Source: Heloderma charlesbogerti (taxonomy: Eukaryota > Chordata > Lepidosauria > Squamata > Helodermatidae). Taken from it: a stretch of 64,000 nucleotides of DNA. The notes under the pieces were generated by a model. That model was not told the origin of the DNA. It searched no databases and worked only from the letters and a program-made list of their open reading frames with translations. Where the stretch lies: the NCBI GenBank assembly GCA_026122225.1, contig JANEZZ010001504.1:124001-188000 (forward strand). The letters run 5' to 3'. A program made the position numbers and the translations under genes. This document shows, in pieces, positions 1 through 64,000 of this stretch (position 1 is the stretch's first letter; each line of letters begins with the position of its first letter).

Positions 1-2080
1 GTAAACACCCCCTGCAAAAGGGTTAAGGGGTCCTGGGGAGGCTTATTGTGTCATCTGTTAGGCTCCCCAGTGGTTAAAATGGGCTCTGGAGGACTTCCAG
101 GCCACGTCTACAGAGTCCGCTGGCTAGAGTGTCTGCTACTGCAGGCGATGCTCTAGCCACAGCAGGTTTTCTTAATGGTCATGCTCTCATTCGGGATGAT
201 GGAGTGGCCGCTGGCAGCCCAGTCGTGCTGTAGAGGACGTCCGGTCGCACACAAACCACTCAAGGGAGCTCACCCAGTAACTACGGAGGGGGAGGGGTTA
301 GTGGAACCACACGGCGCTGCGTGATTTCCGGTTATGTGATGGGCCCACGTGTAGTGGTTTCGTTACCCCCCCCTCCATAGCTACCCTAACCACCCTCCCC
401 CCACCCCCAGGTGTGTGTGAATAGGGCCTTCTGTGATCATGCAAATCGGGAGAGAGGGGGAAAGAGGATTCCTTCCATCCAAGAAGGACCCTCACACTTT
501 TTACTTGGAATAGCAACCCCCTCTGGCCTTTCCTCCCTTTACTCTCCTCTTCTTTTCCAGAAAGGGAGCTCAATAGAACTTCCCATCACTTTATAAGTCA
601 GCAGATACGGAGAGGTAAATCTTTGTATTAGCTTCTATTTTTCTTCTAAGTGGCCCATACTCCAATTATTCTCTTTTCCTCCCTTTTCCCTAATATTTCA
701 CCCCATTCCAAACTCCAACAATCCTTGGCTTTGGAGCTCCCTGTTGTTCTTTCATGCTTCTCCATCCACTTCCAAAACCCCTGCATTTGCTCTAACCCCT
801 TCCTCCAAAACTCACGATTTCCCCAAAGAGTCTGTTTCTCCCCCATTCAAATTATCCCATGCTGAAACTTCTCCCCCTCACTTCTCCATGATTAGCTACA
901 GCTACACACAGTTAGAAGTTAAACTGTGCTCTTTGAGGTGCTACACTTCCACCACCCCTTTTTTTGAATACACACACAAATACACACAATTTTCTAGTGT
1001 ACCTGGCTTCACTACTGATTTTAAATGCTTTAAATGCTTATCTTTAACCTTCTCAGCATAAATGAATGATTGTAATTCCATATATATGTACATATGTATA
1101 TATGTATGTATGGTTCTAATTCCTCTGATTGGTGATCTTAATTCAATTTGAATTCTTCTTTAATAAAACAAGGAATTGCTTTCAAGGACCTCCTTGTGGT
1201 CTCTAACTCTCTCAGCTTGAGGGGTGTCAGGTTTTCCTAAGCCCCACAGTTCAATGCCAATTGGTCCCTCATGTATGTGTTTTGGTTTACATCTATGTAA
1301 TATGCACGTCCACATAAATTAAAGTATACTTCTTATCCGAGGGCAGAGGTTTGGCCTTGGAGGAGGAGATCCTGATGGGATTATTTAGTAATCTTGCCCC
1401 CTGTTAGAAAGGGAATTAGAAGAGAAAAACAAAAAGGCAAAACAGTCCCACATGCATACAGGGTATCTGAGAATAAAGGAGACCACACCCTTCTTCAGTG
1501 AAAGAAATAAAACAGCTCTACTTATAAATGTTCTTGCATAAAAATGCTGGGACAGCATAGAGTTTCAAAAAGAACTTTGTTCAAACTATTTTGTGGTGCA
1601 TTACACAGGCAAGAACGAAAGAGCAAACACCTGTGCCCCCAGCCTGGAAGGTCAGAGAGAGAAGAGGCGGAGAAGGAAGGGGGGGGGAGCAAAAGAAAGA
1701 AATCACAGGAAACCACACTTTTCTGACATCAGAATGGGGGGAAAGCAAGTGGACTGGGGTGGGCCAGCAGCCTTTCTGGGAGAGACTGCGGATCTGCAAG
1801 ACCCGCAGCTCTCCTGGCATGCAGACATACCCCCACCCAGCTACTGATCTACACCAGCCCTGAAGATGACATAGATCAATTCCATCCCATTGGTTTGAAT
1901 GGGAGGGAATGTGTGTGGGGGGGAGAAACAGCCCTGGGGAGGGAGGGGGAAGCAGAAATGCCACTCTGCCCTCTCCTCTGCCCTGACAGCATTAAGCCCA
2001 GAGGGGCTTTGGATGTCTTGGAGGCTCTGACATCGGAGCTCTCCGATACAGCTGAGGATTGCTCTGCCCCAGTGTAATCT
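1..2080. other. Unassigned intron-like sequence
   Basis: No gene or clear mobile element recognised. It includes a C-rich tract near 366..412, a TATATGTA-type simple repeat near 1079..1115 and a GGGGAGA purine tract near 1672..1690. ORFs here are short and show no protein-like composition. Confidence 0.4.
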
Positions 2081-2084
2081 TATA

Positions 2085-2170
2085 CATGTCTTCTCAGAAG
2101 TACGTCCCACTGAGTTCAATGAAGCTTACTCCCAGCTAAGTGAGTACAGAATCGTGGCCTTACAGTGCAA
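2085..2170. repeat. Dispersed repeat (GTCCCACTGAGTTCAATG family)
   Basis: The motif pair GTCCCACTGAGTTCAATG followed by CTTACTCCCAGNTAAGTG recurs, more or less decayed, near 2310..2395, 23540..23610, 25160..25260, 28310..28385, 55490..55580, 56040..56120 and 61800..61870. Better copies are flanked by TGCAATCCTA-type inverted ends, suggesting an old foldback element. Confidence 0.5.
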
Positions 2171-2174
2171 TAAG

Positions 2175-2300
2175 TAGAATCATAGAATAGTAGGGTTGGA
2201 AGGGGCCTACAAGGCCATCGAGTCCCACCCCCTGCTCAATGCAGGAATCCAAGTCAGAGCATCCCTATAGAATCATAGAATAGTAGGGTTGGAATAGCAT
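2175..2300 (-). repeat. CR1 LINE 3'-end fragment (inverted)
   Basis: AATCATAGAATAGTAGGGTT followed by GGAAGGGGCCTACAAGGCCA is the reverse complement of the conserved CR1 3' end, which terminates in short ATTCTATGATT-like repeats. The first 25 bases recur at 2272..2296. A similar fragment lies at 16493..16545. Confidence 0.75.
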
Positions 2301-2904
2301 AATACAATGCTGTAATTGTTTACTAAGAAGTTAAGTCCCACTATGCTGAATGAGAATTACTCCCAAGTAAGCGTTTATAGGATTTCAGCCTTAGTTTGCT
2401 CTAAAGTGGCCTCCAGAAGTCAGTGAGTTTCTTCCCATTGCAACTTCGATCTGCTCTGTAGTGTTTAAATATATGTGAATGGGCAACCTTGCTCCACAGA
2501 TCTTGTAATTGTGCAGAGCAGATCTGAGACTGCAACTTGCTGGGCAGGAACAGATGCTTCCCTCTGGTGCTCCTGTCCATCTTGCCATTACCTTGGGAAA
2601 TTCACACCCAGTCTACTTTCATGGAGCAATGCTGCAGCTATGACACAGGCTGTCAAAAGCAATAAAAGTCAACATTAAGCTTGGAACTCCATCTTGAAAA
2701 TGAGGACAACCTGGAGAGGCTTACTAGCTACGACAGCTGAACTGAACGGCAGCCCTCCATTAAAGATGGGATTTGGGGAAAATTCGTTATAATTGGCTAC
2801 TCCTGGAGCTAAAGAGAAATGTTGGATGCCAATGTTTGACAACTATGACAACTGCTGGGGCCTCGACAGTTCTTTCTGGGAACATGCCAGGATCTAAAGA
2901 CACA

Positions 2905-3021
2905 ACTTTGCTGAAGCTAAGCAGGTCTGGGTTTGGTCAGGGGCTGTATAGGAGACCCCCTGGGAATCCTCATGCACACTGCCCTTGACATCCATAGAAC
3001 AAAGGCAATGCAATAAATAAA
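2905..3021 (+). repeat. 5S-rRNA-derived SINE fragment
   Basis: CTGAAGCTAAGCAGGTCTGG and, further on, GGAGACCCCCTGGGAA match the internal control region of 5S rRNA (GAAGCTAAGCAGGGTC and GGGAGACCGCCTGGGAA). The 3' end runs into AATAAATAAA. A 5S gene is excluded by the missing flanks and the tail, so this is a SINE3-type element. Confidence 0.75.
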
Positions 3022-3556
3022 TTTAGTTAATCTGGCCCTTGCAAGTCACATGGAATAGAGGAGCCCTAGGCTGAATACTGCCTCCCCCACAAAAATACTC
3101 TGGTGGTATATGATGATGATGATGATGATGGATCCAGGATCTGCCTTCTGCAAGAAGAAAGTCCCCCTGCCTGATTTTTGGGGATCGCATCCCCATACTA
3201 CAGCTCACTCCAATCAGCAGGGTCCCTGTTATCTGTGTAATATTTTCAGGGCGCTGGAGCGGGTGCCATGGGAAGGAAGGGGAAGAGAAGTCCACATCTG
3301 CCAGCGCAGTCGATCCAGCATAAATCTGGATCCAACTCATCATCATCAGTCTGCCATCAGTGTGCGTGGTGCTTCACAGAGTAGAAGAGGACAGGTGCCT
3401 GCCCCGAGGAATTTACAATCTAAAATACAGGGAAACAGCGGAGGAAGTGGTGGCAGGGCTGAACAGGAATACATCACTGCTTCGGGTTCGTCACAGGCGA
3501 AGTTGCAGCAGGGCAGAGGAACTAGCCAAAGGCTTCATGGAAGTGTTGAGTTTTGA
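3022..3556. other. Unassigned sequence with a GAT microsatellite
   Basis: A short ATG/GAT trinucleotide run sits at 3111..3130. Apart from that the segment looks unique; it ends at the BovB target-site duplication. Confidence 0.4.
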
Positions 3557-6500
3557 GGAGGGATCTGCATTTGTTGTTGTTTGTTGTTGTTGTTGTTCAG
3601 TCGTTCAGTCGTGTCCGACTCTTCGTGACCCCATGGACCATAGCACGCCAGGCCTTCCTGTCCTGCGCTCTCTCCCGGAGCGTGCTCAACTTCATATTCA
3701 TTGCATCCGTGATGCTATCTAGCCATCTCATCCTCTGCCGTCCCCTTCTCCTTTTGCCTTCAGTCTTTCCCAGCATCAGGGTCTTTTCCAGGGAGTTTTC
3801 TCTTCGCATTAGGTGGCCAAAATATTGGAGCTTCAGCTTCATTATCTGTCCTTCCAATGAGCACTCAGGGTTGATTTCCTTTAGGATGGACTGATTTGAC
3901 CTCCTTGCAGTCCACGGGACTCGTAAGAGTCTTCTCCAGCACCACAGTTCGAAAGCATCAATTCTTCGGCGCTCAGCCTTCCTTATAGTCCAGCTCTCAC
4001 AGCCATACATTACTACTGGGAAAACCAGAGCTTTGATTAGACGGACCTTTGTCGGCAAGGTGATGTCTCTGCTTCTTACTATGCTGTCTAGGTGTGCCAT
4101 AGCTTTCCTCCCAAGGAGCAAGCGTCTTTTAATTTCAGGGCTACAGTCACCGTCTGCGGTGATCTTGGAGCCCAAGAAAGTAAAATCTGTCACTGCTTCC
4201 ATTTCTACCCCTTCTATATGCCAGGAGGTGATGGGGCCAGATGCCATGATCTTCGTTTTTTTAATGTTGAGTTTCAAACCAGCTTTTGCACTCTTCTCTT
4301 TCACCCTCAACAAGAGGCTCTTTAGATCCTCTTCGCTTTCTGCCATTAGGGTGGTATCGTCTGCATATCGGAGGTTGTTGATAATTCTCCCGGCAATCTT
4401 AATTCCGACCTCTGATTCATCCAACCCGGCATTTCTCATGATGTACTCTGCATATAAGTTAAATAAGCAGGGTGACAATATGCAGCCTTGTCGTACTCCT
4501 TTCCCAATTTTGAACCAATCGGTTGTTCCATCTCTGGTTCTTACTGTTGCTTCTTGACCCTCGTACAGGTTTCTCAGGAGACAGGTAAGGTGGTCTGGTA
4601 CTCCCATCACTTTAAGAATTTGCCACAGTTTGTTGTGATCCACACAATCAAAGGCTTTAGCGTAGTCAATGAAGCAGAAATAGACGTTTTTCTGGAATTC
4701 TCTTGCTTTCTCCATAATCCAGCGAATGTTGGCGATTTGATCTCTAGTTCCTCTGCCTCTTCGAAACCCAGCTTGTACTTCCGGTAGTTCTTGGTTCGCA
4801 TACTGCTGAAGCCTAGCTTGTAGGATTTTGAGCATCACCTTGCTGGCATGTGAAATGAGCGCAATGGTGCGGTAGTTTGAACACTCTTTGACGTTGCCCT
4901 TCTTTGGAATTGGAATGTAAACTGACCTTTTCCAGTCTTGTGGCCACTGTTGAGTGTTCCAGATTTGTTGGCATATTGAATGCAGCACTTTAACAGCATC
5001 ATCTTTTAGGATTTTAAATAGCTCGGCTGGAATACTGTCATCTCCGCTAGCTTTGTTGTTACTAATGCTTCCTAAGGCCCACTTGACTTCACTCTCGAGG
5101 ATGTCCGGCTCAAGTTCAGTGAGCGCACTATCATGGCTATCAGGGACATTCAGATCTTTCCTGTATAGTTCTTCTGTGTATTCTTGCCACCTCTTCTTAA
5201 TCTCCTCTGCTTCTGTTAGGTCCCTGCCTTCTTTGTCCTTTATCATGCCCGTCTTTGCACAAAACGTTCCCTTGAGATCTCCAATTTTCTTGAAGAGATC
5301 TCTAGTCTTTCCCATTCTGTTGTTTTCCTCTATTTCTTTGCATTGTTCATTTAAGAAGGCCTTCTTGTCTCTCCTTGCTATTCTCTGGAACTCTGCATTC
5401 AGTTGGGTATATCTTCCCCTTTCTCCCTTGCTTTTCGCTTCCCTTCTTTCGTGAGCTACTTGTAAAGCCTCATTAGACAGCCACTTGGCTTTCTTGCATT
5501 TCTTTTTCTTTGGGACGGATTTCGTTGCTGCCTCCTGAACAATGTTACGGACCTCCGTCCATAGTTCCTCAGGCACTCTGTCTATCAGGTCTAATCCCTG
5601 AAATCTATTCCTCACCTCCACTGTATATTCATCAGGGATATGATTTAGGTCATACCTGCATGGTTTAGTGGTTTTCCCGACGTTCTTCAATTTAAGCCGA
5701 AATCTTGCAAGAAGCAGCTCATGATCTGAGCCACAGTCAGCTCCAGGTCTTGTTTTTACTGACTGTATGGAGCTTCTCCATCTTTGGCTGCAAAGGACAT
5801 AATCGATCTGATTTCGATATTGACCATCTGGTGATGTCCATGTGTAGAGTCGCCTCTTGTGTTGTTGGAAAAGAGTGTTTGCTATGATCAGCGTGTTGTC
5901 TTGGCAAAACTCTATTAGCCTTTGTCCTGCTTCATTTTGTACACCAAGGCCATGCTTGCCTGTTATCCCGGTGATTTCTTGACTTCCTACTTTAGCATTC
6001 CAATCCCCTATGATGAAGAGGACATCTTTTTTTGGTGTTAGTTCTAGAAGGTGTTGTAGGTCTTCATAGAACCGATCAACCTCAGCTTCTTCGGCCTCAG
6101 TGGTTGGGGCATAGACTTGAATTACTGTGATGTTGAATGGTTTGCCTTGGATTCGTACTGAGATCATTCTATCATTTTTAAGATTGTACCCCAGTACTGC
6201 TTTTCCCACCCTTTTGTTGACTATGAGTGCTACTCCATTTCTTCTAAGGGATTCTTGCCCACAATAGTAGATATGATGGTCACCTGAATTAAATTCGCCC
6301 ATGCCTGTCCATTTTAGTTCGCTGATTCCCAAGATGTCGATGTTCAATCTTGCCATCTCATGTTTGACCACCTCCAGCTTACCTTGATTCATTGATCTGA
6401 CATTCCAGGTTCCTAAACAATATTGTTCTTTATAGCATCGGATTTTCTTTTCACCACCAGACACATCCACAGCTGAGTGTCCTTTCGGGTTTGGCCCAGC

Positions 6501-6817
6501 CGCTTCACTCTTTCTGGCGCTACTTGGAAATACCCTCTGCTCTTCCCCAGTAGCATATTGGACACCTTCCGACCTGAGGGGCTCATCTTCCGGCGTCATA
6601 TCTTTTAGCCTTGTGATACATTCCATGGGGTTTTCTTGGCAAGAATACTGGAGTGGGTTGCCATTTCCTTCTCCAGTGGACCACATTTTGTCAGAACTCT
6701 CTGCCATGACCTGTCCGTCTTGGGTGGCCCTGCACGGCATAGCTTATGGCTTCACTGAGTTACGCAAGCCCCTTCGCCACAACAAGGCAGTGATCCATGA
6801 AGGGGAGGGATCTGCAT
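3557..6817 (-). mobile_element. Full-length RTE-BovB LINE with target-site duplication
   Basis: The element proper is about 3571..6803 (3.23 kb), minus strand. It is bracketed by a 14-bp direct repeat, GGAGGGATCTGCAT, at 3557..3570 and 6804..6817. The 3' end (low coordinates) is a short (AAC)n-like tail, seen on the plus strand as TTGTTGTTG runs at 3571..3597. The 5' leader before the ORF is only about 63 bp. Length, tail and long target duplication agree with target-primed reverse transcription of a complete BovB. The ORF is intact, so this is a recent insertion. Confidence 0.95.
3597..6740 (-). CDS. BovB ORF2 protein: APE-type endonuclease plus reverse transcriptase, intact
   Basis: This open frame of 1047 codons has no stop or frameshift and reaches the family's expected end, with TGA at 3597..3599. 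The endonuclease domain covers roughly residues 108-345: GTWNVRSM near its start, GDWNAKVG near residue 246 and GSDHELL near 336, the Asp/Asn and Ser-Asp-His motifs of APE-like nucleases. The reverse transcriptase covers roughly 560-830: NYRTIALISHASK, QAGFRRGRGTRDQ, FIDYAKAFDCVDH, the conserved RQGCILSPCLFNLY and the catalytic YADD at 792-795. A basic C-terminal region follows. The protein would nick the target and prime reverse transcription of its own RNA. No separate ORF1 is seen, as is usual for RTE elements. All catalytic residues appear present, so enzymatic competence is plausible, but expression cannot be judged. Confidence 0.95.
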   Translation of the reverse strand: MPCRATQDGQVMAESSDKMWSTGEGNGNPLQYSCQENPMECITRLKDMTPEDEPLRSEGVQYATGEEQRVFPSSARKSEAAGPNPKGHSAVDVSGGEKKIRCYKEQYCLGTWNVRSMNQGKLEVVKHEMARLNIDILGISELKWTGMGEFNSGDHHIYYCGQESLRRNGVALIVNKRVGKAVLGYNLKNDRMISVRIQGKPFNITVIQVYAPTTEAEEAEVDRFYEDLQHLLELTPKKDVLFIIGDWNAKVGSQEITGITGKHGLGVQNEAGQRLIEFCQDNTLIIANTLFQQHKRRLYTWTSPDGQYRNQIDYVLCSQRWRSSIQSVKTRPGADCGSDHELLLARFRLKLKNVGKTTKPCRYDLNHIPDEYTVEVRNRFQGLDLIDRVPEELWTEVRNIVQEAATKSVPKKKKCKKAKWLSNEALQVAHERREAKSKGERGRYTQLNAEFQRIARRDKKAFLNEQCKEIEENNRMGKTRDLFKKIGDLKGTFCAKTGMIKDKEGRDLTEAEEIKKRWQEYTEELYRKDLNVPDSHDSALTELEPDILESEVKWALGSISNNKASGDDSIPAELFKILKDDAVKVLHSICQQIWNTQQWPQDWKRSVYIPIPKKGNVKECSNYRTIALISHASKVMLKILQARLQQYANQELPEVQAGFRRGRGTRDQIANIRWIMEKAREFQKNVYFCFIDYAKAFDCVDHNKLWQILKVMGVPDHLTCLLRNLYEGQEATVRTRDGTTDWFKIGKGVRQGCILSPCLFNLYAEYIMRNAGLDESEVGIKIAGRIINNLRYADDTTLMAESEEDLKSLLLRVKEKSAKAGLKLNIKKTKIMASGPITSWHIEGVEMEAVTDFTFLGSKITADGDCSPEIKRRLLLGRKAMAHLDSIVRSRDITLPTKVRLIKALVFPVVMYGCESWTIRKAERRRIDAFELWCWRRLLRVPWTARRSNQSILKEINPECSLEGQIMKLKLQYFGHLMRRENSLEKTLMLGKTEGKRRRGRQRMRWLDSITDAMNMKLSTLRERAQDRKAWRAMVHGVTKSRTRLND

Positions 6818-6930
6818 ACAGATCAGCAAAATCCACCATCATATAGAACGTCCCCTCTCCTGCCCCATCCCTGCACTGCTTCATATACTGTAGCTATAGG
6901 ACATGCATGGAATATAATGGTCTGAAGGTG

Positions 6931-7010
6931 CATGACACCTGTGTACTGCTGAAGCTAAGCAGAAGATGCCTGGATGGCTCTATAAGATGCCTCGATGGAA
7001 AATTGCTTCT
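6931..7010 (+). repeat. 5S-derived SINE fragment
   Basis: TGCTGAAGCTAAGCAGAAG and GCCTGGATGG resemble the 5S rRNA internal promoter region, more diverged than the copy at 2905. Confidence 0.5.
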
Positions 7011-7017
7011 AAGTCAC

Positions 7018-7499
7018 TGTGTCACCCCAGCCATGAGCGCTGAACTTTTAGGTTAGAAGTGCCAAGATAGTGATAAATCAGACTCAAAGGTTTGCTTACA
7101 AGGAGACTTTATTGAGTAACTTACAGCACACAGGCATACCCAATGGTTGGATCAGACAGCTTCTCTGAACCTCGAGCCACTGGGTACAATGGGTCTTATA
7201 CTCTACTGGTTAGCAATAAGCAGCGTTTCAGCAGCACACACCCCTAGCATTCATTCCCAGCATAAACTAACAGCACTTGGTTCTCAAGCACAGCCACCTG
7301 TAGCTTTAAGGTAAACAAACTCTGCTTCTCAGGCACATCAGTGATAAGACATTCTCCTCATTAGCAAGGAATGTTCTGAGAAGGCTGTTATTGGCCTTTT
7401 GACTCATTTGCACATGCTCAGAGGCTTACTAGCATGGGGATTGCAGCAATAATGAACTTAAGCAAGCATTATGGATCTCTAGGCCCCTGTAACGCTACA
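7018..7499 (-). mobile_element. Candidate solo LTR of a retroelement
   Basis: On the minus strand the segment starts TGTAGCGTTACAGGGGCC and ends GTGACACA, contains a TATAAGA box (7194..7200) and, about 85 nt downstream, an AATAAA signal (7108..7113). This is the U3-R-U5 arrangement of an LTR of about 480 bp. A matching target duplication was not found and no second copy is present in the window, so the boundaries are uncertain. Confidence 0.5.
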
Positions 7500-7535
7500 A
7501 ATGACTTGGCTATGCTCCTGGGGCCAATACAGTCA

Positions 7536-7692
7536 CTTCCTCAGCCTGATGCCCTCCAGATGTTCTGGACTTCAATGTCCACCAGGCCCAACCAGCATAG
7601 CAGCGGTCAGGAATGCTAGGAGAAGCAGGCTGGAAATGGTGAGAGTTGCAGTCCAAGACACCTGCCGGGGATCAGGCTGGGGAAGGCTAGCT
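7536..7692. repeat. Foldback element, CCAACCTGGTGCCCTCCAGA family
   Basis: Diverged copy of a palindromic element whose two halves both read as GATGCCCTCCAGATGTT...CAGGCTGGGGAAGGCT in inverted form. Better copies lie at 11675, 12388 and 39388. Confidence 0.55.
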
Positions 7693-8035
7693 CAGGCTCA
7701 GGTACAGGTACATACAGCTCAAGGTTCACGGCATAATCAGGAACACAGTGATATATATCAATAGCCACTTAGAGCTCTCAAACTGACAAGGAAACCCAGG
7801 GCTGCCTCATAGTTCTGATGACATTAACCTCCAATCTGGAAAAAATAATGTTTCACCACGTATGATGGGTGCCACAGCCTTGTCTTCTGCCCCTGATAGA
7901 AGCATCAATGAGCCACAACATAGATTGGCCGCCCAACAGGAAAAACAGCAACCCACTCCTGATACCTCATATTTGTTGCAAAAGTACACACTGTTTTAAA
8001 TGCAGAGATGAGCCCCCATACTGGAAAAAAGTGAC

Positions 8036-8268
8036 GTCATGGGACATTATTATCTATTCCAGTTTTATCCCACCAAGGAACTCAGCGCAGGGTATAGGAT
8101 TCTTCCCCACTGCATTTTATCCTCAAACTGTGAGGTATGTTATGCAATCGCAATGGGCAATTGTCCCAAGGTCACCTACTGAACTTCAGGGCTAAATGGG
8201 GATTTGTACCCTGTTCTCTCATGTCCTAGTTCAAGACTCTAATCCCTGCACCACACTGGTTCTTCACT
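8036..8268 (-). repeat. tRNA-derived SINE (inverted)
   Basis: It shares order and wording with 13722..13930 and 63590..63833: TTTTATCC, a CTCAAACTGTGAGGTATGTT motif (CTCACAACAACCCTGTGAGG in the best copy), CCCAAGGTCACC and an end of the type ACTCTAATCCCTGCACCACA. On the minus strand this end is the tRNA-like head. Confidence 0.7.
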
Positions 8269-8436
8269 GACTTCATTACACACACATACACGCACACATA
8301 CCCAACATCCAACAATGGGAAATCATGGACTGTGTGTAAAATGGACTAGTCCACACAGGGAAGGGAGGATACTCATTTTGGTTCTGACGCTGAAAACTAG
8401 GGTTGAGCTCCCTTTGTAGGCAAAGCAGCCAGAGAC

Positions 8437-8885
8437 CTGTCCTTTTATTTTTTTATTTGACTGATTGATTGATTGATTGATTTGTATCTCACCTCTCTAC
8501 CAGGAAATGGCACTCAAGGCACCTAACAACAATAAAAGCCAACATTTAAAATAAAACATAATTAAAACAATCATAAAACAAATATATTAAAAACACAATA
8601 ATAACAGAATAAAAGCAGCAACCAACCCAACAGCGCACATGCCACAGACCTGCTTGGATAAAAAACATATTTGCCTGCTGGCACAAGGACATCAAAAAGG
8701 GAGCCGATCTAGCCTCCCTCAGCAGGGAGTTCTATAGCCTAGAAGCAAGCCACAGAGAAGGCCCTCTCTTGCGCCCCCACCAAATACGCCGAGAGGAGGG
8801 CCTCCCCCAATAGTCTTAAAACCCAGGCAGGCTCCTATGGGAGAAGGCGGTCTTTCAGGTAGCCCAGTCCCAAGCCATACTGGTC
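8437..8885 (-). repeat. L2/CR1-type LINE 3' end (inverted)
   Basis: The minus strand reads as decayed coding sequence for the tail of an L2-like reverse transcriptase, with GGGCGCAAGAGAGGGCCTTC and ACTCCCTGCTGAGG, followed by an A-rich 3' end, seen here as TTTTATTTTTTTATTTGACT and GATT repeats at 8460..8482. Confidence 0.65.
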
Positions 8886-9009
8886 ACAAAGTCACATTTT
8901 TAGTCATAAAGATAGGAATCCCAGCTGGCAGAGCCTCACAATTTATCTGCTTGATGTGCAAAACATTTAGCACAACAGGAAGCAGTTAGAGAAGATACAG
9001 TTTACAGGG

Positions 9010-9080
9010 CTGGCTGGGAAAACCTGGGAGTTGTAGGACTTTTTTCTGTCAAAACATGCATAGGATTGGACCCTCAGGGG
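9010..9080. repeat. Half copy of TGCATAGGATTGCACCC foldback MITE
   Basis: GGGAGTTGTAGGACTTTTTT and AACATGCATAGGATTGGACC match the right half of the palindromic elements at 17139..17278 and 42073..42205. Confidence 0.6.
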
Positions 9081-9128
9081 TTTCTATTGTAACCAGCAAA
9101 TAAATGTTAGTCAGATTTGAATGTATTA

Positions 9129-9666
<538 letters not shown>

Positions 9667-9690
9667 CTAAAGAAGGGAGGAGAAAAACAA
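9667..9690 (-). promoter_or_regulatory. NCALD: NCALD 3' splice acceptor and polypyrimidine tract
   Basis: On the minus strand a C/T-rich run (TTTTTCTCCTCCCTTC) ends in TTTAG directly before the 19-nt 5' UTR segment. The start codon is therefore in an internal exon, and one or more non-coding first exons should lie at higher coordinates or beyond the window. Confidence 0.85.
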
Positions 9691-9914
9691 GTTAATTTCT
9701 TGTTTACAAAACTAGAGGCTGATGATGAACATTACGGGCCTCAGAAGAGGCTTATAAAAAGATGGTTTTGTTGTTGATAATTAACATTTTCATTGAATTA
9801 GCTCAACGTGGTCCATAGAGTGTAACTCAAACCACGATTCCAAAGAAGACTGCACACACAAGTGGGGAGCAGCTGATTTTCACTTCTGGCTGAAGCTACT
9901 TGCATTACATTGAA

Positions 9915-10490
9915 TGCTACTTTGTGTGTGTGTGTGGGGGGGGTGTCCCTGACCTTCAGTAGATTGGGAGGGGCATGAGAGGCTGCAGCAGGAGAAAGCA
10001 AGAGATGTCCTGGTGAATGTATGTTTGAGGCGTACAGAAGCAAAGGGAGAAAAGGTCAGGCTTAGAGGCCTGGAGTTTCGTAACCCTGAGAGGAGTAGTT
10101 CCATTTCTCCGCCTAAGTTTCATTTCTTCAAGTTTGAAGCAGTACTTTCAGTTTTGAGGGAGGAGGGTATATATAAACAGAGGGAGAGTGCCAGTAAGAG
10201 TCAGAAAGACCAGGCTGCAGCCCATGGAAGAGCAAGGCAGAGACAGCCAGAGCCTGAAGTGAGAGCAGAGTCTGAAGAGTGAGCAGGAAGAAGCAGCCTA
10301 GAGGAGTCTAAGGACAGCTAGGGTAAAGGAACTTGCATTTTGCAACTTTTACTTTCTTTTAAAGTTTTTTGTATCACTCAGCTCTATTGTGTAAATACAA
10401 TAGTTGTTTGCTTTAAACCTACTAGTAAACTATCGTGGTTAAACCCTGTGTCTAGAGTGTCAGTCACCCCATGTCTACAGCATAAACCCC
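9915..10490 (+). promoter_or_regulatory. LTR-like or promoter-like segment with TATA box
   Basis: A G-rich stretch with TATATATAAAC at 10168..10178, a purine-rich presumptive leader (10180..10320) and a T-rich stretch with AAATACAATAG near 10394 resemble a U3-R-U5 plan on the plus strand. No repeat partner or target duplication identified, so solo LTR versus ordinary TATA-like sequence is open. It lies about 500 bp upstream of the NCALD exon on the opposite strand. Confidence 0.3.
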
Positions 10491-11190
10491 ATGTTACTGG
10501 GAAGGGGAAGTTTAAAAGAAGGAAGGTGGGACTCTTAAGGAGGCAAGAGATCCTTAAGGCGTTGCTCAGGGGGTCCGGGTCACAAGTGGAACCTTGACAA
10601 CATGAAGCACCATGTACAGCCCCCTTGGAGGCTAGTCTTCGTTCTTGGCAAGGGGACCACACTAATTAAGATTGATGATAAAATATGGTACGTTGCATGT
10701 TTCTTCATAATAAATTGAAAAGGAAGACTTTGGTCTCCAAAGCAACCAACTGAAGAACAGTGGATTGATAAAAATTGGGAGACTATGAGAATATATATGC
10801 CTACATTTTTCTGATTAATACAACATACATACAAAACGGCATACACTCCCACCTGCTCCTTTTATGTTGTATAACTTGTATTTTTACTTTCATTAGGCAC
10901 TGAGCTCCTACTTCACTGACAGTTTTACTGTTGATGTTCCATAAGCATATTAGTTATAGACTAAGAATTATAAGTGAATTCCTTTGTTCCTTTAGTGATC
11001 GTGATTTATTATTATGCACATACTTCTTTTTGTTAACTGCATTTTGAAATAAAATGTCATGTAAATTGTTAATAAAAATTCAGTAAATATTCTTCAGTAA
11101 AATATTAATTAAAAAAAACTACCAATAAATGAAGACCTGCCAACCAGATCTTGCTTGTTATTGTTAATCAGTATGAGAAATCCTGCCTCT
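10490..11190. other. Unassigned intron-like sequence
   Basis: AT-rich, no recognisable repeat or gene; ends with an A/T-rich block around 11040..11130. Confidence 0.4.
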
Positions 11191-11194
11191 CTTG

Positions 11195-11285
11195 CCCTCC
11201 AGTCTCTCTGACCTAAACCTATTGTCCTGGACTAGACGGGCCTTTGGTCTGACCCAGCATGGCTCTTCTTATGTTCTTCTCTTTC
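11195..11285 (+). repeat. CR1 LINE 3' terminus
   Basis: CTGGACTAGACGGGCCTTTG, TCTGACCCAGCATGGCTC and the TTCTTATGTTCTTC tail are the 3' end of the squamate CR1 family seen also at 12740 and 16030. Confidence 0.8.
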
Positions 11286-11674
11286 CAGAGCGTGTTTTCC
11301 ACCAACTTGGCCACCTTGCTGTCCACCCCCAACTCCGGATTCTTCACAAGGAGGTGGAGGTGAGACAGATGCGCGTCATGTCCGCATATCCGCAGCAGAG
11401 CAGCAAATGAAAAGCGTCCAGGCTGCAGCCACTGGGCCAGCTCCTTCGCTGCTGCCATCTCCTCCTTTCTGGGGGGATGAAGCCCTGCACAGCCATTCGC
11501 CTGAGAATGGAGGAGACGGGGCTGCAATGCCCTTTCTTACTCAGCAACTGCAGTAAGAGGGCAAGGCGTCAGCAGCCACAGTGAGCGAGCGCCCTCACCC
11601 AGCCCCTCGGGGCCAGCGCTGCTGCTGCTGCTGCTAGAGGGAAAGAGTGCCTCCCAAGGTGAATACTACCCAGC

Positions 11675-11808
11675 CTTCCCCAACCTGGTATCCTTCATAT
11701 GTTTCGGACTTCAATTCCCATCAGCCCCAGGGCAATTGCCAGGAATGCTGGGAGTCGTCGTCCAAAAGACTGGACGGCACCAGGTTGGGGAAGGCTGATC
11801 TAGCTGGT
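11675..11808. repeat. Palindromic MITE, CCAACCTGGTGCCCTCCAGA family
   Basis: The left half (CCCCAACCTGGTATCC, CGGACTTCAATTCCCATCAG) is the inverted copy of the right half (GCTGGGAGTCGTCGTCC, GCACCAGGTTGGGGAAGGCT). It is a foldback element of about 130 bp with no coding capacity. Confidence 0.75.
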
Positions 11809-12150
11809 CATGCAAGGTTCTCCAAAGCATGGAAGGCCTTATGCGTGTGCAGCTGTATGAGCATGGAGGTTCCTTTCAGGAGTTCTACTGAATGCATCGT
11901 GCTCAGTGGTGGAGCAAGCAGGCATGCTGACATCGGGGGGGGGGGGCTAGCCAGTATTGCCCCCACCCCGCTACACACACACATGTTCAGGTTATGTGCT
12001 TTACAGATGCAAAACACATTATTCCCTCCATACTGTGTCCCTTCTCTCTTAGCTCCCCACAACCCATGACTACCAACCCAGTCACAGATCCATCCATTGG
12101 TGCCATGAGCTTCAAGGGTAGGTAGAACAAATGTGTTGCATGCAAAAGGT

Positions 12151-12305
12151 CCAGTGGAGGCTGGTGGCTCCGATGTTAGTGGCAGAACCAGTCGGAACTC
12201 TAAAGGAGAACCCTGGAGAGCTCCTTTAGAGTTCTGACTGGTTCTGACAGAAACACGGAGCGGATTCACCACCCCACTGACATCGGAGCCACCAGCCTCC
12301 ACTGG
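12151..12305. repeat. Palindromic hAT-like MITE (CAGTGGAGGCTGGTGG)
   Basis: Terminal inverted repeats of more than 20 bp, CAGTGGAGGCTGGTGGCTCC at the left and GGAGCCACCAGCCTCCACTG at the right, plus an inner inverted pair around CTCTAAAGGA / TCCTTTAGAG. A second copy is at 35068..35222. Flanking 8-mers do not match clearly, so hAT assignment rests on the CAG...CTG ends only. Confidence 0.7.
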
Positions 12306-12387
12306 TTCAAGACCCAGCATTTCCAGGCAAGGCTGGGAAAGACTCCCATCTGAAATCCCAGCCAGCCTCTGTCAGCCAGCGTAGATG

Positions 12388-12522
12388 AGCATTTCCCAAC
12401 CTGGGTCCCTCCAGTTGTTTTGGCCCAGGACTCCCATCAGCCCCAGCCAGCATGTCCAATGCTCAGGGATGATGGGAATTGTAGACCAAAACATCTAGAG
12501 GGAGCCAGGGTGGAGACCCTCA
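12388..12522. repeat. Palindromic MITE, CCAACCTGG family
   Basis: TTCCCAACCTGGGTCCCTCC, then GACTCCCATCAGCCCCAGCC, and the inverted half GATGGGAATTGTAGACC, ending near GAGGGAGCCAGGGTGG. Same family as 11675..11808. Confidence 0.7.
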
Positions 12523-12524
12523 GC

Positions 12525-12580
12525 AGACAATACTGAGCTGGATGGAGCAGTAATCTGGCAGCTTCCTATGGTCTTTTGAC
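12525..12580 (+). repeat. tRNA-derived SINE 3' fragment
   Basis: GACAATACTGAGCTGGATGG and GGCAGCTTCCTATGG are the 3' part of the SINE seen complete at 19653 and inverted at 57027. Confidence 0.6.
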
Positions 12581-12734
12581 AGCCAGTCCAAGGAACAGAA
12601 ATGACTGAACTCATATTAAGCACCAATTGCTCTTATGATGTCAGTCTGCTGTAAAGACAACATTTTCTGCATTTAATAAATGTTATTTTTATACCAGTAG
12701 TGGGGCTGTATTCCTTATCAGGCTCTGATGTTCT

Positions 12735-12905
12735 TATATCCGATATCCTCATATCAGAGGCAGTCTGCCTATGTACACCAGTTGCTTGGGTAGGAGGGTG
12801 CTGTTGCACTCGTGTCCTGCTCGTGGGTTCCTGATCGGCCTCTGTGTGTACAGAATGCCAGACTAGGTGGACCCTTGGTCTGATCCAGCAGGGCTCTTCT
12901 TACGA
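12735..12905 (+). repeat. CR1 LINE 3' end
   Basis: It carries the CR1 tail wording ATCAGAGGCAGTCTGCCTAT, GGAGGGTGCTGTTGCACTC and TGGTCTGATCCAGCAGGGCT, ending TTCTTACG. Confidence 0.8.
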
Positions 12906-13152
12906 TGATGAATATTAAAGTCATGCACTTCTGAGGTTACTTTTTCCCTATGCATAGTTTTTTTAACAGCAAAAATTAAACTGGGAGGATTCATTAAGAT
13001 AGAAGCTTACGGTTTAAATATGAAATGTATTTTTCATATCCATTAGTGGCCTGGTATCAAAACCAGTTAGTAACTATAAATTGGTTTAGCCAAGATTCCT
13101 TGAAAACCATTTTTTAAAGGGGGGCATAAAAGTATTTTTTTTATTTTATTTT

Positions 13153-13155
13153 TTA

Positions 13156-13190
<35 letters not shown>

Positions 13191-13192
13191 AT
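13153..13192. repeat. (ATCT)n microsatellite
   Basis: About nine uninterrupted ATCT units after a T-rich stretch (13130..13150). Confidence 0.95.
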
Positions 13193-13720
13193 CTGGAAAG
13201 CCTTCCCCCTTAAAATGACCATGAAAAAATATACCCAAATGCAGCTCTTCTGTCCAATTTTTAATTATCACTGTTACTTTTGTTGAAAGAAAATTGCTAT
13301 AGCCACATTACACTATGAGGATAGAAAAGATTACCACCTTTTAACCATTAAACAGCATTTTAGAGGCCAAACTCTCAGCCCTACAGGGCAGCTTAAATGA
13401 GTTTTTCTAAGAGCTCTACAAGACAACACCTGCAAAAGAAAAGGCCCCTCAATTTCATGGTTCAAAAATGGTCCTTTCAGATACCAATTATCCCTCAGCA
13501 CTCAAGGTCACCATCTCCTAGGACATGACTGGATTATGGAAAGTAATTTTTATGACTAGGATTGAATGCAGGTAATCAAAGTCCAAAAGCCATGCATGCT
13601 ACAAAATGTGCATTAAGAGCATTTGTAATTTAATGTGGAACTATTAGGAAGCTGTATAAGTGACACTGAATGCAAAAACACTGGATTGCCCCCACTCACT
13701 TGTTGGATTTCTGCTAGTGT
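13193..13720. other. Unassigned sequence
   Basis: No gene or clear repeat recognised. Confidence 0.35.
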
Positions 13721-13721
13721 A

Positions 13722-13930
13722 TCTTTTGTTTATTTCATTTCATTTCATTTCAATCCCATCTTTCCTGTCCCGTCCCACCCCGAATTATCCTCACAACAAC
13801 CTTGTGAGGATGGTAGGCTGAGAGGTGTGACTGGCCCAAGATCCCTCTGACAGCTTCATGCCTGAGTGAGGATTTGAAGACTAGGATTCCCTGGTCCTAG
13901 TCTGACATTCTAACCACCACACCGGCTCTT
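13722..13930 (-). repeat. tRNA-derived SINE (inverted)
   Basis: CTCACAACAACCTTGTGAGG, GGCTGAGAGGTGTGACTGG and ACATTCTAACCACCACACC match the best copy at 63590..63833. The ATTTC repeats at its left are the inverted A-rich tail. Confidence 0.8.
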
Positions 13931-16020
13931 ATTGGCTTTACGTATTTTTAATTTATGTCCTGTTTGATAAGGTTTTAACAGTAAGTTAGGGTAAGCTAAG
14001 AAATGTGGGTTGTGTTGTGTGCTTAAATTCTGTCTTTACTTCCTTGGCCTTTTCTCCCTCCAACTGAACTCTCACAGCAGTCTAACTTGTCTGTTACAAC
14101 TGTTATCCTTATTTAATTCAACTCTCAAAGTATGTCTGCCTGTTCCTCAGTGCACTTGTCCAAACAGCATCTACAAAGGGCTCAACTTTCAGAACACTCA
14201 GCAGTAAGGAAACAAGGAAACAAAAAGAGAAACCAAATGCAGCAGTTAGAGGTTAGATAATCAATTACAAAAGCTAAGAAGCAAAACGATGGACCGCCAC
14301 AGAAACATAAAATAAACTGATACCTGTAATTTTGCCTATGTTGGTAAGAGAGTTTAATCAGGAAGAGAGCCCAAATTATGAAGATCCCACTTCATGAACA
14401 GGAAGAACTTTGCATGAGTTGGGGGGGGGATTGCTAACCCCAATGCCCCATCTACAGCACTGTGTGCCCCCTAATCTGAGAGCTCAACCAATCTGGCCCA
14501 TCCTGTCTGGGAGCTCATAAACACGAATTTAATGCAAGCCTCTCATTCTAGACCACAAAACTCCTTTGAACAAGTACATGCATAAGCTTTGGCTCCAACG
14601 TCCTCTTGAGTTGGTGCAGCGAGCAGGACATTAAGAGATACTTTCTTCAAACAGGATTCTCTGACCTGACTCCATAGCTGACAGTCAAGAATCATATTTA
14701 GTTACTGTGTGGCCAAAGTCATAACCCTATCAAGAAACAGACAAAGACAGGGATCTAACAAATCACTGGACTTGAGCGTTCCACTCATGTCATCACGCCT
14801 TAGATGGAGTGGGTGTGGAGATAGAGTCAAGCATCATCTGAACCAGACTGTGAAGCTTTCGTTCTTATGTGACATGTGCCCGATCCAATTCCTTGGGGAC
14901 CCCATCAGTTTGTGGGGAAGTCTGTATAGTTACTCACCATTGGCCTTCCCTTATCCAACCCCTTGCAGAATCAGACGGCGCAATGAACAATATAACACAC
15001 GCTTTCTTTGTCGTATTCCTCCTTAACACTTAATTGCTTTTAGCTGTTTAATGATGCTCAGCATGGCTTCACTGTTCATGTGAAGCACCTAGCTACATCG
15101 CTGTATTTTCCTTTTCTAAAGGTTCTTCCTTCCTCTCCCAATAGCTTAGAGTCCTGAGGTTGCCAGGGCATGATAGTTAATGCAAGCTCACTCCAACAGT
15201 CCACACTCAATGCCTGTACATCACACAAATGTGCCTCTACGAGCCCTTGGTTTCGAAGGCAGGGAGCTGTATGTGACTGATTAACACTGTGAACCAATAC
15301 GAAGGATGTGCGTAAATAATTCACAACAGGTTACCACTTCAAGCTCTCCAGTTTTTCTAATTTTCATCTGCTCGCTGTGCATAAGCTCAAGATATTATTA
15401 CCTTTTCCAGCTGCTCTTTTCTTTCAGGGGCCACTGAACAAAACCATAGCTAACACACTACAAATGAAGTCTTCAGAGACACAATGCCTCGGTCCATTAA
15501 ATGTACTTCAAATCTATACTAGAGTTTCCACTGGAGTCCAACGGGCCTGCTTCATTTTCCAAGCCAGTGTTTTCAGGGCAGAATTTAGTCGGGTTATGGA
15601 AAAGGTATTTTAACAAAAGCAAAATCCCATGTATTGTACTAGAAGCCTTTAATTTAAACATTCTGTTTTTATGTTGCCTTTATTACCCTAGGAATGCTCA
15701 TTCGTTCCTAGCAACAGACATTCCCCCACTACACTGGGCAGACCAGAAGAATTTGTTCTGAATGAAAAATAAGCATATTGAAAACAACACGATCTTTGCA
15801 AACACCTCAAGAAATAGAATTAATGTGTCCCCCACCACCTCCATGGAGGCCAATAACATACGAAATATAAATCCCCCATCTTATAAACATTTGTTCCTGA
15901 GCATCTGTCTATAGTGATGGTATTAAGATGGCATAGTGATGGCATTAAGATCCTTGTAAATGTACTGTGCACTGACTGCACTAGTAGAGCTGTCACTGGG
16001 TGAATAACAGACATCATCAC
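13931..16020. other. Unassigned, mostly unique intron sequence
   Basis: No repeat family recognised over about 2 kb, the longest repeat-poor stretch left of 27 kb. ORFs of 60-105 codons here lack any recognisable domain. A candidate place for conserved non-coding elements or an unseen 5'-UTR exon. Confidence 0.35.
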
Positions 16021-16024
16021 TTAG

Positions 16025-16392
16025 GAAACAGTAATGTACCACCCTGTGCATCTAACTATCACTACGTCTTGCAGCAGTGCATAGTTAAACTATGGAATTC
16101 ACTTCCACAAGATGTAGTGATGGCCACCAGTTTCAGTGGCTTTAAAACAGGATTGGACAAATCCATGGAGGAGAAGGCTATGAATGGCTACTAGTCCTGA
16201 TGGCTATATGCTACCTCCAGTATCAGAGGCAGTAAGCCTATGTGCACCAATTGTGGGGAAACACAAGTGGGAGGGTGCTATTATGCTCATATCCTGCTTA
16301 TGGGTTTCCCACAGGCATCTAGTTGCCCACTGTGTGATCCAGACCTTGGTCTGATCCAGCACGGCTCTTCTTATATTCTTATGTTCTAACCA
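16025..16392 (+). repeat. CR1 LINE 3' region and tail
   Basis: Long CR1 3' segment: ATGGAATTCACTTCCACAAG, GATGTAGTGATGGCCACC, GGATTGGACAAATCCATGG, the TGGTCTGATCCAGCACGGCT motif and the tail TTCTTATATTCTTATGTTCT. Confidence 0.9.
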
Positions 16393-16492
16393 GTTGGTAA
16401 GCTCGTTACCATCGCCGCAGCCATATTTGGGCATCCCGGTCATCTATGATCATCCCCGCCATATTTCATGCGTTGGAGGGAGACGGTCTGAA

Positions 16493-16548
16493 TCATAGAA
16501 TAGTAGGGTTGGAAGGGGCCTACAAGGCCATCGAGTCCAACCCCAAGT
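16493..16548 (-). repeat. CR1 3'-end fragment (inverted)
   Basis: AATCATAGAATAGTAGGGTT then GGAAGGGGCCTACAAGGCCA, nearly identical to 2175..2230 and opposite in orientation to the neighbouring CR1. Confidence 0.8.
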
Positions 16549-16549
16549 G

Positions 16550-17138
16550 AGAGCCTGCTTTACTTGTGTACCCTCCCTGCACCATCAGGGTTCTAAATCG
16601 CACGGGGAGCATAGAGTCCTTCACCAACATGCGGAAGGTGGTGCAGACAGGCAATGAGGGCACGACGGAGGGGGCAAGGCCAGTGAGTGCAGCCTTGTTC
16701 CCTTCCACCCCAGTCACATGATGAGGGTACAATATGAAGCAAAACTGGGAAGCAAAAATCATTAAAAGAGTAGTAAACCCCACACAACATTTATAGGGGA
16801 TAACATAAGATATATACAAGTAGATGAAACACATATTAAAATTAAAACAATGTAGTTAAATCAAGCCAGCAGTAATTTACAACATGCAAATTAAAAATGT
16901 TTATTGAATTAGTTTGTTTAAATGTTGTTTAATTGTTTTTAAAGGTGTAATTTAATGGCTTTATTTTGGATTTGTTTATTGTTTATTTTGTGTACGTTGC
17001 ACTGGAATCCTCTGGGTGAAGGCTGGTTCATACATTTAATAAATAAATAAAGTTTCTTTAAAAACCCACAAAAATTTTAAAATAATAATAATAATAATAC
17101 ATTTATTATTTTTCTCTTGTTTTTTTATGTGAGCTGCT
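16550..17138. other. Unassigned sequence with a TTTAATAAATAAATAAA end
   Basis: The stretch 16860..17050 is AT-rich and ends GGAATCCTCTGGGTGAAGG then AATAAATAAATAAA, resembling an L2-like 3' end. 17085..17110 is an (ATA)n run. Confidence 0.4.
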
Positions 17139-17278
17139 TAGGGCGCAATCCTATGCATGCTTACACAGAAGAAAGGCCTACAATTCCCAGCATACCCCAG
17201 CTAGCACGGTTGGCTGGAGGAATGCTGGGAGTTATAGGACATTTTTCTGTCTAAACATGCATAGGATTGCACCCTCGT
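17139..17278. repeat. Palindromic MITE (GGGTGCAATCCTATGCATG ends)
   Basis: The left arm GGGCGCAATCCTATGCATGC is inverted by the right arm GCATAGGATTGCACCC. The centre holds a second inverted pair, CAATTCCCAGCAT / ATGCTGGGAGTTATAG. Same family as 42073..42205. Confidence 0.8.
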
Positions 17279-18536
17279 AATATAAAATATTCTGAATAAA
17301 ATGAATAAATATAAGGAACTATCAACTTACACAGGACAAAAATGGACATGTCAACATTCCCATGATCCCTCTGGACAGGGGCTCTGTTGCTTCCTCTATT
17401 AATATAATATGGAGGTACTATGAAATTGTACCTCAATATCTTCTAATGAAACAGTATACTCTAAGACCAAACCTTTTTTGCCCACCCTTCACCCCCCAAA
17501 TCTTCACAACAACAACAACAACAGCAATAGATAATCCAAACAGGAGCAGCTGCATACAGCTGTCTTTTTTTTATGAGCTTACAAAATTTTTTATGAATTG
17601 CAACATTAACAGAGAAGGCTCTGTCCCTTTAGATTTGCTCTGGCATAGATGTGCTACAGCTGCACTACGTTGTCTTCCACTTCTCCTTATCATTCCATTG
17701 TGGTCTCCCAGTGGGGGGCTGGGGAAGAAGCAGCAGCGCTCTCATCAGTAGGAGCGCGTGATTTTAGCATCAGGATCACAAAGAGCACAGTGTCTGTGGG
17801 GTTTCAGACTTACTGATATCAGACACATCCTGCACCAATCCCTGGCTTAGGCATGGTAACGCTTGCATTGCCACTGTTTTATCAGATGGGATGTTATCGC
17901 GGGTGCCAGAAAGTGAGTGGCAGACTGAGCCAACATTAAGCACTTCAAATTCCAGTGATTTCTATGTGAGAGAATTATGTGCGTACACATGAAATCAACC
18001 CAGTTAACTTTGGATTGATGTTGCCAACTATTAATTGATTTATTTAAAATATTTCAAATCAGATTCCAGGGTGGTGTACAATCTAACACCAGACAGCCAT
18101 AATAAAAGACAGCAAGTAAAAATTAAGAGGCAAACACCAACATTTTTACCAATCTTGCCAATCTAGGGTTTCCATACCAGTGAAAATGGGGCCCCTCCAC
18201 TTTTACAGCTGCAGAAATGGGGGTCATTTTGGCAATCTGCGGGGGCACTGAAATGAATTTCTAGCAGGAGGAGGAACTCACCAGTGCTCCTAGTGGTAGC
18301 TGTGGGAGCTGCAAAATAGCTTGGAATTATGCTAGTTGGGATGCAGTGTTGTTCTGGGATGTTATTAGAAAATAAACATTGTGATCACCAGCTACAATGA
18401 GGCTTCTTCAGTGCCAATGAATGTTGTAGCCACCTGAAAAGCAAAAAAAGGAAGGCAGTTTTGCCCTGCTTTCACTATCGAACGACCTCTACCCCCCATT
18501 AACAAAATATGGCTGAAATTTCTCTTTTGAGAACTA
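17279..18536. other. Unassigned sequence
   Basis: (CAA)n run near 17510..17525. A weak inverted LINE or SINE 3' end near 18025..18130 (ATTTATTTAAAATATTTC, CAGGGTGGTGTACAA). Otherwise nothing recognised. Confidence 0.35.
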
Positions 18537-19135
18537 CTCCATAGTAGGGATGGGAGAGAATTTCTCCCCGAAACTTCAGGGGGCCGAGCGCCAACGCATT
18601 CGGTCCTCCGAAGGTTGTTTGGGGAGAACTTCTCCGCCCCCCCCCTGGGATGGGACTTACCTTTCACGAATGTCCCTCCCGGCGGCGGGTCCCGGCGGCG
18701 GTTCGGCAGGTCTTCGTCAGGGGCGGGGACGGTAGCCGGTCTTTTGACCGGCTGCCGCCGCCGCCGCCATTACAAGCAAAGTAAAAAAACCCACAACACC
18801 CCTGTGATAGGCTACGTAACGATTAACGTAGCCTATCACAGCTAGATTTGCAAAGTCAGCCGTGATAGGCTACGTTAATCGTCACGTAGCCTATCACAGG
18901 GGCGGTTTTTTTTTCTTTTGAAGTTCGCAGCCGGGGAGATGGGGCGCTTCTCCCCGGCCTGAATTTCGGCCGGGCGAGGTGGGAAGCCTCCCCCCCGGCC
19001 TGAATTTCGGCCGGGTGAGGAGGGAAGCCTCCCCCCCCGGCCTGAACTTCGGGGGGAGCAGCGAAGCGCCTCCCCCCCACCGCGAAGCAAGCTGCGAGAC
19101 CAGGTAAGTGACTTTCGTGCACCCCTACTCCATAG
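18537..19135. mobile_element. GC-rich palindrome-bearing non-autonomous hAT element, copy 1
   Basis: Element 18545..19127 (583 bp), flanked by a perfect 8-bp duplication CTCCATAG at 18537..18544 and 19128..19135. Ends are TAGGGATG on the left and CACCCCTA on the right; 8-bp duplications with such ends are typical of hAT transposons. The left arm is GC-rich with GGCGGCGGG tracts and CCGCCGCCATT. The core has two 36-bp palindromes (18804..18839 and 18862..18897, arms GTGATAGGCTACGT) separated by 22 bp. The right arm has three units beginning GGCCTGAATTTCGGCCGGG or variants. Outward-facing splice-donor consensus GGTAAGT occurs at 18655..18661 (minus) and 19103..19109 (plus). No transposase. Confidence 0.93.
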
Positions 19136-19650
19136 TGCCTGCCAATCATAGGGGCTAATGTTTCACACTCCTTTCCTCAGCAGCTTGGTTAGCTAGGTTC
19201 CAACCTCGTACCCCAAGCTGCTCGTGACTTACTGGAGTCATTTTTATTATGATTTCCCCTTGCAGAACCAGGTGCGTTTACAGTTTCCTGTTTGAGCAAT
19301 CCCTAACAGTTGCAGCAGCTCTTGGTGTCTTAAGGAAACTCTGCATCTGTAATACTAACTGTGGGGCAGGAGAAGTAAGATCTCACAGTGTCTCAACACC
19401 ACACAGGCTAAAACAACCCCTTAATTTTTATACAATTTTCTCAGTACTCACAATCAGCTTAATTATTTCACTCATAGTTATGATATTGTAGAATAAGAGG
19501 CAAGACAGAGGATTAGCAGGGTCTATAGATGGCAGATAGCAGCAATACGCTGTGCCTTCATTCGCACATAATGCTACGCCATATTTTAGATTAAGCATGG
19601 TTTGTTGTTTTAGTCATGAATTGTCTTAGAGATGAGCAAACCAACCTCTG
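19136..19650. other. Unassigned sequence
   Basis: Nothing recognised between the hAT element and the SINE. Confidence 0.35.
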
Positions 19651-19652
19651 AA

Positions 19653-19822
19653 GGACTGTACCTCAGTGGCAGAGCACACGCTTGGCATGCAGAAGGTCCC
19701 AGGTTCAAGCTCCGTCATCTCTAGGTAGGACTAGGAAAAAATCTTGCCTGAAACCCTGTAGAGCCGCTGCCAGTCAGTGTCAACAACACTAGCCTAGATG
19801 GACCAATAGTTTGACTCAGTTG
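19653..19822 (+). repeat. tRNA-derived SINE
   Basis: It has an A-box-like TGGCAGAGCACACGCTTGG, a B-box-like GGTTCAAGCTCC about 35 nt further on, then CTGAAACCCTGTAGAGCCGC and GCCTAGATGGACCAATAG. The same family is inverted at 57027..57205 and partial at 12525 and 49912..50010. The tRNA-like head is far too diverged and extended to be a tRNA gene. Confidence 0.8.
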
Positions 19823-19844
19823 TATCATCCAGACCTTTGGACAC

Positions 19845-20560
19845 CATCAAACAACCCACCATGGTTTATTTAATCAGGCCATGGGTTCTGCGAGGGTTAT
19901 TTAACCTTCACAGAAGCCATGGTCCCCCGGGGTTGGACAGCACAACAAGCTTGAATATTCAGGATGGCACCTGCAGTCGCCACAGCTTGTCATGGCTTAA
20001 ATAAACTATGACAAGCCGCGGTGATCATGCAAACCTTATCATTATAAGGCAGCTTCCTATATTTTTATTAGCCGTTTTCCCTATTCTATGCGAACCCGGT
20101 CATAATAAGCCAGCTTCCTATGTTTCTATGGCTTGTTTCCCGATTCCTAGTTTGTTCCTCTCTTGCCCATTTGCCAACCTTCAGAGCAGTTTCATTTTCA
20201 GGCTGCTCTTTCTGGGCACCGCTGTTTCAGGGCAAAGAACAGCACAAACAAGCCAAAGATAAACCATTGTTCTGAGTCCAGTCATCATGAGAAGCCATGG
20301 TTTAAACAAGCCACTCTTCACAAGCCAATAACAACCCATGGCTTTTATTTGTGGCTTATAGCTACTTGACAAACAATGGTTTGTTTGTGGGGATGGGTTC
20401 AGAGACAAGGACAAGCCAGATTTCAACAAACCCTAAAAAAGCCCATGGGTTCTGGGTGGTTTGTTAACCACACCTCAACCCATTCTTGTCTGGTTCAGAT
20501 GACACAATATGCCATGGCACTTGCCCGCTGCAGCTTGAATATTCAAAATGGCCACTGGCA
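19845..20560. repeat. CCATGG/AACCATGG-rich foldback region
   Basis: Dense, two-orientation repeats of ACCATGGTTT, CCATGGGTT and ACAAGCC motifs (for example 19858, 19880, 20296, 20335, 20445). A related segment is at 62495..62850. Looks like an old foldback transposon with a repetitive interior; no termini or target duplication defined. Confidence 0.5.
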
Positions 20561-21125
20561 TGCATTGTGGTGATCTGGAGAACTGTATCACTCTGTACCT
20601 ATTTCCTGCTGTTGGTTTGCAGCAGGAAATGGCAGAAAGTGGAGCCACAGAAATTGTCCCTTGAATAGCAGAAATGAAGAGATATATTTGCACTGATGCT
20701 CCAAATAGTGTGCAGATTGAGCTGGCTGTGAGGTGTTCCTAGTACTGCCCTTCTCTGCAGAATAGATAAGTAGCAGAACACCACAGGAAGAGACCAGCAT
20801 GGCATGGACTGTGGGGGTCTGAAGACCATCTGACATTCATCTGATTCCTCAAAAACATCTTGTGTAGATGTGCCATAAGGGACAAATCTATGAAGCCCTG
20901 CTTTAACTTGCTAAAAGAGCCTTCAAGTGCTAACAACAGAGAAAGGTGCCCTTTAGACATTACAGCAGTGGTGTGGGAGCTGCCAGTTGTACTGTCACTG
21001 TAGGACTTTGGGGCAGAAGTCCAAGACTCCACCCACCATAATGAACAGGTGGGCGCCCAAATGTGGTAGGGCTAGCTTACCACATTACAAAGGATGTGAA
21101 GTAATACATGTTACCGTCTAACCTA
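20561..21125. other. Unassigned sequence
   Basis: No repeat family identified with confidence. Confidence 0.3.
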
Positions 21126-21127
21126 GC

Positions 21128-21216
21128 CTACCACAACCTGGTGCCCTCCCAATGTTTGGACTTCTACTCCCGTCAGCCCTGTCAGCATGGCCAATGGTCA
21201 GGAATGGTGGCGCCCC
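21128..21216. repeat. MITE fragment, CCAACCTGGTGCCCTCC family
   Basis: CACAACCTGGTGCCCTCCCA, CCCGTCAGCCCTGTCAGCAT and GGTCAGGAATGGTGG. The matching right half is at 21728..21778 (CATCTGGAAGGCATCAGGTT), so an L2 LINE appears to have inserted into one copy. Confidence 0.6.
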
Positions 21217-21224
21217 TCCATGTC

Positions 21225-21730
21225 TGGGCCCGATTCAAAATGCTGGTATTAGCATTCAAAGCCCAAACAGCTTGGGACCAGGTTATCTGAAGGATCACTT
21301 CCTCCCACATGTACCTGCCTGGACCCTAAGATCATCGCTAGGGTCCTTCTCTGGGAGCCCCTGCCAAAAGAAGTGAGGTAGGTAGCTACCAGGAAAAGGG
21401 CCTTTTCTGCTGTGGCACTCCGGCTGTGGAATGAGCTCCCTAGAGTGGTTCGCCTGGCGCCTACGTTGTACTCCTTTTGGCGCCAAGGGAAGACCTTTTT
21501 ATTTTCCCAAAGTTTTAGCTTTTAGCTCTGCTGTTGTAAATCTGTATTTTAAATCTCTGCATTGCTGCTAGGTTTTATTCTGGTTGTACTTTTATGTTGT
21601 AATTTTAAGCTTTCCTATTTTATATGGTTTTAACTAACCACTTTGTGGTTTTAATTTTTGTGAACAGCCCAGAGAGCTTCAGCTATTGGGCGGTATAGAA
21701 ATGAAATGAATGAATTAATGAATAAATAGG
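21225..21730 (+). repeat. L2-like LINE, 3' end of reverse transcriptase and 3' UTR
   Basis: Reads through GATTCAAAATGCTGGTATTA, TGTGGAATGAGCTCCCTAGA, GGTTCGCCTGGCGCCTACG and ATTGGGCGGTATAGAAATGA, ending in an AATGAATGAATTAATGAAT tail. 63030..63360 carries the same 3' end. It splits a foldback MITE whose halves lie on either side. Confidence 0.85.
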
Positions 21731-21779
21731 TGTAGTCTGGAACATCTGGAAGGCATCAGGTTGGGGAAGGCTGATCTAA

Positions 21780-23600
21780 CCCGTACAACCATTAGGTCCA
21801 GAGTCTAAAGTTAGCGAACGGCACCACTGGGAGCTGCTTTTCTGCGGGCCCATCCCTACGTGCTGATGAGGTGTTGAAAGGCCCATCACCACATGTGGAT
21901 AAAGCCAATTGTGTAGATTCCCACCACACCACATTTGTCCAATCCATGGGATGGTGAGCTATTGACATTACAGCAGTGGCATGGGATGAATTCACAGGAA
22001 ACAGCCCCCCTTCCTTTATTTAAGTATGTATATGCTACTTTTCAACTTCACAGCCCCCAAAGCAGCTCACAACTGTAACAGCCATAAAACATTTAAAAAT
22101 GAATACAATCATAAAATGCAAAGGCAGCCCATGTTGGCTATAAGAAAAAAACCCAAATCCACATTAGGGTAATGCTGTGATTAGGCCACCTTAAGGTCAC
22201 AAAATAGCTATCAAGCATTTGAGTTCTCCAGAATTCTTCATCACAACCCGCCCCCCCCCCCACAAAGGGGGAGGGAGGAAAAAAGTGGCTGATGTTGAGG
22301 CCGCAGAGTCTGCATTTAGTCACAGTCAGAAGATGGAATGCAGGGGGAGGCTGCAGACAGTCAAATTAGGATATGCAAGGTGCTGTGATGGTTTTAGGTT
22401 GCATCTAGGACTGCCCCTAGGACGGCTGGGGTGAAGAAGCAAACGAACATGTTTTGAAGATGTAAAACCCAGCTGTTACGCAGAACTGTCTCTGTCCTTA
22501 GGGTAAACACAGCAGCAGCAGCAGCAGCAAACAAAATCAACACAACAGCATTCAAAGGCAGGCAATAAACAGCTAGAAAACAGAATTTAATAACCAAGTA
22601 CATCATAACATCTAAAGGGCACCTATGTGATCCTGTGAACAACCCCAAAATACTGTTCTGCCTCCTGGAGAGAGGAGATGCTAGAAAATCAGCTGACTTT
22701 ATAGAATCCGTTGCTGCAGCCCGATAATTACAGAGAACAAAGCGATTGCTGGACCATAACACTGTATTATGGGAACTCACACAACTTTTGTACCTTCATC
22801 TGTTTCGCTAAAGTGCAGGCCAGGCATGAGTGTTAAGAGCACAGCAGGGGAGCTGGCAGACCCTTCTCCCTGTTCCAGCTGGCGGTGACTTTATATTGTG
22901 CCATTCTTTCAAAAGGAGTCTCTCTATCAAGGCCGCAGTGACAGATGGTTGTTGTTTTTTTAATGTTATTCCTTCTAGGTTCTATGATGGGAAAAAGTGA
23001 GGGACCTGAAGGAGCTTAGAGAAAGCAAAGGTAGCCATGTTGGCCAACAGAAACATTCCAAAATCCTTATCACTGTAGCACTATTATTAGGCCAATTCAA
23101 ACGTCACAAAACACTATGCAAACTTGCACAATTTTTTATGACCTGAGTTGGCCTAAAGAAGTCTTGTAGTGATAAGGATTTTTGAATGTTTCTTTTGGGG
23201 TTTAGAATCCTTACCATGGATTGTCTAGCAGACCATAGTTCCTGACATGAGCCAAGCCAGGTGATCTGTCCAGAAGCCTTCAGAGATCATGTGGGTGCCG
23301 AGACATCCCATGGCACAAAAGCCCAGAATTTCATTATATTATAGGCCTCGCAATGACTATTCAATGGCAATTAATCATGACAGATAAATGCAGTGGTGTG
23401 GTGGTAAATATTGAAGTGCAGGAGCTCATCATGATATTCCGTGTATACACATATACACACAAAGAGCAGCAGTACATAGCACAATACCCAATTTATTAAT
23501 GCATTATTAATGGGAGTAAGCGCCACAAAGTAAGTATTTAAGGTTGAAATCCTATGCACCATTTCCTGGGAGCGAGTCCCATTGACTCAACTGGTCTTAC
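21780..23600. other. Mostly unassigned sequence
   Basis: Contains a C-run at 22248..22260, (CAG)n at 22509..22530 and, at 22110..22230 and 23020..23200, two diverged copies of an AAAGGTAGCCATGTTGGCCA-type repeat with an inverted partner (GTAGTGATAAGGATTTT near 23168). No gene. Confidence 0.4.
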
Positions 23601-24800
23601 TTGTGAATGTGAGACCACCTAGCCCAGAACTCTCTTGGTGGTGGAACATACAAAAGGGCCTCTGATGAAAATTGCAAATTATGGTCAAGCTCATACCAGC
23701 AGAGGTAGTTTTTCAGATATCCTGGCCCAAACCCATTTACGGCTTTATAGGTCAAAACTAGTAATTTGAATTGGTCTCAGAAACAAATTGGAAGCCACTG
23801 TAGTGAGCTAGTTCAATGGCGGTGTTATATGGCCTATAAAGCACATGCCAAACAACAGTCTGCATTTTACACTAGCTGTCATTTCCAAGCACTTTCCAAG
23901 GGCAGCCCCACGCAGAGTGCATTATAGTAGTCTAACCAAGGGGTTATTAAAGTATGGGCCACTGTGGCCAGATCTCCCTTCCCAAAGAAGGGCCACAGCT
24001 GGCATACTTGGTAAAGGCACTCCTGGCCACAGCAGCCACATGGCCCTCCAGGAACAATGCTGGATCCAAGAGCAACTCCAACCTGGTCCTTCAGAGAGAG
24101 TGCAACCCTATCCAGAACAGGTTGTACCCCCAATCCCAGGCTAGATTGCTTACTGACCAACTGAACCTCTGTCTTGGCTGGACTGAGCTTCAGTTTGTTC
24201 ATCCACACCCAATCCCTCATTACATCCAGACAACAGTTCAAGGCTTTCACAGCCTCCTTCGTAGCCATTGAAAAAGAGAGATACAGCTAGGTGTCATCAG
24301 CATAGTGATGAGACCCAGCCCTAGAATTCCAGATGACCTTCTCCTGTGCCTTCATGCAGATGTTCAAAAAGAATAGGAGACTAAACAGAGCCCTGAGGAA
24401 CCTCATAGGCAAATGGCCATGAGGCTAAGCAATAGTCCTCCAACACCACCTTCTGGGTATGTTGAGCCAAACAGGACCAGAACCACTGCAAAATGGTGCT
24501 AAGTCGCATATCAGTCAAACATCCCAGAAGGATACCATGATTAATAGTATTGAATGCCATTGAGAGGTCCAGCAGAACCAAGAAGGGCAGACTCCCTGCA
24601 TGTAGTCCACAGTGTAGGTTAACGCTCAGGCTGTTTCTGTCCCCAAATCATGCCTAAATCCATACTGGAAAGGATCCAATTAATCAACTTCATCCAAGAA
24701 AGTCTGGGGTTGTAGCACCATCACTTGCTCTAAGGAAGACTGGAAACTGGCTGATAATTCTTGGGATCCAATGAAGGCTTCTGTAGGAAAGGTCTTACAA
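23600..24800 (-). pseudogene. Decayed L2/CR1-superfamily LINE with reverse transcriptase
   Basis: On the minus strand 24381..24581 encodes VLLDLSMAFNTINHGILL and VPQGSV, and just downstream a YADDTQLY motif (about 24290..24310) and KLKLSPAKTEVQLV can be read (24170..24270). These are RT palm blocks with the catalytic YADD of the CR1/L2 superfamily. Frame changes and stops break the ORF. The 23950..24010 part encodes the region after the palm. The clade within the superfamily (L2, Vingi or a relative) is not settled by eye. Confidence 0.75.
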
Positions 24801-25780
24801 TCGTTTATTTCAGAGGAGTTGAAACATAGACCTCTTTCAAAGGAGCGTTTCCACTACCCACCCCCCTCTGGCAGCTCTTATCAGCCGGGATGGACAGGGG
24901 ACTAACGAACAAGTGGCTGGTCTTAGTCCTCCAAGAAATTTGTCCATATCCACTGAAGAAAAACTGGCCAAGCAGTTTCTTCAATTGCATCGTCAGAGAA
25001 TCTGCTCTCAATGTGGACTCCAAATTGGAGAAGATATGAGTGGTTTTATCTGCAAAGTGTGTTGCAAATTCATCAGAGTGTGTTTCCAAGGGCTTCTCCT
25101 CACTACCCTGGCATCTAGAGTTCTTAGTTCTAGCCTAACAAGCTCATGACAGAATATATTTCTAAGGCCAAAATTTTATGCACACTTACCTGGGATTATG
25201 CCCCACTGAACACACAGGGACTTACATCTGACTAAGTATGTATAGAGTTGCACTATTAGACTTAAAGATGCCGGGAGACCCTGTTGTTTTTGCTACAATG
25301 GATTCACATGGATACTGTCTTCCAAGGATTGCTGGTATGAGATAAGAATCCTTTAGAACCTATGTTCTAACCACTAGACCATACTGGTCTAGTTTGTAAA
25401 AAGGCTGCATGAAAGTTCACCCCAGCACTCTTTTAACAAATTCACAGTATTGCTGAACCATACACACTGCAGCATTGACAATAATATTCAATTTACATGA
25501 GCTAAGGCAACACTTTGCACTTTGCCAATGACAATGACTGATGGTTTACCTTAAGCGCTTATTAGTGTGGGTAAAGAGTATACAACTCAAAGCATTCTGA
25601 AGACCAATTTTATATTTTGTATTAACTCAAAGGGCTACATCACTACAATAACCATGGGGAAGCATTTGTTACAATTTTAACCCACTGTTTTCTTTTGAAC
25701 TCATTCTCGAATAATCCATTTTTCTCAGGTATCCCAATCACATGTACCACTACAGATCTCTCCCAACTCCCTTCTTTCTT
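24801..25780. other. Probable upstream part of the same LINE, then unassigned sequence
   Basis: 24805..25089 (minus) reads as low-grade protein-like sequence (HSDEFATHFADKTTHI), compatible with the linker upstream of the LINE RT. 25160..25260 carries an old foldback fragment. The rest is unassigned. Confidence 0.4.
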
Positions 25781-25784
25781 TATC

Positions 25785-26430
25785 ATGCACCCTTTCTGAG
25801 CCTTTTTACACAAGACTTTTATTGTGCACTCATGATTCCTCACTCACGGTAGTTTGTAAAAAATCTTTACGTAGCCTATTACTTGAAGAACAGGGATGCA
25901 AATGGCATCCACTATGCAGAGGCGGCCGGCAGCTCAGTAGACTTGCTGCGGAGCAGAGCCGACCAGGGCCGGCAAGGATTCTGGGGGGGAGGGACGAATC
26001 GCCTCCCCCCCGTGGACCCAAGGAAAGGGGGTTTCGCACACCTCTACGGCCCGGTTCCTAACAGGCCACGGACCGGGACCGGTCCGTGGCCCGGGAGTTG
26101 GGGTCCCCTGCTTTACACAATGCCATCATCCTCCAGGGCCTCTCCTGTGCTTTGTGACCATTATCGTGGTTTTTTTCCTAACGAGGAAAGCGCAGTATTT
26201 TTCTCAGAATGGCCTCTATAATGCCATAGAACTCTCATGTAATTGTACAATTCTGCTATCCCACAGTGCCACCGAGTGGTTGTATAATGGAACATAGAGA
26301 AAGCCAGAGAAAGAAAACCCCGTGTGTGTGTGCGTGTGCACGTGCGTAAAGGAGCCAATCTTAACCCTGCAAAGAATCCGGAAGCACAAGCCTTGGTAAT
26401 GGTGCGTTTTAAAAGCTTCACATAGAAAAG
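25785..26430 (+). repeat. Unclassified dispersed repeat (ACAAGGCTTTTATT family), copy 1, split by a hAT end
   Basis: TTTTTACACAAGACTTTTAT, CGGTAGTTTG, then CATCCTCCAGGGCCTCTCCT, GTTGTATAATGGAACATAGA and TGCAAAGAATCCGGAAGC correspond in order to 35820..36175. An insertion of about 245 bp (25866..26111) interrupts it. It ends GGGGTCCCCTG and has a GGCCACGGACCGGGACCGGT inverted segment, the wording of a hAT terminus. Confidence 0.6.
25866..26111. mobile_element. GC-rich hAT-type fragment nested in a dispersed repeat
   Basis: Sequence absent from the paralogous copy at 35880. Right end GAGTTGGGGTCCCCTG and flank CTTTACAC versus CTTTACGT on the left (6 of 8). It includes near-palindromic ACGGACCGGGACCGGTCCGT. 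Confidence 0.5.
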
Positions 26431-26779
26431 CCCTCTGTCTCCACTCTGCAACACTCTCCACTCTTCCTGAACCTCATAGTGACCCCTCTCCCTCAAACCC
26501 CCATTTCTCCCTCTCCTGCATTTCTCCAAACCTCTCTCTCTCAGCTGCCCCGTTTTTTGGTTTCCTCTACCCTGTTTCTGTAACTACAATTTTGTCTCCC
26601 CTCCCCCATTTTCTGTTTCTCTACCCCACAAACCCTGCACCCCATCTCCCAATTTCCCCACTTTTCTTCCTTTGGTCTGTGTTCTCTCTATTTCTATCAT
26701 CCTCCCTACCCACCCCCTACACACTTTATTTCTATTCCTCCTTGCTGAGTTTGGAAACCTGAATTTTTTTTAAAAAAAA

Positions 26780-27125
26780 ACCTCCAGCAAAGTAGAGCTC
26801 CACCACCATCAAACAGCTCTTGCCATTAGGAAGTTTCTCCTAATGTTCCACTGAAATCTACGCCTTTCCCCTGGAATGTTCACCCAGTGGTTCTAATCCT
26901 GACCCTTGGAGCAACAGAAAACAAGTCTGCTCCATCTTTTATATGGTGGCCCTTCCGATATTTGAAAACCGCTATCACATCTCCCCTTAATCTTTTCTTC
27001 TCCAGCCTAAATATACAAAGCTCTTTCCATCATTCCTCATTCAGACCCCTTTCCTGGCTGCCCTCCTCTGGACACTCTCCAGTTTGTCAATGTCCTTCCA
27101 TTGTGCAAGGGAAGTTCAAAGCCAA
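26780..27125 (-). repeat. CR1 LINE 3' UTR (inverted)
   Basis: AGGAAGTTTCTCCTAATGTT, CTTGGAGCAACAGAAAACAA, CACATCTCCCCTTAATCTTT, TCTCCAGCCTAAATATAC and GCCCTCCTCTGGACACTCTC are conserved landmarks of the CR1 3' region in reverse complement. Confidence 0.9.
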
Positions 27126-29480
27126 TAAATGCTTCAAGCAAGTATGGAAAATGTCCAAATCATATTGCTTGTTTGTGAATCAAAGCTAATATTTTAATAG
27201 TCAGGTCTTGGAAGAAAAAATTTTTTTTTCGGAATGTAACACAGTTTGCAAGTCCCAAGACTCATGCGGATGTATCTGTTCTGATATGAGTCGCAATGAT
27301 CAGTAATGCATTTAATCCACACAGACACATCTTACTGCTTGCTATTCAATGCAAATTCTCTCTTTTGAAACACTGAGTAATCATTTGAAATAGGTGCCTG
27401 GTTTTTGTGCAGTGCATCTCCTGGAATGATCAGAACATTTATAATCGTGTGTTTCATCTGGCAAAAATTATTTACAGTTCTGCAGAAATTGCAGTTATTA
27501 GCTTACAGTCAGGGTGCAGAACTTCTTTCAGCCCAAGGGCAGAATTCAATTTTGGAGACACTCTAGAGGGCCACATTCTAGTGGTGGGTGGGGCCAAAGA
27601 CAACAGGGTGTGAGGCCCCAACCCCCCCCCAACTACCAGCATAAGTAAAACTTAAACCTCTTACCGCCAATAAGTAAGCCTTAGGAGAAGCGTTTCGACC
27701 TTTTAGAATGTGAAAAACCTGCACAAAAGCTGGGAAACTGCCAAATGATAGTTGGTCAGAGAGAATGGGGTGGGCCCCAGGGAAGGAGGCATCTGGGGAA
27801 CTCCAGAGGGCTGGACTGAGATCCCCCAGTGGCCAAATTTGCCCCCCAGCCTGAAGTTCTATATCCTGGCTTACATGTTGCCTTGATCATTAAACAACGA
27901 TAAATCATTTAATTAAAACTAGCTCCAAAGATGTGAGTAGGGAAGAAATAGTAATCCTGCTACAAGCTGATTTCTAATTAAAAAGATATTTTGCAGCCAT
28001 TTATAAGACACTGAAATGGGCTGAAGTACATGATTTTAAAAAGCCCTCACAAATATGTAATTTAATCATTAAGAAAATGAGAAGAAATATCAAAATCACA
28101 TGAGATGAGATTCTAATGTGGATTAGAATCCATACTTCATATCACAGATAGTATTCTCAAGATACTGAAGAGGATTAGTTCCTATTTAACACACTTTAAC
28201 AAGCCCCTGACTGACACACTCAGGGTGGCTAAATGGTGGTTTCTCCCCTACTCTCTCAGTGCAACCTTATGGGAGTATTCTGTGCCATTTATTGTGTATA
28301 TACTGCCTGAAGGCTGCAATCCTACTCACTTACCAGCAACTCAGTGGGGATTACCTCTGAGTAGACATGTATAGGATTGCACTGAAATACGTGTGTGTGT
28401 GTCCTAATCTCATAATACACCACATTTCCCCTTTAACCACAGGAAAACAGACCGTTTTATTCTTCGTGTTAGGAGCCTTACATCTGGAAGCACCCTTTGA
28501 CAACAGACTAGACATGGAAAGGCCCGGAAAAAACATGGACAGAAAAAAAATCCCCTCAATTTTCAAAAAAATCCCTGGGGAGAGGAAATGGGTGGGTTTT
28601 CCCTTCATTTTTATCTATTCCCCCCCACCCCATTTTTCCATTTTTTCTCAGGCCTTCACATCTCCACAAGAGACTGAACATAAAGTGTCAAAACACCTTT
28701 AAATGATCAGATGGGGGGGGGTACCAAAAACGTCTTCTTTCTTAAGATACTGCTTCATTACTTCCCCATCCAGCAGGTTTCCTATGATGCCAATGAACCT
28801 TGCATGCTACTTTGTGTCTCCAATACATGTTCCCTGCTTCTTCCCCTCCCTCTGCAACTAGCAGACTGTTCTCTGCATTTGTAGCAGGGCTCAGTGCATC
28901 CAGCCCCCTCGCCTCCCAAAATATTAGCATGTTCCCATATAGTAAGAATAACAGATAAAGAAGTCCAAACAGGCTTCGAGTTTTTATTTGGAAGTAACAT
29001 AGCTTGAGTCCGGCAGGAGAGATCAAGATGCTTATAACATTAGGGAAAAGATAACTGTGCCGCTCGAGTTTCATGTGCCTTGTGTTTAATAGCAAGCACT
29101 ATGAGCTTGGGGACAGATCCTTTCCCAAACAGTAAATGGGTGCGTTGCAGAACCACTGAAAATGCATCATGCGATATGCAAGAGCAACTAGTCTTTATTC
29201 ATATGTTCAGATGCGTTACATCCCATCAGATCTCTTTTCCAGAAATGAGCATGAAGAAACCACATTGGCTCCACGCATTACTGCCACTCAGTTTACAGAA
29301 TGATCCTATGGTACTGCTACAGCAGCGTTATGTACTCGGTTGCACATCTATGCACGCCCAGCAGCAAAGCAGAAGAAACGAGAGATAACGGAGCAACACC
29401 AACAGTCACCCCCACAGTGACCCTGGCAATTCTGTCATTACCCAGCAATGACGACACTGTGCCGAGAAAGCAACACCCCC
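27126..29480. other. Repeat-poor intron sequence
   Basis: Mostly unassigned; a foldback fragment at 28310..28385, a C/T-rich tract near 28615..28650. 27230..27500 and 27940..28200 are AT-moderate, non-repetitive and look like candidate conserved non-coding sequence (composition only). Confidence 0.35.
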
Positions 29481-29488
29481 ACAGTATC

Positions 29489-29683
29489 TGTAATAAGTTT
29501 GGGTCCATATCTTAAGAAGATAACATGGTGGTTTTTATTAAATAGAGTTGTAACAACAAGCAGTTCTTTGCTGGAGCCCTCCCAGCCAGTCCAGGCTCTA
29601 CCCACCTTACCCCACTCTCCGGGGATCGTCTCCAAATTCCCATCCCAATGTTTCTTGTAAAGAAATGTCTCTAAATTACTACA
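29489..29683 (-). repeat. 3' LTR of the gypsy-type element
   Basis: 195 bp. On the plus strand it runs from TGTAATAAGTTTGGGTCC to AAATTACTACA, so the LTR begins TGTAGTAATTT and ends TTATTACA on its own strand. It aligns throughout with 34554..34747. Confidence 0.9.
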
Positions 29684-29712
29684 ATCACTACATCTCCTTT
29701 TTTCTCAACCAA
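29684..29712 (-). other. Polypurine tract of the gypsy-type element
   Basis: Directly upstream of the 3' LTR the minus strand reads GAGAAAAAAGGAGATG, a purine-rich plus-strand primer site in the expected position. Confidence 0.65.
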
Positions 29713-29799
29713 CAGTAACAAACATGGACAGTCAACTCTGAACTAAATTATGTAGAGGAGAAGTCACTAGCACATCACTTTAGAGTGAGTCTTTACCAC

Positions 29800-30276
29800 T
29801 CACTTCCCTGCTCTATACCAGGCTGCTCTGCAAGTTTCTGTAAGTCTCTGTGGAGCTTTCACCAGCCTTCCTGACCGCTGGGGCATCTCACCTTCCTTCA
29901 CTTTGTCTTCCGTAATGTCATGCTGAGGAACAACCCTTTTTTCATCCTGCTCCTGTAACCATGCAAGCAGTGCTGATGTACGATCTGCTTTGTTCTCACC
30001 TGCTGAAGCAACTGTGTAATTTTGGGGGAGTGCCTGGAGATCGGGACGATTACACCGAAAAGTCTCTCCCTGATCTGTCTGAATTAAATATGATCGTGGA
30101 TGCACTAGCTGCTGGACAGCGCCCCTCTGATCCCAGATATTGGAGCTGTAATTTCTCATGCACACTTTGTCACCTGGTTGCAGGCCAGGGAGCTCTTTTT
30201 TTTTTTTGTCAAAATGATGTTTTTGCAGTTGCTTCAGAACTTTTCTTTTTTTCTTTTTCTTTCTTTCTTCATACAT
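29800..30276 (-). pseudogene. Gypsy-type integrase C-terminal region, decayed
   Basis: 158 codons. LQPGDKVCMRNY and a following RSYLIQTDQGETFRCNR block fit the SH3-like C-terminal part of retroelement integrases. It is separated from the catalytic core (30449..30709) by broken sequence. Confidence 0.75.
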
Positions 30277-30448
30277 CTATATGGTCAAGCCTTGTAAGTA
30301 ATTCCGCAGTTATGGGTACTGTAGAACATATTCTTCTTCTCATGAGTAACTGTGCAGGGAACCAGCCACTGTCCAGTGGTGTACTGAGGTAAGCCAATAG
30401 TGCTTTATATAAATCCCCTCTGCTGTCAGCTGCCTTTTTCATCACGTT

Positions 30449-30709
30449 TTAAACAGTTTGGATGGACCTTTCCACAAGACCACTGGATTGGGGGTAATGG
30501 GGACTTGATGTACTGTGATGAAAGTTCCAGTCCTTTGCAAACTGCTTAAACTCTGAACTGGAAAACTGAGGCACATTGTCACTAAACAGTTCACATGGAA
30601 TTCCGTGCCTTGCAAACACTGCCTTCAGGCTAGCTATCACTGACGCACTGTTTGTACCATTCAGATTGCAGATCTCCGGATACAAAGAGGAATACTCAGT
30701 AACAATCAA
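30449..30709 (-). pseudogene. Gypsy-type integrase catalytic core, decayed
   Basis: It contains FSDNVPQFSS (second catalytic Asp region) and SSGLVERS (catalytic Glu). The first Asp motif appears altered, with Glu where Asp is expected. The frame is cut on both sides. Confidence 0.8.
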
Positions 30710-30715
30710 GTATGT

Positions 30716-31204
30716 TCATGAATTCCAAGTGAAGAGGGCGGTGCCTACCTTCACATATACCCTCGGTGGGACAGGGAGTGGAAGCAGAGGCTCTGCCTGC
30801 TGGGATGGCTGGAACTTTAAACAAGTGAAGCAGCTTGCTACTGTGTTAGCAATATCCTGGTTGATCCATGGCCAATACATGACCTCCCATGCCCTGTTCT
30901 TACATTTTTCAGTTCCTAGATGACCTTCATGGATCTTTCTGAGCATTTCATGCCGGAGGATCCTTGGAATCACTACCTTGCTGCCTTTGAAAATCACCCC
31001 ATCTATTACTGAGAGGTCATGCCTGCAGTGCCAGTACTCCCATAGGCTTGGATCACAGCTGCAGCGGTCCTGTAGCCACCCTTCAAGTATATGTTTTTTT
31101 AGGAGACCTATGGCCTCATCGTTCTCCGTTTCCACTTTGATTAGCTGGAATTTTCTATCAGATATGGGAAGTGACTGTACTATCAGATCTACATATGCCT
31201 GCAC
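30716..31204 (-). pseudogene. Gypsy-type integrase N-terminal zinc-binding region
   Basis: An HHCC zinc-binding pattern is visible: the His residues in IHEGHLG and nearby, and the pair CFTC, followed by proline-rich LLPLPVPP. The frame ends before the catalytic core, which continues in another frame. Confidence 0.8.
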
Positions 31205-31788
31205 CTGTCAGAAATATGCTTTGGGTGTAATGAAGGCTGTATGGCCCTGGACAGTGCATCTGCTGTGGACATCAATTTTCCTGGTGTGTAAAACACAGTC
31301 AAGTCATATTTTTGTAGTTTGAGCATCATTCTTTGGATTCTCAAAGTGCAGTCATTTAATGGCTTCTCAAACCATGCTATCAGAGGTTTATGGTCAGTTT
31401 CTTCTTGCACTTTCTGTCTATAGATAAACTGGTGAAATCTCTGGCAAGCAAACAGGATGCCCAACAGCTCTTTTTTGATCTGGGCATACCTGGTTTCTGC
31501 CTCTGTCAATGCCTTGGATGCATATGCCACTGGTTGCCAGCAACCACCATGGTCCTGAATAATCACTGCACCCAGCCCTGATTGTGAGGCATCAGAAGAA
31601 ATCTTGAGTGGCTTGCCAGAATCATAGAATTTTAACACACGGGCTTTGATAAGTTCCTGTTTCAAGATGGTCCATGCTTCCTCCTGTGGTGCATCCCAGA
31701 ACCACTCATGTTTGTTTTCAAGAAGTGCCCAGAGGGGTGTTGCTTTAGATGACAAACTTGGTATAAATTTCCCAAGGTAATTAACCAT
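31189..31788 (-). pseudogene. Gypsy-type RT connection and RNase H
   Basis: VNYLGKFIPSLS marks the end of the RT thumb; SSDASQSGLGAVI (first RNase H Asp), KKELLGILFACQRFHQ (Glu), ETDHKPL (Asp) and STADALSRA follow in the usual order. About 200 codons remain open. Confidence 0.9.
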
Positions 31789-31797
31789 CCTTAGGAA

Positions 31798-32450
31798 TCA
31801 CTGTACATCTTTCTTGGACTGGGGCCGTGGCATCATTTCATTGGCCTCAACCTTTCTCTTGTCAGGTTTTACCCCCTCAGTAGAGATCACATTTCCCAAA
31901 AATGTCAGCTCAGTGACTCCAAACACATATTTTTCTTTATTTAATTTCAGATTTGCTGCTCTTGTTGCATCTAAGACCTTCTGAAGCCTCAGATCAGCTT
32001 TGGTAGAACCCCACAGAAGGATATCATGCACTGAGGTGTCCACTCCATCAATGTGCTCATATATCATGTGTATAGTTCTATGGTACACTTCAGATGCTGA
32101 AGCCACACCAAATGGGAGCTGCAGAAAATAATATCTGCCAAAGGGCGTATTAAATGTGCCGAGTCTGAAGCTCTCCTCTGTGAGTTTTAATTGCCAAAAG
32201 CCGGGGGACGCATCAAGTTTACTGAAAAAACAGGCATTTGCAAACTGTGCCATGATTTCCTACCTAGTTGGAAGTTTGAAATGCTCTGTCTTGATAGACT
32301 TGTTGAGGCTTCTGGGATCAAGACATTCCCGTATCTTGCCATTCTCTACAATGACTAGAGAGCCCACCCATTCTGTGGGTTCCTCAATCTTCTCTATGAC
32401 CTTTAAAGCCTCCATCCTTGAGAGCTCCAGAGTTTGTCACGGAGTGTAAA
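31798..32450 (-). pseudogene. Gypsy-type reverse transcriptase, decayed active site
   Basis: FFSKLDASPGFWQLKL (palm block A), RYYFLQLPFGVASA (block B) and ELTFLGNVIS are clear. The catalytic YxDD block is damaged: the visible residues are SVHDILLWG. The upstream fingers region continues to about 32450 but is separated by an in-frame stop near 32260. Confidence 0.88.
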
Positions 32451-32486
32451 AGGCACTCTTCTGCATGGATGGATCACTGGGGAAAC

Positions 32487-33131
32487 TTATTTATTTATTT
32501 GGATGGTATGTTCACCTGGTAAACACCCAAATCCTTCAAATATACCTTCATAATGCAAAAGAAGTGTCTCATACTCTTTTCCCCCATTGGTTTGTACGGC
32601 CAGTACCCGTTTAACCAGGTTCAGCTTCTCACATGCCGCCAAACCTGGAATTGGAGTCACCTGTTTAGGAACTATAATAAATGCCAAGTTATGCACAGTG
32701 TCTTTGCACCTGATGCTGGCAATGCAGCGCCACTTTACTGGTATCTTTACTCCAGAATACCCAGTTAGTTGAATACCTGTGGGATGTATTTTTGGCCTTA
32801 CTTGGAGCCTTTCATAAACTTCTTCAGGCAACGCATTAACCTGAGCACCTGTGTCTAGCTTAAAGGACACCATTGTTCCTTGTACTTCCACTGGCAGATT
32901 CCAGTCCTTCCCATTCTCTCTGTCTGATTCCACGACATCCACAAAAACCTGTTTCTCCTGCTCAACAGCATGTACGTGTGGTTTTAGTACTTGTGACCTG
33001 CAATATTTTGCAAAGTGGTTGTGCTTCCCACAGACTTTCCCAAATTCAACACGCTGTTTTTGCCTGTGCTGCCTGCCAGTTTCTGCAAGCTTCACTCCAC
33101 CCTCTGCTTCCTTTCCCAGGAGCTTCGTTAG
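32487..33131 (-). pseudogene. Gypsy-type gag zinc knuckle and aspartic protease
   Basis: The knuckle reads VCGKHNHFAKYC; the first Cys of the CCHC pattern is replaced by Phe. The protease motif LDTGAQVNALP follows about 80 residues later, with the TGYSGVKIPVKW and GLAACEKLNLV regions typical of gypsy proteases. Upstream the frame runs into the nested hAT element, so the N-terminal 100 or so codons of this open frame are transposon-derived. Confidence 0.88.
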
Positions 33132-33801
33132 GTGGCTGCTAGGGATGGTGGAGAATTTCTCCCCGAATCTTCGCGAGGCCGAATGCCAATGCATTCGGCC
33201 CCCCGAAATTGGTGGGGAAATTCTCCGCCCGCCCCCCCCAGGATGGAGCTTACCGTGGCTGAATGTCCCTCTCGGCAGCGGGTCCCGGTGGCGGTTCAGC
33301 AGCGTTTCGGGGGGGGCGGGGGCCGGTCTCCCAACCGGCTGCCGCCGCCATTGCAAAAAAAAAAAAAAAGTGCAGTAAAAAACAACAACACACATCCGTG
33401 ATAGGCTACGTAACGATTTACGTAGCCTATCATGGCTAGATTTCCAAAGTCACCCGTGATAGGCTACGTGACGATTTACATAGCCTATCACGGCTGACTT
33501 TGGAAATCTAGCCGTGATAGGCTACGTAAATCGTTACGTAGCCTATCACGGGTATGTGTGTGTTTGTTTTTGTTTTTTACTCTTTTTTTCGCGGCTGGGT
33601 AGACGGGGCACTTCTACCTGGCCTGAATTTCGCCGGCGAGGGATGGGGCGCCTCCCCCCCCGGCCTGAATTTCGGCCGGGTGAGGCAGGGCGCCTCCTCC
33701 CCCTCGGCTGAACTTCGGGGGGAGAACCGAGGAGCCTCCCCCCCACCGTGAAGCAAGCTTCGAGAACAGGTAAGGGACTTTCGCCCATCCCTAGTGGCTG
33801 C
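33132..33801. mobile_element. GC-rich palindrome-bearing non-autonomous hAT element, copy 2
   Basis: Element 33140..33793 (654 bp) inside gag, with perfect 8-bp duplication GTGGCTGC (33132..33139 and 33794..33801). Ends TAGGGATG and CATCCCTA are perfect inverted repeats. The core carries three 36-bp palindromes at 33398..33433, 33456..33491 and 33514..33549, separated by 22-bp spacers that are inverted copies of each other (CTAGATTTCCAAAGTCAC / CTGACTTTGGAAATCTAG). Splice-donor-like GGTAAG occurs at both arms (33249..33254 minus; 33769..33774 plus). Non-coding. Confidence 0.95.
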
Positions 33802-33959
33802 TGCACTCTCTCATTTAACTTTTGCTGGCCCTGTTGTTGCTTGCTTAATGAATGGTCAGTCTCTTCAGCTGCCCTCAGTTCTTTTGCTTGGGCCCTCGCT
33901 ACCTCTGCTGCCCTACATATCTTGAGAGTTTTTTCTAGTGTGAGATCTTCTTCATGCAA
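33802..33959 (-). pseudogene. Gypsy-type gag, middle fragment
   Basis: Helix-rich, charged sequence (EEDLTLEKTLKICRAAEV, EETDHSLSKQQQ) of the gag capsid/linker, cut at its C-terminal side by the hAT insertion at 33793. Confidence 0.7.
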
Positions 33960-34085
33960 CAGCCTTTCTTGTATTGCATTCTTCCTAATACCACAAATAA
34001 TCCAGTCTCTGATCAGTCTGTCAGGGACCCAAAGGCACAGGTCTTGCTAAGAGTTTTGAGCTCCATAGTATATTGCTCTATGCTT

Positions 34086-34394
34086 TCAGCCATTTTCAGG
34101 GTGCATGTAAAAAAAAATATGCCTTTCATTCTTTTTGGGAATACAATACTCCTCAAATCTTAACATTACTGCACTGAACTTCATGTTTTCCCCTTCCGCA
34201 AACTGGAAGTTATTGTAAATCTCTAGTGCTTCCTCCCCCACCACATGAAGCAGTATCGACGATTTTATTTTATCAGAGTTCCCTTCAGCCCCTGTGGCTG
34301 CCAAATAGAGTTCAAATCTTTGCTTGAATTTTCTCCAGTTTTCTGCAACATTCCCAGACATTTGCAGGCTGGATGGGCATTGTAACAGCTCCAT
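34086..34394 (-). pseudogene. Gypsy-type gag, N-terminal fragment
   Basis: It has WRKFKQRFELYLAATG and VGEEALEIYNNFQF, typical of the capsid domain of gypsy gag. The frame is lost between this and the next gag fragment (33960..34085). Confidence 0.8.
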
Positions 34395-34538
34395 AGTTAC
34401 CTTTGTGCTGTAGAAGCTGGTGGTTCTGCTGCTAAATCAAGGCCAGGCCACAGGCCTTGTGTAGGGCCCTGCTTGCCCACAGCACTCAGCTGGCCCAAGG
34501 CAGAAGAAAGCTACACAGTTTCAGAATCCTTGTGGCCT

Positions 34539-34553
34539 CCATTTCTGACACCA
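34539..34553 (-). other. Primer-binding site, probably tRNA-Leu
   Basis: Abutting the 5' LTR the minus strand reads TGGTGTCAGAAATGG, complementary (about 13 of 15) to the 3' end of vertebrate tRNA-Leu(CAG) including CCA. Position and sequence define the orientation of the element. Confidence 0.75.
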
Positions 34554-34747
34554 TGCAATAAGTTTGGGTCCATATCGTAAGAAGATAACATGGTGGTTTG
34601 TATTGAATAGAGTTGTAACAACAAGCAGTTCTTTGTTGGAGCTCTCCCAGCTAGTCCAGGCTCCACCCTCTCACCCCACTCTCCAGGGATCATCTCCAAA
34701 TTCCCATCCCAATGTTTCTTGTAAGGAAATGTCTCTAAATTACTACA
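34554..34747 (-). repeat. 5' LTR of the gypsy-type element
   Basis: 194 bp, plus strand TGCAATAAGTTTGGGTCC to AAATTACTACA; partner of 29489..29683 with scattered substitutions. Confidence 0.9.
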
Positions 34748-35060
34748 ATCTGCAGTACCCATGCAGGCAGGGCACCAATCACCATGCAATGACGGCAGGA
34801 ACATCATGACACCATGGTACACAGGTTGCATCTCCCACACACAATGTATATGAGCAGGCTAAGGTCTTACAGTGCCTCACTCATCGAAGGTCTTGATGGC
34901 TTAGTGGTTAGGAGCGCATCAGCCAACTCCTGCAGCTGCAAGCTCCAGGGCTCTCCCCCTGTGGAGTGGCAGCCCAAATACAGCCTACAAACAGCATTTT
35001 TAACATGGAAATAGCCAGTACTGGATAGGGAAGGAAGGAGTGCCACGCCAACAGCCCACT
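34748..35060. other. Unassigned sequence
   Basis: A short tRNA-like motif (GGCTTAGTGGTTAGGAGCGC near 34898) hints at a SINE head; otherwise nothing recognised. Confidence 0.35.
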
Positions 35061-35067
35061 CCATCAA

Positions 35068-35222
35068 CAGAGGCTGGTGGCTCTGATGCCAGTAGGGCAG
35101 GGAATTTGCTTCGTTTTTCAGTCAGAACCAGCCAGAACTCTAAAGGATCTATACAAGGTCTTGATTGAAACCTGGAGCAGATTCACTGTCCCACTGATAT
35201 CGGAGCCACCAACCTCCACTGC
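35068..35222. repeat. Palindromic hAT-like MITE, second copy
   Basis: AGAGGCTGGTGGCTCTGATG and ATCGGAGCCACCAACCTCCA are inverted; the inner AGAACTCTAAAGGAT matches 12190..12210. Confidence 0.7.
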
Positions 35223-35479
35223 ACTCCGTATCCCAGACACTAGGAAGTGATATGCTGAGTCCACTGACAACAGATCCTGCCAGGTGAAGGATTTCAACTA
35301 TGGTTGCAGTGATTCCACAGTCAGTCTTTGTATAACTGCATCTCTAACAGGTTTGTGTTGGTGTTTGTGTGACGGGAACAAGCCATTTGCAAGGGAGAGG
35401 GATGTGGGACAACACAAAGAAGAAAGCACACAGCAAACTCACAAGAGGCAATACTTATCAGCCTATGCTGATATACCAG

Positions 35480-35640
35480 CTGTGACTGGGCGGTTCCAGA
35501 CACCACTTTTTATTGCACCATCACCATCACCCTACCTCATTCGCGGAATTTTATGGGAGGTCCAGACAGTGTCATCTTCCACTCATAAGCCTCCCACGTT
35601 CCCCCACGATTTCTTCCATATTTTTTTCTTACTGCAGAAA
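35480..35640 (+). repeat. Unclassified dispersed repeat (GGAATTTTATGGG segment)
   Basis: GCGGAATTTTATGGGAGGTC, CAGACAGTGTCATCTTCC and CCACGATTTCTTCC recur in the same order at 48615..48720 (TGGAATTTTATGGGGTCCAG) and, weaker, at 48060..48130. Confidence 0.6.
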
Positions 35641-35649
35641 ATCAGTGGT

Positions 35650-35716
35650 CAGGAGTCATGGGAATTGTAGACCAAAGCATCTGGAGGGCACCAGGTTGGG
35701 GAAAGCTGATCTAAAG
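35650..35716. repeat. MITE half copy, CCAACCTGG family
   Basis: GTCATGGGAATTGTAGACC and GGAGGGCACCAGGTTGGGGA: right half of the palindromic element. Confidence 0.65.
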
Positions 35717-35819
35717 GAATATCTCCTCCTGTACTCAAGCCCTCAGGTAATCTCTGGAGGACCTCCTCTGGGTGCCCCCACCAAAAGAAGAGGTGGATGG
35801 CTAGAAAAGAGAGAGCCTT

Positions 35820-36175
35820 TCTACACAAGGCTTTTATTAAGTGTTTGTGACAGCTCAATCACAGTAGTTTGCAGGTCCTTTACATGACGTCATCCTCCTC
35901 CAGGGCCTCTCCTGTGTTTTTCAACGATTATCACAGGTTTTTTTCCCTAAAGAGGTAAGTCTGATATTATTTAGAAATGGTGGAAGAGAGTCTTCTGTAA
36001 TTGCGCAGTTCCATTATACCACACTGCCATCTAGTAGTTGTATAATGAAACATATAGAAAGGCAGAGAAAGACCCACACACCTGGAAAAAAGCATGTGTA
36101 AAGGAGCTGACCTTAATCCTGCAAAGAATCCGGAAACAGAAGCCTCGGTAAATGCGCAGGATAAAAGCCACATGC
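35820..36175 (+). repeat. Unclassified dispersed repeat (ACAAGGCTTTTATT family), copy 2
   Basis: CTACACAAGGCTTTTATTAA, AGTTTGCAGGTCCTTTACAT, CATCCTCCTCCAGGGCCTCT and GCAAAGAATCCGGAAACAGA. Uninterrupted counterpart of 25785..26430; a third, partial copy is at 47605..47760. Confidence 0.6.
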
Positions 36176-36440
36176 AGAAATGCCCAGAGGGCCTTCTCAG
36201 ATGTGGCACTGTATATATGGAATACCCTCCCCTCACCTGGCACTGACACTGCTATCTTTAAGGCACCAGGCAAAGTCTTTTCTCCCAGGCACGTTAGGCT
36301 TTTAGACTGGAATTTATGGCTATTTTTATATATTGTTTTTCCTGTGCTGTTTGTGCTTTTTGTATCACATTTTATTCTTTTAGCTTTGTCAGCTGTGTCC
36401 AGAGAACTCTTATCATTGGAAATATTAAAAATATAAGGAA
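36176..36440 (+). repeat. L2-like LINE 3' end
   Basis: Translates with CRNAQRAFSDVALYIWNTLP then a K-F-F-S region, the conserved C-terminus of L2-like RT proteins, followed by a 3' UTR ending in an A-rich tail. Confidence 0.7.
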
Positions 36441-37185
36441 AAAAATAATACAGTGACCTAGGGTGAAACTATACATTGCATTAGTTTGCGCAGGTTGTAG
36501 CAGAGGCTTATCTTTTCTTTTCTTTTTTTACTCTAAAGTAAGTGGTCCCAATTCAGATTGTGAACACTGTGTACTGGGGTGGGAGGAGTTAAGTCTCCCC
36601 CCACCATTTGCTCCCCCAAGTCCACAAAGACACATGGGGATTTAAAAAAAAGGGGGAAAAGCCTCCATTAGCACCATTCTTTTCAACTGCACACGCACAG
36701 AGGGCACTGGATTTCAGGAAGCAAATGGGGGAGGGAGGTTTAATCCACCCTCCTAGTGCATGGTGGTCCAAATCTTAATTGGAGCCACATGCACTTACTC
36801 TAGAGCAAAAAACACAACACCTCAGCTACATGCTACACTATTAACACAATGTGTAGTCTGATGCCCAGAAGGTAGTTCAGTGAGAAGCAGAAGTGTGGGC
36901 TTCTTTGAGCCCCTCTTGAGGGAGACATAAATGTGGCTCCACAAGGAAAAGCCCCCATTTTGGAGGTCCTACTGGCAACAATAAGTTTCAATGGAAAGGC
37001 AGCAGGACTAGTCCAGCATTCTGCTTCCCAGATTGGCAAAGTAGAAATGTCTCCAAGACGCACACAAATAGGGCATGAAAGGAACAGGTCGCCAAAGTAC
37101 CGAACCCCTCCCCACTCCCCAACAGCAAGTAGTATTGAATGGCACATTGCCACTGAACATCTCGCTGTCATGGCTGTTAGCTGTT
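36441..37185. other. Unassigned sequence
   Basis: No repeat family recognised. Confidence 0.3.
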
Positions 37186-37530
37186 AATAGACACGTCCTC
37201 CATCCACTTGTCTAATCTCCTTTTAAAGCTAACTAAACCTGCGGCCATCACCACATCCTGTTGCACAAATTAATTACATACAGTGTGGAAAAGTAATTTC
37301 TTTCATCAAGCCCAAATCTCCTGCCCATCAGTTCAATTGAGTACTAGTATTATGAGAGAGGGACAAAAATATGTTTTATCAATTTTCACCACACCATTCG
37401 TACTTCCATAAATCTCCCTTTCCTTGTCTTTCCCTCCCTAAACTAAAATTCCTCTAATATCTTAGCCTTTGCTTGTATGGAAGGAGCTCTGATCCTTTAT
37501 TATTTTGGTTGCTTTTTTGGTACCTTTTCC
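37186..37530 (-). repeat. CR1 LINE 3' UTR (inverted)
   Basis: CTAATCTCCTTTTAAAGC, GGCCATCACCACATCCTGTT, AGTGTGGAAAAGTAATTTC and TGGTTGCTTTTTTGGTACC follow CR1 3' landmarks in order. Confidence 0.75.
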
Positions 37531-38380
37531 TGCCCCATGCTAGCTAAAACACACCCAAGAACGGGAAAAGGGGGAGAAGGGGGATAGAGAGAAGTGACAC
37601 CTCAGAGTGCAAGAGACCTTGAGTAATGGAGGTCAAATATATATTCTGTAAAACTGTTGCCTCCTGAATGGATACTGCCAAGCCGTAGAAGTAATGCCTT
37701 GGCAGCAGGAGAAGAGTAACCGACAAGGCTTTTAGAAATCTCCTGGAGGAGGGAAGATTTGAGGTTAACTGGCAAAGCTGCTTTCTCAAGAACAGAATGA
37801 ACCTTGACATAACCTTCAAGCCACAGATCTGCATAAGTGTTGCACTGGCAATGTAATGGGTGAGCAAAAACTCCATTACAACTATACAGTGAATATGTCT
37901 GCCCTGAATAAGAGGCGGGTTTGAGTTAGGGCTTGGTTGCTCTCAAAATCAGATCTCTGACAAAATAGTGGCCATCGTGCAAATAGAAAGGGCCTCCTGT
38001 TATCTTTAAGATGGGGATGGGGTACCCAAGGGCTGAATTACAGAGAAGCTCCTGGGGACCACATTCCAGTGGTGGGCGTGGGCAAAGGCAAAAGGGGTGA
38101 AGCCCCAAATTCCAAAAATACCATCATATTGTAGCTTAAAGCTCTTACTTTTCATATATGTGGGAAAAAAAACTTTTGTTAATTGTAGTGGAGGTTACTT
38201 TCAAATACATACGTCTGGTATTTCAGCCTTAGAGTAGGGATATCCATCACTTGGAAAGCCAGCCCTTTGGGGGTTCAATGCAGTTCCGCTGCCTGCCTGA
38301 TTCAGCTTGCATTTGTGAGCTGAGCTGTGACTTTTCAGAACTCTGGGGACTTGTTGCTTATTTTCTTCTTTTGTCAGGTT
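37531..38380. other. Unassigned sequence
   Basis: Unique-looking; 38030..38110 resembles 27540..27620 (ACCACATTCCAGTGGTGGGC / GCCACATTCTAGTGGTGGGT), a weak dispersed repeat. Confidence 0.35.
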
Positions 38381-38383
38381 ACA

Positions 38384-38520
38384 GTTCGCACAAATAGAGA
38401 TTTGCACAAATTGCTGCCAAAATTTGCATAATTTGTACAAATTGCGGTTGTACTTTGCACAATTTGTGCAAATTACACAAATCTGTGCAAACTGCAACCA
38501 TAATTTGCGGAAATTGAAAA
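38384..38520. repeat. Cluster of TTTGCACAAATT palindromic units
   Basis: At least eight related 10-12-mers in both orientations (TTTGCACAAATT, AATTTGCATAATTTG, AATTTGTGCAAATT, TTGCGGAAATTG) within 137 bp. The centre GCACAATTTGTGC at 38457..38469 is a near-perfect palindrome. Confidence 0.8.
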
Positions 38521-39385
38521 ACACAGAAAATCCACTAACTGGCCCAACTTGCTGCAGACCAAGTCAGGCCAATAAGCAGAAAATGGACCAAAGTCTGGGA
38601 GACTGAACCAATGAAAACTCATCAAACTCCACCCCACAAACAGATTGCTCCAACAACCCTACTTTAGATTCAGAGGTGTAAGAGAGGCACCAAGAGTTAG
38701 GAAATCCAAATGGCAGGGGGACTCCTTGCTGTATCTTTTTAATGGAGACCAAAGTCTTCAGTCTGAACTTCAACACCATCTCACTCTGCCTACTGCTTAG
38801 ATGAATAATGGGATATAGTTTTAGGTGCCAAATTACCAGAGAATGAAAATGCATTCAGTGGTGAGCTCACACTGCTGTCTAGCTGAGAGTCTTGCATACA
38901 TCATCATTGGGTTATATTTTTGAATAAGCAGCGAAAGCATGATTTCTCTATTTATCAGTTCAGAATTCTAATATTATTGCAGCATTGGCCACATGTGATC
39001 GTTTTAATGGGTTTGTATGACTCCTTTTTAATACATAATTTGATCATTTTATGGAATTATAGTATTCCTCTGAGATCCGAGCTTCTGCTATAGTAACCAT
39101 ACCACAACTAGACAGAAATGGGTGAAGCCAAACTCAAAGGATATCCCTAACAACAGAACCACCCATTCCAGGCAAATGTCCTGTTGGCTTTTAGTAACAC
39201 AGGCAGAGCCAATTATGGTATCCCTATTTTTCTGCATGGTGAGGCACCACCTCTCTGTTAGTCCTTAGGAAAACCTGAGATTTTTTAAAAATTTATTCTG
39301 CATTGGGGTTATTTTATGGCTTTTATATTTAAGGACTATTTTATCTGCTATTTTGTATTGCTATTTTAAAACTGGGATTTTTAAT
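38521..39385. other. Unassigned sequence
   Basis: No repeat or gene recognised; AT-rich at 39270..39380. Confidence 0.3.
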
Positions 39386-39387
39386 GT

Positions 39388-39516
39388 ATTGCAGCCATTC
39401 CCAACCTGTTGCCCTCCAGATGTATTGGACTACAACTCCCATAATCCCACAGGCTGGGGATGCTGGGAGTTGTAGTCCAGCACATCTGGAGGGTGCCCGG
39501 TTGGGGAAAGCTATTG
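39388..39516. repeat. Palindromic MITE, CCAACCTGTTGCCCTCCAGA
   Basis: Best-preserved copy: TTGCCCTCCAGATGTATTGG and GGACTACAACTCCCATAATC are inverted in GGGAGTTGTAGTCC and CACATCTGGAGGGTGCCCGG. Flanks AATGTATT and ATTGTATT give a possible 8-bp target duplication (7 of 8), pointing to hAT. Confidence 0.8.
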
Positions 39517-40252
39517 TATTGTATCAACTACTTGTGATCCTCCTTGGGAGGGTAAAAACACCCTAAAAGGTAGAGATGTATGAGAATTCCATTGTGGAGG
39601 AGCGGTGAAAACTCAATTGATTTTTCTGGTTCAGCCCTGAGGATTTTGTTCCGTTTCCCCCTGATGGCATCAACTCGATCTGTAGCGAGTTGAGCCAATA
39701 CAGATTCTGTATTTTCTTTAATGGTAGCAATTTGTACAGTTATGTGTGTGGTGGGGGAATCTTTAAATTTGTGCAAATGGTGTCATAAGTTTTTTTTTTT
39801 AAAAGCTGTTATTGGCAATCTTGCAGAAGACCACACGATGGCATCTCCGCCTGTCATCTATGTAGCTCCCCAGAGGCATATTCCCCTCTTCTTAATATCC
39901 TTTTCAGTTTCATTCTCTCCCCATACTTCCTCCTTTAGCCCAGCAGAGTCATATTCCAAAGAACTTGTCAATTCCTGTAAACCCCCCCACCCCCAAGAAG
40001 TGCCAAAGTGGAGGATGAAATTGACAAGTTGACACAGCGGCCATCCCTTACCCTGGCCACAGTAGGACCACAACTACAGTTAAGAGTTTTGGCCCAAGAC
40101 TATGGATCTTATTCTTAAATAAACCTATGCTATCTCTCAATCCCACAATTTCTAAGAGGCCTGAACTATGAATATAGTAAGTTGCCTCAATCCACTGAAT
40201 ATAGGCTTTCAGCCCCAATCTAGCAAGAGTTCTACCTATGTAAGCAGCCTTC
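39517..40252. other. Unassigned sequence
   Basis: Nothing recognised up to the Tc1 element. Confidence 0.3.
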
Positions 40253-41907
40253 TACAGTCAGGGCCAGAAATACTGGAACAAGGGTAACTGTTTTGGCAGT
40301 TGGCCTCTGTACACCACCACATTCAAGTTGAAAGGAAACACACCCAGATGGGAGCAAAGTCAGGACTTTCAGCTGTAATTCAAGGGGTTTGACAAAAGTG
40401 GGGCACTAACCATTCAGGAAGGACAGCCAGTGGCATACACACACACCCATCGTTGGGGGCTCATAAGTAATGGAACAAACCAACATCATTTCAAACTTAA
40501 GGATTGCCTTTAATACCTGGATGAAAATCCTTTGCAGTCAATGACTGCCTGAAGTCTGGAACCCACGGACATGACCAAATGCTGAGTTTCCTCCCTCGAG
40601 ATGCTTTGCCAGGCCTTTACTGCAGCTGCCTTCAGCTGCTGCTTGTTTGTGGGTCTTTCTGCCTTCAGTCTTGTCTTCAGTAAGTGAAAAGCATGCTCTA
40701 TTGGGTGGAGATCAGGTGACTGACTTGGCCATTGAAGAACATCCCACTTCTTTGCCTGGAGAAACTCTTGGGTAGCTTTTGCTGTATGTTTGGGTCATTA
40801 TCCATCTGCAATATGAAGTGGCGTCCTATCAGTTTGGCAGCATTCGGCTGAATCTGAGCAGAAAGTATAGCCCTATACACTTCAGAATTCATCCTGCTGC
40901 TTTTATCAGCAGTTAGGTCATCAATAAACACCAGTGACCCGGTTCCATTGGCAGCCATACATGCCCATGCCATAACACTGCCTCCACCATGTTTGGCAGA
41001 TGATGTGGTATGCTTTGGATCATGAGCTGTTCCTTCCCTTCTCCATACTTTTCTCTTCCCATCATTCTGGTACAAGTTAATCTTGATTTCATTAGTCCAC
41101 AGAATCTTATTCCAGAACTGGGCAGGCTTTTTTAGGTGTTTGCTGGCAAAGGCTAATCTGGCCTTTCGGTTCTTGAGCGTTCCCAGTGGTTTGCACCTTG
41201 TTGTGAAGCCTCTGTATTTACATTCATAAAGCCGTCTCTTGACTGTAGATGTCGACAATGACATGCCTACCTCCGCAAGAGCGTTCTTGACCTGGCTAGA
41301 TGTTGTGAAAGGGTTCCTCTTCACCATGAGCAGAATTCTGTGGTCATCCACTTTAGTTGTCTTCTGTGGTCTGCCAGGTCTTTTGCTGTTGCTGAGCTTG
41401 CCAGTTAATTCCTTCTTTTTCAGGATGTTCCAAACTGTTGTATTGGCCTCTCCCACTGTTTTTGCTCTCTCTCTGATGGGTTTATTCTGTTTCCTCAGCC
41501 TAATGATGGCCTCCTTCACTCGCATGGACACCTCTTTGGACCTCCTGTTGGGAGTTCCAGTGAACAGCTACCACATGCAAATGTAACACTCAGAACCACC
41601 TCCAGGCCTTTTATCTGCTTGATGGGTCATGGGGCACCCAGGAAACAGGCCACACCTGGCCATGCAGCTGCTTGTCAGCCATTCGTTCCATTACTTATGA
41701 GCCACCAACGATGGGTGTGTGTGTATGCCCTGGCTGTCCTTCCTGAATGGTTAGTGCCCCACTTTTGTCAAACCCCTTGAATTACAGCTGAAAGTTCTGA
41801 CTTCACTCCCATCTGGGTGTGTTTCCTTTCAACTTCAATGTGGTGGTGTACAGAGGCCAACTGCCAAAACAGTTATCCTTCTTCCAATATTTCTGGCCCT
41901 AACTGTA
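40253..41907 (-). mobile_element. Tc1-like DNA transposon with long terminal inverted repeats
   Basis: Element 40255..41905 (1651 bp) between TA dinucleotides. Ends CAGTCAGGGCCAGAAATA and TATTTCTGGCCCTAACTG. The inverted similarity continues for about 220 bp on each side (40255..40480 and 41680..41905), including CCATCGTTGG and TCATAAGTAATGGAAC, with only scattered differences. This is a long-TIR Tc1 with a single transposase gene on the minus strand. Confidence 0.95.
40599..41531 (-). pseudogene. Tc1-family DDE transposase with a one-base deletion
   Basis: Tc1 transposases excise and reinsert at TA sites. The frame from 41531 gives the bipartite HTH DNA-binding region (residues 1-100, with RPGRPQKT as hinge), then the catalytic domain. 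The first catalytic Asp is replaced: ILWTNEIK has Asn147 where families have WSDE. The second Asp is present (LQMDNDP). A base is missing near 40788..40791, which sends the frame to a stop at 40698. The third catalytic residue (Glu in PIEH, near 40695) and the C-terminus continue in another frame to about 40600. A Met start is at 41525; the frame is also open upstream of it without ATG. One missense at a catalytic Asp plus a frameshift means it is inactive. Confidence 0.92.
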
Positions 41908-42072
41908 TGTACTGCTGATGGGGATGTGCATTATCCACATTGCAGTGCTTGTCCAAACCCCACTGAATTGGCTGGATGCATCTTGTGATACAAATGGGGA
42001 TGTAAATCTATATCGAGGGCCACCAGTTTTTACGCATGGGTAGTTGCTGGACTGAGGCCCTTATGTTACTTA

Positions 42073-42205
42073 GGATGCAATCCTATGCATATTTAGACAG
42101 AAAGAAGTCCTGAAATTCCTAGCATTCCCCAGCCAGTATGGCTGGCTGGGGAATGCTGGGAATTGTAGGACATTTTTCTGTCTAAACCTGTATAGGATTG
42201 TGCCC
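42073..42205. repeat. Palindromic MITE with TTA target duplication
   Basis: TTA flanks at 42070..42072 and 42206..42208. Arms GGATGCAATCCTATGCAT and GTATAGGATTGTGCCC, inner arms GCATTCCCCAGCCAG / CTGGCTGGGGAATGC. The 3-bp TTA duplication suggests PIF/Harbinger, but one copy is thin evidence. Confidence 0.75.
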
Positions 42206-43730
42206 TTAGTGTATTATTGGATTTTGTGGGACCTCTCAAGGTATAAGTGGTGGCTTCAAGTTGAAAGTGTTACTATTAAGACCATGTTCTCAGCTCTCTG
42301 ATGAATATCAGAGATTTAATTTTAATTTAATCTCTTTAATTTTAAGGCTTAATTTACTTTTCTATTTTGTATTTCTATTAGGTAGATGTATATTCCTCTC
42401 ACCCTAAATAGTAAGTAGAAGTTTCTCCTGAAGTATCTTTGGCTTTCCGTGAATAATCTGTTAGTACAGAAATTAATAAATAAACAAGTAAAAAATGAAA
42501 CAGTTTTATAATACCATCTGCAATCTGATGGATTGAATAAGAATAGCATAATTACACATCTGCTCTTTTACTCTTATTAATGACTGTAAAATAAGCACAA
42601 TATGGTGAAGGTTGTAGTCATGGCAACAAGACACACTAGCCTAAGCAATAAGGAAAAGAATGCCATTACAATTCAAGGTGAAATATCTCATCTTTTCACC
42701 CAGGTATGAAAAATAATTCAGAAGAATAAATACACATTCCTTTCCTTTTAATATAATGCTAACCAATTTTCTTTGTATAAGTAGGTGATGATGATGATGA
42801 AATAATAATAATAATAATAGCAGCAGCAGCAATAATGAGAGAGTTTATAAATTAAATTAGAACAAAAATGTGAAGCTCCAAAAAGCAAAAATTCACCCTT
42901 TGGGTGGTGCAAAACCATGCAGCAGCTAAACATCATACTGTCTACGTGGCTTGAGAAGGCAACCCTTAATGAATCTGCTAGTGCCGCCCTCAAAAGAATG
43001 CTCTGGATCTGTCCAATGAATTTCACCAACCATGACTGCTGACTGACTGATTAATCTGAGTTAGAGCCATTTGTCTGTTAATCTTCCCAATTCACAGACT
43101 GATACTTTTGTCTCTGATGCACATGGAGCCTGTTCCTCCGCCCACAAATGAAGAGCTAATGTGCTGGTACAGGAAAGGATTTCAGCAGCTGCAACTTTTC
43201 TCATCCCCCATATGACAAGCCCCCCACCCCACCATGCCTAGAACACTCAGAAAAAGAGAAAGACTTTGAATTGATGCTAACGGGCAATTTTTTCCTGAGG
43301 CTCTTAGCTGCTCGTATGTTGGGGAGGGGGGCTATTTTGATTCATATTGCATTGGGAAGGGAGGAGATAAGCCTCCTCTCCCCACATGCTACATTCCCAG
43401 TAAGGATCACTCCCCTGTAATTAATTACAGTAAAAATAAGATACGTGGCTGCATGCTACGTATTAACTGAACATCTAATTTGGCCCTCAGTGGCAGAATA
43501 CATGCTCAGCAGATTTTGCATGCACAGGTTGTAAGTTCAGGGTTGCATCAATGTTAGCCCTATTAAAAGTAGACCCACTGAAATGAGTCGGACTTAAATT
43601 AAGACTAACATTGGACACAACCCTCTGTCTCTAATATTGCCAGTTAAAGAATCTCGTGTCAGCAGGGCTGGGAAATACCTCTGCTTGCAATAACATGAAA
43701 TGCTACTGCCAATCAGAGCAAATCAGTATT
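42206..43730. other. Unassigned sequence with (AAT)n/(CAG)n run
   Basis: A (GAT)(AAT)(AGC) compound microsatellite occurs at 42787..42835. Nothing else recognised apart from a decayed SINE-like stretch at 43490..43560. Confidence 0.4.
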
Positions 43731-44849
43731 GGACTTGATCAGGGGCGTTGTTACCGCAGGGCCCACCTGGGCACAGGCCCCGGATCTTTTTTTAGCTGTG
43801 CCCTGAATCTTTTGAGCTGCCCTAATTGCCATTTTTTTTTACATATTCCCATTGACTTGCATTAGAAAACAAAAACGGCCATAACGTTTTTAGTTTATAA
43901 GATAAATTCATGACGTTTGGAGGCTTGGAAGCCCCTATAGAGATGACTGAGCCTGCCAAATTTCAGACAGTTAGGTCTAGTGGCTTTTGTGCTTGCCACA
44001 GGTAAAATTTGCTTTTTCCAAGAAAATCTGTCAAAGAGCTATATATTTTTTTGTGCTTCCACATAAATTCATGGAATTTTGGGACCTAGCAGGCCCTGTG
44101 GAGCTGACTGAACCTACCAAATTCCAGGCAGTTAGGTCCAGTGGTTTTTGCTCTAGCCATGCTTAAGGTTTCCTTTTCTCAAAGTCTAAAACAAAAAGCA
44201 AAAACTGTCAAGTCACCCAGCGGATTAGAGATCCTAATCAGAAGGTGTTTAAGGTGACCATCAGGAGGTCACTATCTCTAATCTCTGGTGTAGGGTTTTT
44301 TTGAGGTGCAAAAAACCTCTCTCCCCCTACTTTTCTTTTCTGCTCTTACATGCCCACTGTTGGGAGCTTGCCTGCAATGAAATTTTGAAGAGGGAGAAGG
44401 AAGGGAAGAAAGAGCTCCATGTGAAATACTGGTATTTCACACAGCATCTGATTTCACTGCCCCGCACTGGAACCTTTGGATTCTGCAGAAGTTTAGTAGC
44501 TTCAGTACAGCAAAGGATCCAACTAGCCTCCACAAACTTCTTTCTCCCCCTCCACTTTAATTTCTCCTAAATAGCTGTAGGACTCAAATAATCCCAAAGG
44601 AAGGGTTAGGACTATGTGGCGTCATGATCAAGAAACTGCTGGGGCTTTTAAATAGGTTCTACAGTTTGAAAAAAGCCAGAAAAAGCCCTCCACCACCTCA
44701 CTTCATAAAGCTCATTTAAGTATGTGCAATCATTGCAAACCCTGCACAGCCTCCTAAATTCCTCTGAAGTACTACCTCTCTGAAAGGAACCGCTTGACTT
44801 AGGAAATTCTCTCTACCCCCCACCCCCATGCACATTTCCAATCACCATT

Positions 44850-44925
44850 CTTCCCCTCCCCTCCCCTCCCCTCTCCTCTCCTCCCCTCTCCTGTTCTTTC
44901 TTTCTCTCTCTCTCTCTCTCTTCTT
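44850..44925. repeat. (CTCCC)n and (TC)n simple repeat
   Basis: CCCCTCCCCTCCCCTC repeats followed by (TC)n, inside the 3-kb hAT element. Confidence 0.9.
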
Positions 44926-45669
44926 TATTCCTCCCAGAGCATATCTTGGGGAATTCTTAAAGAGAATTATCTTCAGTGGGCAAGAGAAGTTCTGAACTGT
45001 ATTTGACTTTATACAAACAGAAAAGAGGGTTTGTTTTCCTCCTCCTCCTCACTCAAGTCTTTGAGAAGAGTGGGTTCACATGGCTGCAGAGAAACAAATC
45101 TGGGGCTGTTTTGTTTGTCAGTTGCCATTATCCAGCAATGGGAAGCACAAGTTACTTTTGCAGGGAGGTTTGCACCTTGATGTTCTGCATGTTTACTGAG
45201 AAATAAGCCCTGAGTTGTGAGCATGGTACTGCAAGCTGAATACAGTGCCTACCCAATTCCGTCTAGTGAACTGACTACCCTTTCAGCTCAGTCCTATGCA
45301 TGTTTTGTCATTTGGGGGTTTGTTTGTTTTTTGCATGAACTCTAGCTTCAGTGGTGAGGGAAAAGCACTTAGTTCATGCTCAGAGTTTCTCCATAACTTA
45401 GCCCTAGTTTTGAAAACAGACTCATTGGCTGAATCCTGGTGAAGTTTTGGCACAAATGAAGTTATGGGGAGGAAGATACAATGAGAGCTTGTGCATAAGA
45501 AGGAGGAGGTAGAGAGGAGTTGCACAAAACAAGACATCTGTTTTTATGAAGAGTTGCTGGAGGATGGTAAGATGAGGAGGGATGGTTGCATGGAGGGGAA
45601 TAGAATTGGTAGGGGGAGAATGAAGTGGTCAGTGGTGAAAGAAAAACATTCTGCACATGCTCAGAGGCA

Positions 45670-45825
45670 CTCGTACATAAGAAGAGCCGTGCTGCATCAG
45701 ACCAAGGTCCATCTAGTCCAGCATTCTGCTCACATAGTGGCCAACCAGATGCCCACAGGAAACCCACAAGCAAGACATGAGTGCAATAACACCTTCCCAC
45801 CCATCTTCCCCTGCTACTAACATTG
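45670..45825 (-). repeat. CR1 3' end (inverted), nested in hAT
   Basis: TACATAAGAAGAGCCGTGCT, GCATCAGACCAAGGTCCATC, TAGTCCAGCATTCTGC and GGAAACCCACAAGCAAGACA: inverted CR1 tail. Confidence 0.88.
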
Positions 45826-46684
45826 GTGAAATCTAAATAAATTCTAGTAATTCTAAATTCGCATGCATGTACATCCTTCAGAAACTTTGCAGATTTCTTG
45901 CCTGGGGGACACCTCTAATGACTTGTGCATTTTCATACAAATTTACCCAAAAACAGTTGGGGAAGGGGTGAAGGGAAGGGAAAGCAAATCACTCCCTCCC
46001 CCATATTGGAGAACTCCCCTTCCACATGAACTGCTGCACCTACCCTTCTGAAACTTTCCTGGTTTCTTACTTAGGGACAACTCTAGGCTGTCAGTAATTT
46101 TCAGAACAATGGTCCACAAGGAACATAGGGAGATAAGTATGTCCTCTTTGGGAGACCTCACAATGTCAAGGCCACTCTTGCACAAAACCCCTTGTGGCTA
46201 GCATTCTGAAATTTGGCAGACAGGATCTCCTCTGATGGGGCAATGAATCCTGAAATTTTTATCCAATTCTTCCAAGGAATTAAAATGTTATTTGCAGTTC
46301 ACTTTAAAAGAAAATCAAAATCTAAACCCTGCATCTATTTTTCTGACACGTGGCAGGTGTAATCCCCTTCTAGGGGGCTACTATGCCTGAAATTATCATC
46401 CAGTTCTGACCAAGAGAAAAAAGTTAGTTTTTTTTCTAATTTCCCATGGTAGTCAACAGGAAACATAAAGTCTCATTCTTCCAAACATTGAGTCAGGTTT
46501 GATGCTGAGCTGAAGTGGTCCGACTACAAACTGGCCAGAGTAGAAGCGGGATGTTTTCCAAAATGCTGAATTGGGGTCTGAGTTGAAGTGGGGTGGGGAG
46601 TCAGTGCACACTTTCTATGTCTGTCTGTCTGTAACCTATACACACACGCAAGCACACTGCATGTACACACACACCCCCCACACA

Positions 46685-46715
46685 CAAATACGCGCATATA
46701 TATATATATATATTA
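46685..46715. repeat. CA/TA microsatellite
   Basis: CACACACAAATACGCGCATA followed by (TA)n; a (CA)n stretch precedes at 46640..46672. Confidence 0.85.
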
Positions 46716-46803
46716 GACATGCGCTTAGACTCATACATGCAAATTTTGTTATGGGCCTGTGCCCCGAATCTTTTAAGAACCTAGCAACGCCCCCGGACTT
46801 GAT

Positions 46804-47580
46804 CAATTAGTGGGCTGACTCACTATACAGCTAGTTCACAGGAAATGAGAGAGTAACACAAGTGTGTATGTGAACCTAAAAAATCCATTTGTTACTTCAG
46901 TTTGATTTGAATGGTGACAGGTTTGGGATGAATTTTATTTTCCCTGGAATCACCTTTCCCATCCCTTGCTTTGCATTTTAATTTCATATCAGAGCTGTCA
47001 ATAGTTAGAACAGATGTTTAAAAGCAAAGAGAGGGGACTTTTTATTGATGCAAGATCGACTTACATTTCCTCCTGACTGCAACAAAGATAATGTTCTAGC
47101 CGGCTGAACAGCTACCCAGGGGAAGCCTGGAGTTACTGCTCTCCTCAAACGTTAGGAATCAGAAAAATCGTGAGCTATGAATCATTCCCATCTCCCAATT
47201 CACTGCTGAACTGAAGCTTTTGTGATTGTTAAAATTAGGTCAGCAAATTTGTTGGCTTGGATTTATTGGCTTAGCCTTTGAAGATGAATCTTGTAGCGAT
47301 ACTTATAATGGGCTGAAACATGAACACATTCCTTCAATAGGGTGGATTTTATTTTATGCAATCTATATATATAGCCAAAAATAATATACACACACATACA
47401 AATATATATACACACACACATACACACACCTACAGATCCCATTCACTTTTTTACAGATTTAAAAAGAATTTCCACTTTCACGTAACAAAAAAAGGCAATT
47501 GCAGGTTTCCGCTGTTGTAAGTCCCATGTCCATTACTGAGGGAGTTAAGAAAGGGAACTTAAAGGAAGTATGTACAACTC
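46804..47580. other. Repeat-poor sequence
   Basis: 46900..47330 shows no repeat family and balanced composition; a candidate conserved region. 47370..47425 is a TA/CA microsatellite. Confidence 0.35.
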
Positions 47581-47604
47581 TCTGGATGCCCCAGGTTGTT
47601 TCCA

Positions 47605-48780
47605 GAAGAGGCATTTATTGTGCAATCACCCAGGGCTCCTTCACACTGAGCTTTTATCCTGCGATTGAGGTTGCTCCTTCACGAAAGTTTGCAGGCTCTT
47701 TACATGACACCGTGACCCTCCAAGGCATCTCCAGAACTAAATGCCTTTTGTTCTGTTTTTAAATAGATCGCAGATAATGAGCTATCAAATTACCCTGTTG
47801 TGTTCTGCTTCAGTTTCGTCCGTGAAAAGAGTAAAAGCGGCAAGAAGAGGAGCGAGATCAATGAAAGATAATGGAAGACTCGGATACAGGTAGAAGGAGG
47901 GGGAAGGGGGTGGGGAGAAAGGAAGCACATGAAAAAGGGAATCGTTGTGATCCTGCATTTAAAACGGAAGCAGAAAGCCCCATTTTAAATGCAGGATTTT
48001 AGGCTGGTGTAGAGATGCCCCCAGACTCAGTCACAGAATGGGGGGAGGGTAAGGGGAAGGCAGACGACATTGTCTTCAATTTGTAGCACTCCTGTGTTCT
48101 CCCACCGCTTGTCTTTTTTCTTGCCAGAAAATATATGTTAAGAAAGAAAAGACAGAACAGCTGTGCAATGCCTTTTGACTGTTACTGGTAGGAGCCCTCT
48201 GTCTGGGAGCATCCTCAGTCTGGGAGCATCCTCAGGCCTCAGGAACTTCAGGATGCCTGGCGCATGCTTGGTTTTGTTGACTGGATGGGGCCACACACCA
48301 ATGGGAAGCTGGTGCATGCTAGGAGATCTTATCTAAGTCCCTGATGGTTCTTCATTCTAAAAATAAGGGACACTTTAGAGCTGTGATGTCTGTTGCTGTG
48401 TCTGCCTTTTCTCTTTCTGCTGTTCCAGCATGGCAGGAAGAGGAAGGACCAGCTGTGTTTGTATCTTGAAAACTACTAAGACAGAAAAAGACTACTCAAT
48501 GCACAGCCTGAATGTCTGGTATTGAACTGAAAGATGCCATTGGCCATGATGGTACGGGTACCGATAGGTATGTTGCTCTGTCCCCTGCATCTCTGCGGGT
48601 GCTTCCAAACAATCCTCCTGCCTCCTTTGTGGAATTTTATGGGGTCCAGACAATGATGTCTTCCATTTGGAACCCTCCCATGTTTTCCCACAGTTTCTTC
48701 CGTCTTTTTTTTTTTTACCAGCAAAAAAGCCCATTAAGGAAGAAAACACAGAACAGGCGCGCAATGCCTTTTGACAGGAA
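47605..48780 (+). repeat. Unclassified dispersed repeats, tandemly related segments
   Basis: 47605..47760 matches the ACAAGGCTTTTATT family (GAGCTTTTATCCTGCGATTG, AGTTTGCAGGCTCTTTACAT). 48060..48180 and 48615..48780 are two copies of the TTTCTTCCGTC...AAGCCCATTAAG...GCAATGCCTTTTGAC block. Confidence 0.55.
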
Positions 48781-48977
48781 GGGGTCTGTCTGCAAGAACC
48801 ATATGATGATAGACCTATATGCTTTTGCATTGGCGATAAGGATTGACCACCAGTTCAGTTTAATACAGGAAGTCCCAATATAACGTGGTTCAGGATGGTC
48901 CAACACCACCTCCACTGCTATGCTGACCTTCAGTGTGCCTCAAGTAGGACCTATAGGGATTGTCTAGGTCAAAGGTT

Positions 48978-49093
48978 CCCAACCAGCCATTGGTCCCCAG
49001 ACATTGCACAACAATACCCATCATTCCCAGCCAACATGGCTAGGATGTTGGGAGTTGTAGTTCAACATCTGGAGACCCAAGATTGAGAACCAC
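48978..49093. repeat. Palindromic MITE, CCAACCAGCC variant
   Basis: AAAGGTTCCCAACCAGCC and ACAATACCCATCATTCCCAG with inverted GGGAGTTGTAGTTCAACATC and GATTGAGAACCACTAGC. Confidence 0.65.
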
Positions 49094-49298
49094 TAGCTAG
49101 CTCATCTCCATAATGGAGCTACAGTCTAATGCTGGAGTGTTGAACTTGAGTACCAAACTGATGTTCAGGGAGCTATAAAATATAGCCACCAATCCAGAAC
49201 AGAAAAGCAGGGCCTCACATGGCAATGCTTCTCAGCAAAGCATTTGTGGACAGTGGAAAGGAGGAGCAATTCTACATGCACATCCCTTTGCATGAACA

Positions 49299-49563
49299 GA
49301 ACAGCCCAGGACTGGCCCTACCATTAGGCAGAGTGAGGTGGTTGCCCCAGGCAGCATTTGGAGGACAGCACTATGTATGCCACACAGCCCGCCCTGGGTC
49401 ATCTAAGCTAGCCTGCTGCCCTCTGGTGCAGTGGAGGATGTTGCCAGTGTTGTAGTAAGATTCAGCTGCCAGTCCAGTGAACTCCTGTACATGGAATGGG
49501 GGGAGCGCCATCTTGTCCTTCACCTTGGACAGCAAAATATCTTGGGCCAGCCTTGGAGCAGCT
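49299..49563. mobile_element. Small non-autonomous hAT element
   Basis: Element 49307..49555. Ends CAGGACTGGCCC and GGGCCAGCCTTG; flanking octamers GAACAGCC and GAGCAGCT match at 6 of 8. It shares, in inverted order, the CTACCATTAGGCAGAGTGAG block with 59927..60247. Confidence 0.7.
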
Positions 49564-52017
49564 CCCTTCACTGGAGTGAATAGCAGGGGACTTCTGCGTT
49601 GGTTCTGTTGACACCCACAGCTGGATCTGGGTGATTGTTTTAGAGATTAATGGAATAATCAGATATTACTGGCAATCTGTGGACACAGCTAACCTATGTT
49701 TCCCTCACTAGATCTCCTCTACTAATGTCTAATAAAAGAAACGTGCAACATGGTATCATCATGTTCAGCATTTACCCAGCCATATCCACTCCAATTTAGT
49801 GGCAGGGAAATGCTGAATCCAATAATATTATGTCATGCTTGTCTTCTGTTAGATATTGTCAGGAAAATATAGATGAGTAGCTGCCACATATCCCCTGAAA
49901 TGTCTAGCTAAGCTGCTAGAGCTGCTGCTAGTCAGTGTCACCAACACTGGGCTACATAGCCCAATGGTCAGATGTGGTGGAAAGCAGCTTCCTATGTTGC
50001 TATGTTTCTATTCATGTGTGAATTTAATTGAGAAAATGCTACGTCCTTATAAGAATGTGTCATGGTGAGCCTTGGGTTCATGTAGTCTTCCCTTCTTCCC
50101 TGCTTTTTAGACAAAATGGAAGAAACACAATGTTTCTGGTTATGATTTGTAGCAAAGATTCCTATTTGGTATAAGCTAGCAATTTAAATATTTGAGTAAT
50201 AAAATGTGATCTGGGTCTACCTGCATAAACATTGTATATGATTTGAGTGTAATTAATCACAGATCTCCTGTAGTTTTTTTCTTTAAAGAAAAGCTGCCAT
50301 GGGGGTCCCGAGTCGGATTGGGACTGCGGTGCTGCAGAAAGGGAGCTTGACCCTCCACACCCCATGCCATTACATCTGAATTGGGCCTTAAGCATTAAAG
50401 GGGGGGGGTGATCCCACCATTTGCCTTGAACAAATGGTGTTTGTTCCACCATTTGCCTTGAACACCATTTTGCCTTGAACAAATACCCAAGATCAAAACA
50501 GATGTGTTCAGTCCGGTCATGACAGCCTCATTTTTGAAATATAAAGCAAAAAGGTAGAGGAGCGTGGCAGAGGTTTCAATATGGCACAAGAAACTGGACA
50601 AATTATGGCAAAGCCACTTGTAATAAAAGAAAAGACAAAAAGGTCCTGTCGTTTGTATGTTCCATAATGAATGCAGGCCCCAACTACTAGCATTTCCAAC
50701 AAAATTAGCCAGCATCTTGGGGACTGCCTGGCAATAGTTTTTCTTCTTTTCAGTCCGCTAACCAGAAGTGAGATTTGGAAAAATGACAGCCACCCAAACA
50801 GCATAGTCTAACATGGAGCCTTCTCTTCACAGCTCCCTGATTTCCCTATGTTACGCACGTCAATGGCCACCAATATCCATCCCAAACTCTTGGAATGCGT
50901 CAGGAATTAGTGCTTTGTTTTGCTACCACGCCCTTTTCCGGCAATGGCTAGGCTTCCTGTCGTTAGAAGCCAATGAAGGCAGCACTGCACAGGAAGTGTA
51001 AAAACCACACTATGTAAGAGGATGATTGCATGGCAGAGCAAAATGGAAAGGTCAAACGAGTCTGCAAGTTGTGTCAGTTCAAGCATTAGACAGCATTAGA
51101 AACAGCAATGCCATTACTACAAAATTTAATTGAAATTAGGATTTAAAGTGATCCCAAACCAAAACACAGCTGGCTGGCCTTAACCTTGGCACCAACACAG
51201 CTTGTATAAATGCATTGTCCACGCCTGTAAAAACAATGGGCATAAAATGGCCACTTCTGAGTCCCGTCAATTTCAGCGGCAGACACACACACGAACACAC
51301 ACACTTAACTCTCCCACTGAACCCATTAGGCCTTTCAAGCATTCAGTTTTGGCTGGATTATGTCCAATGTGTCTTTAATTCTTGCAAATCCACCTTTGCA
51401 TAATTATTTGGGACAAGCTGAAATGGAAATCCTATTTCAGCACTCTGCTCACAGGCAGTGAAATGGGGAGTGCTCTGGCTGATCTAGAGGGGAAATTTGG
51501 GGGTCGAGGTGAAACTCACTGCCCTCTGACAAAATTCTTCCAGTGGGGCCATTTCCCCCCCTAGAAATCACCATCAGAGTGAGACTATAGCATCACTTCT
51601 TGGGCCTTTGAGAAATAAATGATGGTTGTCAGACAGTAGGAGGAGCCCCCTAATGGAGGGTGGTGAGTTTGAGGCCCCCAAATTTCATGGCCCCGCCTCC
51701 CTGAAGCTTGCCCGGGATTCAGCTCCCCTTTTTACAAACACATCCCCCCCCAAATCCAAAATGTGAGTAAAAAATTAATTGCGGAGATCTTTCAGCTAAG
51801 TCTTACTTAACAGTACTTAATGCCAGTTTATTTTTAATTTATTTTTTAAAAATTGCCTAAAAACAAAAATTACATAAAAATCTTTCTATATAAATAAACA
51901 AAACCCTAAACGTCAGTGTAGTAAATAACATTTGCTTCAAACATTACTTCTGTTATCTTAATTACATTTTAAGGAAAGGTCTAATTAATTACTTGATCTA
52001 TCTTATTATCTTGTTAT
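49564..52017. other. Mostly unassigned intron sequence
   Basis: A SINE 3' fragment at 49912..50010 (GCTGCTGCTAGTCAGTGTCA, AGCAGCTTCCTATGTTGC). A short tandem duplication near 50415..50480 (CACCATTTGCCTTGAAC twice or more). (CA)n near 51283..51304. The rest is not recognised. Confidence 0.4.
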
Positions 52018-52020
52018 TGT

Positions 52021-53947
52021 TCAGTCATTAAGTCGTGTTCGACTCTTCGTGACCCCATGGACCATAGCACGCCAGGTCTTCCTGTCCTCCGCTCTCTCCC
52101 GGAGTGTGCTCAAGTTCATATTCATTGCATCGGTGATGCTATCTAGCCATCTCATCCTCTGCCGTCCCCTTCTCCTTTTGCCTTCAGCCTTTCCCAGCAT
52201 CAGGATCTTTTCCAGAGAGTTTTCTCTTCTCATTAGGTGGCCAAAATATTTGAGCTTCAGCTTCAGTATCTGTCCTTCCAATGAGCACTCAGGGTTGATT
52301 TCCTTTAGTATGGACTGGTTTGACCTCCTTGCAGTCCAGGGGACTCGTAAGAGTCTTCTCCAGCACCACAGTTCGAAAGCATCAATTCTTCGGCGCTCAG
52401 CCTTCCTTATAGTCCAGCTCTCACAGCCATACATTACTACTGGGAAAACCATAGCTTTGATTAGATGGACCTTTGTCGGCAAGGTGATGTCTCTGCTTCT
52501 TACTATGCTGTCTAGGTTTGCCATAGCTTTCCTCCCAAGGAGCAAGGGTCTTTTAATTTCATGGCTACAGTCACCGTCTGCGGTGATCTTGGAGCCCAAG
52601 AAAATAAAATCTGTCACTGTTGCCATTTCTTCCCCTTCTATATGCCAGAAAGTGATGGGGCCAGATGCCATTACCTTCGTTTTTTTAATGTTGAGTTTCA
52701 AACCAGCTTTTGCACTCTCCACTTTCACCCTCAACAAGAGGCTCTTTAGATCCTCTTCGCTTTCTGCCATTAGGGTGGTATCGTCTGCGTATCTGAGGTT
52801 GTTGATAATTCTCCCAGCAATCTTAATTCCAACCTGTGATTCATCCAACCTGGCGTTTCTCGTGATGTACTCTGCATATAAGTTAAATAAGCAGGGCGAC
52901 AATATGCAGCCTTGTCGTATTCCTTTCCCAATTTTGAACCAATCGGTTGTTCCATGTCCGGTTCTTACTGTTGCTTCTTGACCCTCGTACAGGTTTCTCA
53001 GGAGACAGGTAAGGTGGTCTGGTACTCCCATCACTTGAAGAATTTGCCACAGTTTGTTATGATCCACACAATCAAAGGCTTTAGCGTAGTCAATGAAGCA
53101 GAAGTAGACGTTTTTCTGGAATTCTCTTGCTTTCTCCATGATCCAGAGAATGTTGGCGATTTGATCTCTAGTTCCTCTGCCTCTTCGAAACCCAGCTTGT
53201 ACTTCCGGTAGTTCTCGGTTCACATGCTGCTGAAGCCTAGCTTGTAGGATTTTGAGCATCACCTTGCTGGCATGTGGAATGAGCGCAATTGTACGGTAGT
53301 TTGAACACTCTTTGGCATTGCCCTTCTTTGGAATCGGAATGTAAACTGACCTTTTCCAGTCTTGTGGCCACTGTTGAGTGTTCCAAATGTGTTGGCATTT
53401 TGAGTGCAGCACTTTAACAGCATCATCTTTTAGGATTTTAAATAGCTTAGCTGGGATACTATCATCTCCGCTAGCTTTGTTGTTACTAATGCTTCCTAGG
53501 GCCCACTTGACTTCACTCTCTAGGATGTCCGGCTCAAGTTCAGTGACCACACTATCATGGCTATCAGGGACATTCAGATCTTTCCTGTATAGTTCTTCTG
53601 TGTATTCTTTCCCCCTCTTCTTAATCTCATCTGCTTCTGTTAGGTCCCTGCCTTCTTTGTCCTTGATCATGCCCGTCTTTGCACAAAACGTTCCCTTGAG
53701 ATCTCCGATTTTCTTGAAAAGATCTCTAGTCTTTCCCATTCTATTGTTTTCCTCGATTTCTTTGCATTGTTCATTTAAGAAGGCCTTCTTGTCTCTCCTT
53801 GCTATTCTCTGGAACTCTGCATTCAGTTGCATATATCTTCCCCCTTCTCCCTTGCTTTTTGTTTCCCTTCTTTCCTCAGCTACTTGTAAAGCCTCAACAG
53901 ACAGCCACTTGGCTTTCTTGCATTTCTTTTTCTTTGGGATGGATTGA
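52021..53947 (-). pseudogene. BovB reverse transcriptase half, open reading frame
   Basis: The reverse transcriptase part is intact from IPKKKKCKK to the terminal LND, including QAGFRRGRGTRDQ, FIDYAKAFDCVDH, RQGCILSPCLFNLY and RYADDTT. It differs from the copy at 3597 by scattered substitutions. The frame runs on into the hAT element up to 54210, giving a 729-codon chimeric ORF whose first ~90 codons are transposon sequence. Confidence 0.93.
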
Positions 53948-54694
53948 GTTGCTGCTAGGGATGGCGGAGAATGTCTCCCCGAATTTTCGGGGGGGCCGAG
54001 CGCCAACGCATTCGGCCCCCCGAAATCGGCGGTGAAATTCTCCGCCCCCCCGGGACGGGACTTACCTTTGGCGAATGTCCCTCCCAGCGGCGGGTCCTGG
54101 TGGCAGTTCGTCACGGGCGGGGGCGGCAGCCGGTCTCCTGACCGGCCGCCGCCGCCATTGCAAAAAACAAAACAAAACCTAAAGTAAAAAAAACACACAC
54201 ACCCGTGCATAGGCTACGTAATGGTTTACGTAGCCTATCACGGCTAGATTTCCAAAGTCAGCCGTGATAGGCTACGTAAATCGTCACGTAGCCTATCACG
54301 GGTGACTGTGGAAAAAAAAAAAAGCGCGTACGCAAATGGTGGTCCCCATAGGAGCCGCCATTTGTGTACGCGCTTTTTTTTTTTTTCAAAGTCACCTGTG
54401 ATAGGCTACGTGACGATTTACGTAGCCTATCACGGCTGACTTTGGAAATCTAGCCATGATAGGCTACTTAAATCGTCACGTAGCCTATCACGGGGTCTTT
54501 GTTTGTTTGTTTTAACTTTTTGTTTCGCAGCTGGGGAGATGGGGCGCTTCTCCCCGGCCTGAATTTCGGCCGGGCGAGGCGGGAAGCCTCCCCCCCCTCG
54601 CTTGAACTTCGGGGGGAGAAGCGAAGCGCCTCCCCCCCACCGCGAAGCCAAGCTGCGAAAAGGTAAGTGACTTTCGTACATCCCTAGTTGCTGC
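53948..54694. mobile_element. GC-rich palindrome-bearing non-autonomous hAT element, copy 3 (longest)
   Basis: Element 53956..54686 (731 bp), perfect 8-bp duplication GTTGCTGC (53948..53955 and 54687..54694). The other BovB copy reads GTTGCTGC once at this point, proving the insertion. The core holds four palindromes (54205..54241, 54264..54299, 54398..54433, 54456..54491) placed symmetrically around a hairpin (54312..54386). Donor-like GGTAAGT lies at 54060..54066 (minus) and 54662..54668 (plus). Non-coding. Confidence 0.96.
54312..54386. repeat. 28-bp-arm hairpin at the centre of hAT copy 3
   Basis: Arms A12-GCGCGTACGCAAATGG and CCATTTGTGTACGCGC-T12, one mismatch, loop of about 19 bp. Absent from copies 1 and 2. 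Confidence 0.92.
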
Positions 54695-55310
54695 CTCCTG
54701 AACAATGTTACGGACCTCCGTCCATAGTTCCTTAGGCACTCTGTCTATCAGGTCTAATCCCTGAAATCTATTCCTCACCTCCACTGTATATTCATAAGGG
54801 ATATGATTTAGGTCATACCTGAATAGTTTAGTGGTTTTCCCAACGTTCTTCAATTTAAGCTGAAATTTTTCAAGAAGCAGCTCATGATCTGAGCCACAGT
54901 CAGCTCCAGGTCTTGTTTTTACTGACTGTATAGAGCTTCTCCATCTTTGGCTGCAAAGGACATAATCAATCTGATTTCGATATTGACCATCTGGTGATGT
55001 CCATATGTAGAGTCGCCTCTTGTGCTGTTGGAAAAGAGTGTTGGCTATGATCAACGTGTTCTCTTGGCAAAACTCTATTAGTCTTTGTCCAGCTTCATTT
55101 TGTACACCAAGGCCATGCTTGCCTGTTATCCCGGTGATTTCTTGACTTCCTACTTTAGCATTCCAATCCCCTCTGATGAAGAGGACATCTTTTTTTGGTG
55201 TTAGTTCTAGAAGGTGTTGTAGGTCTTCATAGAACCAATCAACTTCAGCTTCTTCGGCCTCAGTGATTGGGGTATAGACTTGAATTAGTGTGATGTTGAA
55301 TGGTTGGCTA
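54695..55310 (-). pseudogene. BovB endonuclease half, 5'-truncated
   Basis: PFNITLIQVYTP, RGDWNAKVG (a Gly-Asp-Trp-Asn motif preceded by Arg where the intact copy has Ile-Gly) and CGSDHELLLEKF are visible. The upstream ~200 codons are missing. Confidence 0.9.
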
Positions 55311-55321
55311 AATACAAGCAA

Positions 55322-57024
55322 GCAATGCTATTTCATATTACTGAGAAACCAAACTGAATATTTGGATATACTGTATTAATTCTTTAAAAATTCAATAAAG
55401 CTAAAGCAATTTTCCACAAATGTATCCCACCTTTGTCTGTTTTCTGTTATAATGCATTAACTTTGTCATAATAGCAAGATCCCATACTTCATTTATACAG
55501 CAATCTGCATGTTTACTCAGAAGAAAGTGCCACTGAGTTCAGTGCTGGATATGCGTAGGTAAGTGATTGCAGCCTTAACCATTCATCAACTGAGGGTAAT
55601 TTTTGCAATCTGCAGGGTTTTTTGCATAAAGTATTCTTGCCACAGTTACTATAAATGATGCTAACGCTTTGTGACTGATGAATAAATTCTTGCATATAAA
55701 ACACTTGCGGCTAATGAAATTTCATTACCCAATATTTTCTCAATTATCCAATTAACCATTCTCTAACATTTCTTTGTCACTAGGCATTCCCACTACATAC
55801 AGTAGAAATGTCACATTCGTTTCTGACATATCTGACAATTAATTGAATAGGTCTTGCTAATTTTATTTATGATAACTGGAGTTATATACCATTTTATCAT
55901 TACTTTATACAGATTTTCTTTGACAGACATATTTAAAGGAAAATTATTATCACTACTCCACAAGCTATCCCATACTTCTAAAGATATAATTTTCCACCCC
56001 CGCCCCACAAAATTATGTCCATTTTATCATATCAGTTGTAAACCTGCACCCATTTATCCAGGAGTAAGCCCAATGAACTCAGTAGGACTACTTAGTAGAC
56101 ATCCAAAGGGTTGCCCAAATAGTTTTTAACTTGCTCTGGTTCAGTTTCATATTTTAGAAGTAATTTATACAATTAGGTAATAAATATTCTTTATCCTTTG
56201 CTATGTATTTTTCATAATCCATGAGATCTCTGAGCTATAGATTTGTTCTGCATTATTTTGTAACAAGCAAACGATTGTGAAAATATTCAAACCATGGGGG
56301 AGATGTGTCATTTAATTTTGTCTTTATCTCCAAGTAACATATTATATTGTTCAGATTTACAAAATCTTCATATCTAAAGTAGGCGTTCCTTTCTGGATTT
56401 TAAAATGTGATTTAACTTTTTCCAGCCTTCTGTTTAGAAACTTAATGGTCATAATGATAGACTCAGCAGAGCTTTATACTGATCTCATAACCTTAATAAT
56501 TTTGAAATTAAAACTTTTTTTGCTTCAGCTGTTCTAGAAACATTATTTCCCCACAACATAGCATGTAAAGATGCCTTCATCAAGGCTTTTTCAAACAAAG
56601 AAATTAAAGAGTTCAGTTCTAATATCTATTGATATAGTTGGCAATGTAATATAATTTCAGATTAGAGGCTGACAGCCCCCACCCCTTGTCTTTTGAATGA
56701 TATAATACCATAGCATTTGGTCTTACTATTTCCCATTCCATATCTATTTTAACAAGAGTTGTTGCCATTTATTCATCTGCTGTGATGAAATTTTATTTGG
56801 AAGATACTGAAATTTTAAAAAAACACATTTTTTAATGATACTGTAATTTTTATTGTGGCAATTCTTCCTGAGAATGATATAACTTTTCTCATTGTTGAAC
56901 TAATAAGTCACATCCCTTAGAAAAGCTCATAATTATATATATATAATTCATTTATCGTATTTGGTAACTTCATCACCAGGTTTCTTACAGTGCAATCTTA
57001 GCCCCACAATGTTTAGGAAAAACG
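55322..57024. other. AT-rich intron sequence
   Basis: Old foldback fragments at 55490..55580 and 56040..56120, a (TA)n run at 56934..56948. Otherwise AT-rich and unassigned. Confidence 0.4.
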
Positions 57025-57026
57025 GA

Positions 57027-57205
57027 ATATAGAAAGCTGCCTTATACTGAGTCAGACCATTGGTCCATCTAGCCCGGTACTGTCAACCCTGGCTGGCAGC
57101 AATGGCTCCCCAGTCCTTCCTAGCCCTACCTGGAGATGCCGGGGATCGAACCTGACCCTTCTGTGTGCAAAGCAGGTGCTCCACCACTGAGCCATGGCCC
57201 CTCCT
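57027..57205 (-). repeat. tRNA-derived SINE (inverted)
   Basis: AAGCTGCCTTATACTGAGTC, AGACCATTGGTCCATCTAGC, GGGGATCGAACCTGACCC and GCAGGTGCTCCACCACTGAG. Read on the minus strand it has A- and B-box-like blocks (GGTTCGATCCCC). Confidence 0.88.
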
Positions 57206-58500
57206 TCATTGCTGGATGGGGTCAGCCAATGGAGCAGGGCACAGGCGCCGCTGCTCTGGAAGCCCCTGCTACACATGTTGGTGGAATTTTCCAAGGTATT
57301 TCAGGGACAGGACACAGGCAGGGCACAGGTGGCTTTGGAAATAAATCCCACTGGGTTCAATGGGGCTAACTTCCAGAAAAAAGTGCATAAGGAATTAAGA
57401 ATCAGGAAGACTGGGAACTCACCTTTGCCATGAACTTACTAGGTTGCCTTTGGCCAAGGGTGGGGAACTGTACTGGGCCCAGGGGATGGACTGCCCCCCG
57501 CCCCAGCATTCTGGATGAAATCAGGAGGTGGAGCCCCACCCACAATGTCAACAGGTCCCAGGTCGAGGCACTGGCCAGAGCTCTTTCAGCCAGCACTTTG
57601 GCCGGGAAGCTACTTCGCTCTCCTCTGCTTGAGGAAGGCACAGGAGAAGTGAACTCGGCCAGCTGCTAAAAGTGCCAGCTGAGAGTGTGCCTGGCTTTGC
57701 TGTTCAGCAAGGGGCTTTGGAGAGGGGGGCGAGGATTGCACAAGGCCCAGCAGGCCAGAAGGGATGGCCAAGCAGGCCAAAATTGGCCCATGAGCCAGAA
57801 GTTCTCCATCCCTGCCTCAGGCAAACCATGCTTCCTGATATTGATGGACCTGGCTGGATTTTTTTTAAAATCCAAAGTATTAAGATTTAAGCTGGTTTAA
57901 GGCCATTGACTTAAATAGGAATTAATATCAACCCAAGTCCTGAAATTAAACTTGGTTGAGGATGTGGTTGAACACAGGCCACCTAATAGTTGAACATCAT
58001 GCTTCTTCACTGGCAAAGTAACATATTCCAAATTCATTAATTTCTCCAGGGCATTAAAAAATGTTGGCATGTATTATCTATTCAATAAAGAGCAGCTGTC
58101 ACCAAAAAAAAGTAAATGAGCAAAACCAATGCCAAAGTCTTTCAGGGCTAGTGTAATTGAATTATCCAATGTTCCCATTAGATATCCAAAACCCAATTAT
58201 CTTAAGCACGCTTTATAGAGATAGTTTCTCTGTTGTTCAACAGACAATTCTACTACTGTTCATTTGAGACAATGGTATTTGATATGAAATTTCAATGGAC
58301 TGCAACACAGAGAATGCTAAGGGAATTCTCTAGCTTAAAACATGATTTATTAGCATTTTGGGGGTAGTGAGAGTGGAAAAAAAATCTAAGCACTCCTGCA
58401 CATTTAGAGATGTCAGAAGAGCATATTGGGGATAACATATTCCAAAACAATTTTATCACACTGCTACTATTTTGGCTGCACTCCTGTTCACCAACTAGTG
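57206..58500. other. Unassigned sequence
   Basis: 57455..57815 resembles 27505..27860 in places (GAACTGTACTGGGCCCAGGG, GAGCCAGAAGTTCTCCATCC), a weak dispersed repeat; nothing else. Confidence 0.35.
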
Positions 58501-58865
58501 CAGAATACTCCTAGGCACCTTTCGACGGAGACAGGCGAATGCGATGATATTCATCTTGACTTCCAAGTCCAATTCAAGGTGCTGGTTTTGGTCATCCAAG
58601 CCCTCCACAGACTACATAACATAGGAAGTGCCTCTCCAGCCCGCCCACCCCACTGCTGAAACCATTGGGATCATCTTTAACTTGCCCAATATGAGTCTGT
58701 TTGTTCATTAAAATCTTCTTGAGAGGCTCTCCTTTGCATCCCACCAACTTCTGAACTGCATTTGGTTGGGAGGCAGGAGAGGGTCTTCTCCTCTATGACA
58801 CAGCCGAGGCTATGGAACTTCCTTCCATGAGAAGCCCATCTTGTCTCCTCTTTGTCTTTTTTTAA
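58500..58865 (+). repeat. L2-like LINE 3' end
   Basis: TTCAAGGTGCTGGTTTTGGT, CCAAGCCCTCCACAGACTAC and TTCTCCTCTATGACACAGCC correspond to the decayed C-terminal RT coding sequence of L2-like LINEs. Confidence 0.7.
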
Positions 58866-59256
58866 TTACTATTTTATTGCCTCGTCTCTGATGGCTTTCC
58901 ACTGCTGTGTGAAGACCATTCTTATTTGGCCTCTGTTACATTCCCATTTCCCTGACATTTTAGTGTGAACTGTTTTGTCTGCTGTTTTATCCTTTGCATT
59001 TGCAATTAATTGTATTTTATTTTGCTGCTTGCTACCTTCAGAGTTTTGAATGGAAATCCGAAGGAAATTTGTTTCAATCAATATATAAACGATGCTCAGA
59101 GTAATATAATGCAAGAAGGTAAGACATGCAATGGGGGAAGGTTTGGTGCCCCTCTCCTACACACTTCCTGTGCTATTAAAGTAAGACCTACACCCTTTTC
59201 CCACTTAATATGTGAATGGGGGGAACATGGGCAAAGAACCATGTCTGCCCCAATTA

Positions 59257-59720
59257 CCCCCAATCAGGGGTGTTGCTAGGCACTTAAAAGATTCGGAGCC
59301 CAGGCCCATCGAACAAATATCTGCATATATATGCAAATGTAGCAATATTTACTAGGATTTATTTAAATTTCACAGGAGGCAAAGCCAGCCAATTAATTTC
59401 TCTCATCCAAATAATCTCAAATAAAATACAACCTTCAATTAATGTGTAGCCTGCCCCAGATCAAACCAGTGGAAAACGTTTTTCCCCCTAAGCTTATTTG
59501 CCATGAAGAGAGAGATTTTGTAGGAGGTGGGGTGTTTCAGCATGTGGGGAGCTTTCCTTCCCCCCTGAAAATCCCCCCCCCCCGCATGGCAATTAGGCTA
59601 AGGAAAAAGCCTCTCATTGGCACCAATGGACACTCAGGTCTCTGGGGAAAAGAGCTATAGGAAACAGAGTCAGGGCTGGGGCCCCATGAGCCCATGCCTA
59701 TCAACACCCCTGCCCCCAAT
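59257..59720. mobile_element. Short (448 bp) hAT element related to the 3-kb one
   Basis: Element 59265..59712 with a perfect 8-bp duplication CCCCCAAT (59257..59264 and 59713..59720). Ends CAGGGGTGTTGCTAGGCAC and ATCAACACCCCTG. The subterminal TTAAAAGATTCGGAGCCC resembles the right terminal region of 43740..46795 (CCGAATCTTTTAAG inverted), so the two share ends. Confidence 0.92.
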
Positions 59721-59918
59721 CAGTTTGGTCCTTTGTCAGTAGTGGCCCCAGGACTGTGGAATTATCTTCTGCAAGAGGTGTGTATATGCACCTCTCTCCT
59801 GGTCTTTGGAATGTAATGAGAGGCCCACTTATTCATAATGACTTTGGGCCCTAAATAACGCTGGCTCTTTGCCGCTGACTTTCTGCAATTTCTGGAAGCG
59901 ACATTGCTGGGAATGTTC

Positions 59919-60255
59919 TTTAGTACCAGGGCTAGCTCAAGATATTTTGCTGCCTGAGTCAAAAGACAAGATTACACCCTCCATTCCATCACCAGAAGCT
60001 GACCAGCCTGGAAGGAGACTCTTACTTCAACACTGTCGATGGGATCGTGTCTTCCAGGATACCTGAGGGCAGAAGGCGAGCTTAGGGAGTGCAGGGCAGG
60101 CTGTGTAGCACACGGCTCCGAGGGGAACAGCTGAGGGACTCAGGAGGAACAGGTGGTGGAAGGCTGCTGTCATTGCCCCCACACACACTCCAGCATCTGC
60201 CGCTTGAGGCAGCTGCCTCACTCTGCCTAATGGTAGGGCCAGCCCCATTTAGAAC
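59919..60255. mobile_element. Small non-autonomous hAT element
   Basis: Element 59927..60247, ends CAGGGCTAGCTC and GGGCCAGCCCCA; flanks TTTAGTAC and TTTAGAAC match 7 of 8. Related to 49307..49555. Confidence 0.75.
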
Positions 60256-60559
60256 TGCTTTGTCATATAGACTTGTTATTTGTTTCAGGAGTTTGCTTGT
60301 TTCATTGTGGTTTAAATCTAGGGTTGGACGCTGCCTTAAGTTACACAAGGGTGGAGTGAAAATGTTTAAAATAAATAAAGACATTCGCACATAAAATTTA
60401 ACTATTTCATCAGATATACAATACAGTGAGCAGAATCACTGTTACTAATCACTTCTTTTGTATAGCCTCATGTAGAAATCTCAGATAACTATCTACAAAA
60501 TTACATGGAAACAGCAAGAGGGGAAGGCACTTACGTGACCCAAAACAGAAGAGAAAATA

Positions 60560-60725
60560 TTTTAGGTGCCTAAAAAAAGTTTATTAAAAAAGTTTTAAGA
60601 CATCAGAAGCATTGGAAGGATTCTTTGCAACACATTTGGAGAAACATAAGCAGCCCCTGAGGAAGGAGAGTCCTTTCCGAAACACGTTGGGCATAATAAA
60701 AAGTTTTTTTTCAGGCACCTGAAAA
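60560..60725. repeat. Foldback element with TTTAGGTGCCT ends
   Basis: TTTAGGTGCCTAAAAAAAG and CTTTTTATTATG-like inner parts are inverted in AAAAAGTTTTTTTTCAGGCA then CCTGAAA. Interior CCCCTGAGGAAGGAGAG and CCGAAACACGTTGGGC. Confidence 0.6.
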
Positions 60726-61325
60726 TGTTTTATCTTCTGCTTTGGGACATCTACAAAATTAGCCTCAGAAATGCTGAAATAAGAAGCAAACTGTTTTCTA
60801 ACTGTTCTCTAACTTTCATATTAGGGAAAGGAGGGCGAGTACAACATTGTTCTAAATTTGTACATGTTAACAAAACAATGCAAAATTTTAACGAAATTAC
60901 CCACCAGCAAAATCAGATAAACTTGATTAGGAAGGAATAGTGAGTTACAGACAGCCGATCATTTGTGAGTTGGGTAATACTGACAGCTTAATAGAAAAAG
61001 CTTAACAAAATGAAAAGCATGAAGAACAATGTGTACTAACACAGATGAAGCAGAAGGCCAGCTGGCTAGGTTTTATTACCAAATTTATCACGGCCATGTA
61101 GTGGTTCCAGAATGTCCTTCGTTCCCACGGAAGCTACTACAAACAGCTTCATTTAAAGGGGAGGGGAATTAGTATTTTTAAAGTTTGGGGTTCAGAAGCA
61201 TTAAAATACATTTTCTTCCCATACAGCTGTAACAGAACATTTACTGGACACCAGCAGCACATCAGAGAGTGTTGGATAAGGTTTAAGCATGAATGCGAGT
61301 TGGATTAAGGTCAAGGATTAAGAGC
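60726..61325. other. Unassigned sequence
   Basis: AT-rich, nothing recognised. Confidence 0.3.
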
Positions 61326-61329
61326 AGCA

Positions 61330-61655
61330 TCAGAGGCCCAGCTCTACGGACCATCAGCAAGAACCATTAGGCTGGCGGGTACTGAGGGCTTTCTCAGTGG
61401 TGGCTCCAAACCTTTGGAACTCCTTCCTAGGGAGATACGTCTGGCCTCATCACTGCTGGTTTTTGAAAAAACCTCGAGACACATTTATTCCAGTCTGCAT
61501 TTGGTGCTTAAAAATAATTAGCTGTTGTTGCTGCTGTTTTAGATGTATATATATCTGTAATTTGCATGTTCATGTTCTGTCTCACAATGTGTAAGTCACC
61601 TTGTGAGGGCAGTGCACCCTGAAAGGTGGGTTAAAATACTTTTAAAATACATTAA
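61330..61655 (+). repeat. L2-like LINE 3' end
   Basis: GAGGGCTTTCTCAGTGGTGG, CTTTGGAACTCCTTCCTAGG, a (TTG)(CTG) run, and GTAAGTCACCTTGTGAGGGC before an AT-rich tail. The short encoded stretch resembles the RT C-terminus of L2-like LINEs. Confidence 0.7.
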
Positions 61656-61689
61656 ATTATAAAGCAATAATCAGATTCTACAGAAAACA

Positions 61690-61755
61690 GGGGTGGGGAA
61701 CGTGAGGCCCTCTAGATGTGGGACTACAACTCCCATCATTCCAGTCAAGGTCCTT
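61690..61755. repeat. MITE half copy
   Basis: GTGGGGAACGTGAGGCCCTC and GGGACTACAACTCCCATCAT: left half of the CCAACCTGG family. Confidence 0.55.
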
Positions 61756-61879
61756 ACAATCACCTCAGCCATTCTCCATTACAATGACAGGCATTTCACC
61801 CCTTCCAGCCCAATCCTATCCAAATGAGATTTACTCCCAGGTAAGTGTGCCCAGGATTGCAGCTTTAGATGTTCCAGTT

Positions 61880-62480
61880 AAAACAGTAGAGATTTTATTT
61901 GCCAATCAATTACTTACAAATTTGGAATAGAGGAAAAAAGCTAAAAGCCCTTTTTGAAGTGTGCGTGTGTGTGTGGTTAGAGAAGCCTGTGTTTTGCCAA
62001 TTTCACAACCCACTGATGTGAATACTTTGCCATTAACATACTGCACATCGCTGTGGACTGAAGTACTGATATTAGAGAGATGTGTAGAAGCACTGCCAAC
62101 ACAGAGCAGTACGTTATGCACTCACCCTGTCAGTCATTGTAAAGTAAGTTAAACCAAATTTAGGCATAATACAGTGTGGGACCATTTTGCATCAATGCAA
62201 TGGACCATGGAAAACTGGATCCTTGTCTTTGTGGAATAAAACGTATATCAACAGGACATGTTAAAAATAGTCTGCTCTGGAACAATTGCAAAGAACAGAA
62301 GAATGTGATACCGTTTAATCAACACTGCTCATGTTTCTATATTTGCTTGCTCCTTAAAGTGGATCCTTAGAATGGTAAACAAGAGCACCTGTTTACTGAA
62401 GGATGCCCTTTCTCTTAAGCAGGGAAATACAAATTAAATTATCTTCAAACGAAATGAATAAAAGTACACTCTGATCTGGT
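61880..62480. other. Unassigned sequence
   Basis: (GT)n near 61962..61975; nothing else recognised. Confidence 0.3.
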
Positions 62481-62489
62481 TAGCACGTA

Positions 62490-62855
62490 ATGACAGCCCA
62501 TGGTATAAACAGCCCATAAGTTGTCCTGTGCAATTGAGAGAGAGCGGGTATGCTGACTCCTGCACGCCTTCCATTTCCACTTTTAATCAAGAACCTACGA
62601 TCGGCCTGCTCGTTGTTTGTTTAGTGTGACATGTGAACCCGGACTGCTGAGTTCTTTAGCCCCTAAACAAACCAGAGCTCTGGATTTGCAATCATGCTCA
62701 ATAACCTACGAATGGGCCAATCATAGGTTGTTGAGTAAAAGTGGAAGTGGCTGGCATGCTGCAGGCAGCACGCCCACTCTCTGCTTCTTGTCCTCAAAGG
62801 CCCATGGGTTGTTTAAATCATGGGTTGTCATGACGTGCGAACTGGCCCTGTATAT
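62490..62855. repeat. CCATGGGTTGTTTAAA foldback element
   Basis: GACAGCCCATGGTATAAACA at the left is inverted by TGTTTAAATCATGGGTTGTC at the right; inner ACAAACCAGAGCTCTGG and AACCTACGA/TCATAGGTTGTTG pairs. Related to 19845..20560. Confidence 0.65.
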
Positions 62856-63024
62856 GCTTGCACTGAAAATATAAGTAGGAACATGTTTGGGAAAAGAGCC
62901 GACACATTTACATGATAAACATAACCATTAATGATGTTAATTACGTAAATGGCACTATCGTTTACTTTTCCTACTATTTCGATAACGTCTTATCACCCCT
63001 ACCCAATTCTAATTTGACCAGAAT

Positions 63025-63360
63025 TTATGAGCTAAAGCTGTGGAAGGAGCTATGGAAGCAGCTCCCTAGAGAGGTTCACCTGGCGTCTACGTTGTATTCC
63101 TTCTGGCACCAGGTGAAGACCTTTTTATTCTCCCAGTATTTTAGCATTTTAGCTTCCTTGTCTTTTAGCTCCGGTGTTTTAAATCTCTATTTCAAATCTC
63201 TACATTGCAGCTAGGTTTTATTCTAGTTGTACTGTTATTTTGTGGCTTAAGCTTTCATATTTTATATTGTTTTATGCTGCACTTTGTGGTTTTAATTTTT
63301 GTGAACCGCCTAGAGAGCTTTGGCTACTGGGTAGTATAGAAATAAATAAATAAATAAATG
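63025..63360 (+). repeat. L2-like LINE 3' end with (AAAT)n tail
   Basis: AGCTCCCTAGAGAGGTTCAC, CTGGCGTCTACGTTGTATTC, GGTGAAGACCTTTTTATTCT and AATAAATAAATAAATAAATG tail; closely matches 21425..21730. Confidence 0.88.
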
Positions 63361-63589
63361 AGCTAAAGGTAAAAAAAATAAAAGGTGATCATAGTTCTTA
63401 TCATCAGAGGAATAACCAGGCGCACTGTCTAGAAGGCAATCTGGGATACATAATCTTAGCCCATATAGAAAGGATAGAAAAAGGCTGTGAGCATTTTCAT
63501 TTTCATTTCTTCATATTGATAGAGAGCTGCAGGATTTGATTATATTATTAACAATATCACTGGTACTTTCAAGTCATTGGAGGCACAGT

Positions 63590-63833
63590 AAATTTATTTT
63601 TATTTATTTTATTTATTACATTTATATCCCGCCTTTTTTCCTCCAAGGAACTCAAGGTGGCGTACATAATCCTCCTCCTCCTCCATTTTATCCTCACAAC
63701 AACAACCCTGTGAGGTAGGTTGGGCTGAGAGTATGTGACTGGCCCAAAGTCACCCAGTGAGCTTCCATGGCCGAGTGGGGACTAGAACCCGGATCTCCCG
63801 ACTCCCAGTCCAGCACTCTAGCCACTACACCAT
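63590..63833 (-). repeat. tRNA-derived SINE (inverted), best copy
   Basis: Tail TATTTTTATTTATTTTATTT at the left, ATCCTCACAACAACAACCC, CTGGCCCAAAGTCACCCAGT, then TAGAACCCGGATCTCCCGAC and CACTCTAGCCACTACACCAT. On the minus strand this gives ATGGTGTAGTGGCTAGAGTG (A box) and GGGTTCTAGTCC (B box). Confidence 0.9.
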
Positions 63834-64000
63834 GTCCACATGTCTCTTTCTTCAATGCACTCCTGCTAGCAATGTTTTGATTTTGGCACAAATCTGCCAT
63901 AATTCTTTCTCTTTTTTAATGGCAAAACCTGTGGGGGCCAATTTACTCAGTATAGAAGGTGACATTCAGGACAGGCAATTGGGTGGGAGCTGACGAGGAC

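Follow-up and report, generated by a model that had tools for sequence, protein, structure and literature searches.

The target-site duplications (TSDs) of hAT transposons carry the base bias nTnnnnAn. The Foldback elements of Drosophila are DNA transposons whose inverted repeats undergo restructuring and vary in number, and in which long terminal inverted repeats (TIRs) make up most of the element. We know of no vertebrate hAT that has been described with an interior of recurring palindromes. In Hermes, two BED domains cooperatively bind an AAGT/AAGC quasi-palindrome at about bp 15-23 of the left end, to which AAGTACTT is the counterpart in Tol2, according to the part of the source available to us (PMC10368747). 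The same part of this source considers it unlikely that auxiliary transposases bound inside the ends of Hermes contribute to transposition, and states that Hermes in cells requires some internal feature, which is not yet identified (PMC10368747).

Here we show that three elements in a 64,000-nucleotide stretch of the Heloderma charlesbogerti genome (hereafter the window) belong to a large set of modular non-autonomous hAT-type DNA transposons. The 731-bp element among them has the TIRs TAGGGATG at its start and CATCCCTA at its finish, and the 8-bp TSD that flanks both ends is perfect (Table 1). It is an insertion, because its flanks, when joined with one TSD removed, align without gaps to a second BovB copy of the window (400/400 bases, 95%). 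A full-length copy that is 90% identical is located elsewhere in the host genome. A first-pass annotation had described four 36-bp palindromes around a hairpin, and coordinates and arm matching confirmed this layout, with two palindrome pairs, one on each side of the hairpin, in which six of the eight arms are exact copies of GTGATAGGCTACGT while one has two and one has three mismatches. The spacers (54242-54263 and 54434-54455) nearly match when one of them is inverted, much as had been claimed, but both are 22 bp long rather than 19-22 bp. The suggestion that the centre folds on itself was also borne out, since positions 54186-54342 and 54355-54511 form an inverted repeat that is 88% complementary with the arms 12 nt apart.

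Both ends are common to the 583-bp, 654-bp and 731-bp elements, and perfect 8-bp TSDs were found in all three. The two shorter copies contain two and three palindromes, as previously annotated, and the number of modules thus varies from two to four among the window copies. Kind-A arms with at most three mismatches occur 21 times in the window, whereas 100 shuffled versions had 2.57 on average and never more than 8. Shuffles led us to reject a chance origin of the palindromes and of the folds.

Table 1. Coordinates of the palindrome elements and their parts in the window.
Feature	Position	Strand	Remark
Two-palindrome element, 583 bp	18545..19127	.	TSD CTCCATAG
Kind-A palindrome, two-palindrome element	18804..18839	.	
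Kind-A palindrome, two-palindrome element	18862..18897	.	
Three-palindrome element, 654 bp	33140..33793	.	TSD GTGGCTGC
Kind-A palindrome, three-palindrome element	33398..33433	.	
Kind-A palindrome, three-palindrome element	33456..33491	.	
Kind-A palindrome, three-palindrome element	33514..33549	.	
Left TSD	53948..53955	.	GTTGCTGC
Four-palindrome non-autonomous hAT element, 731 bp	53956..54686	.	TIRs, TSD, empty site
Whole centre, inverted repeat	54186..54511	.	157-nt arms; RNA fold z -33.6
Kind-A palindrome 1	54206..54241	.	left arm with 3 mismatches
Kind-A palindrome 2	54264..54299	.	
Central hairpin with kind-B palindrome (ACGCAAATGG..CCATTTGTGT)	54313..54386	.	A-run and T-run on either side of the palindrome
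Kind-A palindrome 3	54398..54433	.	
Kind-A palindrome 4	54456..54491	.	left arm with 2 mismatches
Subterminal quasi-palindrome AAGTGACTT	54665..54673	.	bp 14-22 from right terminus of 731-bp element
Right TSD	54687..54694	.	GTTGCTGC

Other, in part putative, mobile sequences are also present in the window. The 731-bp element splits a BovB LINE copy (52021-55327), which is one of two copies in the window with long open frames, the other being located at 3597-6743. The best match to the window BovB that bears an organism name is from Podarcis muralis (82%). The records P0038, P0039, P0063 and P0069, which bear the names of bacteria or of Babesia, include BovB pieces of 627-697 aa that are 82-83% identical and look like contamination of those records with animal DNA. 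The three-palindrome element is inserted within a region of the reverse strand (29800-34046) where the frames resemble, by eye, a Ty3/gypsy-type retroelement, and a frame of 289 aa on the same strand (40698-41567) resembles, also by eye, a Tc1-type transposase. A truncated relict at approximately 25862-26046 has one A arm with one mismatch, a B-like sequence and a terminus-like end, and adjoins what appears by eye to be another repeat. Finally, a tRNA-like match on the reverse strand (57131-57201; 30.3 bits at a cut-off of 29) may be the head of a SINE.

The palindromes are abundant throughout the host genome (2.302 Gb, 3246 contigs). The kind-A pattern, GTGATAGGCTACGT-N8-ACGTAGCCTATCAC, in which 26 bases are fixed and the loop is N8, had 148,730 exact matches, which is on average one per 15 kb, whereas the reversed control had none. 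Likewise, there were 52,402 exact matches to the kind-K palindrome TAGTCTACGTAAANNTTTACGTAGACTA and 21,440 (10,729 + 10,711) to the 25-bp terminus TAGGGATGTACGAAAGTCACTTACC, with control counts of 0 for both. These three counts reject the idea of a purely local array, and refute the scenario, considered in the first-pass annotation, of only three copies with unrelated termini. The exact kind-A palindrome had no matches in viral contigs.

The first 50 exact kind-A palindromes listed on contig C1 correspond to 26 loci with 27 elements, 21 of which combine both termini with a TSD that has no more than one mismatch; the six loci without such a TSD (L009, L022, L024, L033, L034, L036) each have at least one recognisable terminus. 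Selection by the terminus alone (L081-L084) yielded palindromes in 4/4 elements and a perfect TSD in 3/4. The first 2.88 Mb of C1 contain 14 exact termini, and palindromes are associated with at least ten of these, namely the four elements just mentioned, which were read, and six more that were assigned from coordinates by an exact A or K palindrome inside the element. The 21 elements from C1, seven of those that match the window element best and the three window copies constitute a set of 31 elements, which admits only TSDs with at most one mismatch and is not unbiased, because it joins copies from these three sources. If the ratio of palindromes to elements in C1 is general, we arrive by rough extrapolation at approximately 80,000 elements and, at the mean length of 872 bp in the 31-element set, about 3% of the genome. 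In particular, this initial 2.88-Mb part of C1 is poorer than the genome on average, with palindromes at about 17 per Mb versus 65 and exact termini at about 5 versus 9.

The 31 elements span 583-2097 bp, the longest being a nested pair, and the un-nested copies that were read measure 583-1231 bp. They are too short for a gene of 880 aa, and the contents seen are palindromes and ends. The elements share two ends, which are unlike each other, and carry between them an interior put together from repeatedly used palindromes of the kinds A, K and B. Unlike in Foldback, the symmetry of the TIRs is short and the long inverted repeat is central: past TAGGGATG/CATCCCTA, after about 8-10 bp, the two ends differ. 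The base preference of the TSDs agrees with the hAT bias, with T at position 2 in 34/72 and A at position 7 in 34/72 when 36 TSDs are counted in both orientations. Thus, the assignment to hAT in the first-pass annotation is supported by the 8-bp TSDs, the TIRs and a transposase-coding copy in the genome with the same terminus. Chained similarity separates the 31 elements into several families, among which the modules are mixed. Kind A has GTGATAGGCTACGT arms, kind K has the same core with different outer bases, and kind B, which has ACGCAAATGGCGGC arms, may resemble a YY1 site. Yet another module is a GGCGGCAGCCGGTC palindrome close to one element end. The centre is a single inverted repeat of 280-337 bp in at least L035, L039, L041, L043 and the 731-bp window element.

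Sequence conservation is unevenly distributed along the elements. Among 11 family representatives drawn from the 31-element set (55 pairs), identity is 0.92 for the left 15 bp, 0.82 for the right 25 bp and, inflated by the collection of the arms by similarity, 0.89 for the kind-A arms. In comparison, the subterminal stretches (bp 30-150) show identities of 0.71 on the left and 0.67 on the right, where a shuffled control of the left stretch gave 0.59 (55 pairs). We also collected the A and K half-sites with at most two changes from the core (n=306 in the 31 elements), of which 284 have an inverted partner that starts at most 10 bp away. The core letters T, A, G, C, T and A are each present in 298-305 of these half-sites and the fourth letter is G or T in 288, values that are inflated because likeness to the core was the criterion of collection; an A at position +11, which is outside the collection pattern, is present in 284. 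Internal AAAGTCA motifs were identified 64 times in 22/31 elements, as compared to a mean of 2.3 and a maximum of 6 in 50 shuffles, and 63 of these begin exactly 10 bp ahead of an A arm in the direction of the arm. Therefore, the arm in those elements is AAAGTCASCC-GTGATAGGCTACGT.

Changes in the two arms of a palindrome indicate where the symmetry arose. Identical changes in both arms were counted 71 times in all 137 palindromes of the 31-element set, as compared to a shuffle mean of 18.4 (another count, over 123 palindromes, gave 36 versus 9.3 expected). The excess resides in the K class, where 26 palindromes have 64 double changes versus a mean of 55.1, a value of 64 being reached in 25/1000 shuffles. 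The 111 non-K palindromes have 7 double changes versus a mean of 5.7, with 7 reached in 345/1000 shuffles, and 116 one-sided changes. Ongoing copying from arm to arm inside the inserted copies is thereby rejected. Rather, the symmetric change is ancestral and inserted copies decay arm by arm, so that the palindrome is maintained in source elements and not in place.

A candidate partner for the short elements was found among the hAT transposases of the same genome. A search for the hAT dimerisation domain gave 871 candidates, of which 150 were scored and all 150 matched, and the 30 loci fetched represent one family with frames of up to 883 aa, while the frame in L078 is 908 aa. The 883-aa and 908-aa frames matched PF05699 (E 6.8e-17 and 5e-16), and in one of the two a BED domain scored 20.2 bits, just below the cut-off of 20.6. 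The frame in L074 matched solved Hermes structures over 772-839, and its closest relatives in the database are lizard and gecko proteins (37-41%), which, like the match of the window BovB to Podarcis muralis, suggests a squamate as the host. The start of L078, TAGGGATGTCAGAGAATTCCGCC, contains 23 bp identical to one end of the short elements L021, L035 and L038. We consider this start to be a true element boundary, because the flanks ahead of it and in six further copies are unrelated, as judged by eye. These copies were recovered via the first 547 bp of L078; among the copies with this boundary, L078 is the one shown to hold a transposase frame, and the link between terminus and transposase thus consists of this one copy. 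A 3' end and a TSD of L078 were looked for and not found. L087 was left out of the boundary count because it mirrors L086 and shares its flank: the hAT end and flank are present at C3051:43150-46290 as a mirror pair, 3.1 kb apart and identical where read, which represents either an inverted duplication or an assembly artefact.

The 8.7 kb of the transposase-coding L078 contain none of the A, K and B palindromes, and as far as this copy shows, the palindromes are therefore not obligatory transposase sites. Four other loci (L074, L075, L077, L079) have only single B-like 12-mers with at most two mismatches, and short elements are nested inside the coding copy L076. Approximately 190 bp past the transposase stop, TAGGGATGTACG on the reverse strand in L044-L079 equals 12 bp of the left end of the short elements, and beyond it lies sequence common to most copies; it is either a relict of an older end or due to chance. 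Because most copies share the sequence beyond it, GTACATCCCTA, which is also located about 190 bp past the stop, was rejected as the element end.

To explain the palindromes, we put the chances at about even that they are arrays of predicted dimeric binding sites, maintained in source elements and read by the transposase or a host protein. Of the roles suggested in the first-pass annotation, clustered binding sites agree best with the results. The short elements would depend for their mobility on a hAT transposase supplied in trans by an element with the same terminus, TAGGGATGTCAGAGAATTC, and each palindrome would be a putative site for a two-fold symmetric protein, with half-sites TAG[G/T]CTACGTNA facing each other across the loop. 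The reader may be the DNA-binding domain of the transposase or, as an equal candidate, a host protein. Source elements bearing palindromes would be better amplified, so that the motif is kept while the remainder drifts, and arrays may gain and lose modules by duplication and deletion between repeats. That the A arms of the family representatives are more similar than the subterminal stretches speaks for predicted binding sites, as do the genome-wide counts of exact palindromes and termini, the near-invariant core of the half-sites with the additional A at +11, and the terminus that L078 shares with the short elements. The left ends contain the AAGT-n-ACTT pair at about bp 14-22, a place like that of the Hermes pair, in 17/31 elements, AAGT alone in 7/31 and neither in 7/31. 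The 17/31 speak for this reading and the 14/31 without the full pair speak against it, as do the lack of palindromes in L078 and the view of auxiliary binding in Hermes cited above.

Another hypothesis, which we regard as rather improbable although it is to be taken seriously, is that the palindromes were born by inverted duplication, through abortive gap repair or template switching during replication, and hitch-hike with the elements without any function being needed. The spacers and loops that are inverted twins, the varying module number, the nested centres of up to 280-337 bp among the elements listed and, within the 50 listed K palindromes, the eight pairs in mirrored orientation at a distance of 74-75 bp are as expected from such a process. 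However, the A core is constant across families whose subterminal sequence has drifted, and 11 of the 14 K palindromes listed, from a total of 26, retain the core although their two arms do not agree in the outer four bases. Recent exchange of modules between families could, on the other hand, mimic the constancy of the core.

It is more doubtful still that the structure itself matters, with a cruciform or single-strand fold-back that joins the termini or aids amplification during replication. The best fold of the four-palindrome copy does pair the first with the last 8 bases, and the DNA folds have z-scores of -27.4 for the 731-nt element (20 shuffles), -16.6 for the copy at 33140-33793 (20 shuffles) and -14.4 for the copy at 18545-19127 (100 shuffles). 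However, the core is much more constant than base pairing demands. The few double and many one-sided changes in the non-K palindromes also count against a role of the structure, but weakly, because decay after insertion is expected either way. Lastly, it is very improbable that the arrays are transcribed into hairpin RNAs as a source for small-RNA silencing or a means to escape it. The fold of the 326-nt centre as RNA, at -255 kcal/mol (z -33.6, 100 shuffles), speaks for this possibility, but no Rfam family reached its gathering score in the 731-bp element and a hairpin offers no reason for a constant core.

Going beyond the predicted binding sites, we speculate, with some scepticism of our own, that a hAT lineage evolved a modular recruitment platform, in which arrays of symmetric sites are read by the transposase or a captured host factor and freely combined with other palindromic sites. 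If true, such a platform enabled non-autonomous elements to spread in the tens of thousands, sowing on average one exact palindrome every 15 kb. Should a host protein bind the palindrome, the genome already offers it about 149,000 exact copies. The palindromes are also a natural material for studies of the birth and loss of palindromes in a vertebrate genome.

No description of such palindrome elements was recognised in the open papers searched, as judged from titles and the starts of abstracts, with Repbase and Dfam outside the scope. The 13-letter kind-A arm had no matches there as a text string, and a search for the terminus string in the transposon literature returned nothing on such elements by title. 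The word stem "palindrom" does not occur in the available part of a text on hAT-derived CGG-binding proteins (PMC8097297). Since we found no description, and judging novelty on the literature with Repbase and Dfam set aside, we consider the palindrome elements to be an apparently undescribed variant of the known non-autonomous hATs.

The likeness to the described systems is partial in each case. Like Galileo in Drosophila, they are DNA transposons with restructuring inverted repeats that vary in number, but Galileo belongs to the P superfamily and has very long TIRs with tandem repeats, as described in the available part of the source (PMC4168063), whereas the TIRs are short and the palindromes central in the present elements. 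With Hermes and Tol2 they share a quasi-palindrome of AAGT motifs close to the left terminus; in these, as far as the available part of the source describes, further binding occurs at short motifs scattered across the ends (PMC10368747), in contrast to 36-bp central palindromes at a pitch of 58 bp. The vertebrate non-autonomous, MITE-like hATs are similar in being short, with no gene seen, 8-bp TSDs with the nT....An bias, short TIRs and very many copies. Unlike in those, the interior of the elements described here is a grammar of recurring palindromes and nested inverted repeats.
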